Below, one piece after another: positions 1 to 64,000 of a DNA stretch of 64,000 nt. Below the pieces are notes generated by a model. The model was not told the origin of the DNA. It did not search any database and worked only from the letters and a program-made list of their open reading frames with translations. Origin of the DNA: Desulfobacteraceae bacterium (lineage in GTDB: Bacteria > Desulfobacterota > Desulfobacteria > Desulfobacterales > Desulfosalsimonadaceae); contig JABZFM010000003.1 in assembly GCA_014237465.1 (NCBI GenBank), positions 124,001-188,000 on the forward strand, given 5' to 3'. The translations under genes and the position numbers were made by a program. Within the stretch, counting starts at the first letter, position 1. Every line of letters starts with the position of its first letter.

Positions 1-589
1 AAAATATAAAAATTACCGGGTCAAAAAGCCGCCGGTTTGACAGATATCCGGCTGTCAGGATCACGTTTCCGATGCTCGCTCCCCTAAGATCGAACGTCTC
101 GGATATTTTCTCCAAAAACAAGTAAAGGTGATTCCGAATAATTTTACGCATGGGGTCGACAATTATCACCACCATGGGATGCTTCCCTTTTGCCATGCTG
201 TATAGCTCTTCCATAAGAATGTGTTGATTTTTATCCTTCGGTAAGCGATAGGCAAAAAGCGAATAAATATCCGGATTCCCCTGAAAGCTCTGATCCGCCA
301 GCGCCATCAGGCGGTTGCGGATATCACCCACAGCCGGCATTTTAAATTTTTTCCTGAGTTCCGCCGAACTGCCACCGGAATCAAACGGTGTAATGATATG
401 TATTGAGTTCCAAGTATAATTGATAAGATGCTTACTCAAATCACGCAATGCCGTCCCACCACTAAAAAAGAGTAATTTTGGCCCCAATTCGGGATTTTTC
501 TTAAACCGGGCCACCTTCACGGGATCTGGAAGATTCACTGTTCGTGTGATTTGGAGCTTGATGGCTTTATAATCTTCCGTTAAATACAT
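1..589 (-). CDS. CofD-related protein of the GAK gene set (partial, C-terminus off window)
   Basis: An open frame runs from an ATG at 589 to the window edge, about 196 codons, with no stop. The translation holds the nucleotide-loop motif LLFFSGGTALRDLSKHL, then HIITPFDSGGSSAELRK, then MPAVGDIRNRLMALAD and, near the edge, GNVILTAGYLSNRRLFDPV. These are hallmarks of the CofD/YvcK family, whose best known member transfers phospholactate in coenzyme F420 synthesis. The gene lies 9 bp downstream of the HprK-like kinase gene and is the last visible gene of the operon. No F420 genes are nearby, so the family substrate is not implied. The match to the CofD-related member of the GAK set is from recalled family names; the real reaction is unknown. 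Confidence 0.85.
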   Translation of the reverse strand, partial: MYLTEDYKAIKLQITRTVNLPDPVKVARFKKNPELGPKLLFFSGGTALRDLSKHLINYTWNSIHIITPFDSGGSSAELRKKFKMPAVGDIRNRLMALADQSFQGNPDIYSLFAYRLPKDKNQHILMEELYSMAKGKHPMVVIIVDPMRKIIRNHLYLFLEKISETFDLRGASIGNVILTAGYLSNRRLFDPVIFIF

Positions 590-598
590 TTTGCCTGC

Positions 599-1696
599 TT
601 ATCCCGGATATCCATTATTTTTCAAAAAATCCATCCCGAATCGGGCCGCCTTGTCAAAATCAACTCCACCCTTTATTTCCACAACATCGCAATCCGAAAG
701 CATTTGGACATAATCGTCTTCCGTTGGCCTCACGGGATTTTCCCCGTTTGACGAATGATAAAACAGACCGGTTTCTTTCATAAACGCCCTCAGTAGATCG
801 TGCCGGTGGGCAATGTCTACTTTTCTAAAAACCGGCGGACCCGCATTTTCATTTTCCCAGCTTAATATGAACAGACCGTTCATCGGGGCACTCAACTGAA
901 AACGGCTGTTACGAAAATATACTTCCACAGGCGCATCATATTTTTTTTCCAGATACCAGAGGTCTTCCTTTGAAAGGGCTAAATATCGGAATTTCTCTTC
1001 ATCCGGAATAAGATTCTCCAGATATTCATTATTTAATGCAGTGCCCGGGTTGATACGCGGATGTTTGGCAACGCCAAACATGGTAAGTTCCTGATCCGAA
1101 TTCATGATCACGAGGCGATCATTGCTCACAAAATCAACCCCAAAAACCAGCATATGCAACGCCAGCGTTGATTTTCCCATACCGGAAAAACCCGCCATGG
1201 CGACACCGGTTTCCCCGAAGCAGACACCGGCGGCATGTCCCAAAAGCCCTCCCTGATGAAGCTTCCATTCAATATACCGGTTGTTGATAAAATTAATGAC
1301 CTGGTTGAAATTGGCGATACAGGGCCCGATGGCAAGGTTATCCCCGAGCCCGAAAACAAAATTCATTCCGGTTAACCGCTTTTTGACAATTCGACCATCC
1401 GTCAAATCAACGTATTCTTCTTTTATCTTTGTTTTGCCGGGATCCGGATTTTTAATGATAAAATCAAACGGAAAATCCGGAATATCCGCTTCATGAACCG
1501 TGATTTCAATATTCGGTCTGGAAGCGAAAATAACAAAAGATTTAAAATATTCTATCATATGTGCCTTGAGCTCATCAGAGTTCATTCTTACTGAAATGAC
1601 GCAATCCCCGAATTTCAGGCATATGGAAATATCCGCCGGATACTGTTTCCTGAATATATCATTCATCTCAATTCTGCTGGCGCTTTCAACCTGCAT
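599..1696 (-). CDS. HprK-related kinase B (GAK set)
   Basis: About 365 residues. A P-loop GFSGMGKST sits near residue 171-179 and is followed by DFVSNDRLVI, the arrangement seen in HPr kinase/phosphorylase, where the second motif contributes the acidic catalytic region. The N-terminal ~150 residues have no recognisable domain. The start is taken as ATG at 1696, inside the end of the ATP-grasp gene; a TTG at 1702 is also possible. Overlap upstream and a 9-bp gap downstream to the CofD-like gene point to translational coupling. The family suggests protein-serine or small-molecule phosphorylation, but no HPr or other PTS gene is visible, so the substrate is unknown and the amphi-Trp protein of the same operon is one candidate. 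Confidence 0.85.
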   Translation of the reverse strand: MQVESASRIEMNDIFRKQYPADISICLKFGDCVISVRMNSDELKAHMIEYFKSFVIFASRPNIEITVHEADIPDFPFDFIIKNPDPGKTKIKEEYVDLTDGRIVKKRLTGMNFVFGLGDNLAIGPCIANFNQVINFINNRYIEWKLHQGGLLGHAAGVCFGETGVAMAGFSGMGKSTLALHMLVFGVDFVSNDRLVIMNSDQELTMFGVAKHPRINPGTALNNEYLENLIPDEEKFRYLALSKEDLWYLEKKYDAPVEVYFRNSRFQLSAPMNGLFILSWENENAGPPVFRKVDIAHRHDLLRAFMKETGLFYHSSNGENPVRPTEDDYVQMLSDCDVVEIKGGVDFDKAARFGMDFLKNNGYPG

Positions 1697-2570
1697 GACC
1701 AATCCTTTTCAACACATAGTCAACATAGCATTTCGCCGGATCTATCGCTCTGGTTTCTAAAATCCCTCTAAATCCCCCAAACGCAGAAACTTCAAACACA
1801 AACGGGCCTTGATCGGTGATCGCCACATCCACACAGGTAAAATCCAGACCAAACAGATCCTGTGCCCTTTGGGCCAGTTCAATAATTTCCGGTGAGGGAT
1901 CATAGGGTGCGTATTTGCCTCCGGAAACCGTTGTTGTATTCCATGATCCATTATCCTGTTTTCGCCTTGCGTACGTGGTTAAATATTTCCCGCCAAGAAA
2001 GACAACCCCGAGATCCTGATCGTTGATATGAATTCTTTTCTGGATATAGATAATGGTATTTTCTTTTTTATATGCTTCAAGAACGGCTCTCGGTTCAACA
2101 TTGGTATTGACAAGGATCATCCCCCGGGCTTTTGACGTATACAACGGCTTTAAAACCGCCTCTTTATATTCCTTTATCGCAATCAGAGCTTCGTCAACGT
2201 CTTCTGTAATGGTTGTGGGCGGCATGGGGATCCCGTCTGATTTTAATGTCACCGTGCAGCTGAGCCTGTCCAACACGCGAATAATATTCTCCGGCGCGGA
2301 AAAAATTCGAACTCCCCGCATAGACAAAAAACGCAGAAGTTCCAGCCGATCCAGCAAATCCGGAGAATACCGGGCGCCAATCTTTTTGATGATCAATGCG
2401 TCCATTGACGCCAGATTTGATCCATTAAACCAGGCATCTCCGGTATTTAAATCAAGACGGACCTTACTCATTTCAACTATCATCCGTTTTCCGGTCATTT
2501 CCTCGGCCGCATCTGCCAGCTTTTCGGATGACCATCCTCCTTTGGTACCAATAATTGCAATTTCCGCCAT
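1686..2570 (-). CDS. ATP-grasp enzyme (GAK set), RimK-like
   Basis: A 294-residue ATP-grasp ligase-like protein. The N-terminal part (MAEIAIIGTKGGWSSEKL) is a pre-ATP-grasp Rossmann-like region. ATP-binding segments are AVLKPLYTSKARGMI near 137-151 and IYIQKRIH near 174-181. The metal-binding end is FVFEVSAFGGFRG near 257-269, where the usual EVN reads EVS. ATP-grasp enzymes join a carboxylate to an amine or thiol through an acyl-phosphate. It overlaps the kinase gene downstream and starts 23 bp after the PhoU-phosphotransferase gene. It most resembles the ATP-grasp member of the GAK set; the ligated substrate is unknown. Confidence 0.85.
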   Translation of the reverse strand: MAEIAIIGTKGGWSSEKLADAAEEMTGKRMIVEMSKVRLDLNTGDAWFNGSNLASMDALIIKKIGARYSPDLLDRLELLRFLSMRGVRIFSAPENIIRVLDRLSCTVTLKSDGIPMPPTTITEDVDEALIAIKEYKEAVLKPLYTSKARGMILVNTNVEPRAVLEAYKKENTIIYIQKRIHINDQDLGVVFLGGKYLTTYARRKQDNGSWNTTTVSGGKYAPYDPSPEIIELAQRAQDLFGLDFTCVDVAITDQGPFVFEVSAFGGFRGILETRAIDPAKCYVDYVLKRIGHAG

Positions 2571-2593
2571 ATACGATTCCTTATGTCATTTTT

Positions 2594-4243
2594 TTACATA
2601 AACAGTATTTCTGTGGGGAGTTTGAACGACTTCATGGATTTAGGACGATGATCCAGAATCTTTTCCATCAGAAAATGGGCTCTTAAAAACATCTCCATGG
2701 CAAATTCAAAGTTCAGCTCAAACCGTGTGGAGGTATAAAATGATCTGACGAGCGCAAACGCCATCCGAATATCGAATGTGTTATCCTTATGATCGTCAGC
2801 AAATGCGCGCGTATAATAAAAAAAGTCTTCAATGATATGATTCAAGCGTTCCCTTACCACCGGTTCAAAAACAGGGATTCTAAAATTGGAAATAAGAAAT
2901 ACGGACACATCCTGAATATAATCAAATTCACGCGACCGGTTCAAATCGATAAAGTGAATCCGCTGTTGGATATGATCATAAAGGACGTTGCTGACATTAA
3001 AATCACCATGAATAAGAACCGAGAACGGCGCACTGATATTTCTTTCAAGCTGGTGACACTTTTTTAAAAGTTCTGCGGAAGATGATATCTTTTTTTTCCC
3101 CATCACCGATGATGCGCGATGAGAATCCGGATGAACGCGCAGAATGTCTTCCCACCGGTCAAAAATCTGTTGGATATAGTTCATCGCCACGGGTTTTTTT
3201 TCAAGTGTGCTGCACCAGACCTCACTTAAGGTCTGTTTTAAAACAAAGAGGATGTTATCAATGGGATCCGTATCCGAAGTTAATATAATCTCATCAAGGG
3301 TGCATCCGGGAAGATATTCAACAAGCAGGGATGCATTGTCACCGTCTTCATTGTACCCGTAGATATCCGCAACCAATCCGCTAAATGTCTTCTGCCATCT
3401 TTCAAGGTTTGATTTTTCCCTTGATATTTTTTTGATGGTACCTTCCTTAAAGATGCTGCTCTGAACATCCGGGACACCGTCATCACGTTGTTTTTTTTCA
3501 ACACGCCCGATACGGCATCCGGAACGTGTTCCCCAGATGGATTGAAAATCAATTTCATGGATGGGCTCTCTGATACCGGCAACATCCAGTGTAGACTGGA
3601 GGGCCTGAAACTGTTCGATTTTAATTTTCTCCCCGATAATATAAAAAATCAATGCCTCTCCGATGTTTAAAAGCGCATCCCCGATCCGTTCAAGATAACG
3701 GAAAATAAATAAAATCGTTATGGGTTCTCTGGGATCATACGCTTTTCTGACATCAAACATCAACTGGTCAAAATTCTTCTTATACATTTGATCCAGCGCT
3801 AATTCTGATTTACAGATCGCCAACGCGCCCGTCAGATCGGCCGCCTTGAGCACAGGCAGCACCTTTGCAATTCCTTCTTTAATAGCGTCAATCATCTCTT
3901 CGTACCCATAATTCCGAATGAGATTGACATCACTTAAATATCCCATCTGTCGTGTGATATTGACACAAAAATCTGCGATTCTTTCAAAGTTGACGCAAAT
4001 GATCTGAATGGAACGTATGCGGTTGATTTCTTTTTTTCGGAGGGCTTTATCAGAATGAATTTTTGAAAAGCATTTGTTTTCAATAATGATTTTTAAATTA
4101 TCAATATAGTCATCTTTTGTAATGATTCTTTCATAAAGGTTTCTGGAAGGGTGCTTAATAAAACGGGAAAGCGAAATGACCTGGTTTTCAACTTCTAAAA
4201 TGATGAATTTTAAATTTTCTTCCAGACCTTCAAAAGTAATCAT
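2594..4243 (-). CDS. PhoU domain fused to an aminoglycoside/choline kinase-like phosphotransferase
   Basis: 549 residues with two halves. Residues about 1-220 form an all-helical PhoU-type domain with the paired signature ERIADFCVNI near 75-90 and ERIGDALLNIGEAL near 200-215. Residues about 240-549 resemble the APH/choline kinase fold: the catalytic loop HGDFNVSNVLYD (near 412) is followed by a metal-binding HFIDLNRS. PhoU proteins bind metal clusters and signal phosphate sufficiency to PstSCAB-PhoR, while APH-fold enzymes phosphorylate hydroxyl groups of small molecules. The fusion suggests a kinase activity gated by a phosphate-status domain; that is inference. The gene follows the amphi-Trp gene by only 3 bp. 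A separate, ordinary phoU is present at 12835-13527. Confidence 0.8.
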   Translation of the reverse strand: MITFEGLEENLKFIILEVENQVISLSRFIKHPSRNLYERIITKDDYIDNLKIIIENKCFSKIHSDKALRKKEINRIRSIQIICVNFERIADFCVNITRQMGYLSDVNLIRNYGYEEMIDAIKEGIAKVLPVLKAADLTGALAICKSELALDQMYKKNFDQLMFDVRKAYDPREPITILFIFRYLERIGDALLNIGEALIFYIIGEKIKIEQFQALQSTLDVAGIREPIHEIDFQSIWGTRSGCRIGRVEKKQRDDGVPDVQSSIFKEGTIKKISREKSNLERWQKTFSGLVADIYGYNEDGDNASLLVEYLPGCTLDEIILTSDTDPIDNILFVLKQTLSEVWCSTLEKKPVAMNYIQQIFDRWEDILRVHPDSHRASSVMGKKKISSSAELLKKCHQLERNISAPFSVLIHGDFNVSNVLYDHIQQRIHFIDLNRSREFDYIQDVSVFLISNFRIPVFEPVVRERLNHIIEDFFYYTRAFADDHKDNTFDIRMAFALVRSFYTSTRFELNFEFAMEMFLRAHFLMEKILDHRPKSMKSFKLPTEILFM

Positions 4244-4246
4244 TTT

Positions 4247-4522
4247 TTAACTGCTGATCCGAATTTTTTTTTGGGTACTTTTCACCGCAACCTTCGGTTC
4301 TTTCCAGGAGATTTTGATGTCGAGCTGATTTTTTGTATTATCTTTTCTTTTTGCTTTCACATGAAACCGCAGCAGTGCATTCGGATGTAATGTAATTTCT
4401 TCTGTCTCAGATGAAAGAACGATCTTGCCATTTCCAAATCCTTCCACCAGAGATTCCAGAAAGGCTTTTATACTTGTTGCATCCTGCAGGGAATCAAATT
4501 CAAATTTTTGCTCATTGGCCAT
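4247..4522 (-). CDS. amphi-Trp domain protein (GAK set)
   Basis: A small protein of about 91 residues. The core KFEFDSLQDATSIKAFLESL, then GFGNGKIVLSSETEEITLHP and a final ISWKEP, fits the amphi-Trp domain, a short unit with an alternating hydrophobic/charged strand and a conserved Trp. The start is ATG at 4522 because it has a good GGGAGG site about 8 bases upstream and fits the domain boundary; a longer frame to 4609 would overlap the preceding gene. There is no signal peptide. Its function is unknown. Its size and conserved association with a kinase and an ATP-grasp enzyme make it a possible carrier or substrate protein, which is inference. Confidence 0.8.
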   Translation of the reverse strand: MANEQKFEFDSLQDATSIKAFLESLVEGFGNGKIVLSSETEEITLHPNALLRFHVKAKRKDNTKNQLDIKISWKEPKVAVKSTQKKIRISS

Positions 4523-4550
4523 AAGGAACCTCCCGATCCATTCCACACCT

Positions 4551-5711
4551 CTATTGAGACAGGCGTTGACGATATTCTGAAATGACTTTTCGCTTATCCG
4601 TATTTGCACAAATCAATTGCTTACAAATATTTAAATCCTCCCAGGCGGGTTGCAGGCCGATCTCACGTAACGCTTTTTCCGGTTTCTGCAAAGACGGATC
4701 TTTCGTTTTTTCACCCATATGGGTATCATCACCCATAAAAATGAGTAGCTGTTTTTGACCGTGATTTCGGGTTTTATTCTTTCCATCCAAAACTTTAATT
4801 AAAAATTCCGTATACCGCCTTGACTGAGGATTCCAGACCTCATACCCATCCACATCATATTCCGCCAGCAGAATCGGCCAGAACTGTTCAGGATGTGGGA
4901 CAACAATACCGCCTTTTAAAGACCGAACCTCTTCTATGACTTCGGATGTTCGGTAGAAAAATTTTTTTGAAAAGTTGGCTTTCACGATTTTTTTAACCGC
5001 CGTGATAAAGGTTTGTACGCGATTGATCAGATGATCACCGTATGTTGGACACAACTCATCAAAAAAATTCCGAAGGATTTTATTTTTAATGGCGGTTTTG
5101 GGAAGATGGTCCATATGGCGATCTAAAAGATCATGAATTTTACGAACATAAACCGTCACAAACCGTATTAAAGATTCATCCGTTCCGGTTTCACAGGCAG
5201 CCTGGCTGATTCTTTCATCAATGGGTTTTATGATCGTATGAATATAATCAAACAATTGCGATGAACGGTATTTAAACGTGTGTGCCAGCATGGATTTTAA
5301 AACATCCGCGTTTTCAATATGTTCATTTTTAAAATGCAACAACAGTTGGACTTTCTGGTTAAACCCGCTGGAATAACAGTCCATTTCCACGCCGGTAAAA
5401 TCTTCGTATGTCATCAGTTGGTTATGTTGTGTGGGGATGATCAGTGATTCAGTTGTATTTGGAAACATGGCGGCAATACGACGGGTGTTCAATTCCATGG
5501 GAATAAACTCCGGATGCCAGTGAATGGCAAGCAGGGCTCTCTCTCTGGGATATATTTCCGATGGTGTGACAATCTGATTGATCTGGTCAGACGTCAATTC
5601 ATGGGAAGTAATTTTAAAAAAAATTGCTTCATCGGAATCGGTTATTTCTTCAGAAATATTTTCAGGCACCGTAAAACGAAATCGATCTGCTGAATTTCTT
5701 ACAAGTTTCAT
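4551..5711 (-). CDS. PHP-like metal-dependent hydrolase, first gene of the GAK operon
   Basis: 386 residues, not a member of a named family that I recognise with certainty. Motifs of a PHP (polymerase and histidinol phosphatase) fold can be seen: HWHPE at 64-68 as the first HxH, a Glu/Asp pair GVEMDC at 107-112, PHPE at 272-275 followed by DGYEVWNP near 288-295, and GDDTH at 327-331 in the place of the usual terminal DxH motif. A long helical insert (about 130-260) interrupts the barrel. PHP enzymes hydrolyse phosphoesters with two or three metal ions. It opens the operon, 28 bp before amphi-Trp. Phosphoesterase activity is inferred from the motifs only. Confidence 0.6.
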   Translation of the reverse strand: MKLVRNSADRFRFTVPENISEEITDSDEAIFFKITSHELTSDQINQIVTPSEIYPRERALLAIHWHPEFIPMELNTRRIAAMFPNTTESLIIPTQHNQLMTYEDFTGVEMDCYSSGFNQKVQLLLHFKNEHIENADVLKSMLAHTFKYRSSQLFDYIHTIIKPIDERISQAACETGTDESLIRFVTVYVRKIHDLLDRHMDHLPKTAIKNKILRNFFDELCPTYGDHLINRVQTFITAVKKIVKANFSKKFFYRTSEVIEEVRSLKGGIVVPHPEQFWPILLAEYDVDGYEVWNPQSRRYTEFLIKVLDGKNKTRNHGQKQLLIFMGDDTHMGEKTKDPSLQKPEKALREIGLQPAWEDLNICKQLICANTDKRKVISEYRQRLSQ

Positions 5712-5878
5712 AATGACCTTTATGCTGAATAATTATTATACCAAGCCTGTAAAATTAATATTGGTAGCACAATAAAATGAGCATCACGTTAAAACCCGGT
5801 GTCACCATGAATAAAAAATATATAATGCAATGAGATTAGGCATAAAATTATTAATATATAACAATAATATTAAGATTT

Positions 5879-5911
5879 TGTTACGTTACTGTTACGTTAC
5901 TGTTACATATA
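5879..5911. promoter_or_regulatory. three tandem 11-bp Pho-box-like repeats upstream of the GAK operon
   Basis: Three consecutive 11-bp units, TGTTACGTTAC, TGTTACGTTAC and TGTTACATATA, fill this stretch exactly. PhoB binds direct repeats of 11 bp whose first half reads TGTCA or similar, so spacing and core agree. The array lies in the 274-bp gap between pstA and the PHP-like gene, 168 bp before that gene's start. The caveat is orientation: the TGTTAC cores read on the plus strand, whereas the GAK genes lie on the minus strand. No terminator is obvious in the rest of the gap. Confidence 0.5.
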
Positions 5912-5985
5912 ACTTTTATTTCGTTTATGATTTGACTGCCGGACGACAAGGCTCAGATGATGGCTAAATAAAAGTTCAGGCTGGG

Positions 5986-6870
5986 CTATCTGTTTCTGCG
6001 TAATTTGGAACGGTATATGATAGCTATCAGGTTCATTCCCAAAACCAGCGTGATCAAAACCAGTGCCGTGCCATATTGCAGATGACGAGTTTGCTCAATT
6101 TCCGTTCCGGCGGTTGCCAGCACATAGATATGGTATGGCAAGGCCATCACCTGGTCTAAAATCGATGAAGGCAACCTGGTTGTATAAAAAACCGCTGCGG
6201 TAAACATGATAGCGGCTGTTTCACCAGCCGCCCTGCTCAATGCCAGAATCCCCCCGGTGAGTATGGATGGTAAAGCGGCCGGCAGCACCACACGATATAT
6301 GGTCTGCCATTTTGTTGCGCCCAGCCCCAGAGATGCCTCCCGATATGTATCCGGCACCGCCCGCAGTGCTTCTTCGGCAGTCCCGATGATCACAGGAAGG
6401 GTTAAAAAACCAAGCGTTAATGATCCGGACAAAATACTGACCCCCAGTTTCATCCATGTCACAAACAGGGCCAACCCAAACAGGCCGAATACAACGGACG
6501 GGACACCGGCCAGGTTATTAATTCCAAACCGAATTGTCCGAAGGGCGATCCCCTGTTTCGCATATTCATTCAAGTAAATGGCAGATGCAATGCCCAGCGG
6601 AAACGCCACGATCATCGCGCCGACACTTAAGTACACGGTGCCGATAATACAAGGCAGAATACCACCCTTGGTCATGGAATCAATGGGTGACTGGGTTAAA
6701 AACGTCCAGTTGATGGCTTGCCATCCATTTTTTATCAGAAAAAATATAACAATAAACAGGGCCAGCGCGTTGATTATCGCCGCAATGCGAAATAAAACAA
6801 ACATCGCAACCTGCGAATATTTTCGTCGGCCTACGGTGTGTTGTGTCAGCGAGATTGTTGATTGACTCAA
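5986..6870 (-). CDS. pstA: phosphate ABC transporter permease PstA
   Basis: 294 residues, usual PstA length, with six predicted membrane helices and the permease EAA-type loop near EASLGLGATKWQTIYRVVLP. Paired with PstC it forms the inner-membrane channel through which phosphate from PstS enters, powered by PstB. The best start is a TTG at 6870 with an AAAGGA site 7 bases before it; no in-frame ATG fits the N-terminal helix. It follows pstC by 68 bp that hold an inverted repeat. pstB is not here but beyond phoR, so the transporter genes are split between two divergent transcripts. Confidence 0.95.
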   Translation of the reverse strand: MSQSTISLTQHTVGRRKYSQVAMFVLFRIAAIINALALFIVIFFLIKNGWQAINWTFLTQSPIDSMTKGGILPCIIGTVYLSVGAMIVAFPLGIASAIYLNEYAKQGIALRTIRFGINNLAGVPSVVFGLFGLALFVTWMKLGVSILSGSLTLGFLTLPVIIGTAEEALRAVPDTYREASLGLGATKWQTIYRVVLPAALPSILTGGILALSRAAGETAAIMFTAAVFYTTRLPSSILDQVMALPYHIYVLATAGTEIEQTRHLQYGTALVLITLVLGMNLIAIIYRSKLRRNR

Positions 6871-6892
6871 GTTTCAATCCTTTATTAGGGTT

Positions 6893-6942
6893 TTAGGTTG
6901 AAGGTTGAAGACTGAAGGAAAAGCCTTCCACCTTCTACCTAA
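6893..6942. repeat. heptameric TTCARCC-type repeat, inverted copy
   Basis: Left arm TTAGGTTGAAGGTTGAAG and right arm CTTCCACCTTCTACCTAA form an imperfect inverted repeat that includes the pstC stop codon. The same 7-base unit recurs at 7855, 28013, 40376 and 45369. It could form a hairpin between pstC and pstA. Confidence 0.6.
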
Positions 6943-7832
6943 AGTGTTGCCGCCCCCACCTGCCGGTGTTTGTTGGATATATAATCTGCGATAAAATTAA
7001 AAAATAACGTAAAAATAAACAAAACCATGCCCGTGGCAAACAACGCATAATAATGATCACCGCGAAACGGCGCTTCGCCCATTTCCGCCGCAATACTTGC
7101 CGGCATGGGCCGGACCGGATCAAAAATGGATGACGGCAACATTGCCGCACCGCCGGCCACCATTAAGACCACCATGGTCTCTCCGATTGCACGGGACATA
7201 CCGAGAATAACAGCGGTGCTCAATCCGGACAAAGACGCCGGGATAACAACCCGGACAATGCTCTCCCAGTGGGTTGCCCCAAGCGCCAGGGACGCTTCTT
7301 TTAATTCAATGGGGACGCTTGTAATGGCATCTTCGGAAATAGTACATATGGTAGGGACCGACATAAACGCCAGCATTAACGACGCGTTAAAGAGGTTTAA
7401 TCCGGTTGGGATATCAAAAGCATCCTGTAAAAACGGGGCCACAATCACCATGCCGAAAAAACCGATCACAACGGACGGCAATGACGCCAGAAGTTCCACC
7501 AGCGGTTTTGCAATCTCTTTAACCCTTGTTGATGCAATTTCCGCCAGATAAATGGCCGTCATGATACCCAACGGAATAGCTACGGACGCGGAACACAGTG
7601 TAACTAAAAGTGAAGCAATGATCAGCGGGAAAATCCCGAAATCCGGCGGGTCTGATGTCGGGTACCAGTATTTACCCAAAAAAAAGTCTTTTACTGAAAC
7701 CTTCTCGAAAATCGGCACCCCTTCCCTGACCAGAAAAAATAAAATCATGCAGAGAATGGCAATGGATACGAATGCAAATAAAAAAAATATATACCGGATG
7801 AGCGTATCTTTTAGTTGACGTCGGTCTTCCAT
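6939..7832 (-). CDS. pstC: phosphate ABC transporter permease PstC
   Basis: 297 residues with six predicted membrane helices. The EAA loop KEASLALGATHWESIVRVV is near residues 180-200. It partners PstA in the high-affinity phosphate importer. The ATG at 7832 has an AGGTG site close upstream. About 285 bp separate it from pstS and hold two repeats, so pstS may be expressed above the permease genes, a common arrangement for periplasmic binding proteins. Confidence 0.95.
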   Translation of the reverse strand: MEDRRQLKDTLIRYIFFLFAFVSIAILCMILFFLVREGVPIFEKVSVKDFFLGKYWYPTSDPPDFGIFPLIIASLLVTLCSASVAIPLGIMTAIYLAEIASTRVKEIAKPLVELLASLPSVVIGFFGMVIVAPFLQDAFDIPTGLNLFNASLMLAFMSVPTICTISEDAITSVPIELKEASLALGATHWESIVRVVIPASLSGLSTAVILGMSRAIGETMVVLMVAGGAAMLPSSIFDPVRPMPASIAAEMGEAPFRGDHYYALFATGMVLFIFTLFFNFIADYISNKHRQVGAATL

Positions 7833-7854
7833 AGCACACCTGAATAGTGACTAT

Positions 7855-7927
7855 TTAGGTTTAAGGTAGAAGGCTGAAGGGAAAGATGAAAAGAGGATAA
7901 TTTCTTTTATCACCTTCAGCCTTCGGA
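7855..7927. repeat. heptameric repeat, inverted copy between pstS and pstC
   Basis: AGGTTTAAGGTAGAAGGCTGAAGG on one side and CACCTTCAGCCTTCGG on the other, about 35 bases apart, can pair in part. Members of the same 7-base family (GGCTGAA / TTCAGCC) lie in at least four other gene-end regions of the window. Confidence 0.55.
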
Positions 7928-7982
7928 CTTGCCAGCTATCCACCTGAACCGTTAAGATTATTTAACTTAAAAAAATTGATCC

Positions 7983-8118
7983 AATGGCAAAGTAAAAAGT
8001 CTCAAGTTCAAGGCGCGCAAATCCTGAGGAGCGAGGCGTACGAATGTACGTTGAGTGACGAAGGATGCAGCGCAACCCGAATCATTAAACCGGAAATTGG
8101 ACTTTTTACGAAGCCATT
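7983..8118 (-). repeat. palindromic element family A, copy 1, at the end of pstS
   Basis: Terminal arms AATGGCAAAGTAAAAAGTC and ACTTTTTACGAAGCCATT pair imperfectly. The interior has AAGGCGCGCAAATCCTGAGGA, a central mini-stem GTACGAATGTAC, then GACGAAGGATGCAGCGC. Read on the pstS strand it begins as TAATGGCTTCG, so the element's first bases include the pstS stop codon. Other copies: 32099, 38527, 52948 and 53218. Confidence 0.75.
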
Positions 8119-8935
8119 AGTACAGCGGGACATATCCGGCTTCAGCAACAATCTTCTGTCCTTTGGCGGGATGCATCACAAAATTGATAAATTTCAACGT
8201 GGTGCCGGTGGGCCATCCTTTGGTGAACATATACAGCACTCGACTGATGGGATAGGCTGCGGTCATAGCGTTTTCAGCCGTTGCTTTTACACCGTCAACC
8301 GTTAATGCTTTTAAATCCTTATTTAAATAACTTAACCCAACATATCCCACCGCATAGGAGTTTTTGGCCACAGCCTGTGCCACCGCACCGTTTGATGCCT
8401 GGAGCAGGGCACCGGGGAAAACTCTTTCTTTTTTCATGACCAGTTTATTCCATACTTCATACGTACCGGAAGACGTATCCCGTGAAATTACAACGATTTT
8501 TTTATCCGACCCGCCGATTTCCTTCCAGTTCTTGATTTTTCCCATGTAAATGTCTTTAAGCTGGTCAATGGTTAGATTTTTTATGGGATTTGACAGATGC
8601 ACCACAGGAACGATACAATCGTAAGCAACACCGAACGGAACCGGATAAACACCTTTTTCAACAGCCAGGGCGACTTCCTTATCCTTAATAAAACGGGATG
8701 CATCGGCAATATCCGTTGTGCCGTCAATAATTGCCTTGATTCCGTTACCGGAGCCACCGCCGGAAACAGATACATTCACATCCGGATAAATCTTCATGAA
8801 TGCTTCCGCCGCTTTCTGGGCAATGGGAAGTACGGTTGTGGACCCTTTAATTTCCAAGGTTTCGGCCCATGCGCCGGCTGTGAGAGAAAACACACTTAAT
8901 ATTACGATCAATACTTTTAAAAAATTCATCTTCAT
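8117..8935 (-). CDS. pstS: phosphate-binding periplasmic protein PstS
   Basis: 272 residues. A signal peptide (about 24 residues, ending AGAWA) is followed by LEIKGSTTVLPIAQKAAEAF and SGGGSGNGIKAIIDG, the phosphate-binding loops of PstS, and by SRDTSSGTYEVW. It binds phosphate in the periplasm and hands it to PstCA. The ATG at 8935 has a GGAGG site. It faces phoB across a 334-bp region with Pho-box candidates for both genes. The short-chain form is usual for PstS of sulfate reducers. Confidence 0.95.
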   Translation of the reverse strand: MKMNFLKVLIVILSVFSLTAGAWAETLEIKGSTTVLPIAQKAAEAFMKIYPDVNVSVSGGGSGNGIKAIIDGTTDIADASRFIKDKEVALAVEKGVYPVPFGVAYDCIVPVVHLSNPIKNLTIDQLKDIYMGKIKNWKEIGGSDKKIVVISRDTSSGTYEVWNKLVMKKERVFPGALLQASNGAVAQAVAKNSYAVGYVGLSYLNKDLKALTVDGVKATAENAMTAAYPISRVLYMFTKGWPTGTTLKFINFVMHPAKGQKIVAEAGYVPLY

Positions 8936-9124
8936 TGGTTAAATCCTCCTTTTTTTGTGATAAAGCATAAACAATTCTGTTTTATTAAAATTTTAAAACA
9001 ACCGATCAAAACAAATCCCTTTCAATAAATTAGATAACGCATTAAAATAAAAAATTATTTTCTTCTGTTAATTGTTGCTGCTTGCTTTAGATGACAAATG
9101 ATAAATATAAAATTTGACGATTGT

Positions 9125-9152
9125 GTTACAAAACACCGAAAATATAATGACA
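9125..9152 (-). promoter_or_regulatory. candidate Pho box for pstS (degenerate)
   Basis: On the minus strand TGTCAT (9152-9147) and TGTAAC (9130-9125) are 22 bp apart, two turns of the 11-bp Pho spacing, with a degenerate unit between them. The position, about 190 bp before pstS in the pstS-phoB divergent region, fits a PhoB-controlled promoter, but the middle repeat is poor. Confidence 0.4.
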
Positions 9153-9171
9153 TTTTGAGCGAGCCCTTATC

Positions 9172-9199
9172 TGTCACAAAAATGTCACGCAGTCTTCAT
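9172..9199 (+). promoter_or_regulatory. Pho box upstream of phoB
   Basis: TGTCAC at 9172 and TGTCAC at 9183 are exactly 11 bp apart, with a weaker third unit CTTCAT at 9194. The orientation is correct for phoB, whose start is about 70 bp downstream. This fits the known autoregulation of phoBR by PhoB under phosphate limitation. Confidence 0.75.
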
Positions 9200-9269
9200 T
9201 GTATTGTGATGATTAAGAGATAGTTATCCATATTAAAATGAATACAAATCTAACGGCAGGTACAAAGAC

Positions 9270-9953
9270 ATGACAAAAACGATTCTAATCGTTGAAGATG
9301 AAACAGACATACTCCATCTCGTGGAATATCATTTAAAAGCCGAGGGTTACACTGTTTTAGCCGCACAGGATGGCATTAAAGGGCTTGATCTGGCTATTGA
9401 ACAGTTGCCTGACCTCATCGTTCTGGACCTGATGCTGCCCGGTATGGATGGATTGGAGGTCTGCAAGGCATTAAAGCGAAATTCAAAAACAGAAAATATC
9501 CCGGTTGTGATGCTGACTGCAAAAGGCGAAGAAGTGGACCGGATCGTTGGATTGGAACTGGGCGCTGATGACTATATTGTCAAACCGTTTTCCCCCCGTG
9601 AACTTACGTTACGGATACGTGCGATCCTTAAACGTTTTGACAGAGAGCCGGCAGAAGAAACACAGCTGCAATATCTGGATCTTAAAATTGACCTTGACAG
9701 CTATAAAGTATGGATTGAAGAAAATGAAATATCCCTTACGGTTACAGAATTCAACCTCCTGCTCGAACTGGTACAGAACCAGGGAAGAGTACGCACCCGG
9801 GATCAGCTATTAGATCGCGTCTGGGGATATCAATTTGACGGTTATGCCCGAACAGTGGATACGCATGTTCGAAGACTCCGAAAGAAAATCGGTTCATATG
9901 CAGATGCTATTGAAACGGTTCGGGGAATTGGATATCGATTTAAGGAAGAGTAA
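9270..9953 (+). CDS. phoB: phosphate response regulator PhoB (OmpR family)
   Basis: 227 residues. The receiver domain (1-~118) has an acidic cluster ILIVEDETDI, the phospho-acceptor region LIVLDLMLPGMDG with Asp near 54, and a conserved Lys in MLTAKG. The OmpR-type winged helix (~130-227) includes TVTEFNLLLELV and RTVDTHVRRLRKKIG. It is directly followed by phoR with no gap, and preceded by a Pho box. With pst, phoR and phoU around it, the PhoB assignment is secure. Confidence 0.95.
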   Translation: MTKTILIVEDETDILHLVEYHLKAEGYTVLAAQDGIKGLDLAIEQLPDLIVLDLMLPGMDGLEVCKALKRNSKTENIPVVMLTAKGEEVDRIVGLELGADDYIVKPFSPRELTLRIRAILKRFDREPAEETQLQYLDLKIDLDSYKVWIEENEISLTVTEFNLLLELVQNQGRVRTRDQLLDRVWGYQFDGYARTVDTHVRRLRKKIGSYADAIETVRGIGYRFKEE

Positions 9954-11720
9954 ATGAAATCTATTCGTTTCAGAACACGGCTGCTGCTCTCTTTCTGGTT
10001 CATATTATTATTGGCGCTATGCCTCCCTGCCTATTATATATTTCAGACACTTGAAAAGGATATTTACAAAGAAGCAAAGGCCAATGCACTGACCCAGCTT
10101 AATTTTGTCCACTGGCTTTTAGAGGAAAAGCCGGCCTTTGAAGATAACCTGACATTTGATCGATGGTGTAAAAAGCTGGGAAAACAGTTGAAGTATCGAA
10201 TCACTGTCATTGCCGCCGGAGGCAGGGTCATTGCAGATTCCGATGTCCCTGAAAACCGAATACCCTTACTGGACAACCATGCGGACCGGGAAGAAATTAT
10301 CGGCGCGAGGAAACTGGGGCAGGCGTCGAGTATACGATACAGCATCACGCTTAAACGAAAACTGATTTACGCGGCAAAAAACATTAACCTGCCGAATGCA
10401 CCGTCCGGTGTGCTCAGAGTGGCGATCCCATTATCAACGGTTGAAACACGACTCTCCTCTTTTGCACACAGATTCTGGGGCATTTTATTTGTAATTTTTA
10501 TTATTACAACATTGCTCAGTTTTATTCTGGCAAGAAAACTTGAATCACCTATCATTCAAATTATTCAGGCTGCTACTGCCATTGGTGACGGCAATTATGA
10601 AAAACAACTTGATATTGAAACCAACACTGAATTTTCCCGGCTTTCAATATGCATTAATGACATGGCTGATAAAATTCAACTAAATGTTGCAATGATAACC
10701 GGGCAAAAACAGGAATTGGAAGCTGTTCTTGAAGGGATGCAGGAAGGCGTCATGCTGCTGGATGAAAATGGAAAAATCAAAGCCACCAACCAGGCGCTGA
10801 CCTGGATCGCGAAATGTGTGCCCTCGTGTATCGGACACCGCCCTATGGAAGTGTTTCTCAATCCTGAAATCCAGGATGCATGTAATGAAATCTTAAACGA
10901 AAAGGAACATCTGAGGCTGAAAGTACCGATGCCTAATGATACCGTATATGAAGTCAACCTGGTAAAAATACCGGACGGCGGCGCGGTTGTCGTTTTCCAT
11001 GATATCAGTGAACTGGTCCGACTAGAAAAAGTCCGGCAGGACTTTGTTGCCAATGTCTCCCATGAACTCCGGACACCACTTACTTCAATAAAAGGGTATG
11101 CAGAGACGCTGCTGGACGAAAAGTTCAGGGCAACTGATCAGGCGGATTCCTTTGTCAACACCATTGTAAAAAATGCAAACCAGATGTCAAATGTTGTCAG
11201 TGATCTCCTTGAGCTGACAAAATTACAACAAAAACAGCAGAAGCCGGATCAATTATTTCCGGTAAACGCAACCACATGTTTTAATTCTGCCATGGAAACC
11301 TGTATGCCCATGATAAAAGAAAAAAATATTCGTATTACCAATCACTTAAATGATTCCATAATCGTGGTGGCTGAAGAAAACGCTCTCATCCAGATATTTA
11401 GAAACCTTTTAGATAATGCCATCCGGCACAGTCCACCGGAAACGAAAATTTTAGTTTTTGCACAAAAAAAGGATAATAATATTGTCCTCGGGATACAGGA
11501 TGAAGGCACCGGTATTCCGCTTCGGCATCAAAAACGGATATTTGAACGGTTTTACCGGGTGGACAAGGAAAGAAGCCGGGCATCCGGCGGGACAGGACTC
11601 GGTCTTTCCATTTGCCGGAATGCAGTCCAGAAAATGGGAGGCAACATCTGGGTTAAAAGCCCCCCGGATGATCAATCAAAGGGGTCTGTTTTTTATTTTT
11701 CCCTTAGGGTTCGGAAATAA
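9954..11720 (+). CDS. phoR: phosphate sensor histidine kinase PhoR
   Basis: 588 residues. An N-terminal membrane helix, an extracytoplasmic loop (~30-170), a second helix near 172-190, a HAMP linker, a PAS region (~255-350), HisKA with the phospho-acceptor H370 in VSHELRTPL, and HATPase_c with NLLDNAIRH, DEGTGIP and GGTGLGLSI. It phosphorylates PhoB when phosphate is scarce. The long periplasmic loop is larger than in enterobacterial PhoR but common in deltaproteobacteria. The start codon abuts the phoB stop. Confidence 0.93.
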   Translation: MKSIRFRTRLLLSFWFILLLALCLPAYYIFQTLEKDIYKEAKANALTQLNFVHWLLEEKPAFEDNLTFDRWCKKLGKQLKYRITVIAAGGRVIADSDVPENRIPLLDNHADREEIIGARKLGQASSIRYSITLKRKLIYAAKNINLPNAPSGVLRVAIPLSTVETRLSSFAHRFWGILFVIFIITTLLSFILARKLESPIIQIIQAATAIGDGNYEKQLDIETNTEFSRLSICINDMADKIQLNVAMITGQKQELEAVLEGMQEGVMLLDENGKIKATNQALTWIAKCVPSCIGHRPMEVFLNPEIQDACNEILNEKEHLRLKVPMPNDTVYEVNLVKIPDGGAVVVFHDISELVRLEKVRQDFVANVSHELRTPLTSIKGYAETLLDEKFRATDQADSFVNTIVKNANQMSNVVSDLLELTKLQQKQQKPDQLFPVNATTCFNSAMETCMPMIKEKNIRITNHLNDSIIVVAEENALIQIFRNLLDNAIRHSPPETKILVFAQKKDNNIVLGIQDEGTGIPLRHQKRIFERFYRVDKERSRASGGTGLGLSICRNAVQKMGGNIWVKSPPDDQSKGSVFYFSLRVRK

Positions 11721-11866
11721 ATAAGTCATCGAATTTGGCGCTGGAATTTTTTTCGTCTTCAAGGCGCTTTGACGGGAGCATAGCTGGCTATTTGACCGGC
11801 AAATCAACACAGGAGACGGGAAAAATAACAAGCCAAAACGTCGAGTTATTTATTTCCGAGCCCTTA
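11703..11866 (+). repeat. palindromic element family B, copy 1, at the end of phoR
   Basis: Left arm AGGGTTCGGAAATAAATAAG includes the last phoR codons and its stop; right arm TTATTTATTTCCGAGCCCTT is its near-complement. Interior: TTCAAGGCG and a central mini-stem ATAGCTGGCTAT. It fills most of the phoR-pstB gap. Confidence 0.7.
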
Positions 11867-11926
11867 ATAAACCGGTCGACTCCGCAAGTTAACTGATTGT
11901 GAAAAACGCATGCAAGGACAAATTGA

Positions 11927-12688
11927 ATGGAGAATTCACAAAAATTTATCACTCAACACCTTAATTTTTATTATGGAGAATTTAAGGCGCTGGAAGATAT
12001 TTCAATTACAATCAATCAAAACCAGGTTTCCGCTTTAATCGGGCCTTCCGGATGTGGTAAAAGCACTTTTTTAAGATGCCTAAACCGAATGAATGATTTG
12101 ATTCCGGGGATCCGTGTGGAAGGAATGATCCGGCTTGACGGCGAAGATATCTATGCGCCGAAGGTTGATGTGGTTAACTTGAGACGCCGGGTGGGAATGG
12201 TTTTTCAAAAACCGAACCCGTTTCCCAAAACCATTTTTGAAAACGTGGCATACGGCCTTCGCGTTAATGGCATCAAAGACAAAAAGGCCTTAAAACAACG
12301 GGTTGAAAAAAGCCTTAAACAGGCTGCTTTGTGGGATGAGGTCAAAGACCGGATCAATGAGTCTGCTTTGGGTTTATCAGGAGGGCAGCAGCAGCGACTC
12401 TGCATTGCGCGGGCGCTTGCAGTTGAACCGGATGTGGTATTAATGGATGAGCCGGCCTCGGCGCTTGATCCAATAGCTACACAAAAAATTGAAGATTTAA
12501 TCCATGAATTGAAAGAAAACTTTACCATTATTATTGTTACCCATAATATGCAACAGGCAGCCAGAGTATCGGACATTACCGCATTTTTCTATATGGGTAA
12601 ACTGATTGAAACCGGTGAGACTGAAACATTATTTACCCGACCGTCACTTCAGCAAACTGAAGATTATATCACTGGCCGCTTCGGCTAA
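11927..12688 (+). CDS. pstB: phosphate ABC transporter ATP-binding protein PstB
   Basis: 253 residues. Walker [10 protein letters not shown] near 39-47, signature [15 protein letters not shown] near 149-163, Walker [14 protein letters not shown], and a switch His in [12 protein letters not shown]. It hydrolyses ATP to drive phosphate import through PstCA. It lies with phoBR and phoU rather than with pstSCA. The ATG at 11927 has an AAGGA site. It is followed directly by a palindromic element and then phoU. Confidence 0.95.
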
Positions 12689-12812
12689 CCCGAAATTCTC
12701 ACGAGCCGGAGCAATTCAGGAACTGCGTTATTCAGCCATTGAAGTAAAGTGCTACGTCTTCAGGCTGAAATGTCTTGTTCCTGAATTGCTCCAACTCGTG
12801 AGAATTTCGGGG
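12689..12812 (+). repeat. palindromic element family C, copy 1, between pstB and phoU
   Basis: It starts at the base after the pstB stop. Outer arms of about 35 bases (beginning CCCGAAATTCTCACGAG and ending CTCGTGAGAATTTCGGG) are almost perfectly complementary. The interior has TTATTCAGCC / GGCTGAAAT and a central AGTAAAGTGCTAC mini-stem. A second copy lies at 39260 after engB in the same orientation relative to its gene. Confidence 0.8.
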
Positions 12813-12834
12813 CAGGCAATAAAGGAGATTTAAA

Positions 12835-13527
12835 ATGGAACGACATTTTATAAAAGAACTTGATGATCTGAAAATGACAATATTGAACATGGCGGCATTG
12901 ACCCGGCGGGCGCTTGAAAAAGCAACACATTCTTATTTAAACAGGGATGACAAGCTGGCACAAGCAGTAATTAAGGGTGATAAAGAGATCAATGATCTTG
13001 AGCTTCAGGTAGACAGTATATCACTCAAACTGCTTGCCCTTGAGCAACCCATGGCCGGAGACCTGCGATTTATTATCGGGACAACAAAAATCAGCAAGGA
13101 ATTGGAGCGGATCGCAGACCAGGCGGTGAATATTGCGGAACGTTCTCTTTTTTTATGCCAGCATCCTCCCCTCAACCATATTCCTGCAATGGAACGATTA
13201 ATGGAAATCGCTGACAATATGCTTGATGAGGCCATATCATCATTTGTAAATGAAAATTTTAAACAGGCCATAAAAATCCGCCAAATGGATGATATGGCGG
13301 ATCAGGCGACCCTTGAAGTTTTGCAAACACTCATTGAATATATGGTTAAAAGCACACCGGCCACAGAAAAAAGAATTTTAAATACCCGAAGATCAATCCA
13401 AACCATTATCATATCCAGGTGCCTGGAACGTGTGGGGGACCTTGCAACCAATATCGGCGAGCATGTGGCGTTTATCGTGGAAGGGGTTAATATAAAGCAT
13501 CAGAAAATAGACTTTGACTTTTCTTGA
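12835..13527 (+). CDS. phoU: phosphate signalling protein PhoU
   Basis: 230 residues, two three-helix repeats with ISKELERIADQAVNIAER near 85-102 and SRCLERVGDLATNIGEH near 195-212, the metal-binding motifs of PhoU. It turns off PhoR signalling and limits PstSCAB when phosphate is sufficient. The ATG at 12835 has an AAGGAG site. Its last 28 bp overlap the convergent pseudouridine synthase gene. Confidence 0.95.
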   Translation: MERHFIKELDDLKMTILNMAALTRRALEKATHSYLNRDDKLAQAVIKGDKEINDLELQVDSISLKLLALEQPMAGDLRFIIGTTKISKELERIADQAVNIAERSLFLCQHPPLNHIPAMERLMEIADNMLDEAISSFVNENFKQAIKIRQMDDMADQATLEVLQTLIEYMVKSTPATEKRILNTRRSIQTIIISRCLERVGDLATNIGEHVAFIVEGVNIKHQKIDFDFS

Positions 13528-14240
13528 AAGGTATCAGCAGTGATATTACATGATTTCAGCAGTGCCTTTATTTCCTTTTCAGTCAAATATCGCCATCGTC
13601 CCATTTTTAAATTCCTAAGACGAAGATTTGAAATCCGGATACGGTGCAAATTCACCACTTGATTGCCAGCCATTTCAACCATGCGGCGGATTTGCCGTTT
13701 TCTCCCCTCTTTTAGAATTATCCGAAATTTTCGTCCGTTTATCCGCCCAACACTTGCCGGACGGGTTTTTACACCGTCTAAGAGAAGTCCCTTTTCAAAC
13801 TGAAAAAGCGCTTTATCGTCAATGGGCTTTAAGACCTCGACCTCGTATTCTTTTTCATGATCAAAAGAGGGATGGGTTAATCGTTGGTGAAGCCGGCCGT
13901 CATTGGTCAGCAGTAAAAGCCCGGTGGAATCCTTGTCCAGGCGCCCCACTGGATTCAGTCTTTGTTGCACATTAACCAGGTCAAACACGATTTTTTTTCC
14001 GCGATGACTGCGGCTGGTAATATACCCCTGTGGCTTGTTCAGCATAATATAAATCAACTGTTGATTGTCCCGGACGATATTCCCGTCAACTTCCACCTGG
14101 TCTTTTTCCGGATCAACCTGAACCCCCAGCTGGGTGACCACTTCACCGTTTACTTTTATCCGGCCCGATTTTATATATTCTTCGCCCTTTCTGCGGGAAC
14201 AGATTCCCGCACCGGACAAATATTTTTGTAGTCGAATCAT
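13500..14240 (-). CDS. rluB: rRNA pseudouridine synthase, RsuA/RluB family
   Basis: 246 residues. An N-terminal S4 RNA-binding domain (RLQKYLSGAGICSRRKGEEYI) precedes the catalytic domain with GRLDKDSTGLLLLTNDG, whose first Asp is the nucleophile of the family, and the C-terminal motif EGRKRQIRRM. It isomerises uridines in rRNA. RluB rather than RsuA, RluE or RluF is the usual bacterial member with this length, but the exact target cannot be read from the sequence. Confidence 0.85.
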   Translation of the reverse strand: MIRLQKYLSGAGICSRRKGEEYIKSGRIKVNGEVVTQLGVQVDPEKDQVEVDGNIVRDNQQLIYIMLNKPQGYITSRSHRGKKIVFDLVNVQQRLNPVGRLDKDSTGLLLLTNDGRLHQRLTHPSFDHEKEYEVEVLKPIDDKALFQFEKGLLLDGVKTRPASVGRINGRKFRIILKEGRKRQIRRMVEMAGNQVVNLHRIRISNLRLRNLKMGRWRYLTEKEIKALLKSCNITADTFQEKSKSIF

Positions 14241-14466
14241 AATAATTACTCAATTATTTCAATAATATACTGGGCACTATGCTCTCTTGCCATCATTAAA
14301 AAAATCCAATATGCCGCCAGCCTGAATTTTTTTTCTTATATCGATAATTTAAAAATATTTAAACACATAAACAGCTCGCCGCAAAGCAGTTTATTGTGCA
14401 TTGCATTATAACATCAACAAATTGTCACACATTATTTCCATATACAAATCATGCATTAAAGTACTT

Positions 14467-14488
14467 TGTCGCCAGATTGTCATATAAA
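14467..14488 (+). promoter_or_regulatory. candidate Pho box upstream of the porin gene
   Basis: TGTCGC at 14467 and TGTCAT at 14478 are 11 bp apart on the coding strand. Another TGTCAC at 14423 is in the same 11-bp phase. The rest of the 386-bp gap before the porin is AT-rich with no gene. This suggests phosphate-dependent control of the porin. Confidence 0.55.
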
Positions 14489-14626
14489 CTTCTTTTTTTA
14501 TTCACATAAGTGACATGATAAAGACACACAACATTTCTATTTAACTCAATTAATTAAAACGAAACGTTTGAAATTTAAAATCAGGGAAAAAGAGTTTTTA
14601 TTAAACATTAACCAAGGAGAAAAAAA

Positions 14627-15745
14627 ATGAATCAAAAATCAAAAATGTGCTTATTCACTGTTTTATGTTTTTTAGGCGTGTATTTGTGCATGCCCGTGAC
14701 TGCATCTGCAAACTTAGTACTTCAGGATTTCATCGAAAGCTTGGAAATGAAAGGGGACTTGAGAGTCCGGTATGAATATAAAGAAAAAGACAAACCAGAC
14801 GAAGACCCGACTGATCGCATGAGAACACGTTTTCGCCTGGGCATGAAATGGACCAATCCGGAAGAAAACTGGAAAATCGCAGCCGGCCTGGCTACCGGCG
14901 GAACAGATTCCACATCGACCAACGATACCTGGTCCGACGGTGTGATGTTTGAAACCGGTGATATTCGTTTAGATTATGCGTATGCCGAGCACAAACTCAA
15001 TAATTTTAAATTCATTGCCGGTCAGCATAAAAATCCGTATAAGACCACTTGGGCCCTATGGGACAGTGATGTCCGCCCGGCCGGTTTTAGCGGTCAATAC
15101 AATATGGATCCGGTTTTCGTGACACTCGGCTGGTATGATGTTCTGTATTACGGCAAGGACATGGCAACAATGGAAGCCATTCAGGTTGGCGCCAATGTTG
15201 ATATATTCACTGCAGCTCTGGCTTTTTATAATTATCACGATGCGGACGAAATCATCAACGGTCCTATCTCCGATGCATATGGAGGGGATTATACCAACAT
15301 GGATCCGGATTACAAGTGGCAGATCATTGATCTTTACATGAAGGCGGATATTAAAACCGACATGGCTAAAATTTCTCCCCATGCGCAGGTTTTCTATAAT
15401 ATGGGTGCCAAAGGTGATGATGGCCAGAGTATCCAAGGCGGTGATCTGAATCCGGAAGATGAAAATCTGGGTTGGCTGATCGGCGTTAAAGCCAAAATAG
15501 ACAGAATCAGTCTGGGTGTTGAATATGCTGAAGTCGGAGCGGATTCCTGTATTCCCCTTTTAAAAGACAGTGACTGGGGGGGTGCCCTGGATTCAACGGA
15601 TGTAAAAGGTTTTAAAATCGGCCTTGGCTACAGCCTGACCAAACATTGCTCAATTAACGGTACTGCTTATCTGTATGAAGCCAAGGAAAGAGATATTGAC
15701 CAGGATCCGAAAACCTATCATCTTGACTTAAAATATAAATTCTAA
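14627..15745 (+). CDS. outer-membrane porin, possibly phosphate-regulated
   Basis: 372 residues. A signal peptide of about 28 residues ends TASA. The mature part alternates strands with aromatic girdles, contains a RVRYEYKEKDKPDE loop and MRTRFRLGMKW strand typical of putative porins, and ends LDLKYKF with the C-terminal Phe recognised by the BAM complex. It would form a channel in the outer membrane. The Pho-box candidate and the position beside pst/pho suggest anion or phosphate uptake under starvation, like the role of OprP/OprO, but I see no sequence proof of selectivity. A strong AAGGAG site precedes the ATG. Confidence 0.8.
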   Translation: MNQKSKMCLFTVLCFLGVYLCMPVTASANLVLQDFIESLEMKGDLRVRYEYKEKDKPDEDPTDRMRTRFRLGMKWTNPEENWKIAAGLATGGTDSTSTNDTWSDGVMFETGDIRLDYAYAEHKLNNFKFIAGQHKNPYKTTWALWDSDVRPAGFSGQYNMDPVFVTLGWYDVLYYGKDMATMEAIQVGANVDIFTAALAFYNYHDADEIINGPISDAYGGDYTNMDPDYKWQIIDLYMKADIKTDMAKISPHAQVFYNMGAKGDDGQSIQGGDLNPEDENLGWLIGVKAKIDRISLGVEYAEVGADSCIPLLKDSDWGGALDSTDVKGFKIGLGYSLTKHCSINGTAYLYEAKERDIDQDPKTYHLDLKYKF

Positions 15746-15791
15746 TCCCGGGCCGCGCCCCCATAATGGTACTTAATACCATTGGCCCTTT

Positions 15792-15886
15792 AAACGCCTT
15801 GTGATCATATACAATTTACCCTCCGGTTGAGAGCCTCTTAACATATATAAAAAAGAGGATGAGCATAAAATGATCACAAGGCGTTT
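15792..15886 (+). terminator. long-loop inverted repeat with T-run after the porin gene
   Basis: AAACGCCTTGTGATCAT at 15792 and its complement at 15870-15886 form a 17-bp perfect stem around a 61-base loop that itself holds GCCTCTT / AAGAGG. The distal arm runs into eight Ts. It would act as a terminator for the porin transcript, though so long a loop is unusual and a small structured RNA is an alternative. Confidence 0.6.
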
Positions 15887-15998
15887 TTTTTAGAAAACCA
15901 AACCCGGTGGAATAGTACACTTCTTTCATATAAACGCCAACCCTCATCAAGTAATTTGTGTCGATAACGTAGCAATAATCCGGTGTCAAATCAAATTT

Positions 15999-17414
15999 TT
16001 ATTCTGCGGCCTGTGCTTTTTCCATAAATTGAACCGCATCGTAAAGTCTTGAAATCACATTTTCTTTACCAAGCGCAAGGATCATTTCAAAAATACCGGG
16101 ACTGATGGTTTTGCCGGTGAGCGCCACGCGGACCGGCTGGGCAACCTTGCCGAATCCAAGCCCGGAATCTTCCATCACCTGTTTAAAAATGTCTTCTAAA
16201 TTTTTTTCATCAAATACCGCTATCCCGGAGATCCCATCCGCCAATTGTTTTACCGGATCCAGAAGTTCGGGTTTAAGGAACTTGGCGGCCGCCGTTTCAT
16301 CGTAAACCGGTTTTTCCTGAAAATAAAACTCAGCCCCATCAGCCATTTCGACAAATGTTTTGCTCCGCGGCTTCAGTGTTTCAATCACACCATATAAATA
16401 GTCACCTGTTTCTGCCTGGATGCCTTTTTCTTTTAAAAACGGCATCAAATGAACGGCCAGTGATTGGCAAGAAGCGGTGCGAATGTGTTCGGCATTTAAT
16501 GCCAGCAATTTTTCCGGATTGAACACGCCGGCGGACCGGCCGATATGCTCAAGGTTAAATTTTTCAATCAGTTCTTCCCGGGTAAAAAATTCCTGATCCC
16601 CATGGGACCAGCCAAGACGGACCAGGAAATTCACCATCGCATCCGGATGGTAGCCCATATCCCGGTACGCGGTTACGGACATGGCGCCATGCCGCTTGCT
16701 GAGCCGGGATTTATCATGCCCGAGAACCATGGGAACATGCCCGAAATCAGGGACTTTCGCTCCCAGTGCCTGATAAAGCAGGATCTGCTTGGGCGTGTTG
16801 CTGATATGGTCATCACCGCGGATGATAGTATTGATATTCATGGTAATGTCATCCACCACAACCGCCAGGTTATACATGGGCGATCCGTCACTGCGGGCAA
16901 TAATAAAATCATCCAGCTCCGTATTGGCAAATGCAATATTTCCCCGGATCTTATCTTCTATGACGGTAGTTCCGGCGAGCGGGGCCTTGAAACGGACCAC
17001 CGCGCCTTCCTGCCATTGAAGATTCTTCTCCCGGCAGGAACCGTCATATCTGGGTTTTCCGCCGCTTTTCCTGGCCTCTTCCCGCATCCTGTCCACCTGT
17101 TCCGGCGTGCAGGTGCAATAGTAGGCATTCCCGGAGGAAATCAGCCGGTCAATGTGTTCTTTATAAATATCAAATCGTTTTGACTGAAAATAAGGTCCTT
17201 CATCCCAGTCAATCCCCAGCCACTCCATTGCCTCAAAAATGGCGTCAACGGATTCCTGGGTGGATCGCTGCATATCCGTATCTTCGATGCGCAGTATAAA
17301 CCGCCCATTCATATGCCGGGCATACAGCCAGTTAAAAATCGCCGTCCGAGCCCCCCCTAAATGAAGATACCCCGTCGGGCTTGGAGGGAAACGGGTAATG
17401 ATTGTATTGTCCAT
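15999..17414 (-). CDS. gltX: glutamyl-tRNA synthetase
   Basis: 471 residues from the ATG at 17414, which has an AAGGTG site; an upstream extension to 17483 lacks family similarity. The HIGH-type motif lies in PPSPTGYLHLGGARTAIFN and the KMSKS-type motif in DKSRLSKRHG, both class I signatures. A Cys-rich segment YYCTCTPEQV near residue 98 recalls the zinc-binding insert of bacterial GluRS. It charges tRNA-Glu (and may charge tRNA-Gln if the organism uses GatCAB, which cannot be seen here). Confidence 0.95.
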   Translation of the reverse strand: MDNTIITRFPPSPTGYLHLGGARTAIFNWLYARHMNGRFILRIEDTDMQRSTQESVDAIFEAMEWLGIDWDEGPYFQSKRFDIYKEHIDRLISSGNAYYCTCTPEQVDRMREEARKSGGKPRYDGSCREKNLQWQEGAVVRFKAPLAGTTVIEDKIRGNIAFANTELDDFIIARSDGSPMYNLAVVVDDITMNINTIIRGDDHISNTPKQILLYQALGAKVPDFGHVPMVLGHDKSRLSKRHGAMSVTAYRDMGYHPDAMVNFLVRLGWSHGDQEFFTREELIEKFNLEHIGRSAGVFNPEKLLALNAEHIRTASCQSLAVHLMPFLKEKGIQAETGDYLYGVIETLKPRSKTFVEMADGAEFYFQEKPVYDETAAAKFLKPELLDPVKQLADGISGIAVFDEKNLEDIFKQVMEDSGLGFGKVAQPVRVALTGKTISPGIFEMILALGKENVISRLYDAVQFMEKAQAAE

Positions 17415-17674
17415 TGCTATCACCTTAATATCTATAATATTTTTGCATAAAAATTTATTGACGAATCTCTGCCTCACCGGCAATCAGTAGCCTATGATTG
17501 AATTTTTAAAAATTTTCGACGCTAACACAAAAACAGAGCAAATACAAGGAACAAAATATGGGAACGCATCGAATTCCCTTGACAAGATGTGTGATTTAAC
17601 ATACTAGTTTTAAAAATAAAATTCATTCTTTAATAAACAAATAGTTTTAAATTTCAACCATTTAGGAGTTAGTT

Positions 17675-17854
17675 ATGGCAGTACCAAAACATAAAGTTTC
17701 AAAATCAAGACGTGACAAACGGCGGACACATCAAAAAACAGGCGCGCCCAGCGTTGGCACCTGTCCGGAATGCGGTGAGGCCAAACTTCCACATTTTGCA
17801 TGTCCGGAATGCGGTGTTTATAAAGGCAGAAATGTAACAGAAGTATCTGAATAA
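17675..17854 (+). CDS. rpmF: 50S ribosomal protein L32
   Basis: 59 residues starting MAVPKHKVSKSRRDKRR, then a zinc-ribbon CPECG ... CPECG with 10 residues between the pairs, the diagnostic form of zinc-binding L32. The ATG at 17675 has a TTTAGGAG site. It heads the fatty-acid and riboflavin run. The plsX-fabH genes that often follow rpmF are absent; fabG comes next after 100 bp. Confidence 0.95.
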   Translation: MAVPKHKVSKSRRDKRRTHQKTGAPSVGTCPECGEAKLPHFACPECGVYKGRNVTEVSE

Positions 17855-17954
17855 TTTCATCAAACCTTTTTATTCCCGAAATTTAAAATCAGAATAAATT
17901 GATCTCCGACAGGTGATCGGCTTGCCATCGGTTTTCCGGATATTTTTATAAGAC

Positions 17955-18701
17955 ATGACCAGCGACATCAAACAAACGATTGTTGTGACCGGCGGTTCCA
18001 AAGGTATCGGGCGAGCCATATGCAAGGCGTTTGCCGCTCCGGGCGTTTGCGTATATTTTAATTTCAATTCCCCGGAAACAACCGGTCAGGATACAGCTGA
18101 AGAAATATCCGCGGCCGGAGGCGTTCCAAAGGGCATGCGGGTTGATGTCGCCTCGGAAACGGAAGTCACTGATTTTTTCAAAACGATTTTAGATGAAACC
18201 GGCAGAATCGATGTACTGGTCAATAATGCGGGAATTGCGAAAGACACCCTGCTGCTCCGGATGAAAGAAAAAGACTGGGATGATGTGATCCGTGTCAATT
18301 TAAAAGGAACCTTTAACTGCACAAAATCGGCTGCTAAAGCGATGCTGAAACAGCGCTATGGCCGGATCATCAATATCACATCCATTGCCGGGGTTGCGGG
18401 AAATCCCGGCCAGGCGAACTACGCGGCTTCAAAAGCGGGGATCATCGGTCTTACAAAAACCGTGGCCAAAGAGCTTGGATCCCGCGGAATCACGGTGAAC
18501 GCAATCGCACCCGGCTTTATTCAAACCGATATGACCGCCGGGTTGTCGGAAAAAACAGAATCGGCAATTATTTCTCAAATACCTTTGGCCCGAGCCGGCA
18601 CACCGGAAGACATCGCCGGGGTTGCCGTTTTTTTAGCCTCAAAGAGTGCGGACTACATAACCGGACAGGTCATTCATGTGAATGGTGGGATATATATTTA
18701 A
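17955..18701 (+). CDS. fabG: 3-oxoacyl-ACP reductase FabG (SDR family)
   Basis: 248 residues, a classical SDR. The cofactor loop TGGSKGIGRA is near 12-21, NNAG near 90, catalytic Ser in INITSIAG and the YAASK motif, all intact. It reduces 3-oxoacyl-ACP with NADPH in fatty-acid elongation. The assignment to FabG rests on its place 18 bp before acpP. The cofactor-side stretch AAPGVCVYFNFNS is a little unusual for the family. Confidence 0.9.
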   Translation: MTSDIKQTIVVTGGSKGIGRAICKAFAAPGVCVYFNFNSPETTGQDTAEEISAAGGVPKGMRVDVASETEVTDFFKTILDETGRIDVLVNNAGIAKDTLLLRMKEKDWDDVIRVNLKGTFNCTKSAAKAMLKQRYGRIINITSIAGVAGNPGQANYAASKAGIIGLTKTVAKELGSRGITVNAIAPGFIQTDMTAGLSEKTESAIISQIPLARAGTPEDIAGVAVFLASKSADYITGQVIHVNGGIYI

Positions 18702-18719
18702 AATAATGGAGAAACCTTT

Positions 18720-18950
18720 ATGAAAATTGAAGACAAAGTCAAAAAACTTATTGCGGAAAAATTAGATGTTGACATCAGCGACGTTGTGCCGGACGCATCT
18801 CTTATTGATGATCTCGGCGCGGATTCTCTTGCGATTGTTGAATTAATCATGACCATGGAAGAAGAATTCGACATCGAAGTCCCGGATGAAGACGCAGAAA
18901 AACTTGCAACCGTCAAAGAGGCAATCGCTTACATCATCGAAAAATCATAA
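18720..18950 (+). CDS. acpP: acyl carrier protein
   Basis: 76 residues, acidic, with the phosphopantetheine attachment Ser in [11 protein letters not shown]. It carries growing acyl chains. It follows fabG by 18 bp with an ATGGAGAAA-type site. In most bacteria fabF comes next; here the neighbour is rpiB. Confidence 0.97.
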
Positions 18951-19004
18951 AATCCGACCCACTACACCTCGGAATCGGATCAAATATCAGGGACAAACAG
19001 TTTT

Positions 19005-19448
19005 ATGGAAAGCACAACGCCAATTGTTATGGGAAGCGATCATGCCGGTTATGCATTAAAAAAATTCATCAAGGAATACCTGACCGTATCAGATTTTGAG
19101 GTTGAAGACTGCGGCACATTCAGCGAAGATTCGGTTGACTATACGGACTTCGGTATTCAAGTAGCCGGCAAGGTTTCTGCCGGTGATTTTAATCGCGGGA
19201 TTCTGGTTTGCGGAACCGGGCTTGGCATGTCCATGGTGGCAAACCGCTTTAAAAAAGTACGGGCGGCCCTGTGCAACGACCTTTTCTCGGCAATTATGAG
19301 CCGGCGGCATAATGATTCCAATATCCTTGTTTTAGGCGGCCGGGTCGTTGGCTCGGAACTCGCAAAAGAAATCGTGAATGTCTGGCTCAAAACGCCTTTT
19401 GAAGGCGGACGTCATAGAAAACGGATTGAGAAATTTGACACGATATAG
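19005..19448 (+). CDS. rpiB: ribose-5-phosphate isomerase B
   Basis: 147 residues. MGSDHAGYALKKFIKEYL, GILVCGTGLGMSMVANR with the active-site Cys, and the segment RRHNDSNILVLGGRVVG are all typical of RpiB. It interconverts ribose 5-phosphate and ribulose 5-phosphate, supplying the ribulose 5-phosphate used by RibB downstream in the same run. It lies between acpP and glyA, a known deltaproteobacterial order. Confidence 0.95.
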   Translation: MESTTPIVMGSDHAGYALKKFIKEYLTVSDFEVEDCGTFSEDSVDYTDFGIQVAGKVSAGDFNRGILVCGTGLGMSMVANRFKKVRAALCNDLFSAIMSRRHNDSNILVLGGRVVGSELAKEIVNVWLKTPFEGGRHRKRIEKFDTI

Positions 19449-19511
19449 AAGCAATACCATTTAAAAATCAATGGTGCTCTCAGGAGGATATAGTACCAGG
19501 AGAATATAGTA

Positions 19512-20762
19512 TTGAATGTTCAAGAAATTGAAAAAGTGGATCCGGAAATTGCCGACGCAATCTCCCGGGAATATAATCGACAGAAAAATACATTGGAGCT
19601 GATTGCATCTGAAAATATTGTCGGCCCGGCAGTTATGGCTGCCCAGGCCAGCGTCATGACAAACAAATACGCCGAAGGATATCCGGGCAAAAGATATTAT
19701 GGCGGCTGTGAAAATGTCGATATCGCAGAAACAAAAGCCATTGAACGCGCAAAAACCCTGTTTGGTGCTGATTATGCCAATGTTCAGCCGCACTCCGGCT
19801 CCCAGGCCAATATGGCCGTTTATTTCGCACTTCTGGAACCCGGTGATACGATTTTCGGAATGGATCTGTCCCACGGCGGTCATCTGACCCATGGTGCAGC
19901 CGCCAGTTTTTCAGGCAAATTTTTCGACTTTATTCATTACGGGGTCGGCAAGGAAACCGGTACCATTGATTATGACCGTCTGGCCGAACTGGCAAAAAAA
20001 CATCAGCCCAAAATGATCGTGGCCGGCGCCAGTGCTTACCCAAGATTTATTGATTTTGAAGCGTTCCGGGATATTGCCAAATCAGTAAACGCTTACCTGA
20101 TGGTTGACATGGCGCACATTGCCGGTCTGGTTGCCGGCGGTGTCCACCCCTCGCCGGTGCCGTATGCGGACATCGTCACCTCAACCACCCATAAGACATT
20201 AAGAGGCCCCCGGGGCGGCTTAATCCTGGCAACCTCGGAACTGGGTAAAAAGTTAAACAAGGAAATTTTTCCCGGTATACAGGGCGGTCCGCTGATGCAT
20301 GTCATTGCGGCCAAAGCCGTGGCTTTTAAACTGGCTTTAACCGATTCGTTCAAGCGGTACCAGAAACAAATTGTTAAAAACGCGTCAACGCTTGCCGGTT
20401 TTTTGATGGATAACGGCATCCGACTGGTATCCAACGGGACTGATAACCACATGATGCTGGTTGATTTAAGCAATCTGAATATCACGGGAAAAGTAGCAGA
20501 ACAAAAACTGGAGCACGCCGGCATCACTGTTAATAAAAACACGATTCCGTTTGATACACAAAGCCCCTTTGTTACCAGCGGCATTCGTATCGGCACACCG
20601 GCTGTCACCACACGGGGAATGAAAGAAGAAGAAATGAAGCGGATCGGCGGATTTATCGTGGATGTATTAAAACAGCCGGATAATGAAGAAATGATCTGCC
20701 GGGTTAAAGAAAGCGTCAATAAACTGTGTGCCGGTTTTCCACTTTTTCCGGAAACCGACTAA
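19512..20762 (+). CDS. glyA: serine hydroxymethyltransferase
   Basis: 416 residues. The PLP lysine lies in [14 protein letters not shown]; other marks are [13 protein letters not shown] and the substrate region [11 protein letters not shown]. It converts serine and tetrahydrofolate to glycine and methylene-tetrahydrofolate. The start is a TTG at 19512, since the nearby ATG is out of frame; an AGGAG site lies 7 bases before it. The leader holds a short direct repeat (AGGA-ATATAGTA twice). Confidence 0.95.
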
Positions 20763-20833
20763 GCCGGAATCGACTAAGACAGTTTAACGAGATCAATGAC
20801 CGGTTCTTATAATATCTGAGGGGAATAGAATAT

Positions 20834-21292
20834 ATGACCGCGGAACACCGTCCGTCCTGGGAAGAATATTTCATGGGCATCGCCCTTCTGGTGGCTAAAC
20901 GCTCCACCTGCTTAAGACGGGCTGTTGGCGCACTGATCATCAAGGACAAACGCATCCTGGCAACCGGTTATAACGGTGCCCCCACCGGCATCCGTCATTG
21001 CAGGGAAGTCGGCTGCCTCCGTGAAACCATGAATATCGAATCCGGCCAGCGGCATGAACTCTGCCGGGGTATTCATGCCGAACAGAATGCCATCATCCAG
21101 GCGGCATATCACGGTGCTCAGATCAAAGACGCGAGTTTATACTGTACCAATCTTCCCTGTTCCATATGCACCAAAATGATTATCAACGCCGGTATCAAAA
21201 AAATATACTATCAGGAGGGCTATGCGGATGAGCTCTCAAAAAACATGCTTGCAGAAACGGAAATTGAGGTTATACAACTAGATAGTGTGTGA
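20834..21292 (+). CDS. deoxycytidylate deaminase family protein
   Basis: 152 residues. The zinc site is formed by GIHAEQNAI (His and catalytic Glu) and [10 protein letters not shown] (two Cys), with an extra Cys-rich stretch CREVGC ahead as in dCMP deaminases and ComEB. It should deaminate dCMP to dUMP for thymidylate synthesis. It sits between glyA and nrdR, which fits one-carbon and deoxynucleotide metabolism. Confidence 0.88.
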
Positions 21293-21419
21293 ACGAAAAG
21301 CTGGAAATTTTTCCAAGTACAAGGCGGGCGCAAATTTTAACCGGAGGAATACATTGAGTATTTTGAGGATTAAAATTTAAGCCCAACGCAGTAATTGGGA
21401 AAATTGACGGTTTTCGTTC
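21291..21419 (+). repeat. palindromic element family B, copy 2, at the end of the deaminase gene
   Basis: Arms GAACGAAAAGCTGGAAATTTT and AAAATTGACGGTTTTCGTTC pair imperfectly; the first bases overlap the deaminase stop codon. Interior: TACAAGGCGGGCGCAAATTTTAA reads into a central mini-stem AATACATTGAGTATT, then AACGCAG. Confidence 0.7.
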
Positions 21420-21487
21420 GGGCACTAGATAATTCTTAACCATACATCACACACCCCCTCTATCGGGATAAAAAAGGATGGCAGAAA

Positions 21488-21934
21488 ATGAAATGCCCCT
21501 ATTGCCGTGATAACAACAACAAGGTGATTGATTCCAGACTCAGCAAGGACGGCAATGCGATTCGGCGGCGCCGCGAATGCATATCCTGCGAACGGCGATT
21601 CACCACCTATGAGCACATTGAAGATATCCCGCTCATGATTATTAAAAAGGACAAGCGCCGGGAAGTCTTCAGCCGGGACAAGGTGCGGGCGGGTCTTCAG
21701 AAAGCCTGTGAAAAGCGGGAAATCAGCATGAATGTGATCGAGTCATACACTGAAGAACTGGAACGGGATCTGAGAGAATCGGAAGCAAAGGAAATTCCAT
21801 CCACCATTATCGGGGAAAAAATGATGGCAATCCTCCACAGCCTTGACAAAGTCGCCTATGTGCGCTTTGCTTCGGTGTATCGGGATTTCAAAGATGTCAC
21901 TGATTTTGAAAATGAGCTGAAAACATTAAAATAA
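21488..21934 (+). CDS. nrdR: transcriptional repressor NrdR
   Basis: 148 residues. The zinc ribbon MKCPYCRDNNNKVIDSRL ... CISCERRFTTYE is followed by an ATP-cone domain. NrdR senses ATP/dATP and represses ribonucleotide reductase operons. No nrd gene or NrdR box pair was noticed within this window. AAGGATG serves as ribosome site. Position before ribD is the widely conserved nrdR-rib arrangement. Confidence 0.97.
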   Translation: MKCPYCRDNNNKVIDSRLSKDGNAIRRRRECISCERRFTTYEHIEDIPLMIIKKDKRREVFSRDKVRAGLQKACEKREISMNVIESYTEELERDLRESEAKEIPSTIIGEKMMAILHSLDKVAYVRFASVYRDFKDVTDFENELKTLK

Positions 21935-21987
21935 ATATCCCTGCGTCCACAAGCAATTTATTTATAGAATAATTTGGAATATACGTA

Positions 21988-22020
21988 AATGGTTTCGCAG
22001 AAAAATTTTGCGAAACCATT
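21988..22020. terminator. 12-bp hairpin after nrdR
   Basis: AATGGTTTCGCA and TGCGAAACCATT form a perfect 12-bp stem around a 9-base loop, followed by ATGTTTT, a poor T-run. The arm sequence equals the end of palindromic family A (compare 38527), so this may be a minimal relic of that family working as a terminator. Confidence 0.5.
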
Positions 22021-22089
22021 ATGTTTTGGACAAACGAAAACCTAAATTAAGCACCGCTTTGCAGTAATTGCAAAGCCTGATTGAACACC

Positions 22090-23208
22090 ATGAACGACCG
22101 TCATTTTATGAAAATCGCGCTGGAACTGGCAGCCAGAGGAAAGGGATATACATCCCCGAATCCGGTGGTCGGTGCTGTGGTGGTTAAAGATGGCAAAATT
22201 GTCGGCAAAGGCTGGCATGAAAAAATCGGTGGCCCCCATGCTGAGGTGAATGCGATTGATGACGCGGGAGACCTAACTGCGGGAAGTACGATTTATGTAA
22301 CACTGGAACCCTGCAACCACCAGGGACGTACCCCTCCCTGCACCCGGAAAATCCTTGCCGCCAACATCAAACATGTTGTCATGGCAATGAAAGATCCGAA
22401 TCCGGATGTGAGCGGCGGCGGCTCCGACTTTTTAATCCAAAACGGAATCTCCGTGGAATCCGGTGTATGTGAAGCCGAAGCCCGACGTTTAAACGAAAGC
22501 TTTATCAAATATATCCACACAAAACGGCCGTTTGTGATGCTAAAATGCGCGGCAACATTAGACGGCCGAATTGCGACGCGAACCGGTGACTCCAAGTGGG
22601 TTACCGGAGAATCGTCCCGAAAATACGTTCATGAACTGCGCCATGAAATGGATGCGATCATGGTTGGGGTTAATACGGTCAAAGCAGATAACCCCAGCCT
22701 GACAACACGGTTAGAAGATAAAAAAGGGGCGGATCCCATCCGGATTGTATTGGATACGAAGCTGTCCATCCCGGAAAATTCAAAGTTATTGCAGAGCCCT
22801 CCAGGCTCTGATACGTTAATTATTACAGGCAATTCGAAATCATCGCCAAAACGGGACAACCTTGAAAAACCGGGCGTTAAGGTCATTGATGCAGCAATGA
22901 AAGATGGCCGGATTGATTTGGATGCCCTGATGAATCAATTGGGGGAAATGGGGATCACCAGTATTCTGGTTGAAGGAGGCGCGCAGGTGGCCGCTTCCGC
23001 TTTGCAGGCAAAAATTGTGGATAAGGTCAATTTTTTTTATGCGCCCAAAATTCTGGGGGGTGATGACGGTATTCCCATGTGCAGCGGAACAGGTCCGGAA
23101 CTCATGGCCGACAGTATCCCGGTCAGAAACACGAGCGTCCGGCAGTTTGGTAATGATATCATGATTGAAGGGTACATCAAATATAACACCAATTTAAATT
23201 ATAACTAA
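22090..23208 (+). CDS. ribD: bifunctional riboflavin deaminase/reductase RibD
   Basis: About 372 residues. The N-terminal deaminase has HAEVNAI and PCNHQGRTPPC for zinc; the C-terminal reductase starts near LKCAATLDGRIATRTGDSKW and includes GITSILVEGGAQV. It catalyses the second and third steps of riboflavin synthesis. The start is taken at ATG 22090; TTG 22081 is in frame too. No ribosome site is clear. No FMN riboswitch was recognised upstream. Confidence 0.95.
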   Translation: MNDRHFMKIALELAARGKGYTSPNPVVGAVVVKDGKIVGKGWHEKIGGPHAEVNAIDDAGDLTAGSTIYVTLEPCNHQGRTPPCTRKILAANIKHVVMAMKDPNPDVSGGGSDFLIQNGISVESGVCEAEARRLNESFIKYIHTKRPFVMLKCAATLDGRIATRTGDSKWVTGESSRKYVHELRHEMDAIMVGVNTVKADNPSLTTRLEDKKGADPIRIVLDTKLSIPENSKLLQSPPGSDTLIITGNSKSSPKRDNLEKPGVKVIDAAMKDGRIDLDALMNQLGEMGITSILVEGGAQVAASALQAKIVDKVNFFYAPKILGGDDGIPMCSGTGPELMADSIPVRNTSVRQFGNDIMIEGYIKYNTNLNYN

Positions 23209-23218
23209 ACTGACACTT

Positions 23219-23881
23219 ATGTTTACAGGTATTATTGAAGGTTTGGGGAAAATAACCGGTATCCGCTCAGCCGGTGAAGGCAAACGCTTTGCCATTGATG
23301 CGAGTTTTGCTTTAGACGGCTCTAAAATCGGAGACAGCATCGCAGTTAATGGTGCCTGCCTGACCGCTGTCACGATTGCAAAATCCCGGTTTGAAGTCGA
23401 TGTATCACCGGAAACCATTGATAAAACCACATTAAAGAATATAAAAATCGGAGAACAGGTAAATATAGAAAGGGCATTGCGCCTGTCAGACCGAATAGAC
23501 GGTCACCTGGTGTCCGGCCATATTGACGGCACCGGCCGGATTACCCATAAAAATCAAAAGGGCAATGCCATCCTGGTCGGATTCTCTGTCCCTCACTCCC
23601 TGACCCGTTTCATGATTGCCAAAGGGTCTGTTGCCATCGACGGTATCAGCCTGACCATCAACACCTGTGATGAACAGAATTTTGAAGTCAGCATTATTCC
23701 GCATACAGCCGAAATCACGACCATAGGCATCAGGAATGTCGGGGATGCCGTTAACATTGAAACCGATATGCTCGGTAAATACGTGGAGAAATTTCTGACA
23801 AACAAACATACAACTGACAATAATAAAAATCCCAGAAAACCGGTTGATATGGAATTTTTATTGAAAACCGGATTTATTTAA
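23219..23881 (+). CDS. ribE: riboflavin synthase, alpha chain
   Basis: 220 residues, two tandem lumazine-binding repeats beginning MFTGIIEGLGKI and SGHIDGTGRI. It dismutates two lumazine molecules to riboflavin. It starts 10 bp after ribD and belongs to the same transcript. Confidence 0.95.
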   Translation: MFTGIIEGLGKITGIRSAGEGKRFAIDASFALDGSKIGDSIAVNGACLTAVTIAKSRFEVDVSPETIDKTTLKNIKIGEQVNIERALRLSDRIDGHLVSGHIDGTGRITHKNQKGNAILVGFSVPHSLTRFMIAKGSVAIDGISLTINTCDEQNFEVSIIPHTAEITTIGIRNVGDAVNIETDMLGKYVEKFLTNKHTTDNNKNPRKPVDMEFLLKTGFI

Positions 23882-23989
23882 ACCATAAAAAATAAATATT
23901 ATTAATCAAATTCAAAACATCCGGAGTCACGATAAATGTCTTACCATATTTCCGGTGTTTGGATATAGTTAAGGAGATAACCGTTTAAC

Positions 23990-25204
23990 ATGTCACATTT
24001 AAGCATTGAAGAAGCGATCAGAGACATCAACGAAGGGAAAATGGTCATTCTGGTAGATGATGAAGACCGGGAAAACGAGGGCGATCTCACCATTGCGGCT
24101 GAAGCCGTAACACCTGAAATTATTAATTTTATGGCCACCCACGGCCGGGGCTTGATCTGCCTGTCTTTAACAGCAGATATGGTTAAAAAACTCGACCTGC
24201 CGATGATGGTCAACGATAACACGTCTCAATTTAAAACCGGTTTTACCGTATCCATTGAAGCACGGCATGGCGTGACAACCGGCATTTCTGCCGCTGACCG
24301 GGCAAAAACGATTCAAACCGCCATTGCAGATGATGCCAGGCCGGAAGACATTGCCCGACCAGGTCATATTTTTCCTTTGCGCGCCCGAAGAGGCGGCGTC
24401 ATTGTCCGCACGGGCCAGACGGAAGGTTCCGTTGACCTGGCAAGACTTGCCGGATGCAAGCCGGCGGGCGTGATTTGTGAAATAATGGATGAAGACGGAA
24501 CCATGGCCAGAATGCCGTCTCTGGAAAAATTTTCCGAAAAACATGGCATAGGGATCTGTACCATTGCTGATTTGATCGCATATAGGATGAGAACAGAATC
24601 CTTTGTTCAACGGGTTGTTGAAACAACCATTCCGACCACCCATGCCGGAGACTTCAAAGTCATTGTATATGAAAATGATCTGGAGGATTATCAACATATT
24701 GCTCTGATAAAAGGCGAAATTGATCCGGAAAAACCAATTCTGGTTCGGGTTCATTCGGAATGTTTGACTGGCGATATTTTTGGATCCCTCAGGTGCGACT
24801 GCGGAGAGCAGCTCGGCCGGGCCATGCAGATGATGGAAGAGGAAGGAAGCGGTGTGCTTTTGTATGTCCGCCAGGAAGGCCGCGGTATTGGTCTAGTCAA
24901 CAAATTAAAAGCCTACAATCTTCAGGATGAAGGCTATGATACCGTGGAAGCCAATGAAAAGCTCGGATTCAAGGCGGATTTAAGGGATTACGGTGTCGGC
25001 GCTCAGGTTCTGGCGGATCTTGGGATCAAAAAAATGCGCCTGATCACCAATAACCCTAAAAAAATCGTTGGCCTGGAAGGGTATGGACTCAGCGTGGTTG
25101 AGCAAGTCCCCATTCAGACTGAACCAACAAAGGAAAACCGGTGTTATCTCGAATGCAAGCGTTTAAAAATGGGACATTATCTGAATGTTGACACAACCCC
25201 GTAA
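23990..25204 (+). CDS. ribBA: DHBP synthase / GTP cyclohydrolase II fusion RibBA
   Basis: 404 residues. The RibB half has [12 protein letters not shown] and the [12 protein letters not shown] loop; the RibA half has [19 protein letters not shown] with zinc-binding cysteines and [14 protein letters not shown]. It makes the two riboflavin precursors from ribulose 5-phosphate and GTP. The ATG at 23990 has a GGAG site ~14 bases upstream. Both active sites look intact, so both activities are likely. Confidence 0.96.
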
Positions 25205-25227
25205 CAAATAAAGAAAAAGGAATACTC

Positions 25228-25701
25228 ATGTCGAAAATCATCGAAGGGAATCTACTTGCCGAAGGAAAACGGTTTGCACTGATCGTCGGCCGTTTTAATG
25301 ATTTCATCTCGGAAAAACTGGTCAGCGGCGCACTCGACGCATTAATCCGGAGCGGTGCCAAAGATGAAGATATTGATATTGTAAAAGTTCCCGGAGCATT
25401 TGAAATCCCGCTGGTTGCAAAAAAGCTGGTCCCCAAAAAATACGATGCCATCATCTGCTTAGGAGCTGTCATTCGCGGGGCCACACCCCATTTTGACTAT
25501 GTCAGCGCGGAAGTTTCCAAAGGGATTGCGACTGTGAGCTTAGACGCAGAAGTGCCCGTGATTTTTGGTGTCATCACCACCGACACCATTGAACAAGCCA
25601 TTGAACGGGCCGGAACCAAAGCCGGCAACAAAGGCTGGAGTGCAGCCATTGCAGCCATAGAGATGGCCAACCTGATGGGCGCGATTGAGGGACACAAATA
25701 A
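25228..25701 (+). CDS. ribH: 6,7-dimethyl-8-ribityllumazine synthase
   Basis: 157 residues. [13 protein letters not shown], the [13 protein letters not shown] stretch and [14 protein letters not shown] with the catalytic His define lumazine synthase. It condenses the products of RibD and RibB. An AAAGGAATA site is upstream. It ends 5 bp before nusB, the typical ribH-nusB pair. Confidence 0.97.
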
Positions 25702-25706
25702 CATTT

Positions 25707-26150
25707 ATGGGGGCTCGCCGCAAATCAAGGGAACTGGCCATGCAGGCGCTCTTCTGCATGGATATGCTGAAAAATGAATCTGATGAATTAATGGAGCGGC
25801 TTTCGGAAATGTTAAAGCTGGCGCCTGATATTCAGAGGTTTTACATGACTCTGATCAAGGGCGTTATTGAAAACAAATCCCGGATTGATCAACTCATTGA
25901 ACAATTTTCCAGTAACTGGAAAATCAGCCGGATGGGCTGTGTGGATCGCAATATTCTGAGAATTGCAGCATATGAATTATTGCACTGCCATGATATACCG
26001 CCGAAAGTATCCATCAACGAGGCGGTGGATATCGGTAAACTATACGGCACAGAAGAATCCGGGTCGTTTATCAACGGGATTCTGGACGGCATATATCAGC
26101 AGCAGATCGTCAAGATTAAAGAAAAAGAGCAATCGGACTATAATCTGTAA
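25707..26150 (+). CDS. nusB: transcription antitermination factor NusB
   Basis: 147 residues, basic N-terminus ([18 protein letters not shown]) and helical core with the conserved NIDRN-like stretch [16 protein letters not shown] and [17 protein letters not shown]. NusB with NusE binds boxA RNA in rRNA antitermination. It closes the riboflavin run. Confidence 0.97.
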
Positions 26151-26182
26151 ATCACCTAACACCAGAAGGACAAGGAGCTAAA

Positions 26183-27562
26183 ATGATGGAACAACGAAAA
26201 GTCTTTTTACGTGAGGATGAAATGCCCCGACAATGGTATAATATTCTGGCCGATATTAACATGAATCCGCCGCTGGGACCGGACGGCAATCCCGTCACCC
26301 CGGATCAGCTCACTCCGGTATTTCCGATGAACCTGATTGAGCAGGAGGTCAGCACCGAACGCTGGATTGATATTCCCGAACCGGTTCTTGACATCCTGAA
26401 AATATGGCGCCCGGCCCCGCTTGTTCGGGCCAGAAACCTTGAAAAAGCTTTGGGCACCCCGGCCAAAATATATTTTAAAAATGAAAGTTTGAGCCCCCCG
26501 GGAAGTCACAAGCCGAACACAGCGGTTCCCCAGGCATATTACAATAAAGAATTCGGCATCAAACGAATTACAACGGAAACCGGCGCCGGTCAATGGGGCA
26601 GTGCCTTGTCTTTTGCTTGCGCCCTGTTTGGTCTTGAATGCAAAATATATATGGTCCGGGTCAGCTTTGACCAGAAACCGTACCGGAAATCCATGATGGC
26701 CACGTGGGGCGGAAACTGCATTGCCAGCCCCAGCCCGGACACCAAAGCCGGCCGCGACGCCCTGGAACGAAATCCGAACACACCAGGCAGCCTGGGCATA
26801 GCCATCAGCGAGGCCATTGAAGAAGCAGTATCCGATGAAAGCGGACAAACCAGATATTCTTTGGGAAGCGTTCTCAATCATGTGATGCTCCACCAGACCA
26901 TTATCGGTCTGGAAGCTAAAAAACAGATGGAAAAAATCGGAGAATACCCGGATGTTATTATCGGCTGCGCCGGCGGCGGAAGTAATTTTGCGGGTCTGGC
27001 CTTTCCGTTTGTGCATGATAAAATCAACGGCAAGCAAATTGAAATCATTCCCGTAGAACCCGCCGCTTGCCCGACATTGACCAAAGCGCCGTTTGTTTAC
27101 GATCACGGGGATACGGCAAAATACACGCCCCTGCTTCCCATGTACAGCCTGGGACATGCGTTTGTACCGCCCCCGATTCATTCCGGCGGCTTGCGATATC
27201 ACGGCATGGCGCCCACCGTCAGCCAGCTTGTAAATGAAGGTCTGCTCACCCCGAGATCCGTTAGGCAGCAAGAGGTTTTTGAAGCCGGCATCCTTGCCGC
27301 CCGCACTGAAGGAATAATTCCGGCCCCGGAAACCAATCATGCCCTGGCGACAGTTGTTGAGGAAGCCAATAAAGCCAAGGAAGAAGGCAAGGAAAAGGTT
27401 ATCCTGTTCAACTGGAGCGGTCACGGACTTCTGGACCTTACGGCATACGACAGCTATTTTGCAGGAAACATCAAAAATATTGTTCTTTCAGATGAGGCAA
27501 TGACAGAGGCAGGGAAAATCTATGCTAACCATCCAAAACCGCAATCGCTAAAGAGCAAATAA
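26183..27562 (+). CDS. trpB2: TrpB2-type tryptophan synthase beta chain
   Basis: 459 residues, longer than TrpB1 (~400). The PLP lysine lies in [10 protein letters not shown], the phosphate-binding loop is [10 protein letters not shown], and the N-terminal extension ([18 protein letters not shown]) is the TrpB2 mark. TrpB2 converts indole or phosphoserine-derived substrates with serine to tryptophan and often lies away from trpA, as here. It may salvage indole. A GGAG site precedes the ATG. Confidence 0.9.
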
Positions 27563-27579
27563 TTGAAGGAAACTGTTAA

Positions 27580-27852
27580 ATGTCGTTAGATCAACCAATA
27601 GAAGACCTGGAAAGGCGCTGCCCGAGACTGGGCAGCTCCATTTCCTTTCAATACTGCCTGATCAGTGGAGAGGATGATTTTGTTTGCTGGAAAATTCTGG
27701 ACTGCTGGTGGGAAACATTTGATGTGGAGCGCTATTTAAAAAAAAATATGCCGGAAGCGGAATTTAATCATCTGATGGCCACGGCGGACAAGCCCAAAAA
27801 CAAAATCAGCAGTATTATTGAAATCATTGAAAAAGCAAAAAAAGGTAGATAG
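27580..27852 (+). CDS. small conserved-looking protein of unknown function
   Basis: 90 residues starting MSLDQPIEDLERRCPRLG. The first half carries three cysteines and a Trp-rich stretch (FVCWKILDCWWETFDVERYL); the second half is charged and helical. There is no signal peptide or membrane helix. A GAAGGA site and an 18-bp gap from trpB2 suggest one transcript. I do not recognise the family. The paired Cys near residues 14, 26, 36 and 41 could bind metal or haem, which is speculation. Confidence 0.7.
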   Translation: MSLDQPIEDLERRCPRLGSSISFQYCLISGEDDFVCWKILDCWWETFDVERYLKKNMPEAEFNHLMATADKPKNKISSIIEIIEKAKKGR

Positions 27853-27882
27853 GTAAAAGGTAGAATTTTTTTTAATGCGTAG

Positions 27883-27916
27883 GCCGGATTAGCTCGTAGA
27901 GCGTAATCCGGCTTTT
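27883..27916 (+). terminator. hairpin terminator after the 90-residue protein gene
   Basis: GCCGGATTA-GCTC and GAGC-TAATCCGGC pair with one bulged base around a GTA loop, followed by TTTT. It ends the trpB2 transcript. Confidence 0.65.
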
Positions 27917-28012
27917 GCAAAAGGTGGAAAGCTTTTAGGCACTGATCATTCCCGCTCATATTAAACTGAAATTTTAAATGGTTTGAGTTGAGCGTTGTGC
28001 AATGACGGATAC

Positions 28013-28050
28013 ACTTCAGCCTTCAGTCTTCAACCTATTTACCTAATTAA
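28013..28050 (+). repeat. heptameric TTCAGYC repeat before the hydrolase gene
   Basis: CTTCAGC, CTTCAGT and CTTCAAC follow one another, then CTATTTACCTAATTA. The same unit plus the ACCTAATTA tail occurs at 40376. Confidence 0.6.
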
Positions 28051-28078
28051 AATCATTTAATTTCTTAGGAGAAAACCG

Positions 28079-28699
28079 TTGATTATCAAAACACTCGCCG
28101 TGGGACCGATTATGGCAAACTGCTTTATCGTGGGATGTGAAAACACAAAATCTGCTGTGGTGATTGATCCGGGCGATGATGCGGACAAAATCCTCATGGC
28201 CCTGGCCGAATCACAGCTGACAGTCAAATACATTATCAACACCCACGGCCATTTTGATCATGTGGGGGCTAATAAAAAGATGAAAGATGCGACCGGTGCG
28301 GAAATTCTGATTCATGCCATGGATGCGGACATGCTGGAACAGATATCTGCTGCTTCCATGGCATTCGGGCTATCCGTTGAAAACTCCCCCCCTGCGGATC
28401 GAACCATCGGAGAAGGAGATCAAATCACATTTGGTGATATTACATTTAATGTAATTCATACGCCCGGACATTCTCCCGGCGGGATATCCTTGTCTACCGA
28501 CGGGGTTGTTTTTGTGGGAGACTCCTTGTTTTACGGGTCTATCGGCCGGACGGATTTTCCGGGCGGTGACTATAATACCCTGATATCCAGTATCAAAAAC
28601 AAACTGTTCCCCTTAGGCGACGAGGTTGTGGTATACACAGGGCACGGCCCCGAGACCACCATCGGCCAGGAAAAACGGATGAATCCGTTTTTGAAATAA
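28079..28699 (+). CDS. metallo-beta-lactamase-fold hydrolase (glyoxalase II-like)
   Basis: 206 residues. THGHFDHVG gives the HxHxDH metal motif; further ligands are HTPGHSPGG, FVGDSLF and a final YTGHGPET. Such short proteins hydrolyse thioesters (hydroxyacylglutathione-like) or other small esters. The start is a TTG at 28079 with a TTAGGAG site. It converges on the next gene, with adjacent ends. Confidence 0.85.
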   Translation: MIIKTLAVGPIMANCFIVGCENTKSAVVIDPGDDADKILMALAESQLTVKYIINTHGHFDHVGANKKMKDATGAEILIHAMDADMLEQISAASMAFGLSVENSPPADRTIGEGDQITFGDITFNVIHTPGHSPGGISLSTDGVVFVGDSLFYGSIGRTDFPGGDYNTLISSIKNKLFPLGDEVVVYTGHGPETTIGQEKRMNPFLK

Positions 28700-29083
28700 T
28701 TAAAATGCCCCCAATTGACACGGCTTAATCTTAATCTCCAGTGTTTCACATGCCCTGCTGACCGCCATTTTTCTGACATTAAATTTTTTCGCTATCTGCC
28801 ATGCGGACTTACACGGCAAACGGTCGTTGACCAGTTCACTTTTGATCGCTGCTTCCAGTTCAGGCGTCACTGCGTCAACCGGCTTTACAATTCTTTTTTC
28901 CGGCTGATAACCGAACAATCCGAGCTGACATTTTACCAGGTCCAGCTTCAATTGATCGGCATATTCACCCACAGCGGCCGGCGATATGCCAAGTTGATCC
29001 GCAGCATCAAAAGCCACCGCACAGGGGAGTTCATTTCCTTTGGCTCTTTGAGCAATTATATTTTTTATGTTTTCATCCAACAT
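28700..29083 (-). CDS. small protein with two internal HTH-like repeats, unknown
   Basis: 127 residues from the ATG at 29083, which has a GGAG site (a TTG at 29122 is possible). Two similar halves are visible: ELPCAVAFDAADQLGISPA ... VKCQLGLF and RLPCKSAWQIAKKFNVRKM ... IKPCQLGAF. Each has LPC, an alanine-rich helix pair like a helix-turn-helix, and ends PCQLG/KCQLG followed by F. The duplicated shape suggests a DNA-binding or regulatory role with paired cysteines, but I do not know the family for certain. Confidence 0.75.
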   Translation of the reverse strand: MLDENIKNIIAQRAKGNELPCAVAFDAADQLGISPAAVGEYADQLKLDLVKCQLGLFGYQPEKRIVKPVDAVTPELEAAIKSELVNDRLPCKSAWQIAKKFNVRKMAVSRACETLEIKIKPCQLGAF

Positions 29084-29460
29084 TTTCGCTCTCCGAATTA
29101 TTAAATCCTCTTTAGATTTCAATTATTGTGATACCCACCCAATGATGCACTATCATCAAAAAATTTTTATCGTTTTATATGATACTTATACAAAACACAA
29201 AACAGACTGTTAAATCATGATAAACCCTGAGTGCCGGGCAATGCCGTTTGGTTACAAGATATAATACCGAAATTTAAAGAAAAAAACAACATAAAGATAT
29301 ATCTTACCGTTGCCCTGAAAATCAAGGGAACCGGCTTATTTCACTTGAACAATATAAACGGGTCTGTTACTAATTTTTGATTACAGACCCTGATTTTCCG
29401 TCATCGGCGGATGGATTTTTCTATAATTACTTTTTAATTAATAAATATTTTACCTGTCTC
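29084..29460. other. gene-free AT-rich interval between divergent genes
   Basis: No gene or RNA is recognised. It must contain the promoters for the unknown minus-strand gene and for ispG. A longer in-frame reading of ispG (from 29377) is possible but has no family similarity. Confidence 0.5.
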
Positions 29461-30534
29461 ATGCCATTTGAAATTAAACGAAAACTGACGCGCCAGATCC
29501 ACTTAGGCGATGTAAAAATCGGCGGGAATGCGCCCATTGCGGTGCAATCCATGACCAATACCCGCACCCAGGATGTTGCGGCCACTGTGGCCCAGATCCG
29601 CCGCCTTGATGAAGCCGGCTGCGAGATTATCCGGGTGGCGGTTCCGGATGAAGAAGCGGCAGCGGCTATTGGCCTGATAAAAAAAAAAATATCCATTCCC
29701 CTGATTGCCGACATCCATTTTGATCATAAACTGGCCATTTTATCTGCAGAAGCCGGCGCAGACGCCCTTCGCATCAACCCCGGAAATATCGGCAGTCATC
29801 GCAGAATCAAAGCGGTGGTGGAGTGTGCAAAAACAAATGACATTCCTATCCGGATCGGCGTGAATGCCGGTTCCCTGGAAAAAGATCTGGTAAAAAAATA
29901 TGGCGGGGTAACGGTTGAAGCACTGGTGGAAAGTGCGTTAAACCAGATCGACCTGATGGCATCATTGGATTTTTCAAACATCAAGCTGGCCATCAAATCC
30001 GCCAATGTGCCACAGAGTATTGATGCCTACAGACAGCTATCCGCCAAAACCGATTTTCCGCTGCATGTGGGGATCACTGAGGCCGGCGGTCTTTTTTCAG
30101 GAATTGTGAAATCATCCATCGGCATCGGCATGCTTCTGGCCGACGGAATCGGTGATACCCTGCGCGTGTCCCTCACCCGTGATCCGGCAGAAGAAGTGCG
30201 GGTGGGATTTGAAATTTTAAAAGCACTGGGGATCCGGCAACGGGGTCCTGAAATTATCTCCTGCCCCACCTGCGGTCGGTGCAATATCGACCTGTTTCAC
30301 ATCGCCGAAACGGTTGAAAAAGCCCTGATGACCAAAACATCACCTGTCAAGGTGGCTATCATGGGATGCGTGGTGAACGGGCCCGGAGAGGCAAAAGAAG
30401 CAGATGTCGGTATTGCCGGCGGTGATGGAACCGGCATATTATTTAAAAAAGGTAAAGTCATCAAAAAATTCCCCCAGGCGCAACTGGTGACCGAACTGCT
30501 CAAAGCGGTGGAGGAATTAGAAAAACAGGAATAA
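29461..30534 (+). CDS. ispG: 4-hydroxy-3-methylbut-2-enyl diphosphate synthase
   Basis: 357 residues from the ATG at 29461. The N-terminal barrel has MTNTRTQDVAAT; the C-terminal iron-sulfur domain has ISCPTCGRC and the third cysteine in GCVVNGPGEAKEAD. It catalyses the penultimate step of the MEP isoprenoid pathway. proS follows 44 bp later and may be co-transcribed. Confidence 0.96.
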   Translation: MPFEIKRKLTRQIHLGDVKIGGNAPIAVQSMTNTRTQDVAATVAQIRRLDEAGCEIIRVAVPDEEAAAAIGLIKKKISIPLIADIHFDHKLAILSAEAGADALRINPGNIGSHRRIKAVVECAKTNDIPIRIGVNAGSLEKDLVKKYGGVTVEALVESALNQIDLMASLDFSNIKLAIKSANVPQSIDAYRQLSAKTDFPLHVGITEAGGLFSGIVKSSIGIGMLLADGIGDTLRVSLTRDPAEEVRVGFEILKALGIRQRGPEIISCPTCGRCNIDLFHIAETVEKALMTKTSPVKVAIMGCVVNGPGEAKEADVGIAGGDGTGILFKKGKVIKKFPQAQLVTELLKAVEELEKQE

Positions 30535-30578
30535 ACTAATCATCTGGAATTAAAAGAAAGGTTATATTAAGGAAATAA

Positions 30579-32099
30579 ATGGGAAAACAAGCCAAAACAG
30601 CGATCGAACCGACACGTGAAGAAAATTACCCGGAATGGTATCAGGAAGTTATCAAGGCATCGGACATGGCGGAAATCTCCCCGGTCAGGGGATGCATGGT
30701 CATCAAACCCTGGGGCTATGCCCTGTGGGAAAACATTAGCCGCGTATTAGATGATATGTTCAAGGCAACCGGTGTTAAAAACGCCTATTTCCCATTATTT
30801 ATTCCCATCAACTTTCTTGAAAAAGAGGCCGAGCATGTGGAAGGGTTTGCCAAGGAATGCGCGGTCGTGACCCACCATAAGCTGGAACAGGATGAAAGCG
30901 GCCGACTGGTGCCGGCCGGAAAACTCACGGAGCCCTTAATTGTCCGGCCCACATCCGAAACCATCATAGGGGATTCTTTTTCCAAATGGATCAACAGCTA
31001 CCGGGACCTTCCGGTTTTGATCAACCAGTGGGCCAATGTGGTGCGCTGGGAAATGCGGACCCGGATATTTTTGCGAACCAGTGAATTTTTATGGCAGGAA
31101 GGCCATACCGTCCATGCCACAAAAGAAGAAGCCGAGGAGCGCACCCAGATGATGCTGGATGTATATAAAAAAATGGCGGAAGAATACCTCGCCATCCCGG
31201 TTATTACCGGTGAAAAATCCGAATCGGAAAAATTCCCGGGTGCGGAAACCACCACCTGTATTGAAGCCATGATGCAGGACCGAAAAGCGCTCCAGGCTGG
31301 GACCTCCCATTTCCTGGGGCAGAATTTTGCCAAGGCATCCGATATAAAATTCCAGTCCGACAAGGAAATAGAAGAATACGGATGGACCACCTCATGGGGT
31401 GTTTCCACCCGCCTGATCGGCGGCCTGATCATGACCCACGGCGATGACAACGGTGTGATCCTCCCCCCGCGGGTGGCCTCGTCCCATGTGGTCCTCATAC
31501 CCATCATCCGAAAAGATAAAGATAAACAAATGGTCATGGACTACACCAACGAGCTGGCCGCTCGTTTACGAAACACCGCCTATTACGGTTATCCCATCCG
31601 GGTGGAAATTGATGACCGGGATATCGGCGGCGCCAAAAACTGGGAGTGGATTAAAAAGGGCAGCCCTCTGCGGGTGGAGATCGGGCCCAAGGACATTGCA
31701 TCCGACTCGGTATTTGTCGGCCGTCGGGACAAGGAGCCCCGGGACAAATCCGCCATTAACAAAGATACGTTTGTGGATGAAGTCGGCAATATGCTTGATG
31801 AAATTCAAAACACGCTCTTTCAAAAAGCTCTGGCATACCGTGAAAAGCACACCAGAAATATTGATGATAAAAACGAATTTGACGCGTTTTTCACCCCGGA
31901 AAACAAAGAGCGCCCGAAAATTCATGGCGGATTTGCCGTGTCCCACTGGTGCGGGGATGCGGCATGTGAAAAGCAGATAAAAGAGCGGTTGAATGTGACC
32001 GTCCGGTGCATCCCCTATGATCAGGAAAATGAGGATGGGGAATGTATTGAGTGTGGGAAGGCGAGTAAGAAGCGGGTTATATTCGCAAAAGCCTATTAA
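30579..32099 (+). CDS. proS: prolyl-tRNA synthetase, archaeal/eukaryal-type
   Basis: 506 residues, class II. Motif 2 region EMRTRIFLRTSEFLWQEGHT and motif 3 region GWTTSWGVSTRLIGGLIMTHGDDNG are clear; there is no editing insertion domain and a C-terminal extension ends with a Cys pair (GECIECGKASKKR). This short form (ProRS type 3) is usual in a subset of bacteria. An AAGGAAA site precedes the ATG. Confidence 0.93.
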   Translation: MGKQAKTAIEPTREENYPEWYQEVIKASDMAEISPVRGCMVIKPWGYALWENISRVLDDMFKATGVKNAYFPLFIPINFLEKEAEHVEGFAKECAVVTHHKLEQDESGRLVPAGKLTEPLIVRPTSETIIGDSFSKWINSYRDLPVLINQWANVVRWEMRTRIFLRTSEFLWQEGHTVHATKEEAEERTQMMLDVYKKMAEEYLAIPVITGEKSESEKFPGAETTTCIEAMMQDRKALQAGTSHFLGQNFAKASDIKFQSDKEIEEYGWTTSWGVSTRLIGGLIMTHGDDNGVILPPRVASSHVVLIPIIRKDKDKQMVMDYTNELAARLRNTAYYGYPIRVEIDDRDIGGAKNWEWIKKGSPLRVEIGPKDIASDSVFVGRRDKEPRDKSAINKDTFVDEVGNMLDEIQNTLFQKALAYREKHTRNIDDKNEFDAFFTPENKERPKIHGGFAVSHWCGDAACEKQIKERLNVTVRCIPYDQENEDGECIECGKASKKRVIFAKAY

Positions 32100-32222
32100 T
32101 GGCTTCGCAAAAAGCCCAATTTCAGCGCTGCACTGCATTCTTCGTCATTGCGGAGTAGCAAGCTACGCCTCATTCCTCAGAATTTGTGCGCCTTGAACTT
32201 GGGACTTTTTTCTTTGCCATAA
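32099..32222 (+). repeat. palindromic element family A, copy 2, at the end of proS
   Basis: It begins at the proS stop (TAATGGCTTCGCAAAAAG). The interior has GTAGCAAGCTAC as the central mini-stem, and CTCAGAATTTGTGCGCCTTG near the far end. The distal arm is ACTTTTTTCTTTGCCAT. Orientation relative to the gene is as at pstS. Confidence 0.8.
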
Positions 32223-32244
32223 TGCCATAAATATTGAAAAATTT

Positions 32245-34389
32245 ATGATACGAATCACCGACATACTTGATAAGATTTATGACTATTATCCGGATGCGGA
32301 TGTCGACATCGTGGACCGGGCCTATATTTATTCGGCCAAGGTCCATGACGGTCAGCTCCGGTTGAGCGGTGAACCGTATCTTTCCCATCCTCTGGAAGTA
32401 GCTTCCATTCTTTCCGACATGCGGCTGGACACCACCAGCATCGCCTGCGGCCTGCTGCATGACGTGGTTGAAGACACCCATTCCACCATCAAGGACATCC
32501 AGGACCTGTTCGGCATGGAGGCCGCCAAAATCATTGAAGGCGTCACAAAAATCAGCAGCCTGTCGTTTAACACGGCAAAAGCTCGCCAGGCGGGCAATAT
32601 CCGCAAAATGATCCTGGCCATGGCCGACGACATTCGTGTCATTTTAATCAAGCTCGCCGACCGGCTTCACAATATCCGCACGCTTCATTATCATAACAAA
32701 GCTGAAAAAAAAAAGTACATTGCCCAGGAGACCTTAGACATTTATTCTCCCATTGCCGCCCGGCTCGGCATTTACTGGATCAAAAGAGAACTGGAAGAAA
32801 TCTCCTTTTTTCATACAAATCCTGAGCAATATGAGAAAATCAAACAGCTGGTCAGCACCAACCAGACGGACCGGGAATATTATGTCCGGGAAGTAAAAAG
32901 CTCCATCCTAGATATCTTAAACCATGCAAACATTGAGTGCTCAGTCAGCGGAAGGTTTAAACAGTTCTACAGCATCTACCAGAAAATGGTGGCCCAGAAG
33001 CTTGAATTTGAGCAGGTTTATGACATTATCGCTTTTCGGGTTATCTTAGACACAATCCCCCAGTGCTATGAAGCCTTGGGCCTCATTCATTCCAAGTGGC
33101 GTCCCATTCCGTATAAATTCAAGGACTATATCGGTTTTCCAAAACCCAACGGCTATAAATCCCTTCACACGACCGTTGTCGGCCCATACGGGGAACGCAT
33201 GGAAATTCAGATCCGTACCCAGGAAATGGATCAGGTGGCCAACGCCGGCATTGCGGCCCACTGGAGTTATAAAGAAGGCAAAACCCTTGATAAAGAGACT
33301 CAAAATACATTTGCCTGGATCCATAACCTGGTGGATCATGAAGAAAGTTACGGTGACCCGGAAGAATTTCTGGAAAACGTCCGGATTGACCTGTTTCCCA
33401 AGGATGTCTATATATTTACCCCCAACGGCGAAGTGAAGAATCTGCCAAAAGGTTCCACCCCCGTTGATTTTGCCTACATGATTCACACGGAAGTCGGGCA
33501 TCAGTGTTCCGGCGCCAAGGTCAACGGACGCCTGGTGCCCCTTCAGTATAAGCTTCAAACCGGCGATATTGTAGAAATCACGACATTTAAAGGCCATCAC
33601 CCGAGCCCGGATTGGCTGACTTATGTGAAGACCGGCAAAGCACGCTCCAGAATCCGTCAATGGATAAAAAAACAGGAAACGGACAGAAGCATCAGCTTGG
33701 GCCGCGAATTATGCGAAAAGGCATTCCGCAAACATAAGCTGAATTTTAATGAACTGCTTCATTCGAAGAAAATGGAACAGGCGGCACAAGATTTTAATTT
33801 TAAAAAAGTAGAGGATTTGATCGCCCATATTGGGTATGGAAAAGTAACGCCCCTACAGCTGATTGGGAAACTGGCACCGGACGTTAAACCGAAAAAGGAA
33901 GACACCCTTTTCAACAAATTGATGCCCCGCCGCAAAGACAAAAAAACCAAGGATACGGACGGGATTGTCGTCGACGGTCTTGACGATATCCTGATCCGTT
34001 ATGGACAATGCTGCCAGCCGATCCCTGGAGATCAAATCACCGGATATATTACACACGGCGCCGGGATTACGGTTCATCGCCAGGGATGTGTCAACGCCCT
34101 GAAAATGAACCCGGAACGTCGAATTCATGTCCAGTGGAAAGAAAAGGCCGCCGGAGCATTCCGGGTAAAACTGTATGTGCAGGCCTATGACAAGGTCGGG
34201 CTGCTGGCGGAAATCTCAGCCGTACTCAGCCAGATGGAAGCCAATGTCGTGGACATCAATTTAGAGAGTGAAAAAGACAAAATGGTCAATGGCTTTTTTA
34301 CAATTGCAGTAAAAGACATTGACCACTTGGATGATGTAATCACAAAACTTAAAAAAATTGATATGATCCAGGAAATAAAACGCATGTAA
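32245..34389 (+). CDS. bifunctional (p)ppGpp synthetase/hydrolase, RelA/SpoT family
   Basis: 714 residues. N-terminal HD hydrolase domain with LLHDVVEDT; synthetase domain with FPKPNGYKSLHTTV and RTQEMDQVANAGIAAHWSYKEG; TGS domain (DVYIFTPNGEVKNLPKG) and C-terminal ACT domain (VGLLAEISAVL). It makes and breaks ppGpp in the stringent response. Both active sites look intact. It starts 23 bp after the palindromic element. Confidence 0.95.
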   Translation: MIRITDILDKIYDYYPDADVDIVDRAYIYSAKVHDGQLRLSGEPYLSHPLEVASILSDMRLDTTSIACGLLHDVVEDTHSTIKDIQDLFGMEAAKIIEGVTKISSLSFNTAKARQAGNIRKMILAMADDIRVILIKLADRLHNIRTLHYHNKAEKKKYIAQETLDIYSPIAARLGIYWIKRELEEISFFHTNPEQYEKIKQLVSTNQTDREYYVREVKSSILDILNHANIECSVSGRFKQFYSIYQKMVAQKLEFEQVYDIIAFRVILDTIPQCYEALGLIHSKWRPIPYKFKDYIGFPKPNGYKSLHTTVVGPYGERMEIQIRTQEMDQVANAGIAAHWSYKEGKTLDKETQNTFAWIHNLVDHEESYGDPEEFLENVRIDLFPKDVYIFTPNGEVKNLPKGSTPVDFAYMIHTEVGHQCSGAKVNGRLVPLQYKLQTGDIVEITTFKGHHPSPDWLTYVKTGKARSRIRQWIKKQETDRSISLGRELCEKAFRKHKLNFNELLHSKKMEQAAQDFNFKKVEDLIAHIGYGKVTPLQLIGKLAPDVKPKKEDTLFNKLMPRRKDKKTKDTDGIVVDGLDDILIRYGQCCQPIPGDQITGYITHGAGITVHRQGCVNALKMNPERRIHVQWKEKAAGAFRVKLYVQAYDKVGLLAEISAVLSQMEANVVDINLESEKDKMVNGFFTIAVKDIDHLDDVITKLKKIDMIQEIKRM

Positions 34390-34395
34390 ATTTTT

Positions 34396-34584
34396 TTACG
34401 GTTTTGTCACTAACCCGGATTTAATACAGTTGGTACAGGCCATTATCTTTTTGACCTGTCCGTTATGAATCGCGCGAACCTTCTGAAGATTTGGATTAAA
34501 TCGACGTTTATTCAGATTATGCGCATGACTGACATGATTGCCGACCATCGGTTTTTTTCCGCAAATTTCACACTGCTTTGACAT
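34396..34584 (-). CDS. rpmB: 50S ribosomal protein L28
   Basis: 62 residues from the ATG at 34584, which has a CAAGGAG site. [20 protein letters not shown] ... CTNCIKSG is the zinc-binding L28 form with four cysteines. It converges on the relA/spoT gene, ends 6 bp apart. Confidence 0.96.
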
Positions 34585-34618
34585 AATATTCTCCTTGAAA
34601 CATTTTATATAAATAAAG

Positions 34619-34647
34619 AAAGGCATATACTCTATCAATATGCCTTT
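34619..34647 (-). terminator. hairpin between bamD and rpmB
   Basis: On the minus strand CAAAGGCATAT and ATATGCCTTTC form a 10-bp stem, followed by TTTATTT. It could end the trxA-trxB-bamD transcript before rpmB. Confidence 0.5.
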
Positions 34648-34736
34648 GTAAAGCTTTTTTATGATATCATCTGTAGTGTTTTTACACACTGCACTGCTCA
34701 AGAGTTAAACGCCAGCCGGTTAAATCTTGAAGGCAA

Positions 34737-35471
34737 TCATTTGGGCAAAGGCCCATGATCGAACGCTTCTGCTTTGTCATTATCCGCTGCATCGACTGCA
34801 GAATCGCTCTCACCTGTTTCTTGATCTTTTGGAATCATGGCTTTACATTTCGCCATATAATCCAAGGCCTTATGATGAAGCCCAAAATCCGGATAAACGG
34901 TCACAACCCCGGCAAACCGGTGCAATGCCGCCTCATATTTTTTTGACTTGAAATAAAACAGGCCGATATCCATCTCTTTTGCGGCAAGATTCTGCAGGCA
35001 TGTCTCAATATGCGATTTTGCCTGCCGGGCATACTCGTCGTTGTCCGGAAACTGTTCTACCAGGCGCTGAAATGTTCGAAGGGCATTTTGGGTGGCCGTT
35101 GCATCCCGATCAATGGTTTCAATCCGGTCAAAATCACAAAGACCGACCTGATAGATAACATGCGGGATCTTTTCATCATTGGGATGCATGCGTTCATACT
35201 CGTTATACGCCAGAATTGCTTCATCATAGGATTCCATCAGATAGTATGAGTCCGCAATTTGCAGGCCCGCGCCCTTGGCATGAACAGAAAACGGATACCA
35301 GTCTTTTAACTTTTTATAAGACTTGATGGCTTGAGAGTATTTCTCTTTTTCAAAATACATCTGCCCGTCTGCTGCAAGCTCATCAGCGGTTTTTTCAGGT
35401 TTATTTTTCGACCATGAACATCCTGCCAAAACCAATAATAAAACGACACCAATAACATTTAACCGTTTCAT
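34737..35471 (-). CDS. bamD: outer-membrane assembly lipoprotein BamD
   Basis: About 244 residues from the ATG at 35471. The signal peptide ends with the lipobox LVLAGC. Tetratricopeptide repeats follow (LAADGQMYFEKEKYSQAIKSYKKLK first). BamD binds BamA and helps insert outer-membrane beta barrels such as the porin and small barrel of this window. The C-terminus is acidic and possibly disordered. Confidence 0.85.
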   Translation of the reverse strand: MKRLNVIGVVLLLVLAGCSWSKNKPEKTADELAADGQMYFEKEKYSQAIKSYKKLKDWYPFSVHAKGAGLQIADSYYLMESYDEAILAYNEYERMHPNDEKIPHVIYQVGLCDFDRIETIDRDATATQNALRTFQRLVEQFPDNDEYARQAKSHIETCLQNLAAKEMDIGLFYFKSKKYEAALHRFAGVVTVYPDFGLHHKALDYMAKCKAMIPKDQETGESDSAVDAADNDKAEAFDHGPLPK

Positions 35472-35521
35472 GAAAGGATTCCGTTGCGTTTTATGCAAAG
35501 CTACAGGTAATGCCATGACTG

Positions 35522-36457
35522 CTAATGGCCTTCTAAGGTTTCAATGTAATTGGCCGCTTCAAAAGCCGCAATGGCACTGTCACCGACGGCTGTGGCGACC
35601 TGACGTAAAGGCGTATTCCGGACATCCCCGGCCGCATAAACACCGGGAACCGATGTTTCCATTTTTGCATTCACGACAATAAAACCGCCTTTATCAACCT
35701 GTATCGCATCGTTTAGAAATGAAGTATTCGGTGTTATACCGACCCATACAAAACATCCTTCAACCGCAAGGTCAGACTGTTCCCCGGTTTTGACATTCTT
35801 TATTGAAATGCCTTCCACACCGGCGTCCGATCCGTTGACGGATGTGAGGACCGAATCCCAGACAATTTCTATTTTATCATTTTCCAGTGCCCGTTCCTGA
35901 AGAATCCGGGTGGCCCGCAGCTGGTCCCGCCGGTGAATTAAATATACCTTATTCACAAAACGGGTCAGGAAGATACTTTCCTGCACCGCCGTATCCCCAC
36001 CGCCGATGGCTGCCACCACACTATTTCTGAAAAACGGCGCATCGCAGGTCGCACAGGTGGAGATCCCTTTACCGTAAAACTCCTCTTCTCCCGGAACACC
36101 AAGTTTTCTCGGGGACGCACCGGTGGCAATAATCACTGCCTTGCATGTCACCGTCCGGTCGCTTAAAACCAACTTTTTAACCGGTTCCCCCACGTCCATG
36201 GATTGCACCTGGTTGGTTTCAATTTCAACGCCAAAACGTTTCGTCTGTTCCGTCATTTTCATGACCAGGTCAGCGCCGGACAAGCCTTCGGGAAACCCCG
36301 GGTAATTTTCAAGCCAGTCCGTAACCAAAATCTGACCGCCGGGTGCCGACTTTTCAAGAACCAGGGTATTCAGCCGGGCCCGCGCCGCATAGATGGAGGC
36401 CGTCAAACCGGCCGGGCCGCCGCCGATAATCACAAGATCATAATCTGTAGGTTTCAT
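35522..36457 (-). CDS. trxB: thioredoxin reductase
   Basis: 311 residues. FAD-binding GGGPAGLTASIYAARA, redox-active CATC in GISTCATCDAPFF, and NADPH loop IGGGDTAVQES. The ending YAAGDVRNTPLRQV is the FAD C-terminal motif. It reduces TrxA, whose gene lies 9 bp upstream. The CATC variant is common. Confidence 0.97.
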   Translation of the reverse strand: MKPTDYDLVIIGGGPAGLTASIYAARARLNTLVLEKSAPGGQILVTDWLENYPGFPEGLSGADLVMKMTEQTKRFGVEIETNQVQSMDVGEPVKKLVLSDRTVTCKAVIIATGASPRKLGVPGEEEFYGKGISTCATCDAPFFRNSVVAAIGGGDTAVQESIFLTRFVNKVYLIHRRDQLRATRILQERALENDKIEIVWDSVLTSVNGSDAGVEGISIKNVKTGEQSDLAVEGCFVWVGITPNTSFLNDAIQVDKGGFIVVNAKMETSVPGVYAAGDVRNTPLRQVATAVGDSAIAAFEAANYIETLEGH

Positions 36458-36466
36458 TAATCTATT

Positions 36467-36793
36467 CTATATGCTGTTGTTTAAAGTTTCTTCAATCTTT
36501 GCTTTATCGACCATGCCGACAATCTGATCCAGTTTTTCGCCGCCCTTGAATACCAGCAGTGTGGGGATGGCTCTGATTCCAAAGTTTCCAGGGGTTACCG
36601 GATTATCATCCACGTTGCACTTGAAAAATTTTACTTTTCCTTCGTAGTCTTTACGGATCTCTTCAATCACAGGACCGATTGCTTTGCAAGGCCCACACCA
36701 GGGCGCCCAGAAATCGACCAGCACCGGGATATCTGATTTCAAAACTTCACTGTCAAACGTGCTGTCACTGACATCTAAAATATTTTCCGCCAT
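36467..36793 (-). CDS. trxA: thioredoxin
   Basis: 108 residues with WCGPC at the active site (near FWAPWCGPCKAIGP) and the cis-Pro loop AIPTLLVF. It is the substrate of TrxB in the same operon. The ATG at 36793 has an AAGGA site. Confidence 0.97.
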   Translation of the reverse strand: MAENILDVSDSTFDSEVLKSDIPVLVDFWAPWCGPCKAIGPVIEEIRKDYEGKVKFFKCNVDDNPVTPGNFGIRAIPTLLVFKGGEKLDQIVGMVDKAKIEETLNNSI

Positions 36794-37256
36794 TATAACA
36801 TCCTTTCATAAATGTTTTTTCCGAGAAATTTTTAAAAAATTCACTCCCATATACAATACCGGACAATTAATTCCATGACTTAATAAACCGGCAAAATTTG
36901 CAAATAATATAATGATCGGCATCCGGATTGTCAAGTAAGGAGACAAGCCTGCAGTCGCATATCCGCAATTGAAAAATTCATAGTATTCTAAGTATCTAAT
37001 ATGTGCCGCACGCTTCAGACGACGGATACGCCGGATAATTTATGAGCGGATAATTTATGAAAAGATTATATTTGCTGCACAGATTTCACGTATTTCATAT
37101 TAAAAGGATATATGCTATGTATTTTTTACCTAAAAAAAGATTGACTCTTAATTTGCAAATCATTAGGTTTGCAAATTAAATTTTAAGATTCGCTTGCAAT
37201 AAAATACTAAGTAATATTTTCAAGTTACAACCGGTAGACAACACGAGGAACTGACA
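36794..37256. other. gene-free interval between trxA and hisI
   Basis: About 460 bp of AT-rich DNA. Besides the inverted repeat at 37149-37178 no gene, tRNA or known riboswitch is recognised; the promoters of trxA (minus) and hisI (plus) must be here. Confidence 0.5.
37149..37178. promoter_or_regulatory. 11-bp inverted repeat before hisI
   Basis: TAATTTGCAAA and TTTGCAAATTA are perfect complements 8 bases apart, about 80 bp before the hisI start. There is no T-run, so an operator is more likely than a terminator. It is the only strong inverted repeat of this gap. Confidence 0.4.
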
Positions 37257-37643
37257 ATGATAGAATTAGATTTCAATAAAATGGGCGGACTGGCGCCGGC
37301 CATTGTTCAGGATAATGATACCGGCGAGGTATTGATGCTGGCCTTTATGAACAAAGAAGCCTGGGAAGCCACCTTAAAAACAGGTAAAGCGACTTATTAC
37401 AGCCGCTCCCGAAACCAATTATGGGTCAAGGGAGAAACCTCCGGCCATGTCCAGCTGGTAAAAGAGATCCGCGTGGACTGTGACAACGACACCGTATTAT
37501 TAAAAGTCGAACAGCTCGGCGGTGCCGCCTGCCACACCGGCTATAAAAGCTGTTTTTATCAAAAAGTGGAAAACAACACATTAACCATTACCGGGAAACC
37601 GATATTTGATCCCAACGAGGTATATAAAACCAAAGAGGAATAA
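37257..37643 (+). CDS. hisI: phosphoribosyl-AMP cyclohydrolase
   Basis: 128 residues. The metal site motifs are [10 protein letters not shown] and [12 protein letters not shown]; the substrate loop is [18 protein letters not shown]. It opens the purine ring in the third step of histidine synthesis. It is not fused to HisE. hisG follows 5 bp later. Confidence 0.97.
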
Positions 37644-37648
37644 TAAAA

Positions 37649-38524
37649 ATGCCCCCCCCATTAAAACTCGGCATCCCCAAAGGAAGCCTCCAGAATGCAA
37701 CCATTGAACTGTTCAGGCGGTCCGGGTGGAAAATAAATGTTACCGAAAGAAATTATTTTCCGGATATCAATGATGACACCATCACATGCGCCCTTTGCCG
37801 TGCCCAGGAAATGTCCATTAATGTTGAAAGCGGAATTTTAGATGCCGGCCTGACCGGCCTGGACTGGATTGCGGAAAACAACTCGGACATTCACGTGGTA
37901 AGCGACCTTGTCTACTCAAAAGTCAGCACCCGTCCGGCCCGATGGGTTATTGCCGTGGCCTATGATTCTTCGGTAAAGACCATTGAAGACCTTAAAGGCA
38001 AAACCATCTCCACTGAAATGATGAAATATACCCAACGGTTTTTTGCCGAAAAAGGGATTAATGTCAAAGTCAAATTTTCATGGGGGGCAACCGAAGCCAA
38101 AGTGGTATCCGGTCTGGCGGATGCCATTGTTGAGATCACCGAAACCGAAAGTACCATCAAGGCCCATGGGCTGCGAATTATCCATGAAATGATGCAGACC
38201 AACACCCAGCTGATTGCCAATCACGACGCCTGGAAGATTCCGGAGAAACGGGAAAAGATTGAACAGATCGCCCTGCTGTTAAAAGGCGCACTCCTGGCTG
38301 AAAATATGGTGGGGCTGAAAATGAATGTGCCGAATACCGGCCTGGAAAAAATCGTTTCACTGCTGCCCAGTTTACATGCGCCGACTGTGGCGTCTTTGTA
38401 CCAGTCCGACTGGTTTTCCGTTGAAACGGTTGTCAACTCCAATACGGTCCGCGACCTGATTCCCAATTTAATGAAGCACGGTGCCGAAGGGATTGTTGAG
38501 TACCCCCTGAACAAAGTGGTATAA
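37649..38524 (+). CDS. hisG: ATP phosphoribosyltransferase, long form
   Basis: 291 residues, with LGIPKGSLQNATIELFRRSGW at the N-terminus, the PRPP region DAIVEITETESTIKAHGL, and a C-terminal regulatory (ACT-like) domain. It commits ATP and PRPP to histidine synthesis; the long form does not need HisZ. Rest of the his operon is absent from the window. Confidence 0.96.
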   Translation: MPPPLKLGIPKGSLQNATIELFRRSGWKINVTERNYFPDINDDTITCALCRAQEMSINVESGILDAGLTGLDWIAENNSDIHVVSDLVYSKVSTRPARWVIAVAYDSSVKTIEDLKGKTISTEMMKYTQRFFAEKGINVKVKFSWGATEAKVVSGLADAIVEITETESTIKAHGLRIIHEMMQTNTQLIANHDAWKIPEKREKIEQIALLLKGALLAENMVGLKMNVPNTGLEKIVSLLPSLHAPTVASLYQSDWFSVETVVNSNTVRDLIPNLMKHGAEGIVEYPLNKVV

Positions 38525-38526
38525 TT

Positions 38527-38650
38527 GATGGTTTCGCAAAAAACCCGAATTCTGTGTTCCGCTGCATTCTTCGTTTCTTCAAAGTACGCTTAGTACGAAT
38601 CATCACTCAGAATTTGCGCGCCTTGAATTTGGGACTTTTTTCGTTGCCAT
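38527..38650 (+). repeat. palindromic element family A, copy 3, at the end of hisG
   Basis: It begins 3 bases after the hisG stop with GATGGTTTCGCAAAAAAC and ends GACTTTTTTCGTTGCCATC. The central mini-stem is GTACGCTTAGTAC and the far part reads CTCAGAATTTGCGCGCCTTG. The orientation relative to the gene is as in copies 1, 2 and 5. Confidence 0.8.
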
Positions 38651-38665
38651 CGAAAAAGTTAAGAT

Positions 38666-39256
38666 ATGATCATCAAATCAGCAGAATTTGTCGTAAGCGC
38701 CACCCGGCCCGGAAACTATCCGCCGGAAAACTTGCCGGAAATTGCGTTTGCCGGACGCTCCAATGTGGGAAAATCCACCCTGATCAATAAGCTGGTCAAC
38801 CGGAAACACCTGGTGAAAACCAGTTCGACCCCTGGCCGGACCCAGCTTTTGAATTTTTTCAATATCAACGAAGCGTTTGTGTTCGTTGATCTACCGGGGT
38901 ACGGCTATGCCAAAGTACCGGAACGGGTAAAAAAAGACTGGGGCAAAATGATTGAAACATATCTTTCCACCCGGTCGACGTTAAAGGGCGTGGTGCTGAT
39001 TCTTGATATCCGCCGCAACCCGGGCGAAGATGAGCACAACTTTATTTCATGGCTGCACCAGCAGGAAATCCCGACAATTTTAATCCTGACCAAGGCCGAT
39101 AAGTTATCGAAAACCAAACAAAAAAAACAGGTCCAGCTCATTGAAAAGGCGCTTTCAATTAATCCGGAAGGATTAATATGCTTTTCGGCGAAAACACGCC
39201 AGGGACTGGATAATGTGTGGAAGGCTATTGAGTATTGTATTGAAGACTCAGAATAA
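38666..39256 (+). CDS. engB: ribosome biogenesis GTP-binding protein EngB/YsxC
   Basis: 196 residues. G1 GRSNVGKSTLIN, G3 DLPGYG and G4 TKAD are clear. EngB helps late assembly of the large ribosomal subunit. The next gene but one element is era, another ribosome-assembly GTPase. Confidence 0.95.
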   Translation: MIIKSAEFVVSATRPGNYPPENLPEIAFAGRSNVGKSTLINKLVNRKHLVKTSSTPGRTQLLNFFNINEAFVFVDLPGYGYAKVPERVKKDWGKMIETYLSTRSTLKGVVLILDIRRNPGEDEHNFISWLHQQEIPTILILTKADKLSKTKQKKQVQLIEKALSINPEGLICFSAKTRQGLDNVWKAIEYCIEDSE

Positions 39257-39259
39257 CCT

Positions 39260-39360
39260 CAGAAGTCGGAGCGAAGCAGGAACTGCGTTATTCAGCCCGT
39301 GAAGTAGCACACTACGTCTTTAGGCTGAAATGCCTTGTTCCTGCAGCGCTCCGACTCCTG
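39260..39360 (+). repeat. palindromic element family C, copy 2, at the end of engB
   Basis: Begins 4 bases after the engB stop. Arms AGAAGTCGGAGCG and CGCTCCGACTCCT with GCAGGAAC / GTTCCTGC pair; the interior TTATTCAGCC ... GTAGCACACTAC ... AGGCTGAAATGCC matches the pstB copy at 12689. Confidence 0.8.
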
Positions 39361-39417
39361 GAAAAATTGTGGTATAATTAAAAAATTATAAATATCAGAG
39401 ATATTTAAGGATCTGAA

Positions 39418-40329
39418 GTGACAGACATCAATGAACAATTTCAAGGTTTTAAATCCGGTTTTGCCGCCATTATCGGTGCGCCGAATGTGGGTAAGTCGAC
39501 ACTTTTAAACACCATGATCGGTGAAAAAATCTCGATTACATCGAGCAAGCCCCAGACCACCCGCAACCGGATTGCCGGGGTGTGTCATCAGTCCGGCTTT
39601 CAGATTGTATTTTTAGATACCCCGGGCATTCACATGAGCAAAAAACCATTGAACAGCAAAATGGTGGAAGTGGCCATGGCAGCCATCAATGATGTGGATC
39701 TCGTCCTGCTGGTAATCGACGCGTCCAACCTGGAACCGGCATCAGAACAGTTGATTTTGAATAAACTCAGAGACGGCAGAAAGCCCCCGGCCATCCTCGC
39801 AATTAATAAAATCGACAAGGTAAAAAAACCCAAACTGCTCAATTTAATCAATAAGTGGGCAAAAGCCTACACATTTGAAGAAATTATCCCGGTGTCCGCC
39901 ATCGAAGGCACCCAGGTGGACGATCTGCTGACTGCCATGAAAAAACAGCTTCCGGACGGTCCCCCGTATTTCCCGGAAGACATGATCACGGATATGCCGG
40001 AACGGTTTATCGCCGCGGAAATGATCCGCGAAAAAGTTTTTGAGCTGACCGCCCAGGAAATCCCGTTTTCAACAGCGGTTACCATTGAGGCGTTTGAAGA
40101 ACTTTCCAAAAAAAATCTGGTCCGTATCCATGCTGCCATTCATATTGAACGAAAATCCCAGAAAGGGATCATTATCGGGAAACAGGGTGCTATGCTCCGT
40201 CAGATCGGCGAAGCCGCCCGGCTTGACATTGAGCGAATGGTGGGCACACGGGTTTTTTTAAAGCTCTTTGTCCGGATTGAAAAAAACTGGAGCAAGGATG
40301 CCAGAGCCATGAGAAAACTGGGATATTAA
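39418..40329 (+). CDS. era: GTPase Era
   Basis: 303 residues. G1 GAPNVGKSTLLN, G3 DTPGIH, G4 NKID and the C-terminal KH domain with IIGKQGAMLRQIG. It binds 16S rRNA in small-subunit assembly. The start is a GTG at 39418 with an AAGGAT site. Confidence 0.96.
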   Translation: MTDINEQFQGFKSGFAAIIGAPNVGKSTLLNTMIGEKISITSSKPQTTRNRIAGVCHQSGFQIVFLDTPGIHMSKKPLNSKMVEVAMAAINDVDLVLLVIDASNLEPASEQLILNKLRDGRKPPAILAINKIDKVKKPKLLNLINKWAKAYTFEEIIPVSAIEGTQVDDLLTAMKKQLPDGPPYFPEDMITDMPERFIAAEMIREKVFELTAQEIPFSTAVTIEAFEELSKKNLVRIHAAIHIERKSQKGIIIGKQGAMLRQIGEAARLDIERMVGTRVFLKLFVRIEKNWSKDARAMRKLGY

Positions 40330-40375
40330 AACACAGAAAAGCTTAAATAAACAGATTGTTATGAGAAAATTGATG

Positions 40376-40413
40376 TTCTTCAGCCTTCAGCCTTCAACCT
40401 AAACACCTAATTA
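40376..40413 (+). repeat. heptameric TTCAGCC repeat after era
   Basis: TTCTTCAGCC, TTCAGCC and TTCAACC then CTAAACACCTAATTA, just upstream of the next start codon; nearly the same string is present at 28013. Confidence 0.6.
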
Positions 40414-40415
40414 CG

Positions 40416-41252
40416 ATGATCCTCTCCTTTCACCCCATTATCGTTGCAGACAAAAATATCATTTGCGCCGGACGAGACCCCGGCAAAGAAGAGCTTGACG
40501 CCATCAAACAGGCGGATGCTGTTATCCTCCCCCAGGGATGCAGACAAACGTTATATGACATGGCCGTTGCCCATTGTCAGAATATTTTCCCTGATTATCA
40601 CGCCAAATTTAAATTCCCCGGAAAAATTGGCCAGACAGGGCTTTTTGCGCATTTTGACCTGCCCTGCCCGCGAACTGAAACATTCACATCACTTGACGAT
40701 TTTTTTCATAAAACCCGCCCATCCCATCAGGCATTGAGTTTTGATTATCCTTTTGTATTTAAATTTGACTGGGGCGGTGAAGGGGATAATGTCAAACGAA
40801 TCAATTCGTTAGCAGAATTTGATAGCATTCTTGCAAAAGCAGCCTCCTGTGAACGCACCGGCCAATATGGGTTTATAATTCAGGAATTTATTCAGACAGA
40901 CAACCGCTCCCTCAGAGTTGCGGTGATCGGGCAAAAACGGATTTCCTACTGGCGGACCCAGTCCGATCCGGATCAATTCGGTACAGCGATCGCAAAAGGC
41001 GCTGAAATTGATTCAGATTCTGACCCGGTCAAGCAGCGCACCGGCATCAAAATGGTTAACCGCCTGTGTGAAAAAACCGGAATCAACCTGGCCGGTATTG
41101 ACCTGATTTTCCCTGAAACATCCGGCACCGCTGATCCGTTATTTCTGGAAATCAATTATTTCTTCGGCAGAACCGGTATCGGCGGTTCGGAACGGTTTTA
41201 CGGACTCCTGGAGGAAGAGGTCAGGATTTGGCTTAAAAATTTGGGATTTTGA
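40416..41252 (+). CDS. ATP-grasp enzyme, RimK/glutathione synthase-like
   Basis: 278 residues. ATP-binding segments are PFVFKFDWGGEGDNVK near 111-126 and GFIIQEFIQ near 152-160, and the metal-binding end DPLFLEINYFFGRTGIGG carries E and N. It probably forms an amide or peptide bond on a small acid. It is a different subfamily from the GAK ATP-grasp enzyme. It sits between era and an HNH nuclease gene; no partner gene reveals the substrate. Confidence 0.8.
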   Translation: MILSFHPIIVADKNIICAGRDPGKEELDAIKQADAVILPQGCRQTLYDMAVAHCQNIFPDYHAKFKFPGKIGQTGLFAHFDLPCPRTETFTSLDDFFHKTRPSHQALSFDYPFVFKFDWGGEGDNVKRINSLAEFDSILAKAASCERTGQYGFIIQEFIQTDNRSLRVAVIGQKRISYWRTQSDPDQFGTAIAKGAEIDSDSDPVKQRTGIKMVNRLCEKTGINLAGIDLIFPETSGTADPLFLEINYFFGRTGIGGSERFYGLLEEEVRIWLKNLGF

Positions 41253-41303
41253 TTCGGATACAAAAACCAACTTTCTGCAAGACAACTTGCAAACAGGATC
41301 ACG

Positions 41304-41600
41304 ATGAACGGATTTTCATACGTTCCGGATGATGACGAAATCAGACGGGAAAAAAACAAGGCCAGAGAACTGCGGACGTCCCAATGGTGGAAACGGAAAT
41401 GCGCCGAAGGCGTCTGCTATTACTGCAACAACAGGTTTCCGACAAAAGAGCTGACCATGGACCATATCGTACCCATTGCCCGGGGCGGAAAAAGCACAAA
41501 AAACAATGTGGTCCCCTGCTGTAAGGCATGTAATACCGAGAAAAAATCAAAACTATTAATGGAGTGGAAGCCGATTTCGGATTCAAACAGCACCGATTAA
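41304..41600 (+). CDS. HNH endonuclease
   Basis: 98 residues. CYYCNNRFPTKELTMDHIVP then CKAC form the HNH core with two zinc-binding Cys pairs and the DH metal site. No mobile element is attached, so a cellular nuclease or restriction-like role is possible. Confidence 0.85.
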   Translation: MNGFSYVPDDDEIRREKNKARELRTSQWWKRKCAEGVCYYCNNRFPTKELTMDHIVPIARGGKSTKNNVVPCCKACNTEKKSKLLMEWKPISDSNSTD

Positions 41601-41923
41601 GCCGCTCTCCAAGCGCTTGCTTCCTTGCCTGCCGTCCTGCCCATAATATTTTCCCCTTTATTAATTTATCCTTGACAAGCTGTGTTCAGAACCTTAATCT
41701 CAAATTGAGCATATGCCCATAAATTCTGCTTTTAAAATCAGTGAACTTAAACAATTTTGAAGAGGCCCGAACGTAAGGGGCCACCGGAGTTATAAAATTT
41801 AACCGGATATTTCCGGTCAACGCAGTGTGCTGGTTATCAACCCACTATATTGCAAAAAAATATAAACTGGGGTATTGCAAAAAATAGAACCTTAACGTTA
41901 ATTCAAGGATCAGGAGAATTAAA
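41601..41923. promoter_or_regulatory. interval before the NifX-like gene
   Basis: About 320 bp without a gene. A TTGACA box at 41672 with a weak -10, a small stem GGCCC / GGGCC near 41765-41784 and an ACCGGA / TCCGGT stem at 41803-41818 lie in order before the NifX-like gene. This could be a structured leader; no known riboswitch is recognised. Confidence 0.35.
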
Positions 41924-42271
41924 ATGAGATTTGCAATCCCCGTTGCAAAAGGCATACTGACCATGCATTTTGGTCACGCAAAAGAATTCGTGATCATGGA
42001 TGTTGACGGAAATAAAGTTAAAAATAAAAAAGTACTTACACCGCCGCTCCATGCCCCGGGCGTGTTGCCCAAATGGTTAAAAGAACTCGGCGTAAACATC
42101 ATTATTGCCGGCGGCATGGGCGCCAGCGCGGTGCAGCTGTTTGGTGAATGCGGTATCAAGGTAATTACCGGGGCGCCGACCATTGAACCTGAAAAGCTGA
42201 TTCAGCATTATCTGGACAATACACTGTTAACGACTTTTAATGCCTGCGATCACAAAGGGGGCGGGCATTAA
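41924..42271 (+). CDS. NifX/NifB-family iron-molybdenum cofactor-binding-like protein
   Basis: 115 residues. MRFAIPVAKGILTMHFGHAKEF, then GGMGASAVQLFGECGI, is the dinitrogenase iron-molybdenum cofactor fold. Small stand-alone members bind iron-sulfur or metal clusters and occur in many anaerobes without nitrogenase. It is 23 bp before a metallo-hydrolase gene. A CAGGAG site precedes the ATG. Confidence 0.85.
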   Translation: MRFAIPVAKGILTMHFGHAKEFVIMDVDGNKVKNKKVLTPPLHAPGVLPKWLKELGVNIIIAGGMGASAVQLFGECGIKVITGAPTIEPEKLIQHYLDNTLLTTFNACDHKGGGH

Positions 42272-42294
42272 AAATTAAAATTTGAGGAAACGCC

Positions 42295-43287
42295 ATGATT
42301 GCCCTATACATTTTTTTAGTTCTGACTGCTTTTATCGCGCTGATTTTAGCAAAAAAAATCCTTCAGTTAAAAAAAGGAAAAAAACTGGCAGATGCCCAGG
42401 TCGCCGGTATGAAAATAAGCAAACTGGCATCGCCCGGGACCGTCAAAGCGCTTTCAATCCTTCCGCTGATAGATTATTATACGGATAACGCGGATTTAAA
42501 AACAGAACCCGGAGTCTCCTATCTGGTTTCAGCCGATGCGACCAATATCTTACTGGATGTCGGCTTTAACAAAAAAAAGGAGCACCCGTCACCGCTGCTC
42601 CAGAACATGAAAACACTGGGCATCTCAGAATCGGATCTGGATATGATTTTTATCAGCCACCCGCATCTGGACCATCTGGGGGGGATGACGGAACAGAAAG
42701 AAAAAACATTCAGTTTCTCTAAGGGCCCTGTGTCCCTACCGAATATACCGGTATATTCGCCGGTCAAAATCTCTGCCTCCAGGTGGAACCCGGGCCCGGA
42801 AACGAAAGTGATTACAGATCCCGCGGTCTTAAAAGAAGGAATCGTCAGCATCGGCGTCATTCCACGATTTTTATTCCTCATGGGACATACCCTGGAAAAT
42901 GCACTGGCCATCAATGTTGAAGGCAAAGGGATTGTCCTGGTCATCGGGTGCGGCCATCAGACCATTGAACGGATTATTGAACGGACCCGAGCCCTGTTTG
43001 ACGAACCAATCTACGCAATTATCGGCGGCCTCCATTACCCGGTACACGGCGGCAGGATCATGATCGGCCCTATCAATATTCAAAGGCTTGTCGGCTCAGA
43101 CAGACCACCGTGGGTCAGCATTCGTGAATCCGACGTGCAAAGTGCCATTGCAGCGATCAAAAGTGTGTCCCCCAAAATCGTTGCCTTGTCCCCCCATGAC
43201 AGCTCCGACTGGTGTATTGATCAGTTTAAACAGGCATTCGGAGATACCTATGTGGATGTGAAGGTCGGACAAAAAATCGTGATCTAA
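42295..43287 (+). CDS. membrane-anchored metallo-beta-lactamase-fold hydrolase
   Basis: 330 residues. An N-terminal membrane helix (about 1-20) is followed by an MBL domain with ISHPHLDHLGG and further His ligands in IGCGHQTIERI and GGLHYPVHGG. It resembles the group with 7,8-dihydropterin-methyl-phosphate synthase-like members, found with NifX-like proteins in anaerobes. The reaction is not known for this branch. Confidence 0.8.
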   Translation: MIALYIFLVLTAFIALILAKKILQLKKGKKLADAQVAGMKISKLASPGTVKALSILPLIDYYTDNADLKTEPGVSYLVSADATNILLDVGFNKKKEHPSPLLQNMKTLGISESDLDMIFISHPHLDHLGGMTEQKEKTFSFSKGPVSLPNIPVYSPVKISASRWNPGPETKVITDPAVLKEGIVSIGVIPRFLFLMGHTLENALAINVEGKGIVLVIGCGHQTIERIIERTRALFDEPIYAIIGGLHYPVHGGRIMIGPINIQRLVGSDRPPWVSIRESDVQSAIAAIKSVSPKIVALSPHDSSDWCIDQFKQAFGDTYVDVKVGQKIVI

Positions 43288-43473
43288 GGGCTCGCTCAAA
43301 AATAACTTCACATTTTGATGCAAAAGATTTCAAAGATGTTTATAAATTCGGGGCAAAAATTATTAGCTCCAAACAGTTATTGGAGGCAATAAAATGGGAG
43401 CATTAAGCCCTGAGATTACCTGAATCCATACATCGCCATATTCGAGACATCGCAAACCATATTGGAGGTAATT

Positions 43474-43983
43474 ATGAAAAAGAGCATAATCATTTTTGTA
43501 ATATTATTGTTGGGTATTATGTTTACCGCACAATCTTCAGTTGCAGGGCCGCATCGGCTTGGAGTTGGATGGCAGTGGTGGCAAACTATTGATGATATAG
43601 ATTTTGATAATTTTGATGAAAAAGGATATGCGTGGATGTTCACATATCAATACAAACCATCACTACTCGGTTGCCAACTTGATCTTGAATTTTCCAACCA
43701 GAAACTTGGCAGCAGGTCTAGAAATGTTATTAGCCCCGTGGCTTATGTTCTTTTAGGTGGTCTGATATACGGAGGACTCGGCATTGGATCCAATTACGCT
43801 AGCGACAACTGGACAGATCCATTTTATGCTTTAAGACTGGGCCTTGATTTTACGCTTTTCGAAAAATTTCATCTTGATGTCAATGCTAACTACAGGTTTG
43901 AGGATTGGGATTATGATAAAGTGGTAGAAGATATTGATACCGATACAATCACACTGGGGCTTGCGGTTAGGTATGAGTTTTAA
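43474..43983 (+). CDS. small outer-membrane beta-barrel protein
   Basis: About 169 residues from the ATG at 43474, which has a TTGGAGG site. A signal peptide ends SVAG; the mature part alternates barrel strands rich in Trp and Tyr and ends GLAVRYEF with a C-terminal Phe. It is probably an eight-strand barrel of the OmpA/OmpW size class. Function is unknown. Confidence 0.75.
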   Translation: MKKSIIIFVILLLGIMFTAQSSVAGPHRLGVGWQWWQTIDDIDFDNFDEKGYAWMFTYQYKPSLLGCQLDLEFSNQKLGSRSRNVISPVAYVLLGGLIYGGLGIGSNYASDNWTDPFYALRLGLDFTLFEKFHLDVNANYRFEDWDYDKVVEDIDTDTITLGLAVRYEF

Positions 43984-44052
43984 TCGGTATGAACTTTTAA
44001 AATATCATACAGTCTATTATAGGGCTTTCTATAAAAGTCAGATTTCTCAATA

Positions 44053-44470
44053 TCAGCTTAATCTTTGCTTATAATTTTCCAGCCCGGCCCCAAAATTCAA
44101 ATCATTAAAAAGCCAAAAAAGAATGCCTTTGAGCCATCTTTCCAGATTCATTACAAGAAATGTCAGCAGTATGGCACTCTCTAAACTGATTCGATCCACA
44201 TAGCTGTACCCTATCAAGCTGACTGAAATCTTGGCGCCAAACTCAGTAGCCGCCCAGGCTTGCCCCGCTTGCTCGGTCTGACATGGGGCTGAGAAATGCT
44301 CACGATCCGATCCGCTATTCTGTTGGAATGATTGTCATGCATCCATTTCTGCTGGCGATAGACCTCGGCAGAGACCAGCAATTTTTTATACACCCGACAA
44401 TCCAGCAAAAACAGCGAGCTTTGACAGCTCAATTGACCAATGCTTTTCAGGTTGCGATGGCAAAGTAAAA
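44053..44470 (-). pseudogene. degraded IS5-group (IS1182-like) transposase remnant
   Basis: Read leftwards, VYRQQKWMHDNHSNRIADRI then SISQPHVRPSKRGKPGR is the mid-domain of IS1182-like DDE transposases. After GKPGR the frame shifts, and the next frame gives TEFGAKISVSLIGYSYVDRI and LVMNLERWLKG to a stop at 44053. The N-terminal part is missing and part of the core appears deleted. No terminal inverted repeats were recognised, so it is a dead relic. Confidence 0.8.
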
Positions 44471-44472
44471 AG
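44456..44472. repeat. fragment of palindromic element family A
   Basis: GATGGCAAAGTAAAAAG equals the outer arm of copy 1 (7983). It lies exactly between the transposase remnant and the wrbA remnant, suggesting the junction formed at such an element. Confidence 0.55.
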
Positions 44473-44484
44473 CATTTTCAAACA

Positions 44485-44624
44485 CTCCCGGTTGCACCGT
44501 TAAAAAACTGACCGAAGCAGATGCAATTATTTTCGGAACACCGACCCGGTTCGGCAACCGAAGGTCCCAGACATATCTGCAAACCCAAACCGGAGAAATC
44601 AATTTTGTCTGCATTGCCTGCTAA
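44485..44624 (+). pseudogene. fragment of a WrbA-like NAD(P)H:quinone oxidoreductase
   Basis: One frame reads EADAIIFGTPTRFGN followed by a poorly matching RRSQTYLQTQTGE and a stop at 44624. The first part is the FMN-phosphate loop of WrbA. There is no start, no N-terminal flavodoxin loop and no C-terminal half, so it is a dead fragment. Confidence 0.75.
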
Positions 44625-44771
44625 ATATTTAGTATTTTCTTGTTTTTATTGACATCACAGGCAATAGTTGATAATTTTTTGCCGGTTTCTTGTAAATTCA
44701 CATATAATATAAATATAATGTGTTAGGTTATTTTTCGGAAATCTTTACGATGACAAGGAGGGTGAGTAAAA

Positions 44772-45239
44772 ATGAAAGGCAAACGAATTTTTTTATTATT
44801 GGCAATCGTTGGTGTTGCGATGTTTCTTTTCGGCGCATCCATCAATGCAAACGAATCAGGAGCTGTTGATGATGTTTTTGAAATGAATAATACAGAAGCT
44901 TTTGCCAAGCACAAAAAGAGTATTTGTATGTTCACTCATAAAAAACATACTGCCGCGGAACCAGATGGCTACGGAATCGCCTGCGGCGAATGTCACCATG
45001 ATGACAACGGAAAACCGCTGGAACTCAAAGAAGGGGATGCGGTCCAGGGCTGCATGGAATGTCATGATAAAGCGGAAAAACCCAAAAAACCAAAAGGGAT
45101 TGCCAAAGAAGAATGGAAAGAAATGCAGCTTGAATATTACTATGGCGCAGTTCACAGTAACTGTATTGACTGCCACAAAACAGGCGGTGCCGGTCCGGTT
45201 AAATGTGCGGAGTGTCATCCCAAACCGGAAAAAAAATAG
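44772..45239 (+). CDS. tetrahaem cytochrome c3-family protein
   Basis: 155 residues. A signal peptide ends near SINA. Four CxxCH sites are visible: CGECH, CMECH, CIDCH and CAECH, with extra His residues (FTHKKH, HHDD) as sixth ligands. Such periplasmic cytochromes receive electrons from hydrogenases and pass them to membrane complexes in sulfate reducers. It has an AGGAGGGTG site. Its neighbour is the dsr operon, but on the other strand. Confidence 0.9.
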   Translation: MKGKRIFLLLAIVGVAMFLFGASINANESGAVDDVFEMNNTEAFAKHKKSICMFTHKKHTAAEPDGYGIACGECHHDDNGKPLELKEGDAVQGCMECHDKAEKPKKPKGIAKEEWKEMQLEYYYGAVHSNCIDCHKTGGAGPVKCAECHPKPEKK

Positions 45240-45270
45240 TCTTTAATTATAGAAACTTTATAAAAAATAA

Positions 45271-45305
45271 AAGCCGGGCGTATAAATCTCATATGCCTGG
45301 CTTTT
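45271..45305 (+). terminator. terminator after the cytochrome gene
   Basis: AAGCCGGGC and GCCTGGCTTTTT pair with one G-T over a 15-base loop, ending in five Ts. Confidence 0.75.
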
Positions 45306-45368
45306 TCTATGTTAAATGATAGCAGCAACTCAGGAACAATTCAATCTGCAGAAAATTGTCACCCCATG

Positions 45369-45400
45369 TTCTTCAGTCTTCAGTCTTCAGCCTAAATACC
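45369..45400 (-). repeat. heptameric repeat forming the cbiA C-terminus
   Basis: TTCAGTC, TTCAGTC and TTCAGCC in tandem on the plus strand; on the minus strand they encode the last residues of the amidotransferase (LKTED) and its stop. Confidence 0.6.
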
Positions 45401-46845
45401 TTTGCCAGCCGGACCAGGGTATCCGCCCATTGGGGCATTCCCAGGGCATGAATGTGGGTGTATGTGGCAAAAACATTCTTATAGCAGAGTCCGTCCCGCT
45501 TATTGATGATCCCGTGACCTTTTTCCATGAAAAATACCATGTCCTGATCACTGCCATGCCACTCCAGTACTTTGGAGTAATGGAATTCATGACCTTTTAA
45601 AATGGTTCCGATTTCATAAAACGGATTTTCCCTGTCCACCACGGCAATGGTATAGCCATGGCCCTGAGGTTTTTTTGAAAACCCAAATTCCACCGGCAAA
45701 ACACCGGTCATGGGATAGACTTGATCCAGTACCAGTGATTTCCCCAAATATATCAACCCGCCGCATTCCGCATAAATAGGGAGTCCGCTTTCAGCTGCAT
45801 CATTGATATCATTTCGGAATTTCTGATTTGCAGCCAGTTCTTTTGCATGGGTTTCCGGAAATCCCCCGCCAATATATAACGCGTCAATAGCCGGAAGTCC
45901 TGCATCAGTCAACGGACTGATGTAAACCAGGTCCGCCCCGGCAGAAGACAGTGCTTCAAGATTATCCGGATAATAAAATTGAAATGCCGAATCCTTCACA
46001 ATACCAATTTTAGGAATTTTGGGATGATTTTGAGGTGTGCTTTGCGTCTTTTTCCGGGAACTGCCAATTTCAACAGACAATGCGTCATCGCCGCTGCATG
46101 AAAAATCACTGCTGCATGAAAACGGTTTATTTTCAGAAGTTTTGGCTATGCGTAATACTTCGGGCAGGTTGACATGATTTGCCACAACATCGGCGGCTGC
46201 ATTAATGGAGTTTTTGGCCCAGCTATGTTCCGGAGTGGGAATCAGCCCCATATGCCGTTCCGGAAAATCCCGGCTTTTAAGCTTGGGAACCGCGCCGATA
46301 ACCGGTACACCGCAGTGTGTTTCAATACTCTTGCGAAGGATATTTTCATGGCGGCTGCCGGCGATCCGGTTGAGAATAACGCCCATTATCTCCACCTCAG
46401 GCTCGAAATGAAGACATCCCAGAACAACAGCGGCCATGGTCCGGGTACTTTTCGTGCAATCAAGACATAAAATGACAGGGGTATTTAAAAGCCTGGAAAG
46501 AGATGCGGTGCTGGTAGACCCAGCCACATCAAGACCGTCATACAGCCCGCGGTTGCCTTCAATTACGGCGATATCATTGCTGCTGTCAGCGGTATGGGAT
46601 AAAAAAGACCGGCAGACAAGACGGTCATCTGCCATAAAAGTGTCCAAATTATAACAGGGCCGGCCGGCCGCCATGGCCAGCCAGCCGGCATCTATATAAT
46701 CAGGACCTTTCTTGAAAGGAACAACTTTTTTTCCGGTATTGCATAATGCAGCAATAATCCCGATGGATAAAACAGTTTTACCGGATCCCCCCCGCAAGGC
46801 GGCAATCAAAACTCTGGGAATCTCAATCGGTAAATCATCCTGCAT
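45373..46845 (-). CDS. dsrN: cobyrinate a,c-diamide synthase family protein, DsrN-like
   Basis: 490 residues. ATP-binding P-loop AALRGGSGKTVLS near 14-26, CobB-type middle, and C-terminal glutaminase domain with the nucleophile Cys in PIYAECGGLIYLG. CbiA amidates cobyrinate; next to dsrD it is the DsrN type, thought to amidate sirohaem for sulfite reductase. It follows dsrD by 60 bp. Its C-terminus is made by the heptameric repeat. Confidence 0.88.
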   Translation of the reverse strand: MQDDLPIEIPRVLIAALRGGSGKTVLSIGIIAALCNTGKKVVPFKKGPDYIDAGWLAMAAGRPCYNLDTFMADDRLVCRSFLSHTADSSNDIAVIEGNRGLYDGLDVAGSTSTASLSRLLNTPVILCLDCTKSTRTMAAVVLGCLHFEPEVEIMGVILNRIAGSRHENILRKSIETHCGVPVIGAVPKLKSRDFPERHMGLIPTPEHSWAKNSINAAADVVANHVNLPEVLRIAKTSENKPFSCSSDFSCSGDDALSVEIGSSRKKTQSTPQNHPKIPKIGIVKDSAFQFYYPDNLEALSSAGADLVYISPLTDAGLPAIDALYIGGGFPETHAKELAANQKFRNDINDAAESGLPIYAECGGLIYLGKSLVLDQVYPMTGVLPVEFGFSKKPQGHGYTIAVVDRENPFYEIGTILKGHEFHYSKVLEWHGSDQDMVFFMEKGHGIINKRDGLCYKNVFATYTHIHALGMPQWADTLVRLAKVFRLKTED

Positions 46846-46905
46846 TGCAAATACTACTTATAAAAAAGCATTTAAAATATGTGATTAAATGCCGCGCAAA
46901 AAATA

Positions 46906-47145
46906 TTAATCTTCATGTTCGGCCGAAGCCTGCTTTCCCATGCCCTTGAGACCATACATGGTAGTGCTGCCGCTTGACCAGTATTCCAGAACTTCTGTTT
47001 CTATCAGTTTGGTGACCAGCTTTTTGGCTTCTCTTGGCTTCAGGTCAAGGATTTTACTCAGATCATTGAAATAAAATTTTGACTTTGTTTTTGCTTTTTT
47101 TGTCAGGACTTCGACTATTTTCTCTTTTGCTTCTTCTAATTCCAT
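46906..47145 (-). CDS. dsrD: dissimilatory sulfite reductase accessory protein DsrD
   Basis: About 79 residues from the ATG at 47145 (AAGGATAGGTCT site). The winged-helix core ends LEYWSSGSTTMYGLKGMGKQ, nearly identical in all DsrD. DsrD is reported to act with DsrAB in sulfate/sulfite reducers and to be absent in sulfur oxidisers. Together with dsrAB it marks reductive metabolism. Confidence 0.95.
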   Translation of the reverse strand: MELEEAKEKIVEVLTKKAKTKSKFYFNDLSKILDLKPREAKKLVTKLIETEVLEYWSSGSTTMYGLKGMGKQASAEHED

Positions 47146-47226
47146 AGACCTATCCTTTATATCGAATCTTTTTGGGGGCACGGGGTCCTTTGTACCCTAG
47201 GCCCCCAAAAAGTGATTGAATAATAA

Positions 47227-48375
47227 TTAGAACTTAAAGTTCGAGGTCTGACGCCATGTGTAGTAAGCCGGATCACGGAAATCATCAATCAGATGATGCG
47301 TAAATTCAAGACCGCATTTGTCAAAAAATCTTTCCCATCCGATCCGTTCGGCCCATTCACCAAGTCTTTCATATTTTCTGGCATCCGCCGCATAGGCTTC
47401 GATAATGTCCTGAATTTTCTTGGTCATGGTCGGCCATCTCGGCATTTCATTCGGGATAAACGCAACAACAACCTTGGAAAATTTCGGCGCTGAAATCCGG
47501 TTGGACACTTTACCGCCAACCATCAGTACGATACCGTCACCTTCCTTATCTGCCAGCGGCAGGGACGGACACATGGTGTAGCAGTTACCGCAGAACATGC
47601 AGCGCTCTCTTTTAATCGCTATACTGTTAACGGTCTTGCCGTCTTCCAACTCAACCTTGCTCGGCTTGAGAGCGGCTGTCGGGCATGCGGCAATCGCCAG
47701 GGGTACTTCACACATTTTATCAAGATACGCATGATCGACTATTGGCGGTTTTCTGTGATATCCCAGAATCGCGATATCTGAACAATGGACCGCGCCGCAC
47801 ATGTTCAAACAGCAGGCCATAGATATACGCAGGTGCGCCGGCATTCTCATGTCCTGAAAATCGGAAAACACCTCATCCAAAGTCGCTTTTACCGTACCCG
47901 AGGCATCGGTTGCCGGTGTATGGCAATGGATCCAGCCCTGGGTATGAATGATATTGGTGATACCGGCACCGGTACCACCCACCGGAAACTTGAAGCTGCC
48001 GCCGTCAAACTTGCGGCTTTCCAGATCCTTGACCAGCGGATCAAGTTTGTCCTTGCTGTCGACCATGAATTCGATGTTGTTTCTGGTCGTGAACCGAAGG
48101 TGACCATCACAATGTTTATCAGCAATTTCACATATTTCACGAATAAGCGTAACACTCATGAACCGGGCGCCGCCGACCCTGACCGTATAAACTTCATCAC
48201 CGGATTCGGCCACATGGACCAGAACACCGGGTTTTAAAATTTCATGATACAGCCATTTACCTTTATTTTTTTTAATTACTTCCGGATAAAATTGTTCAAA
48301 ATGCTGTGGCCCAATGTCGGTGATCCGATTTTCCATGGGCTTGTCTGGATTATAACCAGAGGATATAAAAGCCAT
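47227..48375 (-). CDS. dsrB: dissimilatory sulfite reductase beta subunit
   Basis: 382 residues. Cys-rich [15 protein letters not shown] near the sirohaem cluster, ferredoxin cluster in [14 protein letters not shown] and an upstream CPTAALK. With DsrA it reduces sulfite through DsrC trisulfide to sulfide. It follows dsrA by 14 bp. Confidence 0.97.
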
Positions 48376-48389
48376 TGTTTTCCCTCCTC

Positions 48390-49709
48390 CTATCGCAAAT
48401 GGGTTTTTCTGAATTCGTTAATGTCTCGGTCCCAACCGCCTTCCACTTCGTCTTCTTTCCAGAAGATGTACGGGTTTGTCCGCGGTTCCTGAACATGCTG
48501 CGCAACCGGTTTGATTCCGGTTACTTCCAGAAGCCTCTGGAAACCCTGACGTTTCATTAATTCACCTAGGCGTTCACGGTTTTTGCCTTCTTCCATCCAC
48601 CAATCCCAGATGGCTTCAATCACTTCCTTGATTGCAGCGTAACCGTCTTCCTTGTTGACTTCAACAAAGGGAACCAGCAGGGAACCCATCTGCGCACCAT
48701 CAAGGATCGGGGCTTTTGCGCCGACAAGAATCGAACAACCGGTTTCTTTACCCGGTCGCAAGGCTCTGGGCATGACGTTAATACAATGCATGCAGCGGGT
48801 ACATTCCTTGTTATTGATCTCAAGCTTGCCGTCTTCATATCGCATACATTCGGTGGGGCAAAGATCAATGACTTCTTTTTGAATATCAAACGGACCCCAG
48901 TCACGACCGGCGTGGGCGCCGGCGTTGGGTGGAAAGTCCCCGTTAACATATCCCTTAACCGCATCCTGGTCAATGCGGATATCGTCTTTCCAGGTTCCGA
49001 TAAAAGACATATCAGAACGTGCAATAGAGGCCACACAACAGTTCGGGCACCCGTCAAATTTAAATTTAAACTTGTACGGGAATGCCGGACGATGCAGCTC
49101 ATCCTGATATTCCTCGGTCAATGTGTGACACAGATCCTGGGTATCATAACAGGCATATTCACAGCGGGCCTGTCCGATACAGTCAGCAGGGGTTCTCAGG
49201 TTGGAACCGGAGCCGCCCAGATCCTGATTAAAATTATGGGTCAGTTCATAAAAAATTTCTTCCAGCTGAGGCGTGGTCGTTCCGAGAAGAATGATATCCC
49301 CTGTGGAACCGTGCATATTGGTCAAGCCACTGCCGCGGAAACCCCAGAGGTCACAGAGCTTTTTCAGGTAGTCGGTTTTATAAAATTTCCCCGCCGGTTG
49401 GGCCACACGCATGGTATGAAAATGTGCCACACCCGGAAACGTTTCCGGCTGATCACAATACCGGCCGATAACGCCGCCGCCGTAACCAAAAACACCGACA
49501 ATACCGCCGTGCTTCCAGTGGGTTGTTCCGTCTGCATACGAAAGCTCAAGAACACCCAGCAGATCTTCAACAACGTCCTGAGGGATCTGGTATTCAACAT
49601 TCTTTTCATTTTTTGCCCTTGCTGCGGCTTCCTGTTTCATATCAGAAACAAAGCTTGGCCACGGACCGCTTTCCAGCTGGTCCAGCAAAGGGGTTTCGTG
49701 TTTTGCCAT
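48390..49709 (-). CDS. dsrA: dissimilatory sulfite reductase alpha subunit
   Basis: 439 residues. The iron-sulfur/sirohaem cysteines form CIGQARC (Cx5C) and CPNCC (Cx3C); the ferredoxin-like insert has [12 protein letters not shown]. The ATG at 49709 has a GGGAGG site. About 240 bp separate it from the TPR gene; its promoter probably lies there. It is the key enzyme of sulfite respiration. Confidence 0.97.
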
Positions 49710-49952
49710 TGTTACCTCCCTTTCATTAATAATTTACAATTAAGCTTGGCATACCATATTCCAAATTAATCTTAATAAACAGTCAGCATCTGTTCTTCAA
49801 AGACCAACCTGCTCGCTATACAGGTTTTTTTAATTTTCACTTTAAAAAAAGCAATTTAAAGAATTTAGCATCTCTTTGTCAACAAAAAAGGTACCAATGA
49901 TTATTAATTATCCTTACACTTTTTATTCTCAAAGCGATTTACACGGCGTCTG

Positions 49953-50576
49953 TTATTTGCGGTATTGATCGATCTCTTTTAATATTTCAGGCGCGACTTC
50001 ATACCCAAGCACCGTTGCCTGATCACAATGCTTTACCGCCAGTTCAAATTCTTCCTTTTCCAGATAGCAAATCGCCAGATTATTATGGGCAATGGAAAAT
50101 TTATCATCAAGGGCAAGGGCTTTTAAATTCGTTTCAATGCTTTTGTCCACCATCCCTTTAAATAAATACGCATTGGCCAGTGTCGCATATGCCTGAATAA
50201 ACATACTATTAAAATTGACTGCCTTTTCCAATGCCTGGATTGCTTTATCAATATCTCCCTTTTGAAACTGAACAAACCCGATATTTCCATACCCTTCGGC
50301 AAAGCGGGGTCTTGCGTTAATGCTTGCCTGATTATACTGCAAACACCCGTCCAGGTCCCCCCGCTGAAGACAAATTCCGCCCAGCTGCACATACGCTTCA
50401 GCCAGACTCGGACTGCATCGGATGGCTTCTTTAAATTCTTTCTCCGCTTCATCTATTTGTCTTAAGTTCAGCAAACCGGTTGCTAGATTGTAGTGGGTCA
50501 TGCCGCATTCCGAGTTTCCCTGCAGTGCTGTCCGCTGTTCTGCAATAAACTCTTCAACCGTCTTTTTTTCAGCCAT
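49953..50576 (-). CDS. tetratricopeptide repeat protein upstream of dsrA
   Basis: 207 residues built of about five TPR units (first AEKEFKEAIRCSPSLAEAYVQLGG, then DLDGCLQYNQASINARPRF and so on) with no signal peptide or membrane helix. It is cytoplasmic and likely a protein-binding scaffold. It is transcribed in the dsr direction and lies just before dsrA, so a role with sulfite reduction is possible; function unknown. Confidence 0.8.
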   Translation of the reverse strand: MAEKKTVEEFIAEQRTALQGNSECGMTHYNLATGLLNLRQIDEAEKEFKEAIRCSPSLAEAYVQLGGICLQRGDLDGCLQYNQASINARPRFAEGYGNIGFVQFQKGDIDKAIQALEKAVNFNSMFIQAYATLANAYLFKGMVDKSIETNLKALALDDKFSIAHNNLAICYLEKEEFELAVKHCDQATVLGYEVAPEILKEIDQYRK

Positions 50577-51010
50577 GCTTTATATTCCTTTATAATTTTA
50601 AGTATTCGATTATTTATAGAAATTTTATTTTTATTATTTTCAGCTGACCAGCCTTAAATAAAAAGTTGTTGACCGGGTTGTCAAGCAAAAACCAAAAACA
50701 CTTCCCTGACCTGCTGTTTGACGTAAAAAATTTTTTTACCGTTCGACCGGCTCACCGGCTGTTTTTGATTGACAATCTTTTCCATTTCTTTAATAATATC
50801 ATGAAAATAAAGATGTTAACCGTATCTTCGAAAATCGTACCGCCCTGTTTTCCTTGCTTTCAACAGAACCCATATACAAGGATAGTTCCGGCGACAGAAT
50901 AAATCCATACACTATGGATCAAAGGTACAATTTTTTTTGATTTTACACAATACGAACAATATCAGAATCCTCGGCATCTATCATTGCTGAAAATATTTAG
51001 AGGAGGCTTT
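50577..51010. promoter_or_regulatory. interval between the TPR gene and dapA, with a promoter candidate
   Basis: About 430 bp without a gene. On the plus strand TTGACA at 50769 and TAATAA/AATAAT near 50791-50797, 16-17 bp apart, form a reasonable sigma-70-type promoter pointing at the DapA homologue about 215 bp away. Nothing else is recognised. Confidence 0.4.
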
Positions 51011-52045
51011 ATGCATGCTGGATGTTATACGGCAATCATTACACCCTTTACAAAGACTTCTGTCGATTATGACGGTCTTGAACAGCTGGTCAAATTTCAA
51101 ATCCATAACGGCATCACCGGTATCTTAGCTGTCGGAACTACCGGTGAAAGCCCGACGCTGAACTGGAATGAGCATAACCGGGTCATTCAGGAAGTCGCTG
51201 AAAATTCAAAAAACCAATGCGCCTGCATCGCGGGAACCGGCAGCAATAATTCAGACGAAACCCTTTCTGCAACAGAGCATGCCGTGGCGGCCGGCGTGGA
51301 TGCGGTGCTCCTTGTGGACCCCTACTATAACGGACCGAGTTCACTTGAAATCCGCAAAGAGTATGTTGAACCGGTTGCCCGGGAATTTTCAACAATCCAG
51401 GTTATTCCTTACGTCATTCCGGGAAGAACCGGTGCACAGTTACTCCCGGAGGATCTGGCCATACTTGCTCAAAATTTTGAAAACGTCGGAACCGTCAAAG
51501 AAGCCACCGGCGACCTGGACAACATGAAACAGACCCGAAAATGCTGCGGCACTGATTACGTAATCCTGTCCGGAGATGACGGATTGACCTTTGACATGAT
51601 GACCGACCCTGACATCGATGCGGCCGGTGCGATATCCGTTATATCCAATGTCGCCCCCAAAGCGGTTTCCGATATGGTCAATTTCTTAAACCAGGGTAAA
51701 ATCACAGAAGCGAAAAAATGTTTCACGGCACTTGCGCCGCTGTTTGGCCTGGTAACGGTTAAAACCATGGAAAAAACCACTTTTGGAGACGTAACCTGCA
51801 GGGCCAGAAATCCACTGGCGGTAAAAACATTAATGAACATTCTCGGGATGCCGTCAGGACCGTGCCGTCGTCCTTTGGGAAAAATGACCCAAAACGGCAT
51901 TGAAAAAGTTTTGGCCGTGGTTCGAAAGACTCAGGCCGACAATCCGGAAATCCTGGCCCCGGTCGCGGAATTTTTCAATGTCGATATTGACGAACGGATC
52001 AATACGCCCAAGCACTGGGAAAGTTTATCTTATCAATCTTATTAA
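51011..52045 (+). CDS. dapA: 4-hydroxy-tetrahydrodipicolinate synthase family protein, extended
   Basis: 344 residues, about 50 more than usual DapA. GTTGESPTL, the Tyr region IPYVIPGRTG and Schiff-base Lys in TVKEATGDLD are conserved. The extra C-terminal part (after about residue 290) ends with NTPKHWESLSYQSY. The family condenses pyruvate and aspartate semialdehyde in lysine synthesis; a related aldolase is possible. ATG at 51011 has a GAGGAGG site. Confidence 0.8.
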   Translation: MHAGCYTAIITPFTKTSVDYDGLEQLVKFQIHNGITGILAVGTTGESPTLNWNEHNRVIQEVAENSKNQCACIAGTGSNNSDETLSATEHAVAAGVDAVLLVDPYYNGPSSLEIRKEYVEPVAREFSTIQVIPYVIPGRTGAQLLPEDLAILAQNFENVGTVKEATGDLDNMKQTRKCCGTDYVILSGDDGLTFDMMTDPDIDAAGAISVISNVAPKAVSDMVNFLNQGKITEAKKCFTALAPLFGLVTVKTMEKTTFGDVTCRARNPLAVKTLMNILGMPSGPCRRPLGKMTQNGIEKVLAVVRKTQADNPEILAPVAEFFNVDIDERINTPKHWESLSYQSY

Positions 52046-52081
52046 ATAAAAATCTGGGTCCTCTGGACCCGGATTTTTATT
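52046..52081. terminator. bidirectional terminator between convergent dapA and ykgJ-type genes
   Basis: AAATAAAAATCTGGGTCC and GGACCCGGATTTTTATTT pair around a TCT loop, flanked by A- and T-runs, so it works in both directions. Its ends touch both stop codons. Confidence 0.85.
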
Positions 52082-52889
52082 TACCTTCAAGCTTCTCCCG
52101 CCGCTGTTCTGCGACGGATTCGTTTAGCTTGAATTCCCCTTCCTTGAATAACAGCCACTTCAGCCATTTGAATGAAAACCGCAGCAACGCGATCTCATCT
52201 TCTTTAATTATCTCAGCGGTTTTGGGATCAATATCATAAAGGGTCAGAAAAGTGCTTTCAAAAACAAACCGCTTAAACCGGTCAATGTCATAACTTGCCG
52301 TAAAGAACATATTTTTTGTTTTTTCAGTCAGGCGAATGTTTTTGGGAATGGATCGTTTCCTGACAAGCAGTTCCGTCCATTCCGCATTGATATCATCATG
52401 GATATCCACCCCCTGATCCTTGCACCATTCTTTGACCGTCCATTCCCGGTCTTCCTCAAATCCCTTGCAGTGCGGTTCATTAATTAAAATATAAAACCCG
52501 TCTTTCTGCTGTTCCTTATAGCTCAAAGAGGCAACGCCCAGCGGATAATACCGGCAGGTTGTCGGCCGATCCTCATAGATCAGACACCCATCTTCTTTCA
52601 CAAACGGGCAGGATTCCTGTTCATCATCCAGCAGTTTTAATGTGACCACCGGCAGGTCCGTCTTTTCAAGCAGTTCAGGTTTTGTATACACTGCCAGAAA
52701 TTCTTCTGATGAAATCTGCATCCGGTTTTTCATGCGGAGAATGTCATACGGCGTCAGCATAATGTTAATTCCACGGCAGCACTGGGTAAAGCAGGGCACG
52801 TCCTTGTGACATCTGAACTTGAACTGGCTGTTTTCATCCAGCTGAATTGGCGGAATATTGGCTTCATTATTATTTTCTGTCGGATCCAT
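52077..52889 (-). CDS. YkgJ-family cysteine cluster protein, copy 1
   Basis: About 270 residues from ATG at 52889 (GGAGTA site). The cluster CHKDVPCFTQCCRGINI, CPFVKEDGCLIYEDRPTTCR is the zinc/iron-chelating motif of the YkgJ family. Function is not established; metal binding or redox is the usual proposal. It is related to the protein at 54206-54928. Confidence 0.8.
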   Translation of the reverse strand: MDPTENNNEANIPPIQLDENSQFKFRCHKDVPCFTQCCRGINIMLTPYDILRMKNRMQISSEEFLAVYTKPELLEKTDLPVVTLKLLDDEQESCPFVKEDGCLIYEDRPTTCRYYPLGVASLSYKEQQKDGFYILINEPHCKGFEEDREWTVKEWCKDQGVDIHDDINAEWTELLVRKRSIPKNIRLTEKTKNMFFTASYDIDRFKRFVFESTFLTLYDIDPKTAEIIKEDEIALLRFSFKWLKWLLFKEGEFKLNESVAEQRREKLEGK

Positions 52890-52947
52890 TAAAACGGTAC
52901 TCCTTATTATATATATTAATCTTAATATCCATTTAAAAAGCCACTTT

Positions 52948-53098
52948 GATGGCAAAGAAAAAAGCCCCACCATTCTTATAAAATTGGCAAGGCGCACAAA
53001 TTCGTCAGGAATGAGAAGTACTTATCGTACCATGAAGAAACGAAGAATGCAGTGCAACCCAAAGCTAAAATTACAGTTGGACTTTTTACGAAATCATC
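52948..53098 (+). repeat. palindromic element family A, copy 4
   Basis: Arms GATGGCAAAGAAAAAAG and ACTTTTTACGAAATCATC; central mini-stem GTACTTATCGTAC. It is the one full copy not touching a stop codon; it lies between copy 5 and the ykgJ gene. Confidence 0.75.
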
Positions 53099-53217
53099 AA
53101 GTTTATTTTGTAAACAAATACATTTATCAAGCCCAGCCGTCAAATCAACATTTTTTTAAATTCACGAAATGCATGAGACATGTATAGAATTCAAGTTCAG
53201 ACAATGAGCCTGATCCG

Positions 53218-53352
53218 GATGGCAAATTAAAAAATTCACCAATCTTAAAAATTGGCAAGGCGTGCAAGCCCTGAGGAGCAAGGCGTACGAATGTATGTTG
53301 AGCGACGTAGGGCGCAGCGCAACGAAGAAATTGATTTTTTTAGGAAGCCATC
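53218..53352 (-). repeat. palindromic element family A, copy 5, at the end of the SDR gene
   Basis: Interior GCAAGGCGTGCAAGCCCTGA and central mini-stem GTACGAATGTAT, distal GACGTAGGGCGCAGCGC. Its right arm ends 3 bases before the SDR stop (AGGAAGCCATC), the same relation as copies 1-3. Confidence 0.75.
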
Positions 53353-53355
53353 AGT

Positions 53356-54171
53356 TTATTCGATGCCTTGCGGCATCGGCGCCACCAAATCCCCTCCGAT
53401 ACAGTAACCCCCGTCTAAGCGGATCACACTGCCGGTCATGAACGGCGCATCCTTTATAATAAAGCAAACCGCCTGCACCATGTCTTTAATTTTTCCGGTC
53501 CGCTTTAACAGCGTGTGGTCCACCAGCGCCTGCTTCTGGGCATCTGTCAGCAACCCCCACCCTCTTGTTTTTTCGGCATGCCGTGTTTCAAAAAAACCCA
53601 GCATAATCTCATTGACGCGAACTCCCGGCGCCCCCAACCGGGCCCATGTTTCCGTTAAAAGGGATACCCCGCGATTTGCCAGAGAATACCCCTCATTAAA
53701 AATATAGCTGGCCGGACCGGATCGGCCCACAATACCGGCAATGGAAGAAAAATTGATCACGCAGGCGTCATCCGACTTCTTCAGCCAGGGCAACGCGGCT
53801 TCAAATACCCATTTTTTGGCCTTAAGCGTGGTTTCCATCTCAAGATCCCACTGTTCGCAGGTATACGCACCATGGACCACCGGCCACCCGCCCCGTTCAA
53901 TATTATTAATTAGAATATCCAGCCGTCCGAAATGATCGATGACCTGCTCCATCATCCCGGAAATTTCATCGGTATTACGAAGGTTAACCTTGATTATCAG
54001 GTGATCTTTTCCGGTATCGGCAAAATCCTGCTTCATTTCTTCAAGGGATTCCCCCCAGTCATAGTATGTTAGCGCGACCTTGACACCTTCATTGATCAAA
54101 GCAAGCCCGAGGGCCTTTCCAATCCCTTTAATACCGCCCAGAACAAGCGCCACTTTATTGTTCAGCTTCAT
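53356..54171 (-). CDS. SDR-family protein lacking the catalytic lysine
   Basis: 271 residues. The cofactor loop LGGIKGIGKA and the Ser of INFSSIAG are kept. The Tyr that follows 13 residues later (SGPASYIFNE) is present, but the position of the catalytic Lys (YxxxK) is Glu: YIFNE. Normal SDRs need that Lys, and FabG of this window has YAASK. It may be a non-catalytic or altered member. It lies between two ykgJ-type genes. Confidence 0.8.
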   Translation of the reverse strand: MKLNNKVALVLGGIKGIGKALGLALINEGVKVALTYYDWGESLEEMKQDFADTGKDHLIIKVNLRNTDEISGMMEQVIDHFGRLDILINNIERGGWPVVHGAYTCEQWDLEMETTLKAKKWVFEAALPWLKKSDDACVINFSSIAGIVGRSGPASYIFNEGYSLANRGVSLLTETWARLGAPGVRVNEIMLGFFETRHAEKTRGWGLLTDAQKQALVDHTLLKRTGKIKDMVQAVCFIIKDAPFMTGSVIRLDGGYCIGGDLVAPMPQGIE

Positions 54172-54205
54172 TTTGCTTCCCTGCTTCCGTCATTCTGTTG
54201 AAAGA

Positions 54206-54928
54206 TCATATCGACTGATGCGCCAGGAAATAATTTTTGAGATAGTTCATCCCAAAACGCAACAGTTCCGCATCATCATTTTGTACCTCATCAGAGATTT
54301 CAATTTTTTCCAACCCCGGCACAGTCCCGACTTCCTTGAGACGGTCAATATCATAGCACATTGTATAAAAAAGCTGCTGTGCATCCCCTTTTAAGGGGCC
54401 CGGTATGTACTGATTTTTCAGACTGATAATATCCATCATCAAGTCATTCATTCCATTATACGGAGAAAGCCCCTGCCCGGCCATCCACTCCCGGACCGTC
54501 AATTGCCGTTTCTGTTCAAATCCGCGACAGTGATTTTCCTTTAACAGGGCGTACCGTATTTCTTTTTTTCCATCTTCCCGCGACCGGCTTAAAACACGAA
54601 CCACCGGATACATACGGCATGATGAAGGTCTGTTTTTATACACACTGCACCCGGAAGGGGTGACAAATGGACAAATGCGCTCAAACCTGTCCGCCGGTGT
54701 AATGGTAATCACGGGAAGGCCTGTTTGAGGACCGATATGCTCCGTTGTATACCGTTTAAGAAAATCGGAAGAGGATAATTTAAAATGATTTTTCAAGCGA
54801 ACAATATCATAGGGTGTTAAAAACTGATTCAGGTCTCGGCAGCACTCATTAAAACACGGCACCAGACTTTGACAGTCAAAACAAAACGGTTCATCTTCAG
54901 ACAGTTCAATAATTTTTCCAGATTCCAT
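54206..54928 (-). CDS. YkgJ-family cysteine cluster protein, copy 2
   Basis: 240 residues. FDCQSLVPCFNECCRDLNQFL and CPFVTPSGCSVYKNRPSSCR are the Cys cluster; the C-terminal half is divergent from copy 1 but shares CYDIDRLKE-like and FGMNYLKNYF-like segments, so the two are paralogues. It is probably co-transcribed with the SDR gene (34 bp gap). Confidence 0.8.
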   Translation of the reverse strand: MESGKIIELSEDEPFCFDCQSLVPCFNECCRDLNQFLTPYDIVRLKNHFKLSSSDFLKRYTTEHIGPQTGLPVITITPADRFERICPFVTPSGCSVYKNRPSSCRMYPVVRVLSRSREDGKKEIRYALLKENHCRGFEQKRQLTVREWMAGQGLSPYNGMNDLMMDIISLKNQYIPGPLKGDAQQLFYTMCYDIDRLKEVGTVPGLEKIEISDEVQNDDAELLRFGMNYLKNYFLAHQSI

Positions 54929-55195
54929 AATAATCCCATGTAAAGCATCTTTATGACAAAAAAATATTATTTTTATTAATTTTAATATTGTATTGCTATT
55001 TATCCCATGATATCAGTCTATTTTTTATTAGTTTAAAATCTTTCAGTGATGATTATCAACATTATTAAAACAGCTACTTTTGCTTGCATATCTTATAAAT
55101 ATTGGTATATTTAAGAGATATAAAGATATACGAAAATCAAAAACGATTGTAAATCAGTTTATATTTTTTTAACAAAAAGATCAGGAGGTGCGAGA

Positions 55196-55720
55196 ATAGC
55201 TAAGCAAAGACAGAGCGGCAACCAGACCAGAATCAACAGGGACATCAGGGCCAGAGAAGTTCGTGTAATTGATCCGGAAGGAAATCAGCTCGGGATCATC
55301 TCAGTTCAGGAAGCACTTTCTTCAGCCGAAGAATCCGGACTGGATCTTGTTGAAATTTCACCAAATGCAGACCCGCCTGTCTGCAAAATAATGGATTACG
55401 GCCGCTTTAAATACGAGCAGACAAAAAAATTGCAGGAGGCCAAAAAAAAGCAGACAACTTTTCAGGTTAAAGAAATTAAAGTCCGCCCCAAGACGGAAAC
55501 CCATGACCTGGAAATCAAAATTGGCCGTATCGAAAAATTTATTGGGAAAAAAAACAAAGTAAAGGTTACCGTTGTTTTCAGGGGACGTGAAATCACCCTC
55601 ACCCAGAAAGGCCGAGAACTGCTTGCCAAAATTGCTGAAGACACCAATGAATATGCAGTGGTCGAACAGAGTTCCAGAATGGAAGGCCGTATAATGCATA
55701 TGATCCTGGCTCCCAAATAA
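55196..55720 (+). CDS. infC: translation initiation factor IF-3, AUA start
   Basis: 174 residues, close to the ~180 of IF3. Residues start (M)AKQRQSGNQTRINRDIRA, then VRVIDPEGNQLGII, and the C-terminal KVTVVFRGREIT and MEGRIMHMILAPK. The frame back to the in-frame stop at 55121 contains no ATG, GTG or TTG; the only codon at the right distance (7 bases) from the AGGAGG site is ATA at 55196. IF3 genes often use rare starts (AUU in E. coli) for autoregulation. Confidence 0.9.
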   Translation: MAKQRQSGNQTRINRDIRAREVRVIDPEGNQLGIISVQEALSSAEESGLDLVEISPNADPPVCKIMDYGRFKYEQTKKLQEAKKKQTTFQVKEIKVRPKTETHDLEIKIGRIEKFIGKKNKVKVTVVFRGREITLTQKGRELLAKIAEDTNEYAVVEQSSRMEGRIMHMILAPK

Positions 55721-55844
55721 ATTTATCTGAATTGCCCCTAACGCAAATCCGGTTAATATTTTTGCCGATGCAAGCACCTCCGGTATGCGATAGGCTTCAG
55801 CGGCTTTAACAAACCTGCAGTTTTAATAAAAAATATAATATAAA

Positions 55845-55872
55845 ATGGCGCGGATAAAGACGTCCGCGCCAT
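55845..55872 (+). terminator. hairpin between infC and rpmI
   Basis: ATGGCGCGGA and TCCGCGCCAT are perfect complements 8 bases apart, followed by ATGTATTTTATATTTT. The remaining 250 bases before rpmI hold a smaller GGGCC / GGCCC pair near 56000-56040. It may be a terminator or an autoregulatory L20-type leader. Confidence 0.5.
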
Positions 55873-56129
55873 ATGTATTTTATATTTTAAATATATTTTA
55901 AATAAATGAATAAAAAGAGTTGATCTGCGCAAAAAATTTTGCTTAATACCGAATCAACTGCTTAACTGAAAAATTAAAAAATAAAATTTTGGGGGGCAAA
56001 AGGGCCCGTTATGCATAATACGTCATTCATGTATAAGGCCCCATGATAAAACATGATAAATATTGATAAATAATATTTATATATTATCAGGCACCCTCGA
56101 TTACAATTCTTTGTCGAAGGAGTATGGTT

Positions 56130-56327
56130 ATGCCGAAAATTAAAACAAACAGATCCGCAGCAAAACGATTCCGGAAAACCGGAACCGGTAAGTATAAATT
56201 TTCAAAATCTCATGCAAGTCACATTCTGACCAAAAAATCCCGGAAACGGAAACGGTCATTAAGACAGGCGCAGGTTGCTGCCGGCAGCGACATGAAGGAA
56301 ATCAGACGCCTTCTTCCGAACGGGTAA
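56130..56327 (+). CDS. rpmI: 50S ribosomal protein L35
   Basis: 65 residues starting [20 protein letters not shown], the typical L35 sequence. The ATG at 56130 has a GAAGGAG site at good distance; the ATG at 56124 is too close. rplT follows. Confidence 0.97.
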
Positions 56328-56351
56328 TATACGCATCTAAGGAGATAGATC

Positions 56352-56699
56352 ATGCGAATAAAAAGAGGATTTAAAGCAAGAAGACGGAGAAAAAAAGTCT
56401 TAAAACTGGCCAAGGGATATCAAGGCGGGCGCAGTAAACTATTCCGTACCGCGGCGGATGCGGTTGACAAGGCGCTCATGTATGCCTACCGTGACCGCAA
56501 GGCACGCAAGCGGGATTTTCGCAAATTGTGGATCGCCAGAATTAATGCCGCTGCGCGCATGAATAATATTTCATACAGCAAATTCATTCATGGTTTAAAG
56601 CAGGCTGAAATTGAGATTGACCGAAAAATTTTAGCAGAGTTGGCAGTGTCCGACCCTGGTGCGTTCTCTCAACTGACAGCAAAGGCAGCAGCCAAATAG
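56352..56699 (+). CDS. rplT: 50S ribosomal protein L20
   Basis: 115 residues. [20 protein letters not shown] then the conserved [12 protein letters not shown]-type segment (here [16 protein letters not shown]) define L20. It is known to control its operon by binding the mRNA leader in several bacteria. Confidence 0.97.
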
Positions 56700-56752
56700 A
56701 TAATATCAAATACGACTGACGAGAATCCGTCTTACCCGCTGAGTATCTAAAA

Positions 56753-57763
56753 TTGGAAAACCGTATCGAACAGATCAAATCGGAAGCGATTGAAGCGCTT
56801 AAAGAAGCTGCTGACATAGAACAAATCAAGTCCCTTTCCGTCAAATATCTTGGCCGAAAGGGGCTTGTCACTTTGTTTTTAAGAAATATTTCCCAACTCC
56901 CGGCCAAAGAACGGCCTGAAGCCGGCAAACAGGCCAATATCACCAAAAAAAAACTTGAAAGCGCGTTTGAAAAAGCCATCCGGGATTTTGAAACAAAAGA
57001 CAAAAAAGACACAGACGAAACAATCGACGTTTCTTTACCCGGCCGACCGTCATCCCAAGGGACCCTTCACCCGATTACACATATCACCCGGCGTATATGC
57101 AGCATATTTTCAAGAATGGGTTTTGATATTGCCGAAGGCCCTGAAATAGAAACCGATTACTATAACTTTGAAGCCCTGAATATTCCCAAGAACCATCCGG
57201 CAAGGGATATGCAGGACACATTTTATGTTTCGGATAATATTGTTTTAAGGACGCATACTTCTCCGATTCAAGTCCATATCATGGAGCAGCATGCCCCTCC
57301 CATCCGAATTGTGGCGCCCGGCAAAGTATACCGATGTGATTCCGACCTTACCCACACGCCCATGTTCAACCAGGTGGAAGGCCTTCTGGTTGATGAGCAA
57401 GTTTCGTTCGGGGATTTAAAAGGGGTTTTAGAAGCGTTTGTTCATGAGCTTTTTGATGAACAGATCAGCCTCCGATTCCGACCAAGCTTTTTCCCGTTTA
57501 CAGAACCCAGCGCGGAAGTTGACATTCTTTGCGTCATGTGCCGGGGCAAAGGGTGCAAAGTCTGCTCACATACCGGCTGGCTGGAAGTGCTGGGATGCGG
57601 AATGATTCATCCTTCGGTATTTGAAAATGTCGGATATGACACCAGCAAATATTCCGGTTTTGCATTCGGCATGGGAGTCGAGCGACTTGCCATGTTAAAA
57701 TACGGAATAAATGATCTCCGGATGTTTTTTGAAAGCGATTACAGATTTCTAAGGCAGTTTTAA
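56753..57763 (+). CDS. pheS: phenylalanyl-tRNA synthetase alpha subunit
   Basis: 336 residues. N-terminal coiled coil, then class II motif segments HPITHITRRICSIFSRMGF and GVERLAMLKYGINDLR. The TTG at 56753 is the likely start. A zinc-ribbon-like CVMCRGKGCKVC near residue 260 is unusual but known in some PheS. pheT starts 1 base later. Confidence 0.95.
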   Translation: MENRIEQIKSEAIEALKEAADIEQIKSLSVKYLGRKGLVTLFLRNISQLPAKERPEAGKQANITKKKLESAFEKAIRDFETKDKKDTDETIDVSLPGRPSSQGTLHPITHITRRICSIFSRMGFDIAEGPEIETDYYNFEALNIPKNHPARDMQDTFYVSDNIVLRTHTSPIQVHIMEQHAPPIRIVAPGKVYRCDSDLTHTPMFNQVEGLLVDEQVSFGDLKGVLEAFVHELFDEQISLRFRPSFFPFTEPSAEVDILCVMCRGKGCKVCSHTGWLEVLGCGMIHPSVFENVGYDTSKYSGFAFGMGVERLAMLKYGINDLRMFFESDYRFLRQF

Positions 57764-57764
57764 A

Positions 57765-60179
57765 ATGAAAATCAGTATAAACTGGTTAAAACAATACGTA
57801 CCTATTAATATCCCCCCAACCGAACTGGCCGACAAACTGACCATGGCCGGCCTGGAGGTTGAGGGAATTACTGAAAAATTCCAATATCTTGATTCCGTGG
57901 TTGTCGGAAAAATCATTGAAGTCCATCCGCATCCCAATGCAGACAAACTCAGTTTATGCAAGGTCAGCATCGGGGAACAAACAATTACTGTCGTATGCGG
58001 AGCCCCGAATGCGAAAGCAGGAATGAAAATACCATGCGCGCTTCCCGGCGCAGTCCTTTCGGGCGGCCTGGCAGTCAAAAAAAATACCATCCGAGGCGAA
58101 TCCTCCGAAGGAATGCTGTGCAGTGAATCAGATCTTGAGCTTGGATTGGATAAATCCGGGTTAATGGTACTCAGCGAAGAACTGACCGAGGGTGTTTCCA
58201 TAAATACTGCCCTGAATCTTTCAGATACGGCATTTGAAATCGGCCTGACACCCAACCGTCCGGACTGCCTGAGCTTTATCGGCATTGCCAGAGAAGTGGC
58301 AACAATGGTGAACCAGCCGATAAAACTGCCTGAAATCAACCTGCCCCAGACATCCGGCCGAATTGACGATTTCACATCGGTTACGATTGAAAATCCAGAA
58401 CTGTGCCCCAGGTATGCCGCCCGTCTGATAACCGATATTACAGTTGCGCCCTCCCCGTTCTGGCTCCAGGATCGGCTGTTGTCCATCGGTTTGAAACCGG
58501 TCAACAATATTGTCGATATTACCAATTTTGTCATGATGGAACTGGGGCAGCCGCTGCATGCATTTGATTTTGACCGGCTGGCTGAAAACCGTATTGTTGT
58601 CCGGACTGCACGGGACAAAGAAGTATTTACAACATTGGATGACAAAGAACGCCGGCTGACCGAGAACACGCTGATGATCTGCGACGGTGAAAGGCCTGTG
58701 GCTGTGGCCGGTGTCATGGGCGGCGTCAATTCAGAAATAGAAGAAAATACAACACGGGTATTGCTTGAAAGCGCCTATTTTAACCCGATATCCATCCGAA
58801 AAACCGCAAAGCATCTTACATTAAATAGCGATGCCTCTCACCGGTTTGAACGGGGTGTCGACCCTGAAGGCACGGTCGTCGCCTTGAACCGGGCGGCCCA
58901 GCTCATTGCTGAAATCGGAAACGGCAACCTGATTGGCGGTGTGATTGATGAACATCCGTCTCCGCCTTTCGCCAAATCCATATCTCTAAGCGTGACCAAG
59001 ACCAATAAACATCTCGGAACGGATCTGAATCAGCCGGAAATTGCCGCCTATCTTAAATCCGTTGAATTTAATGTTAAAATAACAGACGAGGACACACTTG
59101 CGGTTTTACCGCCGACATTCCGCGTGGATGTCAGCCGTCCGGAAGACCTGATGGAAGAAGTTGCCCGGTTGTGGGGCTATAATAATATCAAAACAACTTT
59201 CCCGAAAATTTCCGGTGTTACGAATCTGCCCAACCAGTCGATTGAAATAAAAAATCAAATTATAGACATGATGGCCGGTTACGGTTTCTCGGAATCCATC
59301 AGCTATAGTTTTATCGGTAAAGATGCCTGCGACCGATTACGTCTTCCTGAAAATGACGAACGGCGCAGAATGCTCGATATTTTGAATCCCATTTCTGAAG
59401 ATATGGCTGTCATGCGCACGTCTCTGATTCCTGGTCTACTGGAAACAATGCATCGCAATCTTTCCCATCAAATCAAAAACCTGAAAATATTTGAACTGGG
59501 AAAAATCTTTATCAGCAATGGCCAGGCACAGCAGCCGACAGAGACGGAAATGCTGGCCGGTCTCTGGACCGGCACACGATTTAATATGACCTGGCACAGC
59601 AAACCGGTTTCATGCGATTTCTATGACTTAAAAGGCGTTCTTGAAGACTTTTTTCATTATTTCGGAATGGACCGCGTCTCTTTTTCAAAAATGGGAGATG
59701 AGTTATGCAGTTATACAAAAGCCGGTCACACCGCCCAAATTCTCCTTGACGGCAACCCCTTCGGCCTTATCGGTGAGATCGACGCCACGGTTTTAAACAA
59801 TTTTAACATCAAGCAGCCGGCATTTATTTTTGAACTGAATATCAACACATTTATTTCGAATTTACCGGAAACAAAAATGTTTGTTCCGATTCCCAAATTT
59901 CCTTTTACCGACAGGGACATCACCTTAATTGTTGACAATCATGTTCAAGCAGGTGATATTATAGAAAAGGTTAAATTTTTTGAAGAAAAACTGATGGAGG
60001 ACATCTGCGTACTGGATGTATACAGCGGGAAACCGATTCCAGCCGGCAAAAAAAGTATTTCTTTGCGAATTATTTATCGGTCTTTTACTGAAACCTTGTC
60101 GGATCAGCATGTGAACCTCGTTCATCAACAACTGACAGACCGGATTATCCAAAAATTCAACGCAACGCTGCCGGTCTAA
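57765..60179 (+). CDS. pheT: phenylalanyl-tRNA synthetase beta subunit
   Basis: 804 residues with tRNA-binding N-domain (VVGKIIEVHPHPNADKLSLC), B3/B4 editing region, B5 and a C-terminal anticodon-binding FDX-ACB domain (PKFPFTDRDITLIVD). With PheS it charges tRNA-Phe. Confidence 0.96.
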   Translation: MKISINWLKQYVPINIPPTELADKLTMAGLEVEGITEKFQYLDSVVVGKIIEVHPHPNADKLSLCKVSIGEQTITVVCGAPNAKAGMKIPCALPGAVLSGGLAVKKNTIRGESSEGMLCSESDLELGLDKSGLMVLSEELTEGVSINTALNLSDTAFEIGLTPNRPDCLSFIGIAREVATMVNQPIKLPEINLPQTSGRIDDFTSVTIENPELCPRYAARLITDITVAPSPFWLQDRLLSIGLKPVNNIVDITNFVMMELGQPLHAFDFDRLAENRIVVRTARDKEVFTTLDDKERRLTENTLMICDGERPVAVAGVMGGVNSEIEENTTRVLLESAYFNPISIRKTAKHLTLNSDASHRFERGVDPEGTVVALNRAAQLIAEIGNGNLIGGVIDEHPSPPFAKSISLSVTKTNKHLGTDLNQPEIAAYLKSVEFNVKITDEDTLAVLPPTFRVDVSRPEDLMEEVARLWGYNNIKTTFPKISGVTNLPNQSIEIKNQIIDMMAGYGFSESISYSFIGKDACDRLRLPENDERRRMLDILNPISEDMAVMRTSLIPGLLETMHRNLSHQIKNLKIFELGKIFISNGQAQQPTETEMLAGLWTGTRFNMTWHSKPVSCDFYDLKGVLEDFFHYFGMDRVSFSKMGDELCSYTKAGHTAQILLDGNPFGLIGEIDATVLNNFNIKQPAFIFELNINTFISNLPETKMFVPIPKFPFTDRDITLIVDNHVQAGDIIEKVKFFEEKLMEDICVLDVYSGKPIPAGKKSISLRIIYRSFTETLSDQHVNLVHQQLTDRIIQKFNATLPV

Positions 60180-60203
60180 AATCCTAACAGGTTGTTTGCT
60201 CCA

Positions 60204-60551
60204 ATGGAGATCCAGATACCTCCAGGGACCACCATTCCGGACAAGCTGTATTTCAAAATCGGGGAAGTAACCGCGATTACTGATCTGGCAGCCTATGTTC
60301 TCAGATTCTGGGAATCTGAGTTTAATATGATATCACCCAAACGGACAGAATCCGGTCAACGGCTTTACAGAAAAGTAGATGTTGAATCCATTTTAAAAAT
60401 TAAATACTTATTATATGAAAAAAAATTTACCATCCAGGGTGCAAAAAAATTTCTGAAAAACAGCAGTAAACAAAATTCAGAACCCGTTCCACAAACCGCC
60501 TTAGAAGACATCAAGTCCGAATTACAGCAGATCAGGGCAATGCTGGACTGA
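60204..60551 (+). CDS. MerR-family regulator after pheT
   Basis: About 115 residues. Helix-turn-helix YFKIGEVTAITDLAAYVLRF, WESEF, SGQRLYRKVDVE wing, and a short helical tail. The place after pheT in deltaproteobacteria commonly holds such a gene; the target is unknown. The start may be ATG at 60204 or TTG at 60192. Confidence 0.8.
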   Translation: MEIQIPPGTTIPDKLYFKIGEVTAITDLAAYVLRFWESEFNMISPKRTESGQRLYRKVDVESILKIKYLLYEKKFTIQGAKKFLKNSSKQNSEPVPQTALEDIKSELQQIRAMLD

Positions 60552-60678
60552 TCCGGACAAAACGCTTCCGTTCTTTACCCCCCGAAATACAACCGAAAAG
60601 ACAAACGGATATACAACATAATTGAATTTTAATATTGACATAGCTATATTTTTCAATTAATTTATTACGGCTATGGAT

Positions 60679-60754
60679 GCGGGCATAGCTCAGCTGGTAG
60701 AGTACAAGCTTCCCAAGCTTGGTGTCGCGAGTTCGAATCTCGTTGCCCGCTCCA
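60679..60754 (+). tRNA. tRNA-Gly (CCC anticodon)
   Basis: Acceptor GCGGGCA pairs with TGCCCGC, D-arm GCTC-GAGT, anticodon stem CAAGC/GCTTG with loop TTCCCAA (anticodon CCC), T-arm GCGAG-TTCGAAT-CTCGT and encoded CCA. Decodes GGG. Confidence 0.95.
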
Positions 60755-60823
60755 AAGTTCTTGTAGGCCCATTCGGGTTGAATGAGGTGTGATAGAGAAG
60801 CAATGATCTGAACGGCTTGATGA

Positions 60824-60847
60824 AACGGGCATAAATGCCCGTTTTTT
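60824..60847 (+). terminator. terminator after tRNA-Gly
   Basis: AACGGGCAT and ATGCCCGTT form a perfect 9-bp stem with a 2-base gap, followed by TTTTATTTTTTT. It lies 70 bp after the tRNA and 26 bp before rimP. Confidence 0.85.
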
Positions 60848-60872
60848 ATTTTTTTAAACGAAAGACAGGATA

Positions 60873-61427
60873 TTGGCAAAAACATATAGAAAAAAGAGCG
60901 GAACCAAAACCGAACCACCGGTGCTGCCGGAGAAGGCAGCCGCAATTACGGATCAATCGGAAGTGGTGGCCGTCGTCTGGGAACTGGCCGAGCCGATATG
61001 CAATGTCGATGGAATGGCGCTGATCCATGTGGAATACCAGCGGGAGGTCGGCGGCAGAATTCTCCGGCTTTATGTTGATAAACCGGGCGGCATCACCTTA
61101 GGCGACTGCTCATTGATCAGTTCCCAACTGGGGGACGTTCTGGATCTCAAGCTTGAAACCGACGATTCCTATACACTGGAGGTCTCATCCCCAGGCCTGG
61201 ATCGGCCGATATCAAGACTGTCTGATTTTAAAAAGTTTAAAGGAGAACTGGCAAAAATAAAAATTGCGCAACCCATCAACGGTCAAAAAAAATTCAAAGG
61301 GATCCTGTCTGGGATTATGGAATCAAACGTACAATTGAAGACGGATAAAGATACTGTCTCCATCCCTTATCAGGATATTATTAAAGCACGGCTTGTCAAT
61401 TATGACGGAGATAACAAATGCTTATAA
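60873..61427 (+). CDS. rimP: ribosome maturation factor RimP
   Basis: 184 residues, longer N-terminus than usual (a lysine-rich ~30 residues). RLYVDKPGGITLGDC, LEVSSPGLDRPISRL and the C-terminal SH3-like part are RimP marks. Start is a TTG at 60873 with an AGGAT site. Its stop overlaps nusA. Confidence 0.9.
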   Translation: MAKTYRKKSGTKTEPPVLPEKAAAITDQSEVVAVVWELAEPICNVDGMALIHVEYQREVGGRILRLYVDKPGGITLGDCSLISSQLGDVLDLKLETDDSYTLEVSSPGLDRPISRLSDFKKFKGELAKIKIAQPINGQKKFKGILSGIMESNVQLKTDKDTVSIPYQDIIKARLVNYDGDNKCL

Positions 61428-62782
61428 CAGACATGAAACGTGTGATTGAGCAGGTTAGCCGGGATAAAGGTATTGAATTTAACGTTCTGGTGAAGGCATT
61501 GGAAGAAGCCCTGCGCTCAGCCGCTAAAAAGAAATTCGGTAACAAAATCGACATTGAAATTCAGTACAATGATGAAACCGGTGAACTTGAGGTATTCCAA
61601 TTTAAAGAAGTTGTCGAAAAAGTCACTGAACCGGCTTTTCAAATCGACATGAAAGAGGGACGGGAACTGGACGCTGAATGTGAGATCGGTGACAGCCTCG
61701 GGACAAAAATGGATACCACGACCTTCGGCAGAATTGCTGCCCAATCCGCCAAGCAGGTAATTATACAAAAACTCAAAATCGCTGAACGAAGTGCGGTATA
61801 CAACAGCTTTGTTGAACGCCAGGGTGAAATCATCAACGGGATTGTTCAACGGACGACCCGGAATGAAATTATTGTCAACCTGGGGCAGGCAGAAGCGGTT
61901 CTGCCGAAAAGAGAGCAAATACCAGGCGAGAGTTACAGACGGGGTGACAGAATCAGGGCCTATATCGTTAAAGTACTTGAAGAAAGCCGGGGACCTCAGG
62001 TTGTTCTTTCAAGAACGCATCCTGCTTTTTTGATCAACCTGTTTAAAACAGAAGTACCTGAAATCAATGAAGGGGTTGTCAACATTGTCGGAGCTGCCAG
62101 AGAAGCCGGAAGCCGCGGTAAAATAGCGGTGAGTTCAAACGATCCTGACATTGACCCGATTGGCGCCTGTGTCGGCGTTAAAGGAAACCGGGTTCAAAGT
62201 GTGGTTCAGGAACTCAAAGGTGAAAAAATAGATATTATTCCCTGGCACCTGGATCCGGCAAAATTTGTATGCAACGCACTGGCCCCGGCGGAAGTTTCAA
62301 GGGTTATCATCGACGAAGTCAACCACAGCATGGAAGTGGTTGTCCCTGATGAGGCCCAGTCAATCGCTATTGGCCGCGGCGGCCAGAATGTTCGGCTCGC
62401 ATCAAAACTATCCGGATGGAACCTTGACGTAAAAAGCCTGACCGATTACGACAACAGCATCAAAAAAGGGCTTGATTCGCTGATGGAACTGCCAGAAATG
62501 AACAAAACTTTAGCCGATATCCTGTTCAAGGAAGGCTTTTTTTCGGTTGAAGACCTGGCAAAAGTATCTATTGAAGAACTCGTGGAGGTTGCCCGGATTT
62601 CCGAAGAAGATGCCGGAAATTTTATTGAGCAGGCAAAACAGGCACTCAGCGCCGCCCAAAAAGAAGACAATACAGAGAACAATGAAGAATCAGCAGACAT
62701 TGAAAACAATGACCTCGCTGACGAAGCTGCAACTGATTCTGATATCGAAGACACTGAAAATACTGAAGAGACTGAAGAGTAG
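61418..62782 (+). CDS. nusA: transcription elongation factor NusA
   Basis: 454 residues. N-terminal domain, S1 domain ([20 protein letters not shown]), two KH domains ([29 protein letters not shown]), and one helix-hairpin-helix-like repeat near 360-420, then an acidic tail of about 35 residues. It binds RNA polymerase and nascent RNA. rimP-nusA-infB order is universal. Confidence 0.96.
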
Positions 62783-62866
62783 TTTAAGCGATATTATTAA
62801 GTAATTTATTAATAATAAACATAAAGAAAACGATCCCGGTTTTTGATGGATAAACGAGGGGGATGG

Positions 62867-64000
62867 ATGGCAAAAGTCAGAATATATGAACTCGCCAGAG
62901 AACTTAACCTGGAAAATAAAGAACTCCTGGGAAAAATGGAGGAGATGGGCATTGAAGCCAAAAGCCATATGTCATCTCTGGACGAGGCCGCTATAGACCA
63001 AATCAAACAAGCGCTTTTCGGGACCAAAGCCCCGGAAGAGATAGTCGAAGATAAGCGGATAAAGCCCAACGTTATCCGACGACGGCGAAAACGTGTTCAG
63101 ACGCCGGTTGAACCGGAAGTGCTTGAAACACCTGAGGTCTCTGCCAAAGAAGAAAAAATCGAAGGAGTTAAAGAGCCCGCTCCCCCGAAAACAAAACCGG
63201 AAGCAAAAACTGAAAAAAAAGCCAAGAAAGCTCCGGAAGAAAAACCGGAACCCGCTCCGGTCGAAGCGGATAAAACGGTTGAAGCAATGCCGGCGGCAGC
63301 GGTTCCGGCAAAGCCGAGAAAAGAAAAACCTGCTGAAAAAGTTAAAGAAGCGAAGACTGAAGTGGAAGTGGAAACTGAGCCGGAAAAACCGGAAACGCCT
63401 GAAGAGAAAAAAACGGTCCCTAAAGTAAAAAAAATCAAAGGAAAACCGGTTCTCAAACCAGTGGCAAAACGCAAAACAAAAAAAGGTACGCCGGCTAAGA
63501 TCATCAGTATGCCGGTTGAACCGCTTGAACCGGTCAAAACTGAAGCCCCGGTACCGCCGAAGGATGCACGGAAACCGAATAAAAAATTCGTCAAAGGCGC
63601 TAAAAAAAGGCCCGCTGTCGTTGAACCGGTTCAAGTAGCACCGCCGCCGCCAGAGCCGGGCGCTAAAAAGAAAGGCCGCAAAAAAAGGACTGAAGAAGAA
63701 ATTGTCGATCTCAAGAAACCCAAAAAAGTGAAGGGCGCTTCACGGCGTAAAGCAGTGGTTGAAGGATCCGCTCTTTACGACAAGAGTTTTGGCCGGTCCC
63801 GAAAGGGCCGGAAAAAATTCAAATCCGCTCCGGCTGGCGGTGGTCAGAAAACGCAGATTACAACCCCGAAAGCCATTAAACGCCGAATTAAAATTGATGA
63901 TACGATTGTTCTGGCAGATCTCGGCAAACGGATGGGGATAAAAGCCAATGAACTGATTGCCAAATTGATGGGCATGGGCATGATGGTCACGGTCAACCAG
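62867..64000 (+). CDS. infB: translation initiation factor IF-2 (5' part; continues beyond window)
   Basis: 378 residues visible. The IF2 N-domain [20 protein letters not shown] and a long Lys/Pro/Glu-rich linker (about 70-320) are followed by a second IF2_N module near [17 protein letters not shown] at the window end; the GTPase domain is not reached. The ATG at 62867 has a GAGGGGG site. The linker is biased in composition but an open frame, a normal feature of IF2. Confidence 0.95.

Follow-up and report, generated by a model that had tools for sequence, protein, structure and literature searches.

A Desulfobacteraceae genome carries a GAK operon directly downstream of its phosphate-uptake genes, at the left end of the window analysed here (64,000 nucleotides of contig JABZFM010000003.1). 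The GAK system has a name in NCBIfam (TIGR04354-TIGR04358) and its function is left blank, as an earlier note on this DNA had said; we found no paper on the GAK system, on amphi-Trp or on the HprK-related kinase in the open-licence part of PMC. Is the operon part of the response to phosphate shortage, and if so, what might its proteins do?

A GAK operon lies downstream of pstSCA

Profile searches with NCBIfam and Pfam models identified a genuine GAK operon on the minus strand at 1-5912 of the window, with six genes for a PHP-like phosphoesterase, an amphi-Trp protein, a PhoU-APH kinase fusion, grasp_GAK, HprK_rel_B and CofD_rel_GAK. Their order is the same as in other loci, and they are separated by gaps of 3-28 nt or by a short overlap, if the amphi-Trp gene is taken to start at the ATG at 4522 (its reading frame is also open from a GTG at 4609). 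The relevant features are as follows.

1-589, minus strand: 5' part of the CofD-like (YvcK/GlmR-like) gene (TIGR04357), which continues to -628 (contig position 123372) and encodes 405 aa as a whole
599-1702, minus strand: HprK-related kinase B (TIGR04355, 482.8 bits, cut-off 200)
1686-2570, minus strand: GAK ATP-grasp ligase of the RimK/LysX/MptN type (TIGR04356, 440.8 bits, cut-off 300)
2594-4243, minus strand: PhoU domain fused to an APH-like kinase (Pfam PhoU and APH)
4247-4522, minus strand: small amphi-Trp domain protein, 91 aa (TIGR04354, 71.4-72.5 bits, cut-off 31)
4551-5711, minus strand: PHP-superfamily phosphoesterase, the operon's first gene (AlphaFold2 and Foldseek)
5880-5912, unstranded: Pho-box array built of 11-bp repeats; the start codon of the first GAK gene lies about 170-200 nt downstream
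5986-6870, minus strand: pstA, directly upstream of the GAK genes (TIGR00974, 299 bits)
6939-7832, minus strand: pstC (TIGR02138, 288 bits)
8117-8935, minus strand: pstS (TIGR02136, 281 bits)
9113-9141, minus strand: Pho box of pstS, a member of the training set of our Pho-box model (L146)
9171-9188, plus strand: Pho box of phoB, CTGTCAC-N4-TGTCAC type, the best match in the consensus count described below
9270-9953, plus strand: phoB (TIGR02154, 262 bits, below the cut-off of 296)
9954-11720, plus strand: phoR-like histidine kinase (TIGR02966, 274 bits, cut-off 334; PnpS, 349 bits, cut-off 400)
11927-12688, plus strand: pstB (TIGR00972, 419 bits)
12835-13527, plus strand: stand-alone phoU (TIGR02135, 177 bits)

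All six families that the earlier note had named are thus present, the PHP-like protein by a structure model and the others by profiles, and the kinase has the GFSGMGKST P-loop that it had pointed out. The core of the operon was drawn correctly, but the operon extends past the left end of the window, with the rest of CofD_rel_GAK and then a second amphi-Trp gene (53.5 bits to TIGR04354). The whole CofD_rel_GAK gene (locus L002) scores 545.8 bits; the part inside the window falls below the cut-off of 340, with 259 bits, owing to its truncation at base 1. Like grasp_GAK, HprK_rel_B and amphi-Trp, it therefore lies above its curated cut-off, whereas the PhoU-kinase and the PHP protein match no GAK model in NCBIfam. 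Both are about as constant across loci as the named members.

That comparison covers 97 GAK loci, left from 118 searched after removal of 20 duplicates and of L133, which has no grasp gene; GAK relatives were the best 80 of 482, and neighbourhood genes were called with a codon-based caller. A PhoU-kinase with both halves belongs to the core, being found in 85 of the 97. XXXCH (TIGR04358) was present in 50, but a search of the genome studied here at E up to 1 found none, which rules it out as an obligatory part and makes it an accessory member. The C-terminal bundle of XXXCH has a likeness to cytochrome c' (Foldseek E 0.03, with no match under 0.001), so that it may be a haem protein, but one haem Cys of CxxCH is missing. 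HprK_B was detected in 38 of 389 sampled genomes of the source organism's class, and grasp_GAK, in the class of Onishia (which we take to be Gammaproteobacteria), in 13 of 369. Cultured carriers of GAK include Desulfatibacillum alkenivorans DSM 16219 (L041) and Nitratidesulfovibrio oxamicus NCIMB 9442 (L053).

The neighbouring pstSCA-phoBR-pstB-phoU genes are also confirmed, with the GAK genes downstream of pstSCA on the same strand; PstS, PstC, PstA, PstB and PhoU pass their family cut-offs and PhoB and PhoR fall below theirs. We then looked for the lack of Pho-gene enrichment that would have spoken against a phosphate link, using Pst, and found enrichment: of 30 genomes, 6 encode PstB no more than 10 kb from GAK, where 0.14 would be expected (the 30 come from the 38 HprK_B-positive genomes of the class, the other eight, mostly with short contigs, being left out). 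No Pst or stand-alone PhoU gene was found in the DNA examined of 83 of the 97 loci, many of these stretches being short.

Pho boxes mark about half of the GAK promoters tested

The 11-bp repeat array upstream of the operon consists of two copies of GTTACGTTACT and one of GTTACATATAA and ends at 5912, not at 5911 as first described. According to passages of one study (PMC6456213), the PhoB site of D. vulgaris, proven by gel shift, is GTTAC-N6-GTTAC. Searched for exactly, the extended pattern GTTAC-N6-GTTAC-N6-GTTAC gave a single hit in the 5.09-Mb genome, which is the one in the window. Allowing up to 3 mismatches gave 5 matches in the window, all within the array, compared to 0.6 expected by shuffling. 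With up to 2 mismatches the pattern matched 5 times genome-wide and its reversed control 13 times, and so on the genome-wide scale only the exactness of the array is special. With direct repeats at 11 bp, as in D. vulgaris, and with pstSCA and phoBR adjoining, the GAK promoter looks like that of a probable Pho regulon member, although passages from the text of a study of D. vulgaris PhoB targets (PMC3333781) name no GAK gene.

We built a Pho-box model solely from pstS promoters, taken from 29 of 30 pstS loci (L172 is partial and was excluded). The array scores 15.1 with this model (p 0.01). Among the 97 loci, 65 entered the promoter test; in the rest the operon start is cut off or the first gene was not recognised. 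The model matched 35 of these 65 GAK promoters and 64 of 419 control promoters from the same loci (Fisher p 8e-11; 100 shuffles per GAK promoter, 40 per control), so that 15% of controls matched and 30 of the 65 GAK promoters had no box. On the antisense strand of the GAK promoters there were 15 matches in 65. Repeats spaced by 11 bp were found at 37 of 65 GAK promoters and at 18 of 130 controls drawn from the 419 (40 shuffles for both), and spacings of 8, 9, 10, 12, 13 or 14 bp at 1-7 of 65. When sequences were grouped at 80% identity, boxes were present in 24 of 47 groups by group median.

The alpha- and gammaproteobacterial GAK promoters differ from the Pho regulon in most cases. Only 3 of 14 reached p 0.05 and 11 had no recognisable box, as judged by a plain count of the E. 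coli-type consensus, which is cruder than the trained model. These 14 come from 17 loci (L102 was left out, L183 is too short and L184 has no PhoU-kinase). Phosphate control of GAK is therefore not universal. The proposal that GAK responds to phosphate supply is supported by the Pho boxes, by Pst linkage in a minority of loci and by the PhoU domain of a core protein, and is not borne out for these two classes. Judging from promoter sequence and gene neighbourhood, we consider it very likely that the GAK operon is switched on at phosphate shortage.

Kinase and PHP signatures are intact; ligase and GlmR-type sites are altered

Pfam CofD, a family covering both CofD and YvcK, matches the CofD-like protein. 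In profile searches against structures, however, the protein matched five UPF0052/YvcK structures (E 1e-32 to 1e-17, including 2ppv, 2o2z and 2hzb) and no CofD structure at E up to 1. By these profiles its label really means YvcK/GlmR-like, and 'CofD-like' is thus weak ground for expecting a phospho-transferase; we rejected, as the leading idea, that it transfers a phospho-acid to a cofactor as CofD does. The catalytic residues of GlmR are given in passages of PMC10128056 as Asp40, Asp41 and Asn198. By a correspondence set from the motif and from alignment with 2o2z, the first Asp is kept in 22 of 22 GAK proteins and Asn198 in 18, but Asp41 is Ser in all 22. The uridyltransferase residue set is therefore incomplete, which weakens the case for GlmR-like uridyltransfer.

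The HprK-related kinase resembles HPr kinase/phosphorylase in the P-loop region, the preceding His and the following Asp-Arg, with His156, Lys177, Ser178, Asp195 and Arg196 present in all 27 aligned proteins; the match spans only some 50-70 residues, and unlike HPr kinase/phosphorylase the GAK kinase has long family-specific N- and C-terminal parts. For the ATP-grasp protein, the profile matches RimK and LysX structures, and over its full length the RimK/LysX/MptN ligases, with the active-site Lys141, Asp248 and Glu260 invariant in the alignment. The residues that we take to bind metal in RimK-type enzymes are Asp, Glu and Asn. Here Asp and Glu are kept but the Asn is Ser in 19 of 19 GAK proteins (EVSAFGGF rather than EVNxxP), and ligase activity may be altered because of this replacement.

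The PhoU-kinase fusion matches PhoU structure 4q25 (E 2e-20) and APH(3') (E 6e-5) by profile. Its PhoU half scores 71.7 bits with Pfam PhoU, over the cut-off, and 78.8 with TIGR02135, under that model's 130; its kinase half scores 26.3 bits with Pfam APH (cut-off 23.2). His412, Asp414, Asn416, Asn419 and Asp433 are present in 27 of 27 aligned kinase halves, so that the HGDxxxxN motif, presumably catalytic in APH-type kinases, and the metal Asp are both in place (His412, Asp414, Asn419 and Asp433).

The PHP-like protein matched nothing in NCBIfam at E 0.01 or in Pfam at E 0.1, and by sequence profile no PDB chain below E 2. Its AlphaFold2 model (pLDDT 89.6) matched the PHP phosphoesterases 3e0f, RNase AM 9etk and 2yb1 in Foldseek. 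HxH, His96, His273 and DxH, which by motif we take to be metal ligands, are conserved in all 25 aligned proteins; fold and residues together place it in the PHP superfamily. The likeness to TrpH and RNase AM (E 2e-5 to 2e-3) goes with TM-scores of only 0.35-0.53, and the middle of the model has a large helical part.

The amphi-Trp protein ends in IRISS. A C-terminal Ser or Thr is found in 41 of 76 upstream amphi-Trp proteins compared to 49 of 693 other proteins of the loci, and also in 20 of 63 CofD-like proteins. Enriched but far from invariant, such a Ser is kept as a lead to a possible phosphosite, and it may have a link to lasso-peptide kinases.

A phosphoesterase of some fold is present in most GAK loci. 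Among the 17 alpha- and gammaproteobacterial loci none has a PHP gene, 14 have a histidine phosphatase and 13 a metallophosphoesterase. No known phosphoesterase of these three kinds was found in L179 and L189, and no PHP gene within 6-9 kb of upstream DNA in L047, L076, L077 and L118. For the idea that the set builds and breaks a phosphorylated conjugate, this swapping of unrelated phosphoesterases between lineages is indirect support, although the part given to the CofD-like protein as a transferase is weak.

Readings of the GAK operon

We propose, at about even odds (roughly 0.5), that the GAK operon is under PhoB control and carries out a make-and-break cycle of phospho-modification. The evidence above supports membership of the operon, the Pho boxes, the linkage to Pst, kinase and PHP signatures that are intact, and a phosphoesterase of some fold in most loci. 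When phosphate is short, PhoB would bind the 11-bp array and turn the operon on in parallel to pstSCA, with read-through from pstSCA perhaps adding to its transcription. The PhoU half may sense phosphate status or dock to the Pst machinery, gating the APH-like kinase. The HprK-like kinase and RimK-like ligase would have the amphi-Trp proteins, or a metabolite that these carry, as substrate; the YvcK-like protein might bind or activate a nucleotide-linked ligand, and the PHP enzyme would take phosphate off and reset the cycle. PhoB binding itself, every substrate, the carrier role of amphi-Trp and the order of steps are what we infer here.

Alternatively, GAK may be a relay that signals phosphate status, not a biosynthetic cycle, with kinases phosphorylating amphi-Trp and XXXCH as regulatory outputs, phosphoesterases resetting them, and the ATP-grasp and YvcK-like proteins being ligand-sensing relics. 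PhoU, YvcK/GlmR and HprK relatives are regulators in other systems, the two altered sites (the ATP-grasp metal ligand in 19/19, the second GlmR Asp in 22/22) would suit relics, and a locus often has two or more small amphi-Trp copies. The invariant ATP-grasp residues and kinase motifs, however, point to enzymes, and no DNA-binding family appears, by its matches, among the seven families found in at least half of the loci. We regard this relay as possible but rather doubtful.

A bolder form of the phospho-modification reading makes GAK an unrecognised branch of phosphate homeostasis. In this PhoB-induced carrier chemistry, the recurrent I-x-I-S-S tail of the small amphi-Trp proteins would be phosphorylated by the HprK-like kinase, extended by the RimK-like ligase, gated by a phosphate-reading PhoU-kinase and cleaned by lineage-specific phosphoesterases. 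As a whole we think this chain unlikely.

GAK might instead help to replace phosphorus-containing parts of the envelope, such as lipids or cell-wall polymers, at low phosphate. A PHP-glycosyltransferase fusion lies close by in 15 of 97 loci, including this one; in NCBIfam the fusion scores highest with N-acetylglucosaminyl phosphatidylglycerol synthase (137 bits, against a cut-off of 480), other glycosyltransferases coming next. The kinship of the CofD-like protein with YvcK/GlmR also fits, as does D. alaskensis, in which, according to passages of PMC5193443, phosphate limitation replaces >90% of phospholipids with glycolipids and ornithine lipids. But 13 of the 15 loci have the glycosyltransferase on the opposite strand, and by clustering it was not seen in the DNA examined of the other 82; no GAK protein matches a lipid enzyme in NCBIfam or Pfam, and by eye we noticed no membrane protein in the GAK core. 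Envelope replacement is improbable on this evidence.

The Pst neighbourhood and boxes could also be incidental, if a generic GAK module had been inserted behind pstA and were transcribed by read-through. Without any GAK genes, two related loci (L192 and L195) still have the HD or PHP-glycosyltransferase side after pstSCA; a search for a terminator-like site between pstA and GAK turned up none, and Pst neighbours are missing at most loci. Such an insertion does not account for the boxes at 26 of 54 GAK promoters without Pst nearby, solely at 11-bp spacing, and we find it quite improbable.

Least probable of all is storage or mobilisation of phosphorus through a polyphosphate-like or dinucleoside-polyphosphate compound: of the 17 alpha- and gammaproteobacterial loci, 9 have NUDIX-type proteins beside GAK, and L061, L128 and L129 share one kind of these, but inspection by eye of the 40 largest neighbour clusters showed no polyphosphate kinase, CHAD or CYTH protein, and induction at low phosphate fits mobilisation, not storage.

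Together, these results add two core parts to GAK, the PhoU-kinase and the PHP enzyme, and correct the 'CofD' reading of a third. The tie to phosphate starvation gives a physiological condition under which a GAK phenotype or metabolite may be sought, and makes cultured sulfate reducers with a GAK operon practical subjects for a function search.

GAK genes and their surroundings

Gene calling and NCBIfam/Pfam profile scans of the window (bases 124001-188000 of contig C58, in a genome of 5.09 Mb) bore out the six minus-strand GAK genes described in the earlier note. They are listed in order of transcription, preceded by an upstream repeat array.

Features of the GAK operon
5880-5912: array GTTACGTTACT-GTTACGTTACT-GTTACATATAA, about 170-200 nt upstream of the PHP start codon
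5711-4551, minus strand: PHP-like gene, first
4522-4247, minus strand: amphi-Trp gene, second
4243-2594, minus strand: PhoU-kinase fusion, third
2570-1686, minus strand: ATP-grasp gene, fourth
1702-599, minus strand: HprK_rel_B, fifth
589 to -628 (past the window's left edge), minus strand: CofD-like gene, sixth

GAK is already named in NCBIfam, and the window's genes are ordinary members; among the matches listed, the closest named relative is a Desulfobacteraceae MAG (ATP-grasp 80% identical). Upstream of the operon lies pstSCA on the same strand, with phoB-phoR-pstB-phoU oriented oppositely. In L002, the own-genome stretch that includes DNA left of the window, a second amphi-Trp gene follows the CofD-like gene; beyond it, on the opposite strand, come an HD-domain gene and a PHP-GT4 glycosyltransferase fusion (L002:6398-8878). 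Its PHP part was read from the sequence by eye, Pfam reporting the glycosyltransferase only, and its top NCBIfam match, under the cut-off, is GlcNAc-phosphatidylglycerol synthase. Such fusions lie close to GAK in 15 of 97 loci, in 13 on the opposite strand. L002:1-2344 holds what we take, from sequence features, to be the type VI secretion-like genes TssL, TssK and TssJ. Between these and the GAK flank, a small gene of the helix-turn-helix type and one resembling RelE (L002:5345-5968) are, judged by eye, probably a toxin-antitoxin pair.

A PhoB-type array upstream of GAK

The exact threefold GTTAC-N6 pattern occurs once in the whole genome, at this array; a looser pattern (up to two mismatches, genome-wide) gave 5 matches versus 13 for a reversed control. 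Read on the sense strand, the array is GTAAC in 11-bp steps, a unit of the kind also seen in this genome's pstS box, GTAACACAATCGTCAA. It shares the form GTTAC-N6-GTTAC with AGGTTACAGCATAGTTAC, a D. vulgaris PhoB site proven by gel shift according to the text of PMC6456213; for PhoB in that species, the text of PMC3333781 gives the consensus as repeated (c/t)GT(n)AC. In the passages of the two papers that describe the site and the consensus, GAK genes are not named among D. vulgaris PhoB targets. PhoB very probably controls the window's GAK operon.

We then assembled 97 non-redundant GAK loci, comprising the best 80 of 482 relatives, further loci from genome surveys and the window, after removal of 20 duplicates and one locus without a grasp gene. 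A 29-nt box model trained solely on 29 pstS promoters matched 35 of the 65 GAK promoters with a placeable operon start, versus 64 of 419 other promoters of the same loci (threshold p 0.05, with dinucleotide shuffles as background; Fisher p 8e-11). Scores of at least 14 were reached by 14/65 and 10/419, respectively, and with equal shuffle numbers 37/65 GAK promoters and 18/130 controls matched. Re-spacing the three units to 8, 9, 10, 12, 13 or 14 bp left 5, 4, 1, 5, 7 and 4 matches of 65, and the antisense strand gave 15/65. With relatives grouped, 24 of 47 groups matched at 80% identity and 15 of 32 at 70% (by median). Because controls match at 15%, some single matches will be chance; the match in locus L057 does not resemble a box. 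Promoters matched in 9/11 cases with Pst genes nearby and in 26/54 without. In alpha- and gammaproteobacteria, an E. coli-type box test found 3 of 14 GAK promoters at p 0.05, and phosphate control may therefore be peculiar to the lineage of the sulfate reducers and those close to it.

Linkage to Pst genes

The earlier note had proposed a survey of pst genes within 10 kb of GAK, and enrichment was found. Of 30 genomes from the class, six (the window's own, G000, and G007, G057, G110, G233 and G241, from three families) have a PstB gene above the family cut-off no more than 10 kb from the ATP-grasp gene, where copy number and genome size predict about 0.14. In 14/97 loci the fetched DNA contains Pst or stand-alone PhoU genes, which in 11 cases lie upstream and share the GAK strand. 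Linkage is thus far above chance, yet a minority trait. A PHO4-type phosphate permease is encoded immediately upstream in locus L078, and PhnD-like binding proteins occur in four loci (one confirmed by Pfam).

Relatives without GAK keep the order RluB-phoU-pstB-phoR-phoB / pstSCA. With orientation as in the window's genome, pstSCA is followed by a short HD-gene match in L192 (same family) and by the PHP-glycosyltransferase in L195 (same genus), and L191 (same genus) has a short HD-gene match behind a GGDEF gene; in L193 and L194 the sequence was too short or neither flank could be seen. Since the flanks are kept, the GAK genes resemble a block that is either there or missing behind pstA.

Gene order and a phosphoesterase swap

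Gene order is very constant across the 97 loci: XXXCH (present in 50), PHP-like (78), amphi-Trp (84), PhoU-kinase (85 with both halves), grasp (97), HprK_B (87), CofD-like (64) and amphi-Trp again, with contig ends truncating some loci. Desulfamplus magnetovallimortis (L065, L071) and one Desulfocurvus MAG (L087, L094) have two loci each. An ArsC/low-molecular-weight phosphatase-like gene, identified by eye, is close to GAK in 12/97 loci (e.g. L109, L118, L024), and three loci (L176, L177, L178) are on plasmids of 111-449 kb, typed non-mobilizable, from marine or saline Rhodobacterales.

None of the 17 alpha- and gammaproteobacterial loci has the PHP protein. Nearby on the grasp-gene strand are a histidine phosphatase (14/17), a metallophosphoesterase (13/17) and NUDIX-type proteins (9/17), one kind of which has an N-terminal stretch weakly matching histidine phosphatase in L095 and giving no such match in L128. 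PhoU-kinase matches occur in 16/17, the exception being the short L184, and Pfam confirmed PhoU in the single one scanned. None of these phosphoesterase types was found in L179 or L189, and no PHP gene was found in L047, L076, L077 or L118. By sequence, then, most GAK loci appear to have a phosphoesterase whose fold varies by lineage. As unrelated folds occupy one place, a step that hydrolyses a phosphate ester or anhydride would, we argue, be needed.

Protein parts and a possible chemistry

The GAK ATP-grasp protein matches the structures of RimK and LysX by profile, and MptN among NCBIfam models, but differs in that Ser replaces a metal-ligand Asn in 19/19 sequences. HprK_B resembles HPr kinase around the P-loop only. 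The fusion joins PhoU and APH halves, with catalytic residues intact. The protein labelled CofD-like in the earlier note is present, although its profile likeness is to YvcK/GlmR. Listeria GlmR makes UDP-GlcNAc, as the text of PMC10128056 describes; in 22/22 GAK sequences, Ser replaces an Asp that is among its three active-site residues. For the PHP-like protein, AlphaFold2 gave a confident model; the structures that this model matches best, at modest TM-scores, are PHP phosphoesterases. XXXCH is predicted to form a beta-alpha-beta-beta unit and then a four-helix bundle like that of cytochrome c', but one haem Cys is missing; in L036:6290-6820 and other XXXCH loci, the predicted unit is amphi-Trp-like.

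As far as our literature searches go, four points are new: the phosphate link, the two extra core members, the reading of the CofD-like protein as YvcK-like, and the exchange of phosphoesterases. Upstream amphi-Trp proteins tend to finish in I-x-I-S/T, the last residue being Ser or Thr in 41 of 76 versus 49 of 693 other proteins. The chemistry we favour would be a carrier cycle acting on amphi-Trp proteins, because these are small, have no known catalytic domain, are so widespread (84/97 loci), often occur in several copies and tend to carry such tails; taken alone, this chemistry is tentative and less likely than not. For the whole explanation, in which PhoB would control a make-and-break phospho-modification cycle, we put the probability between those of the regulation and the chemistry, at about 0.5.
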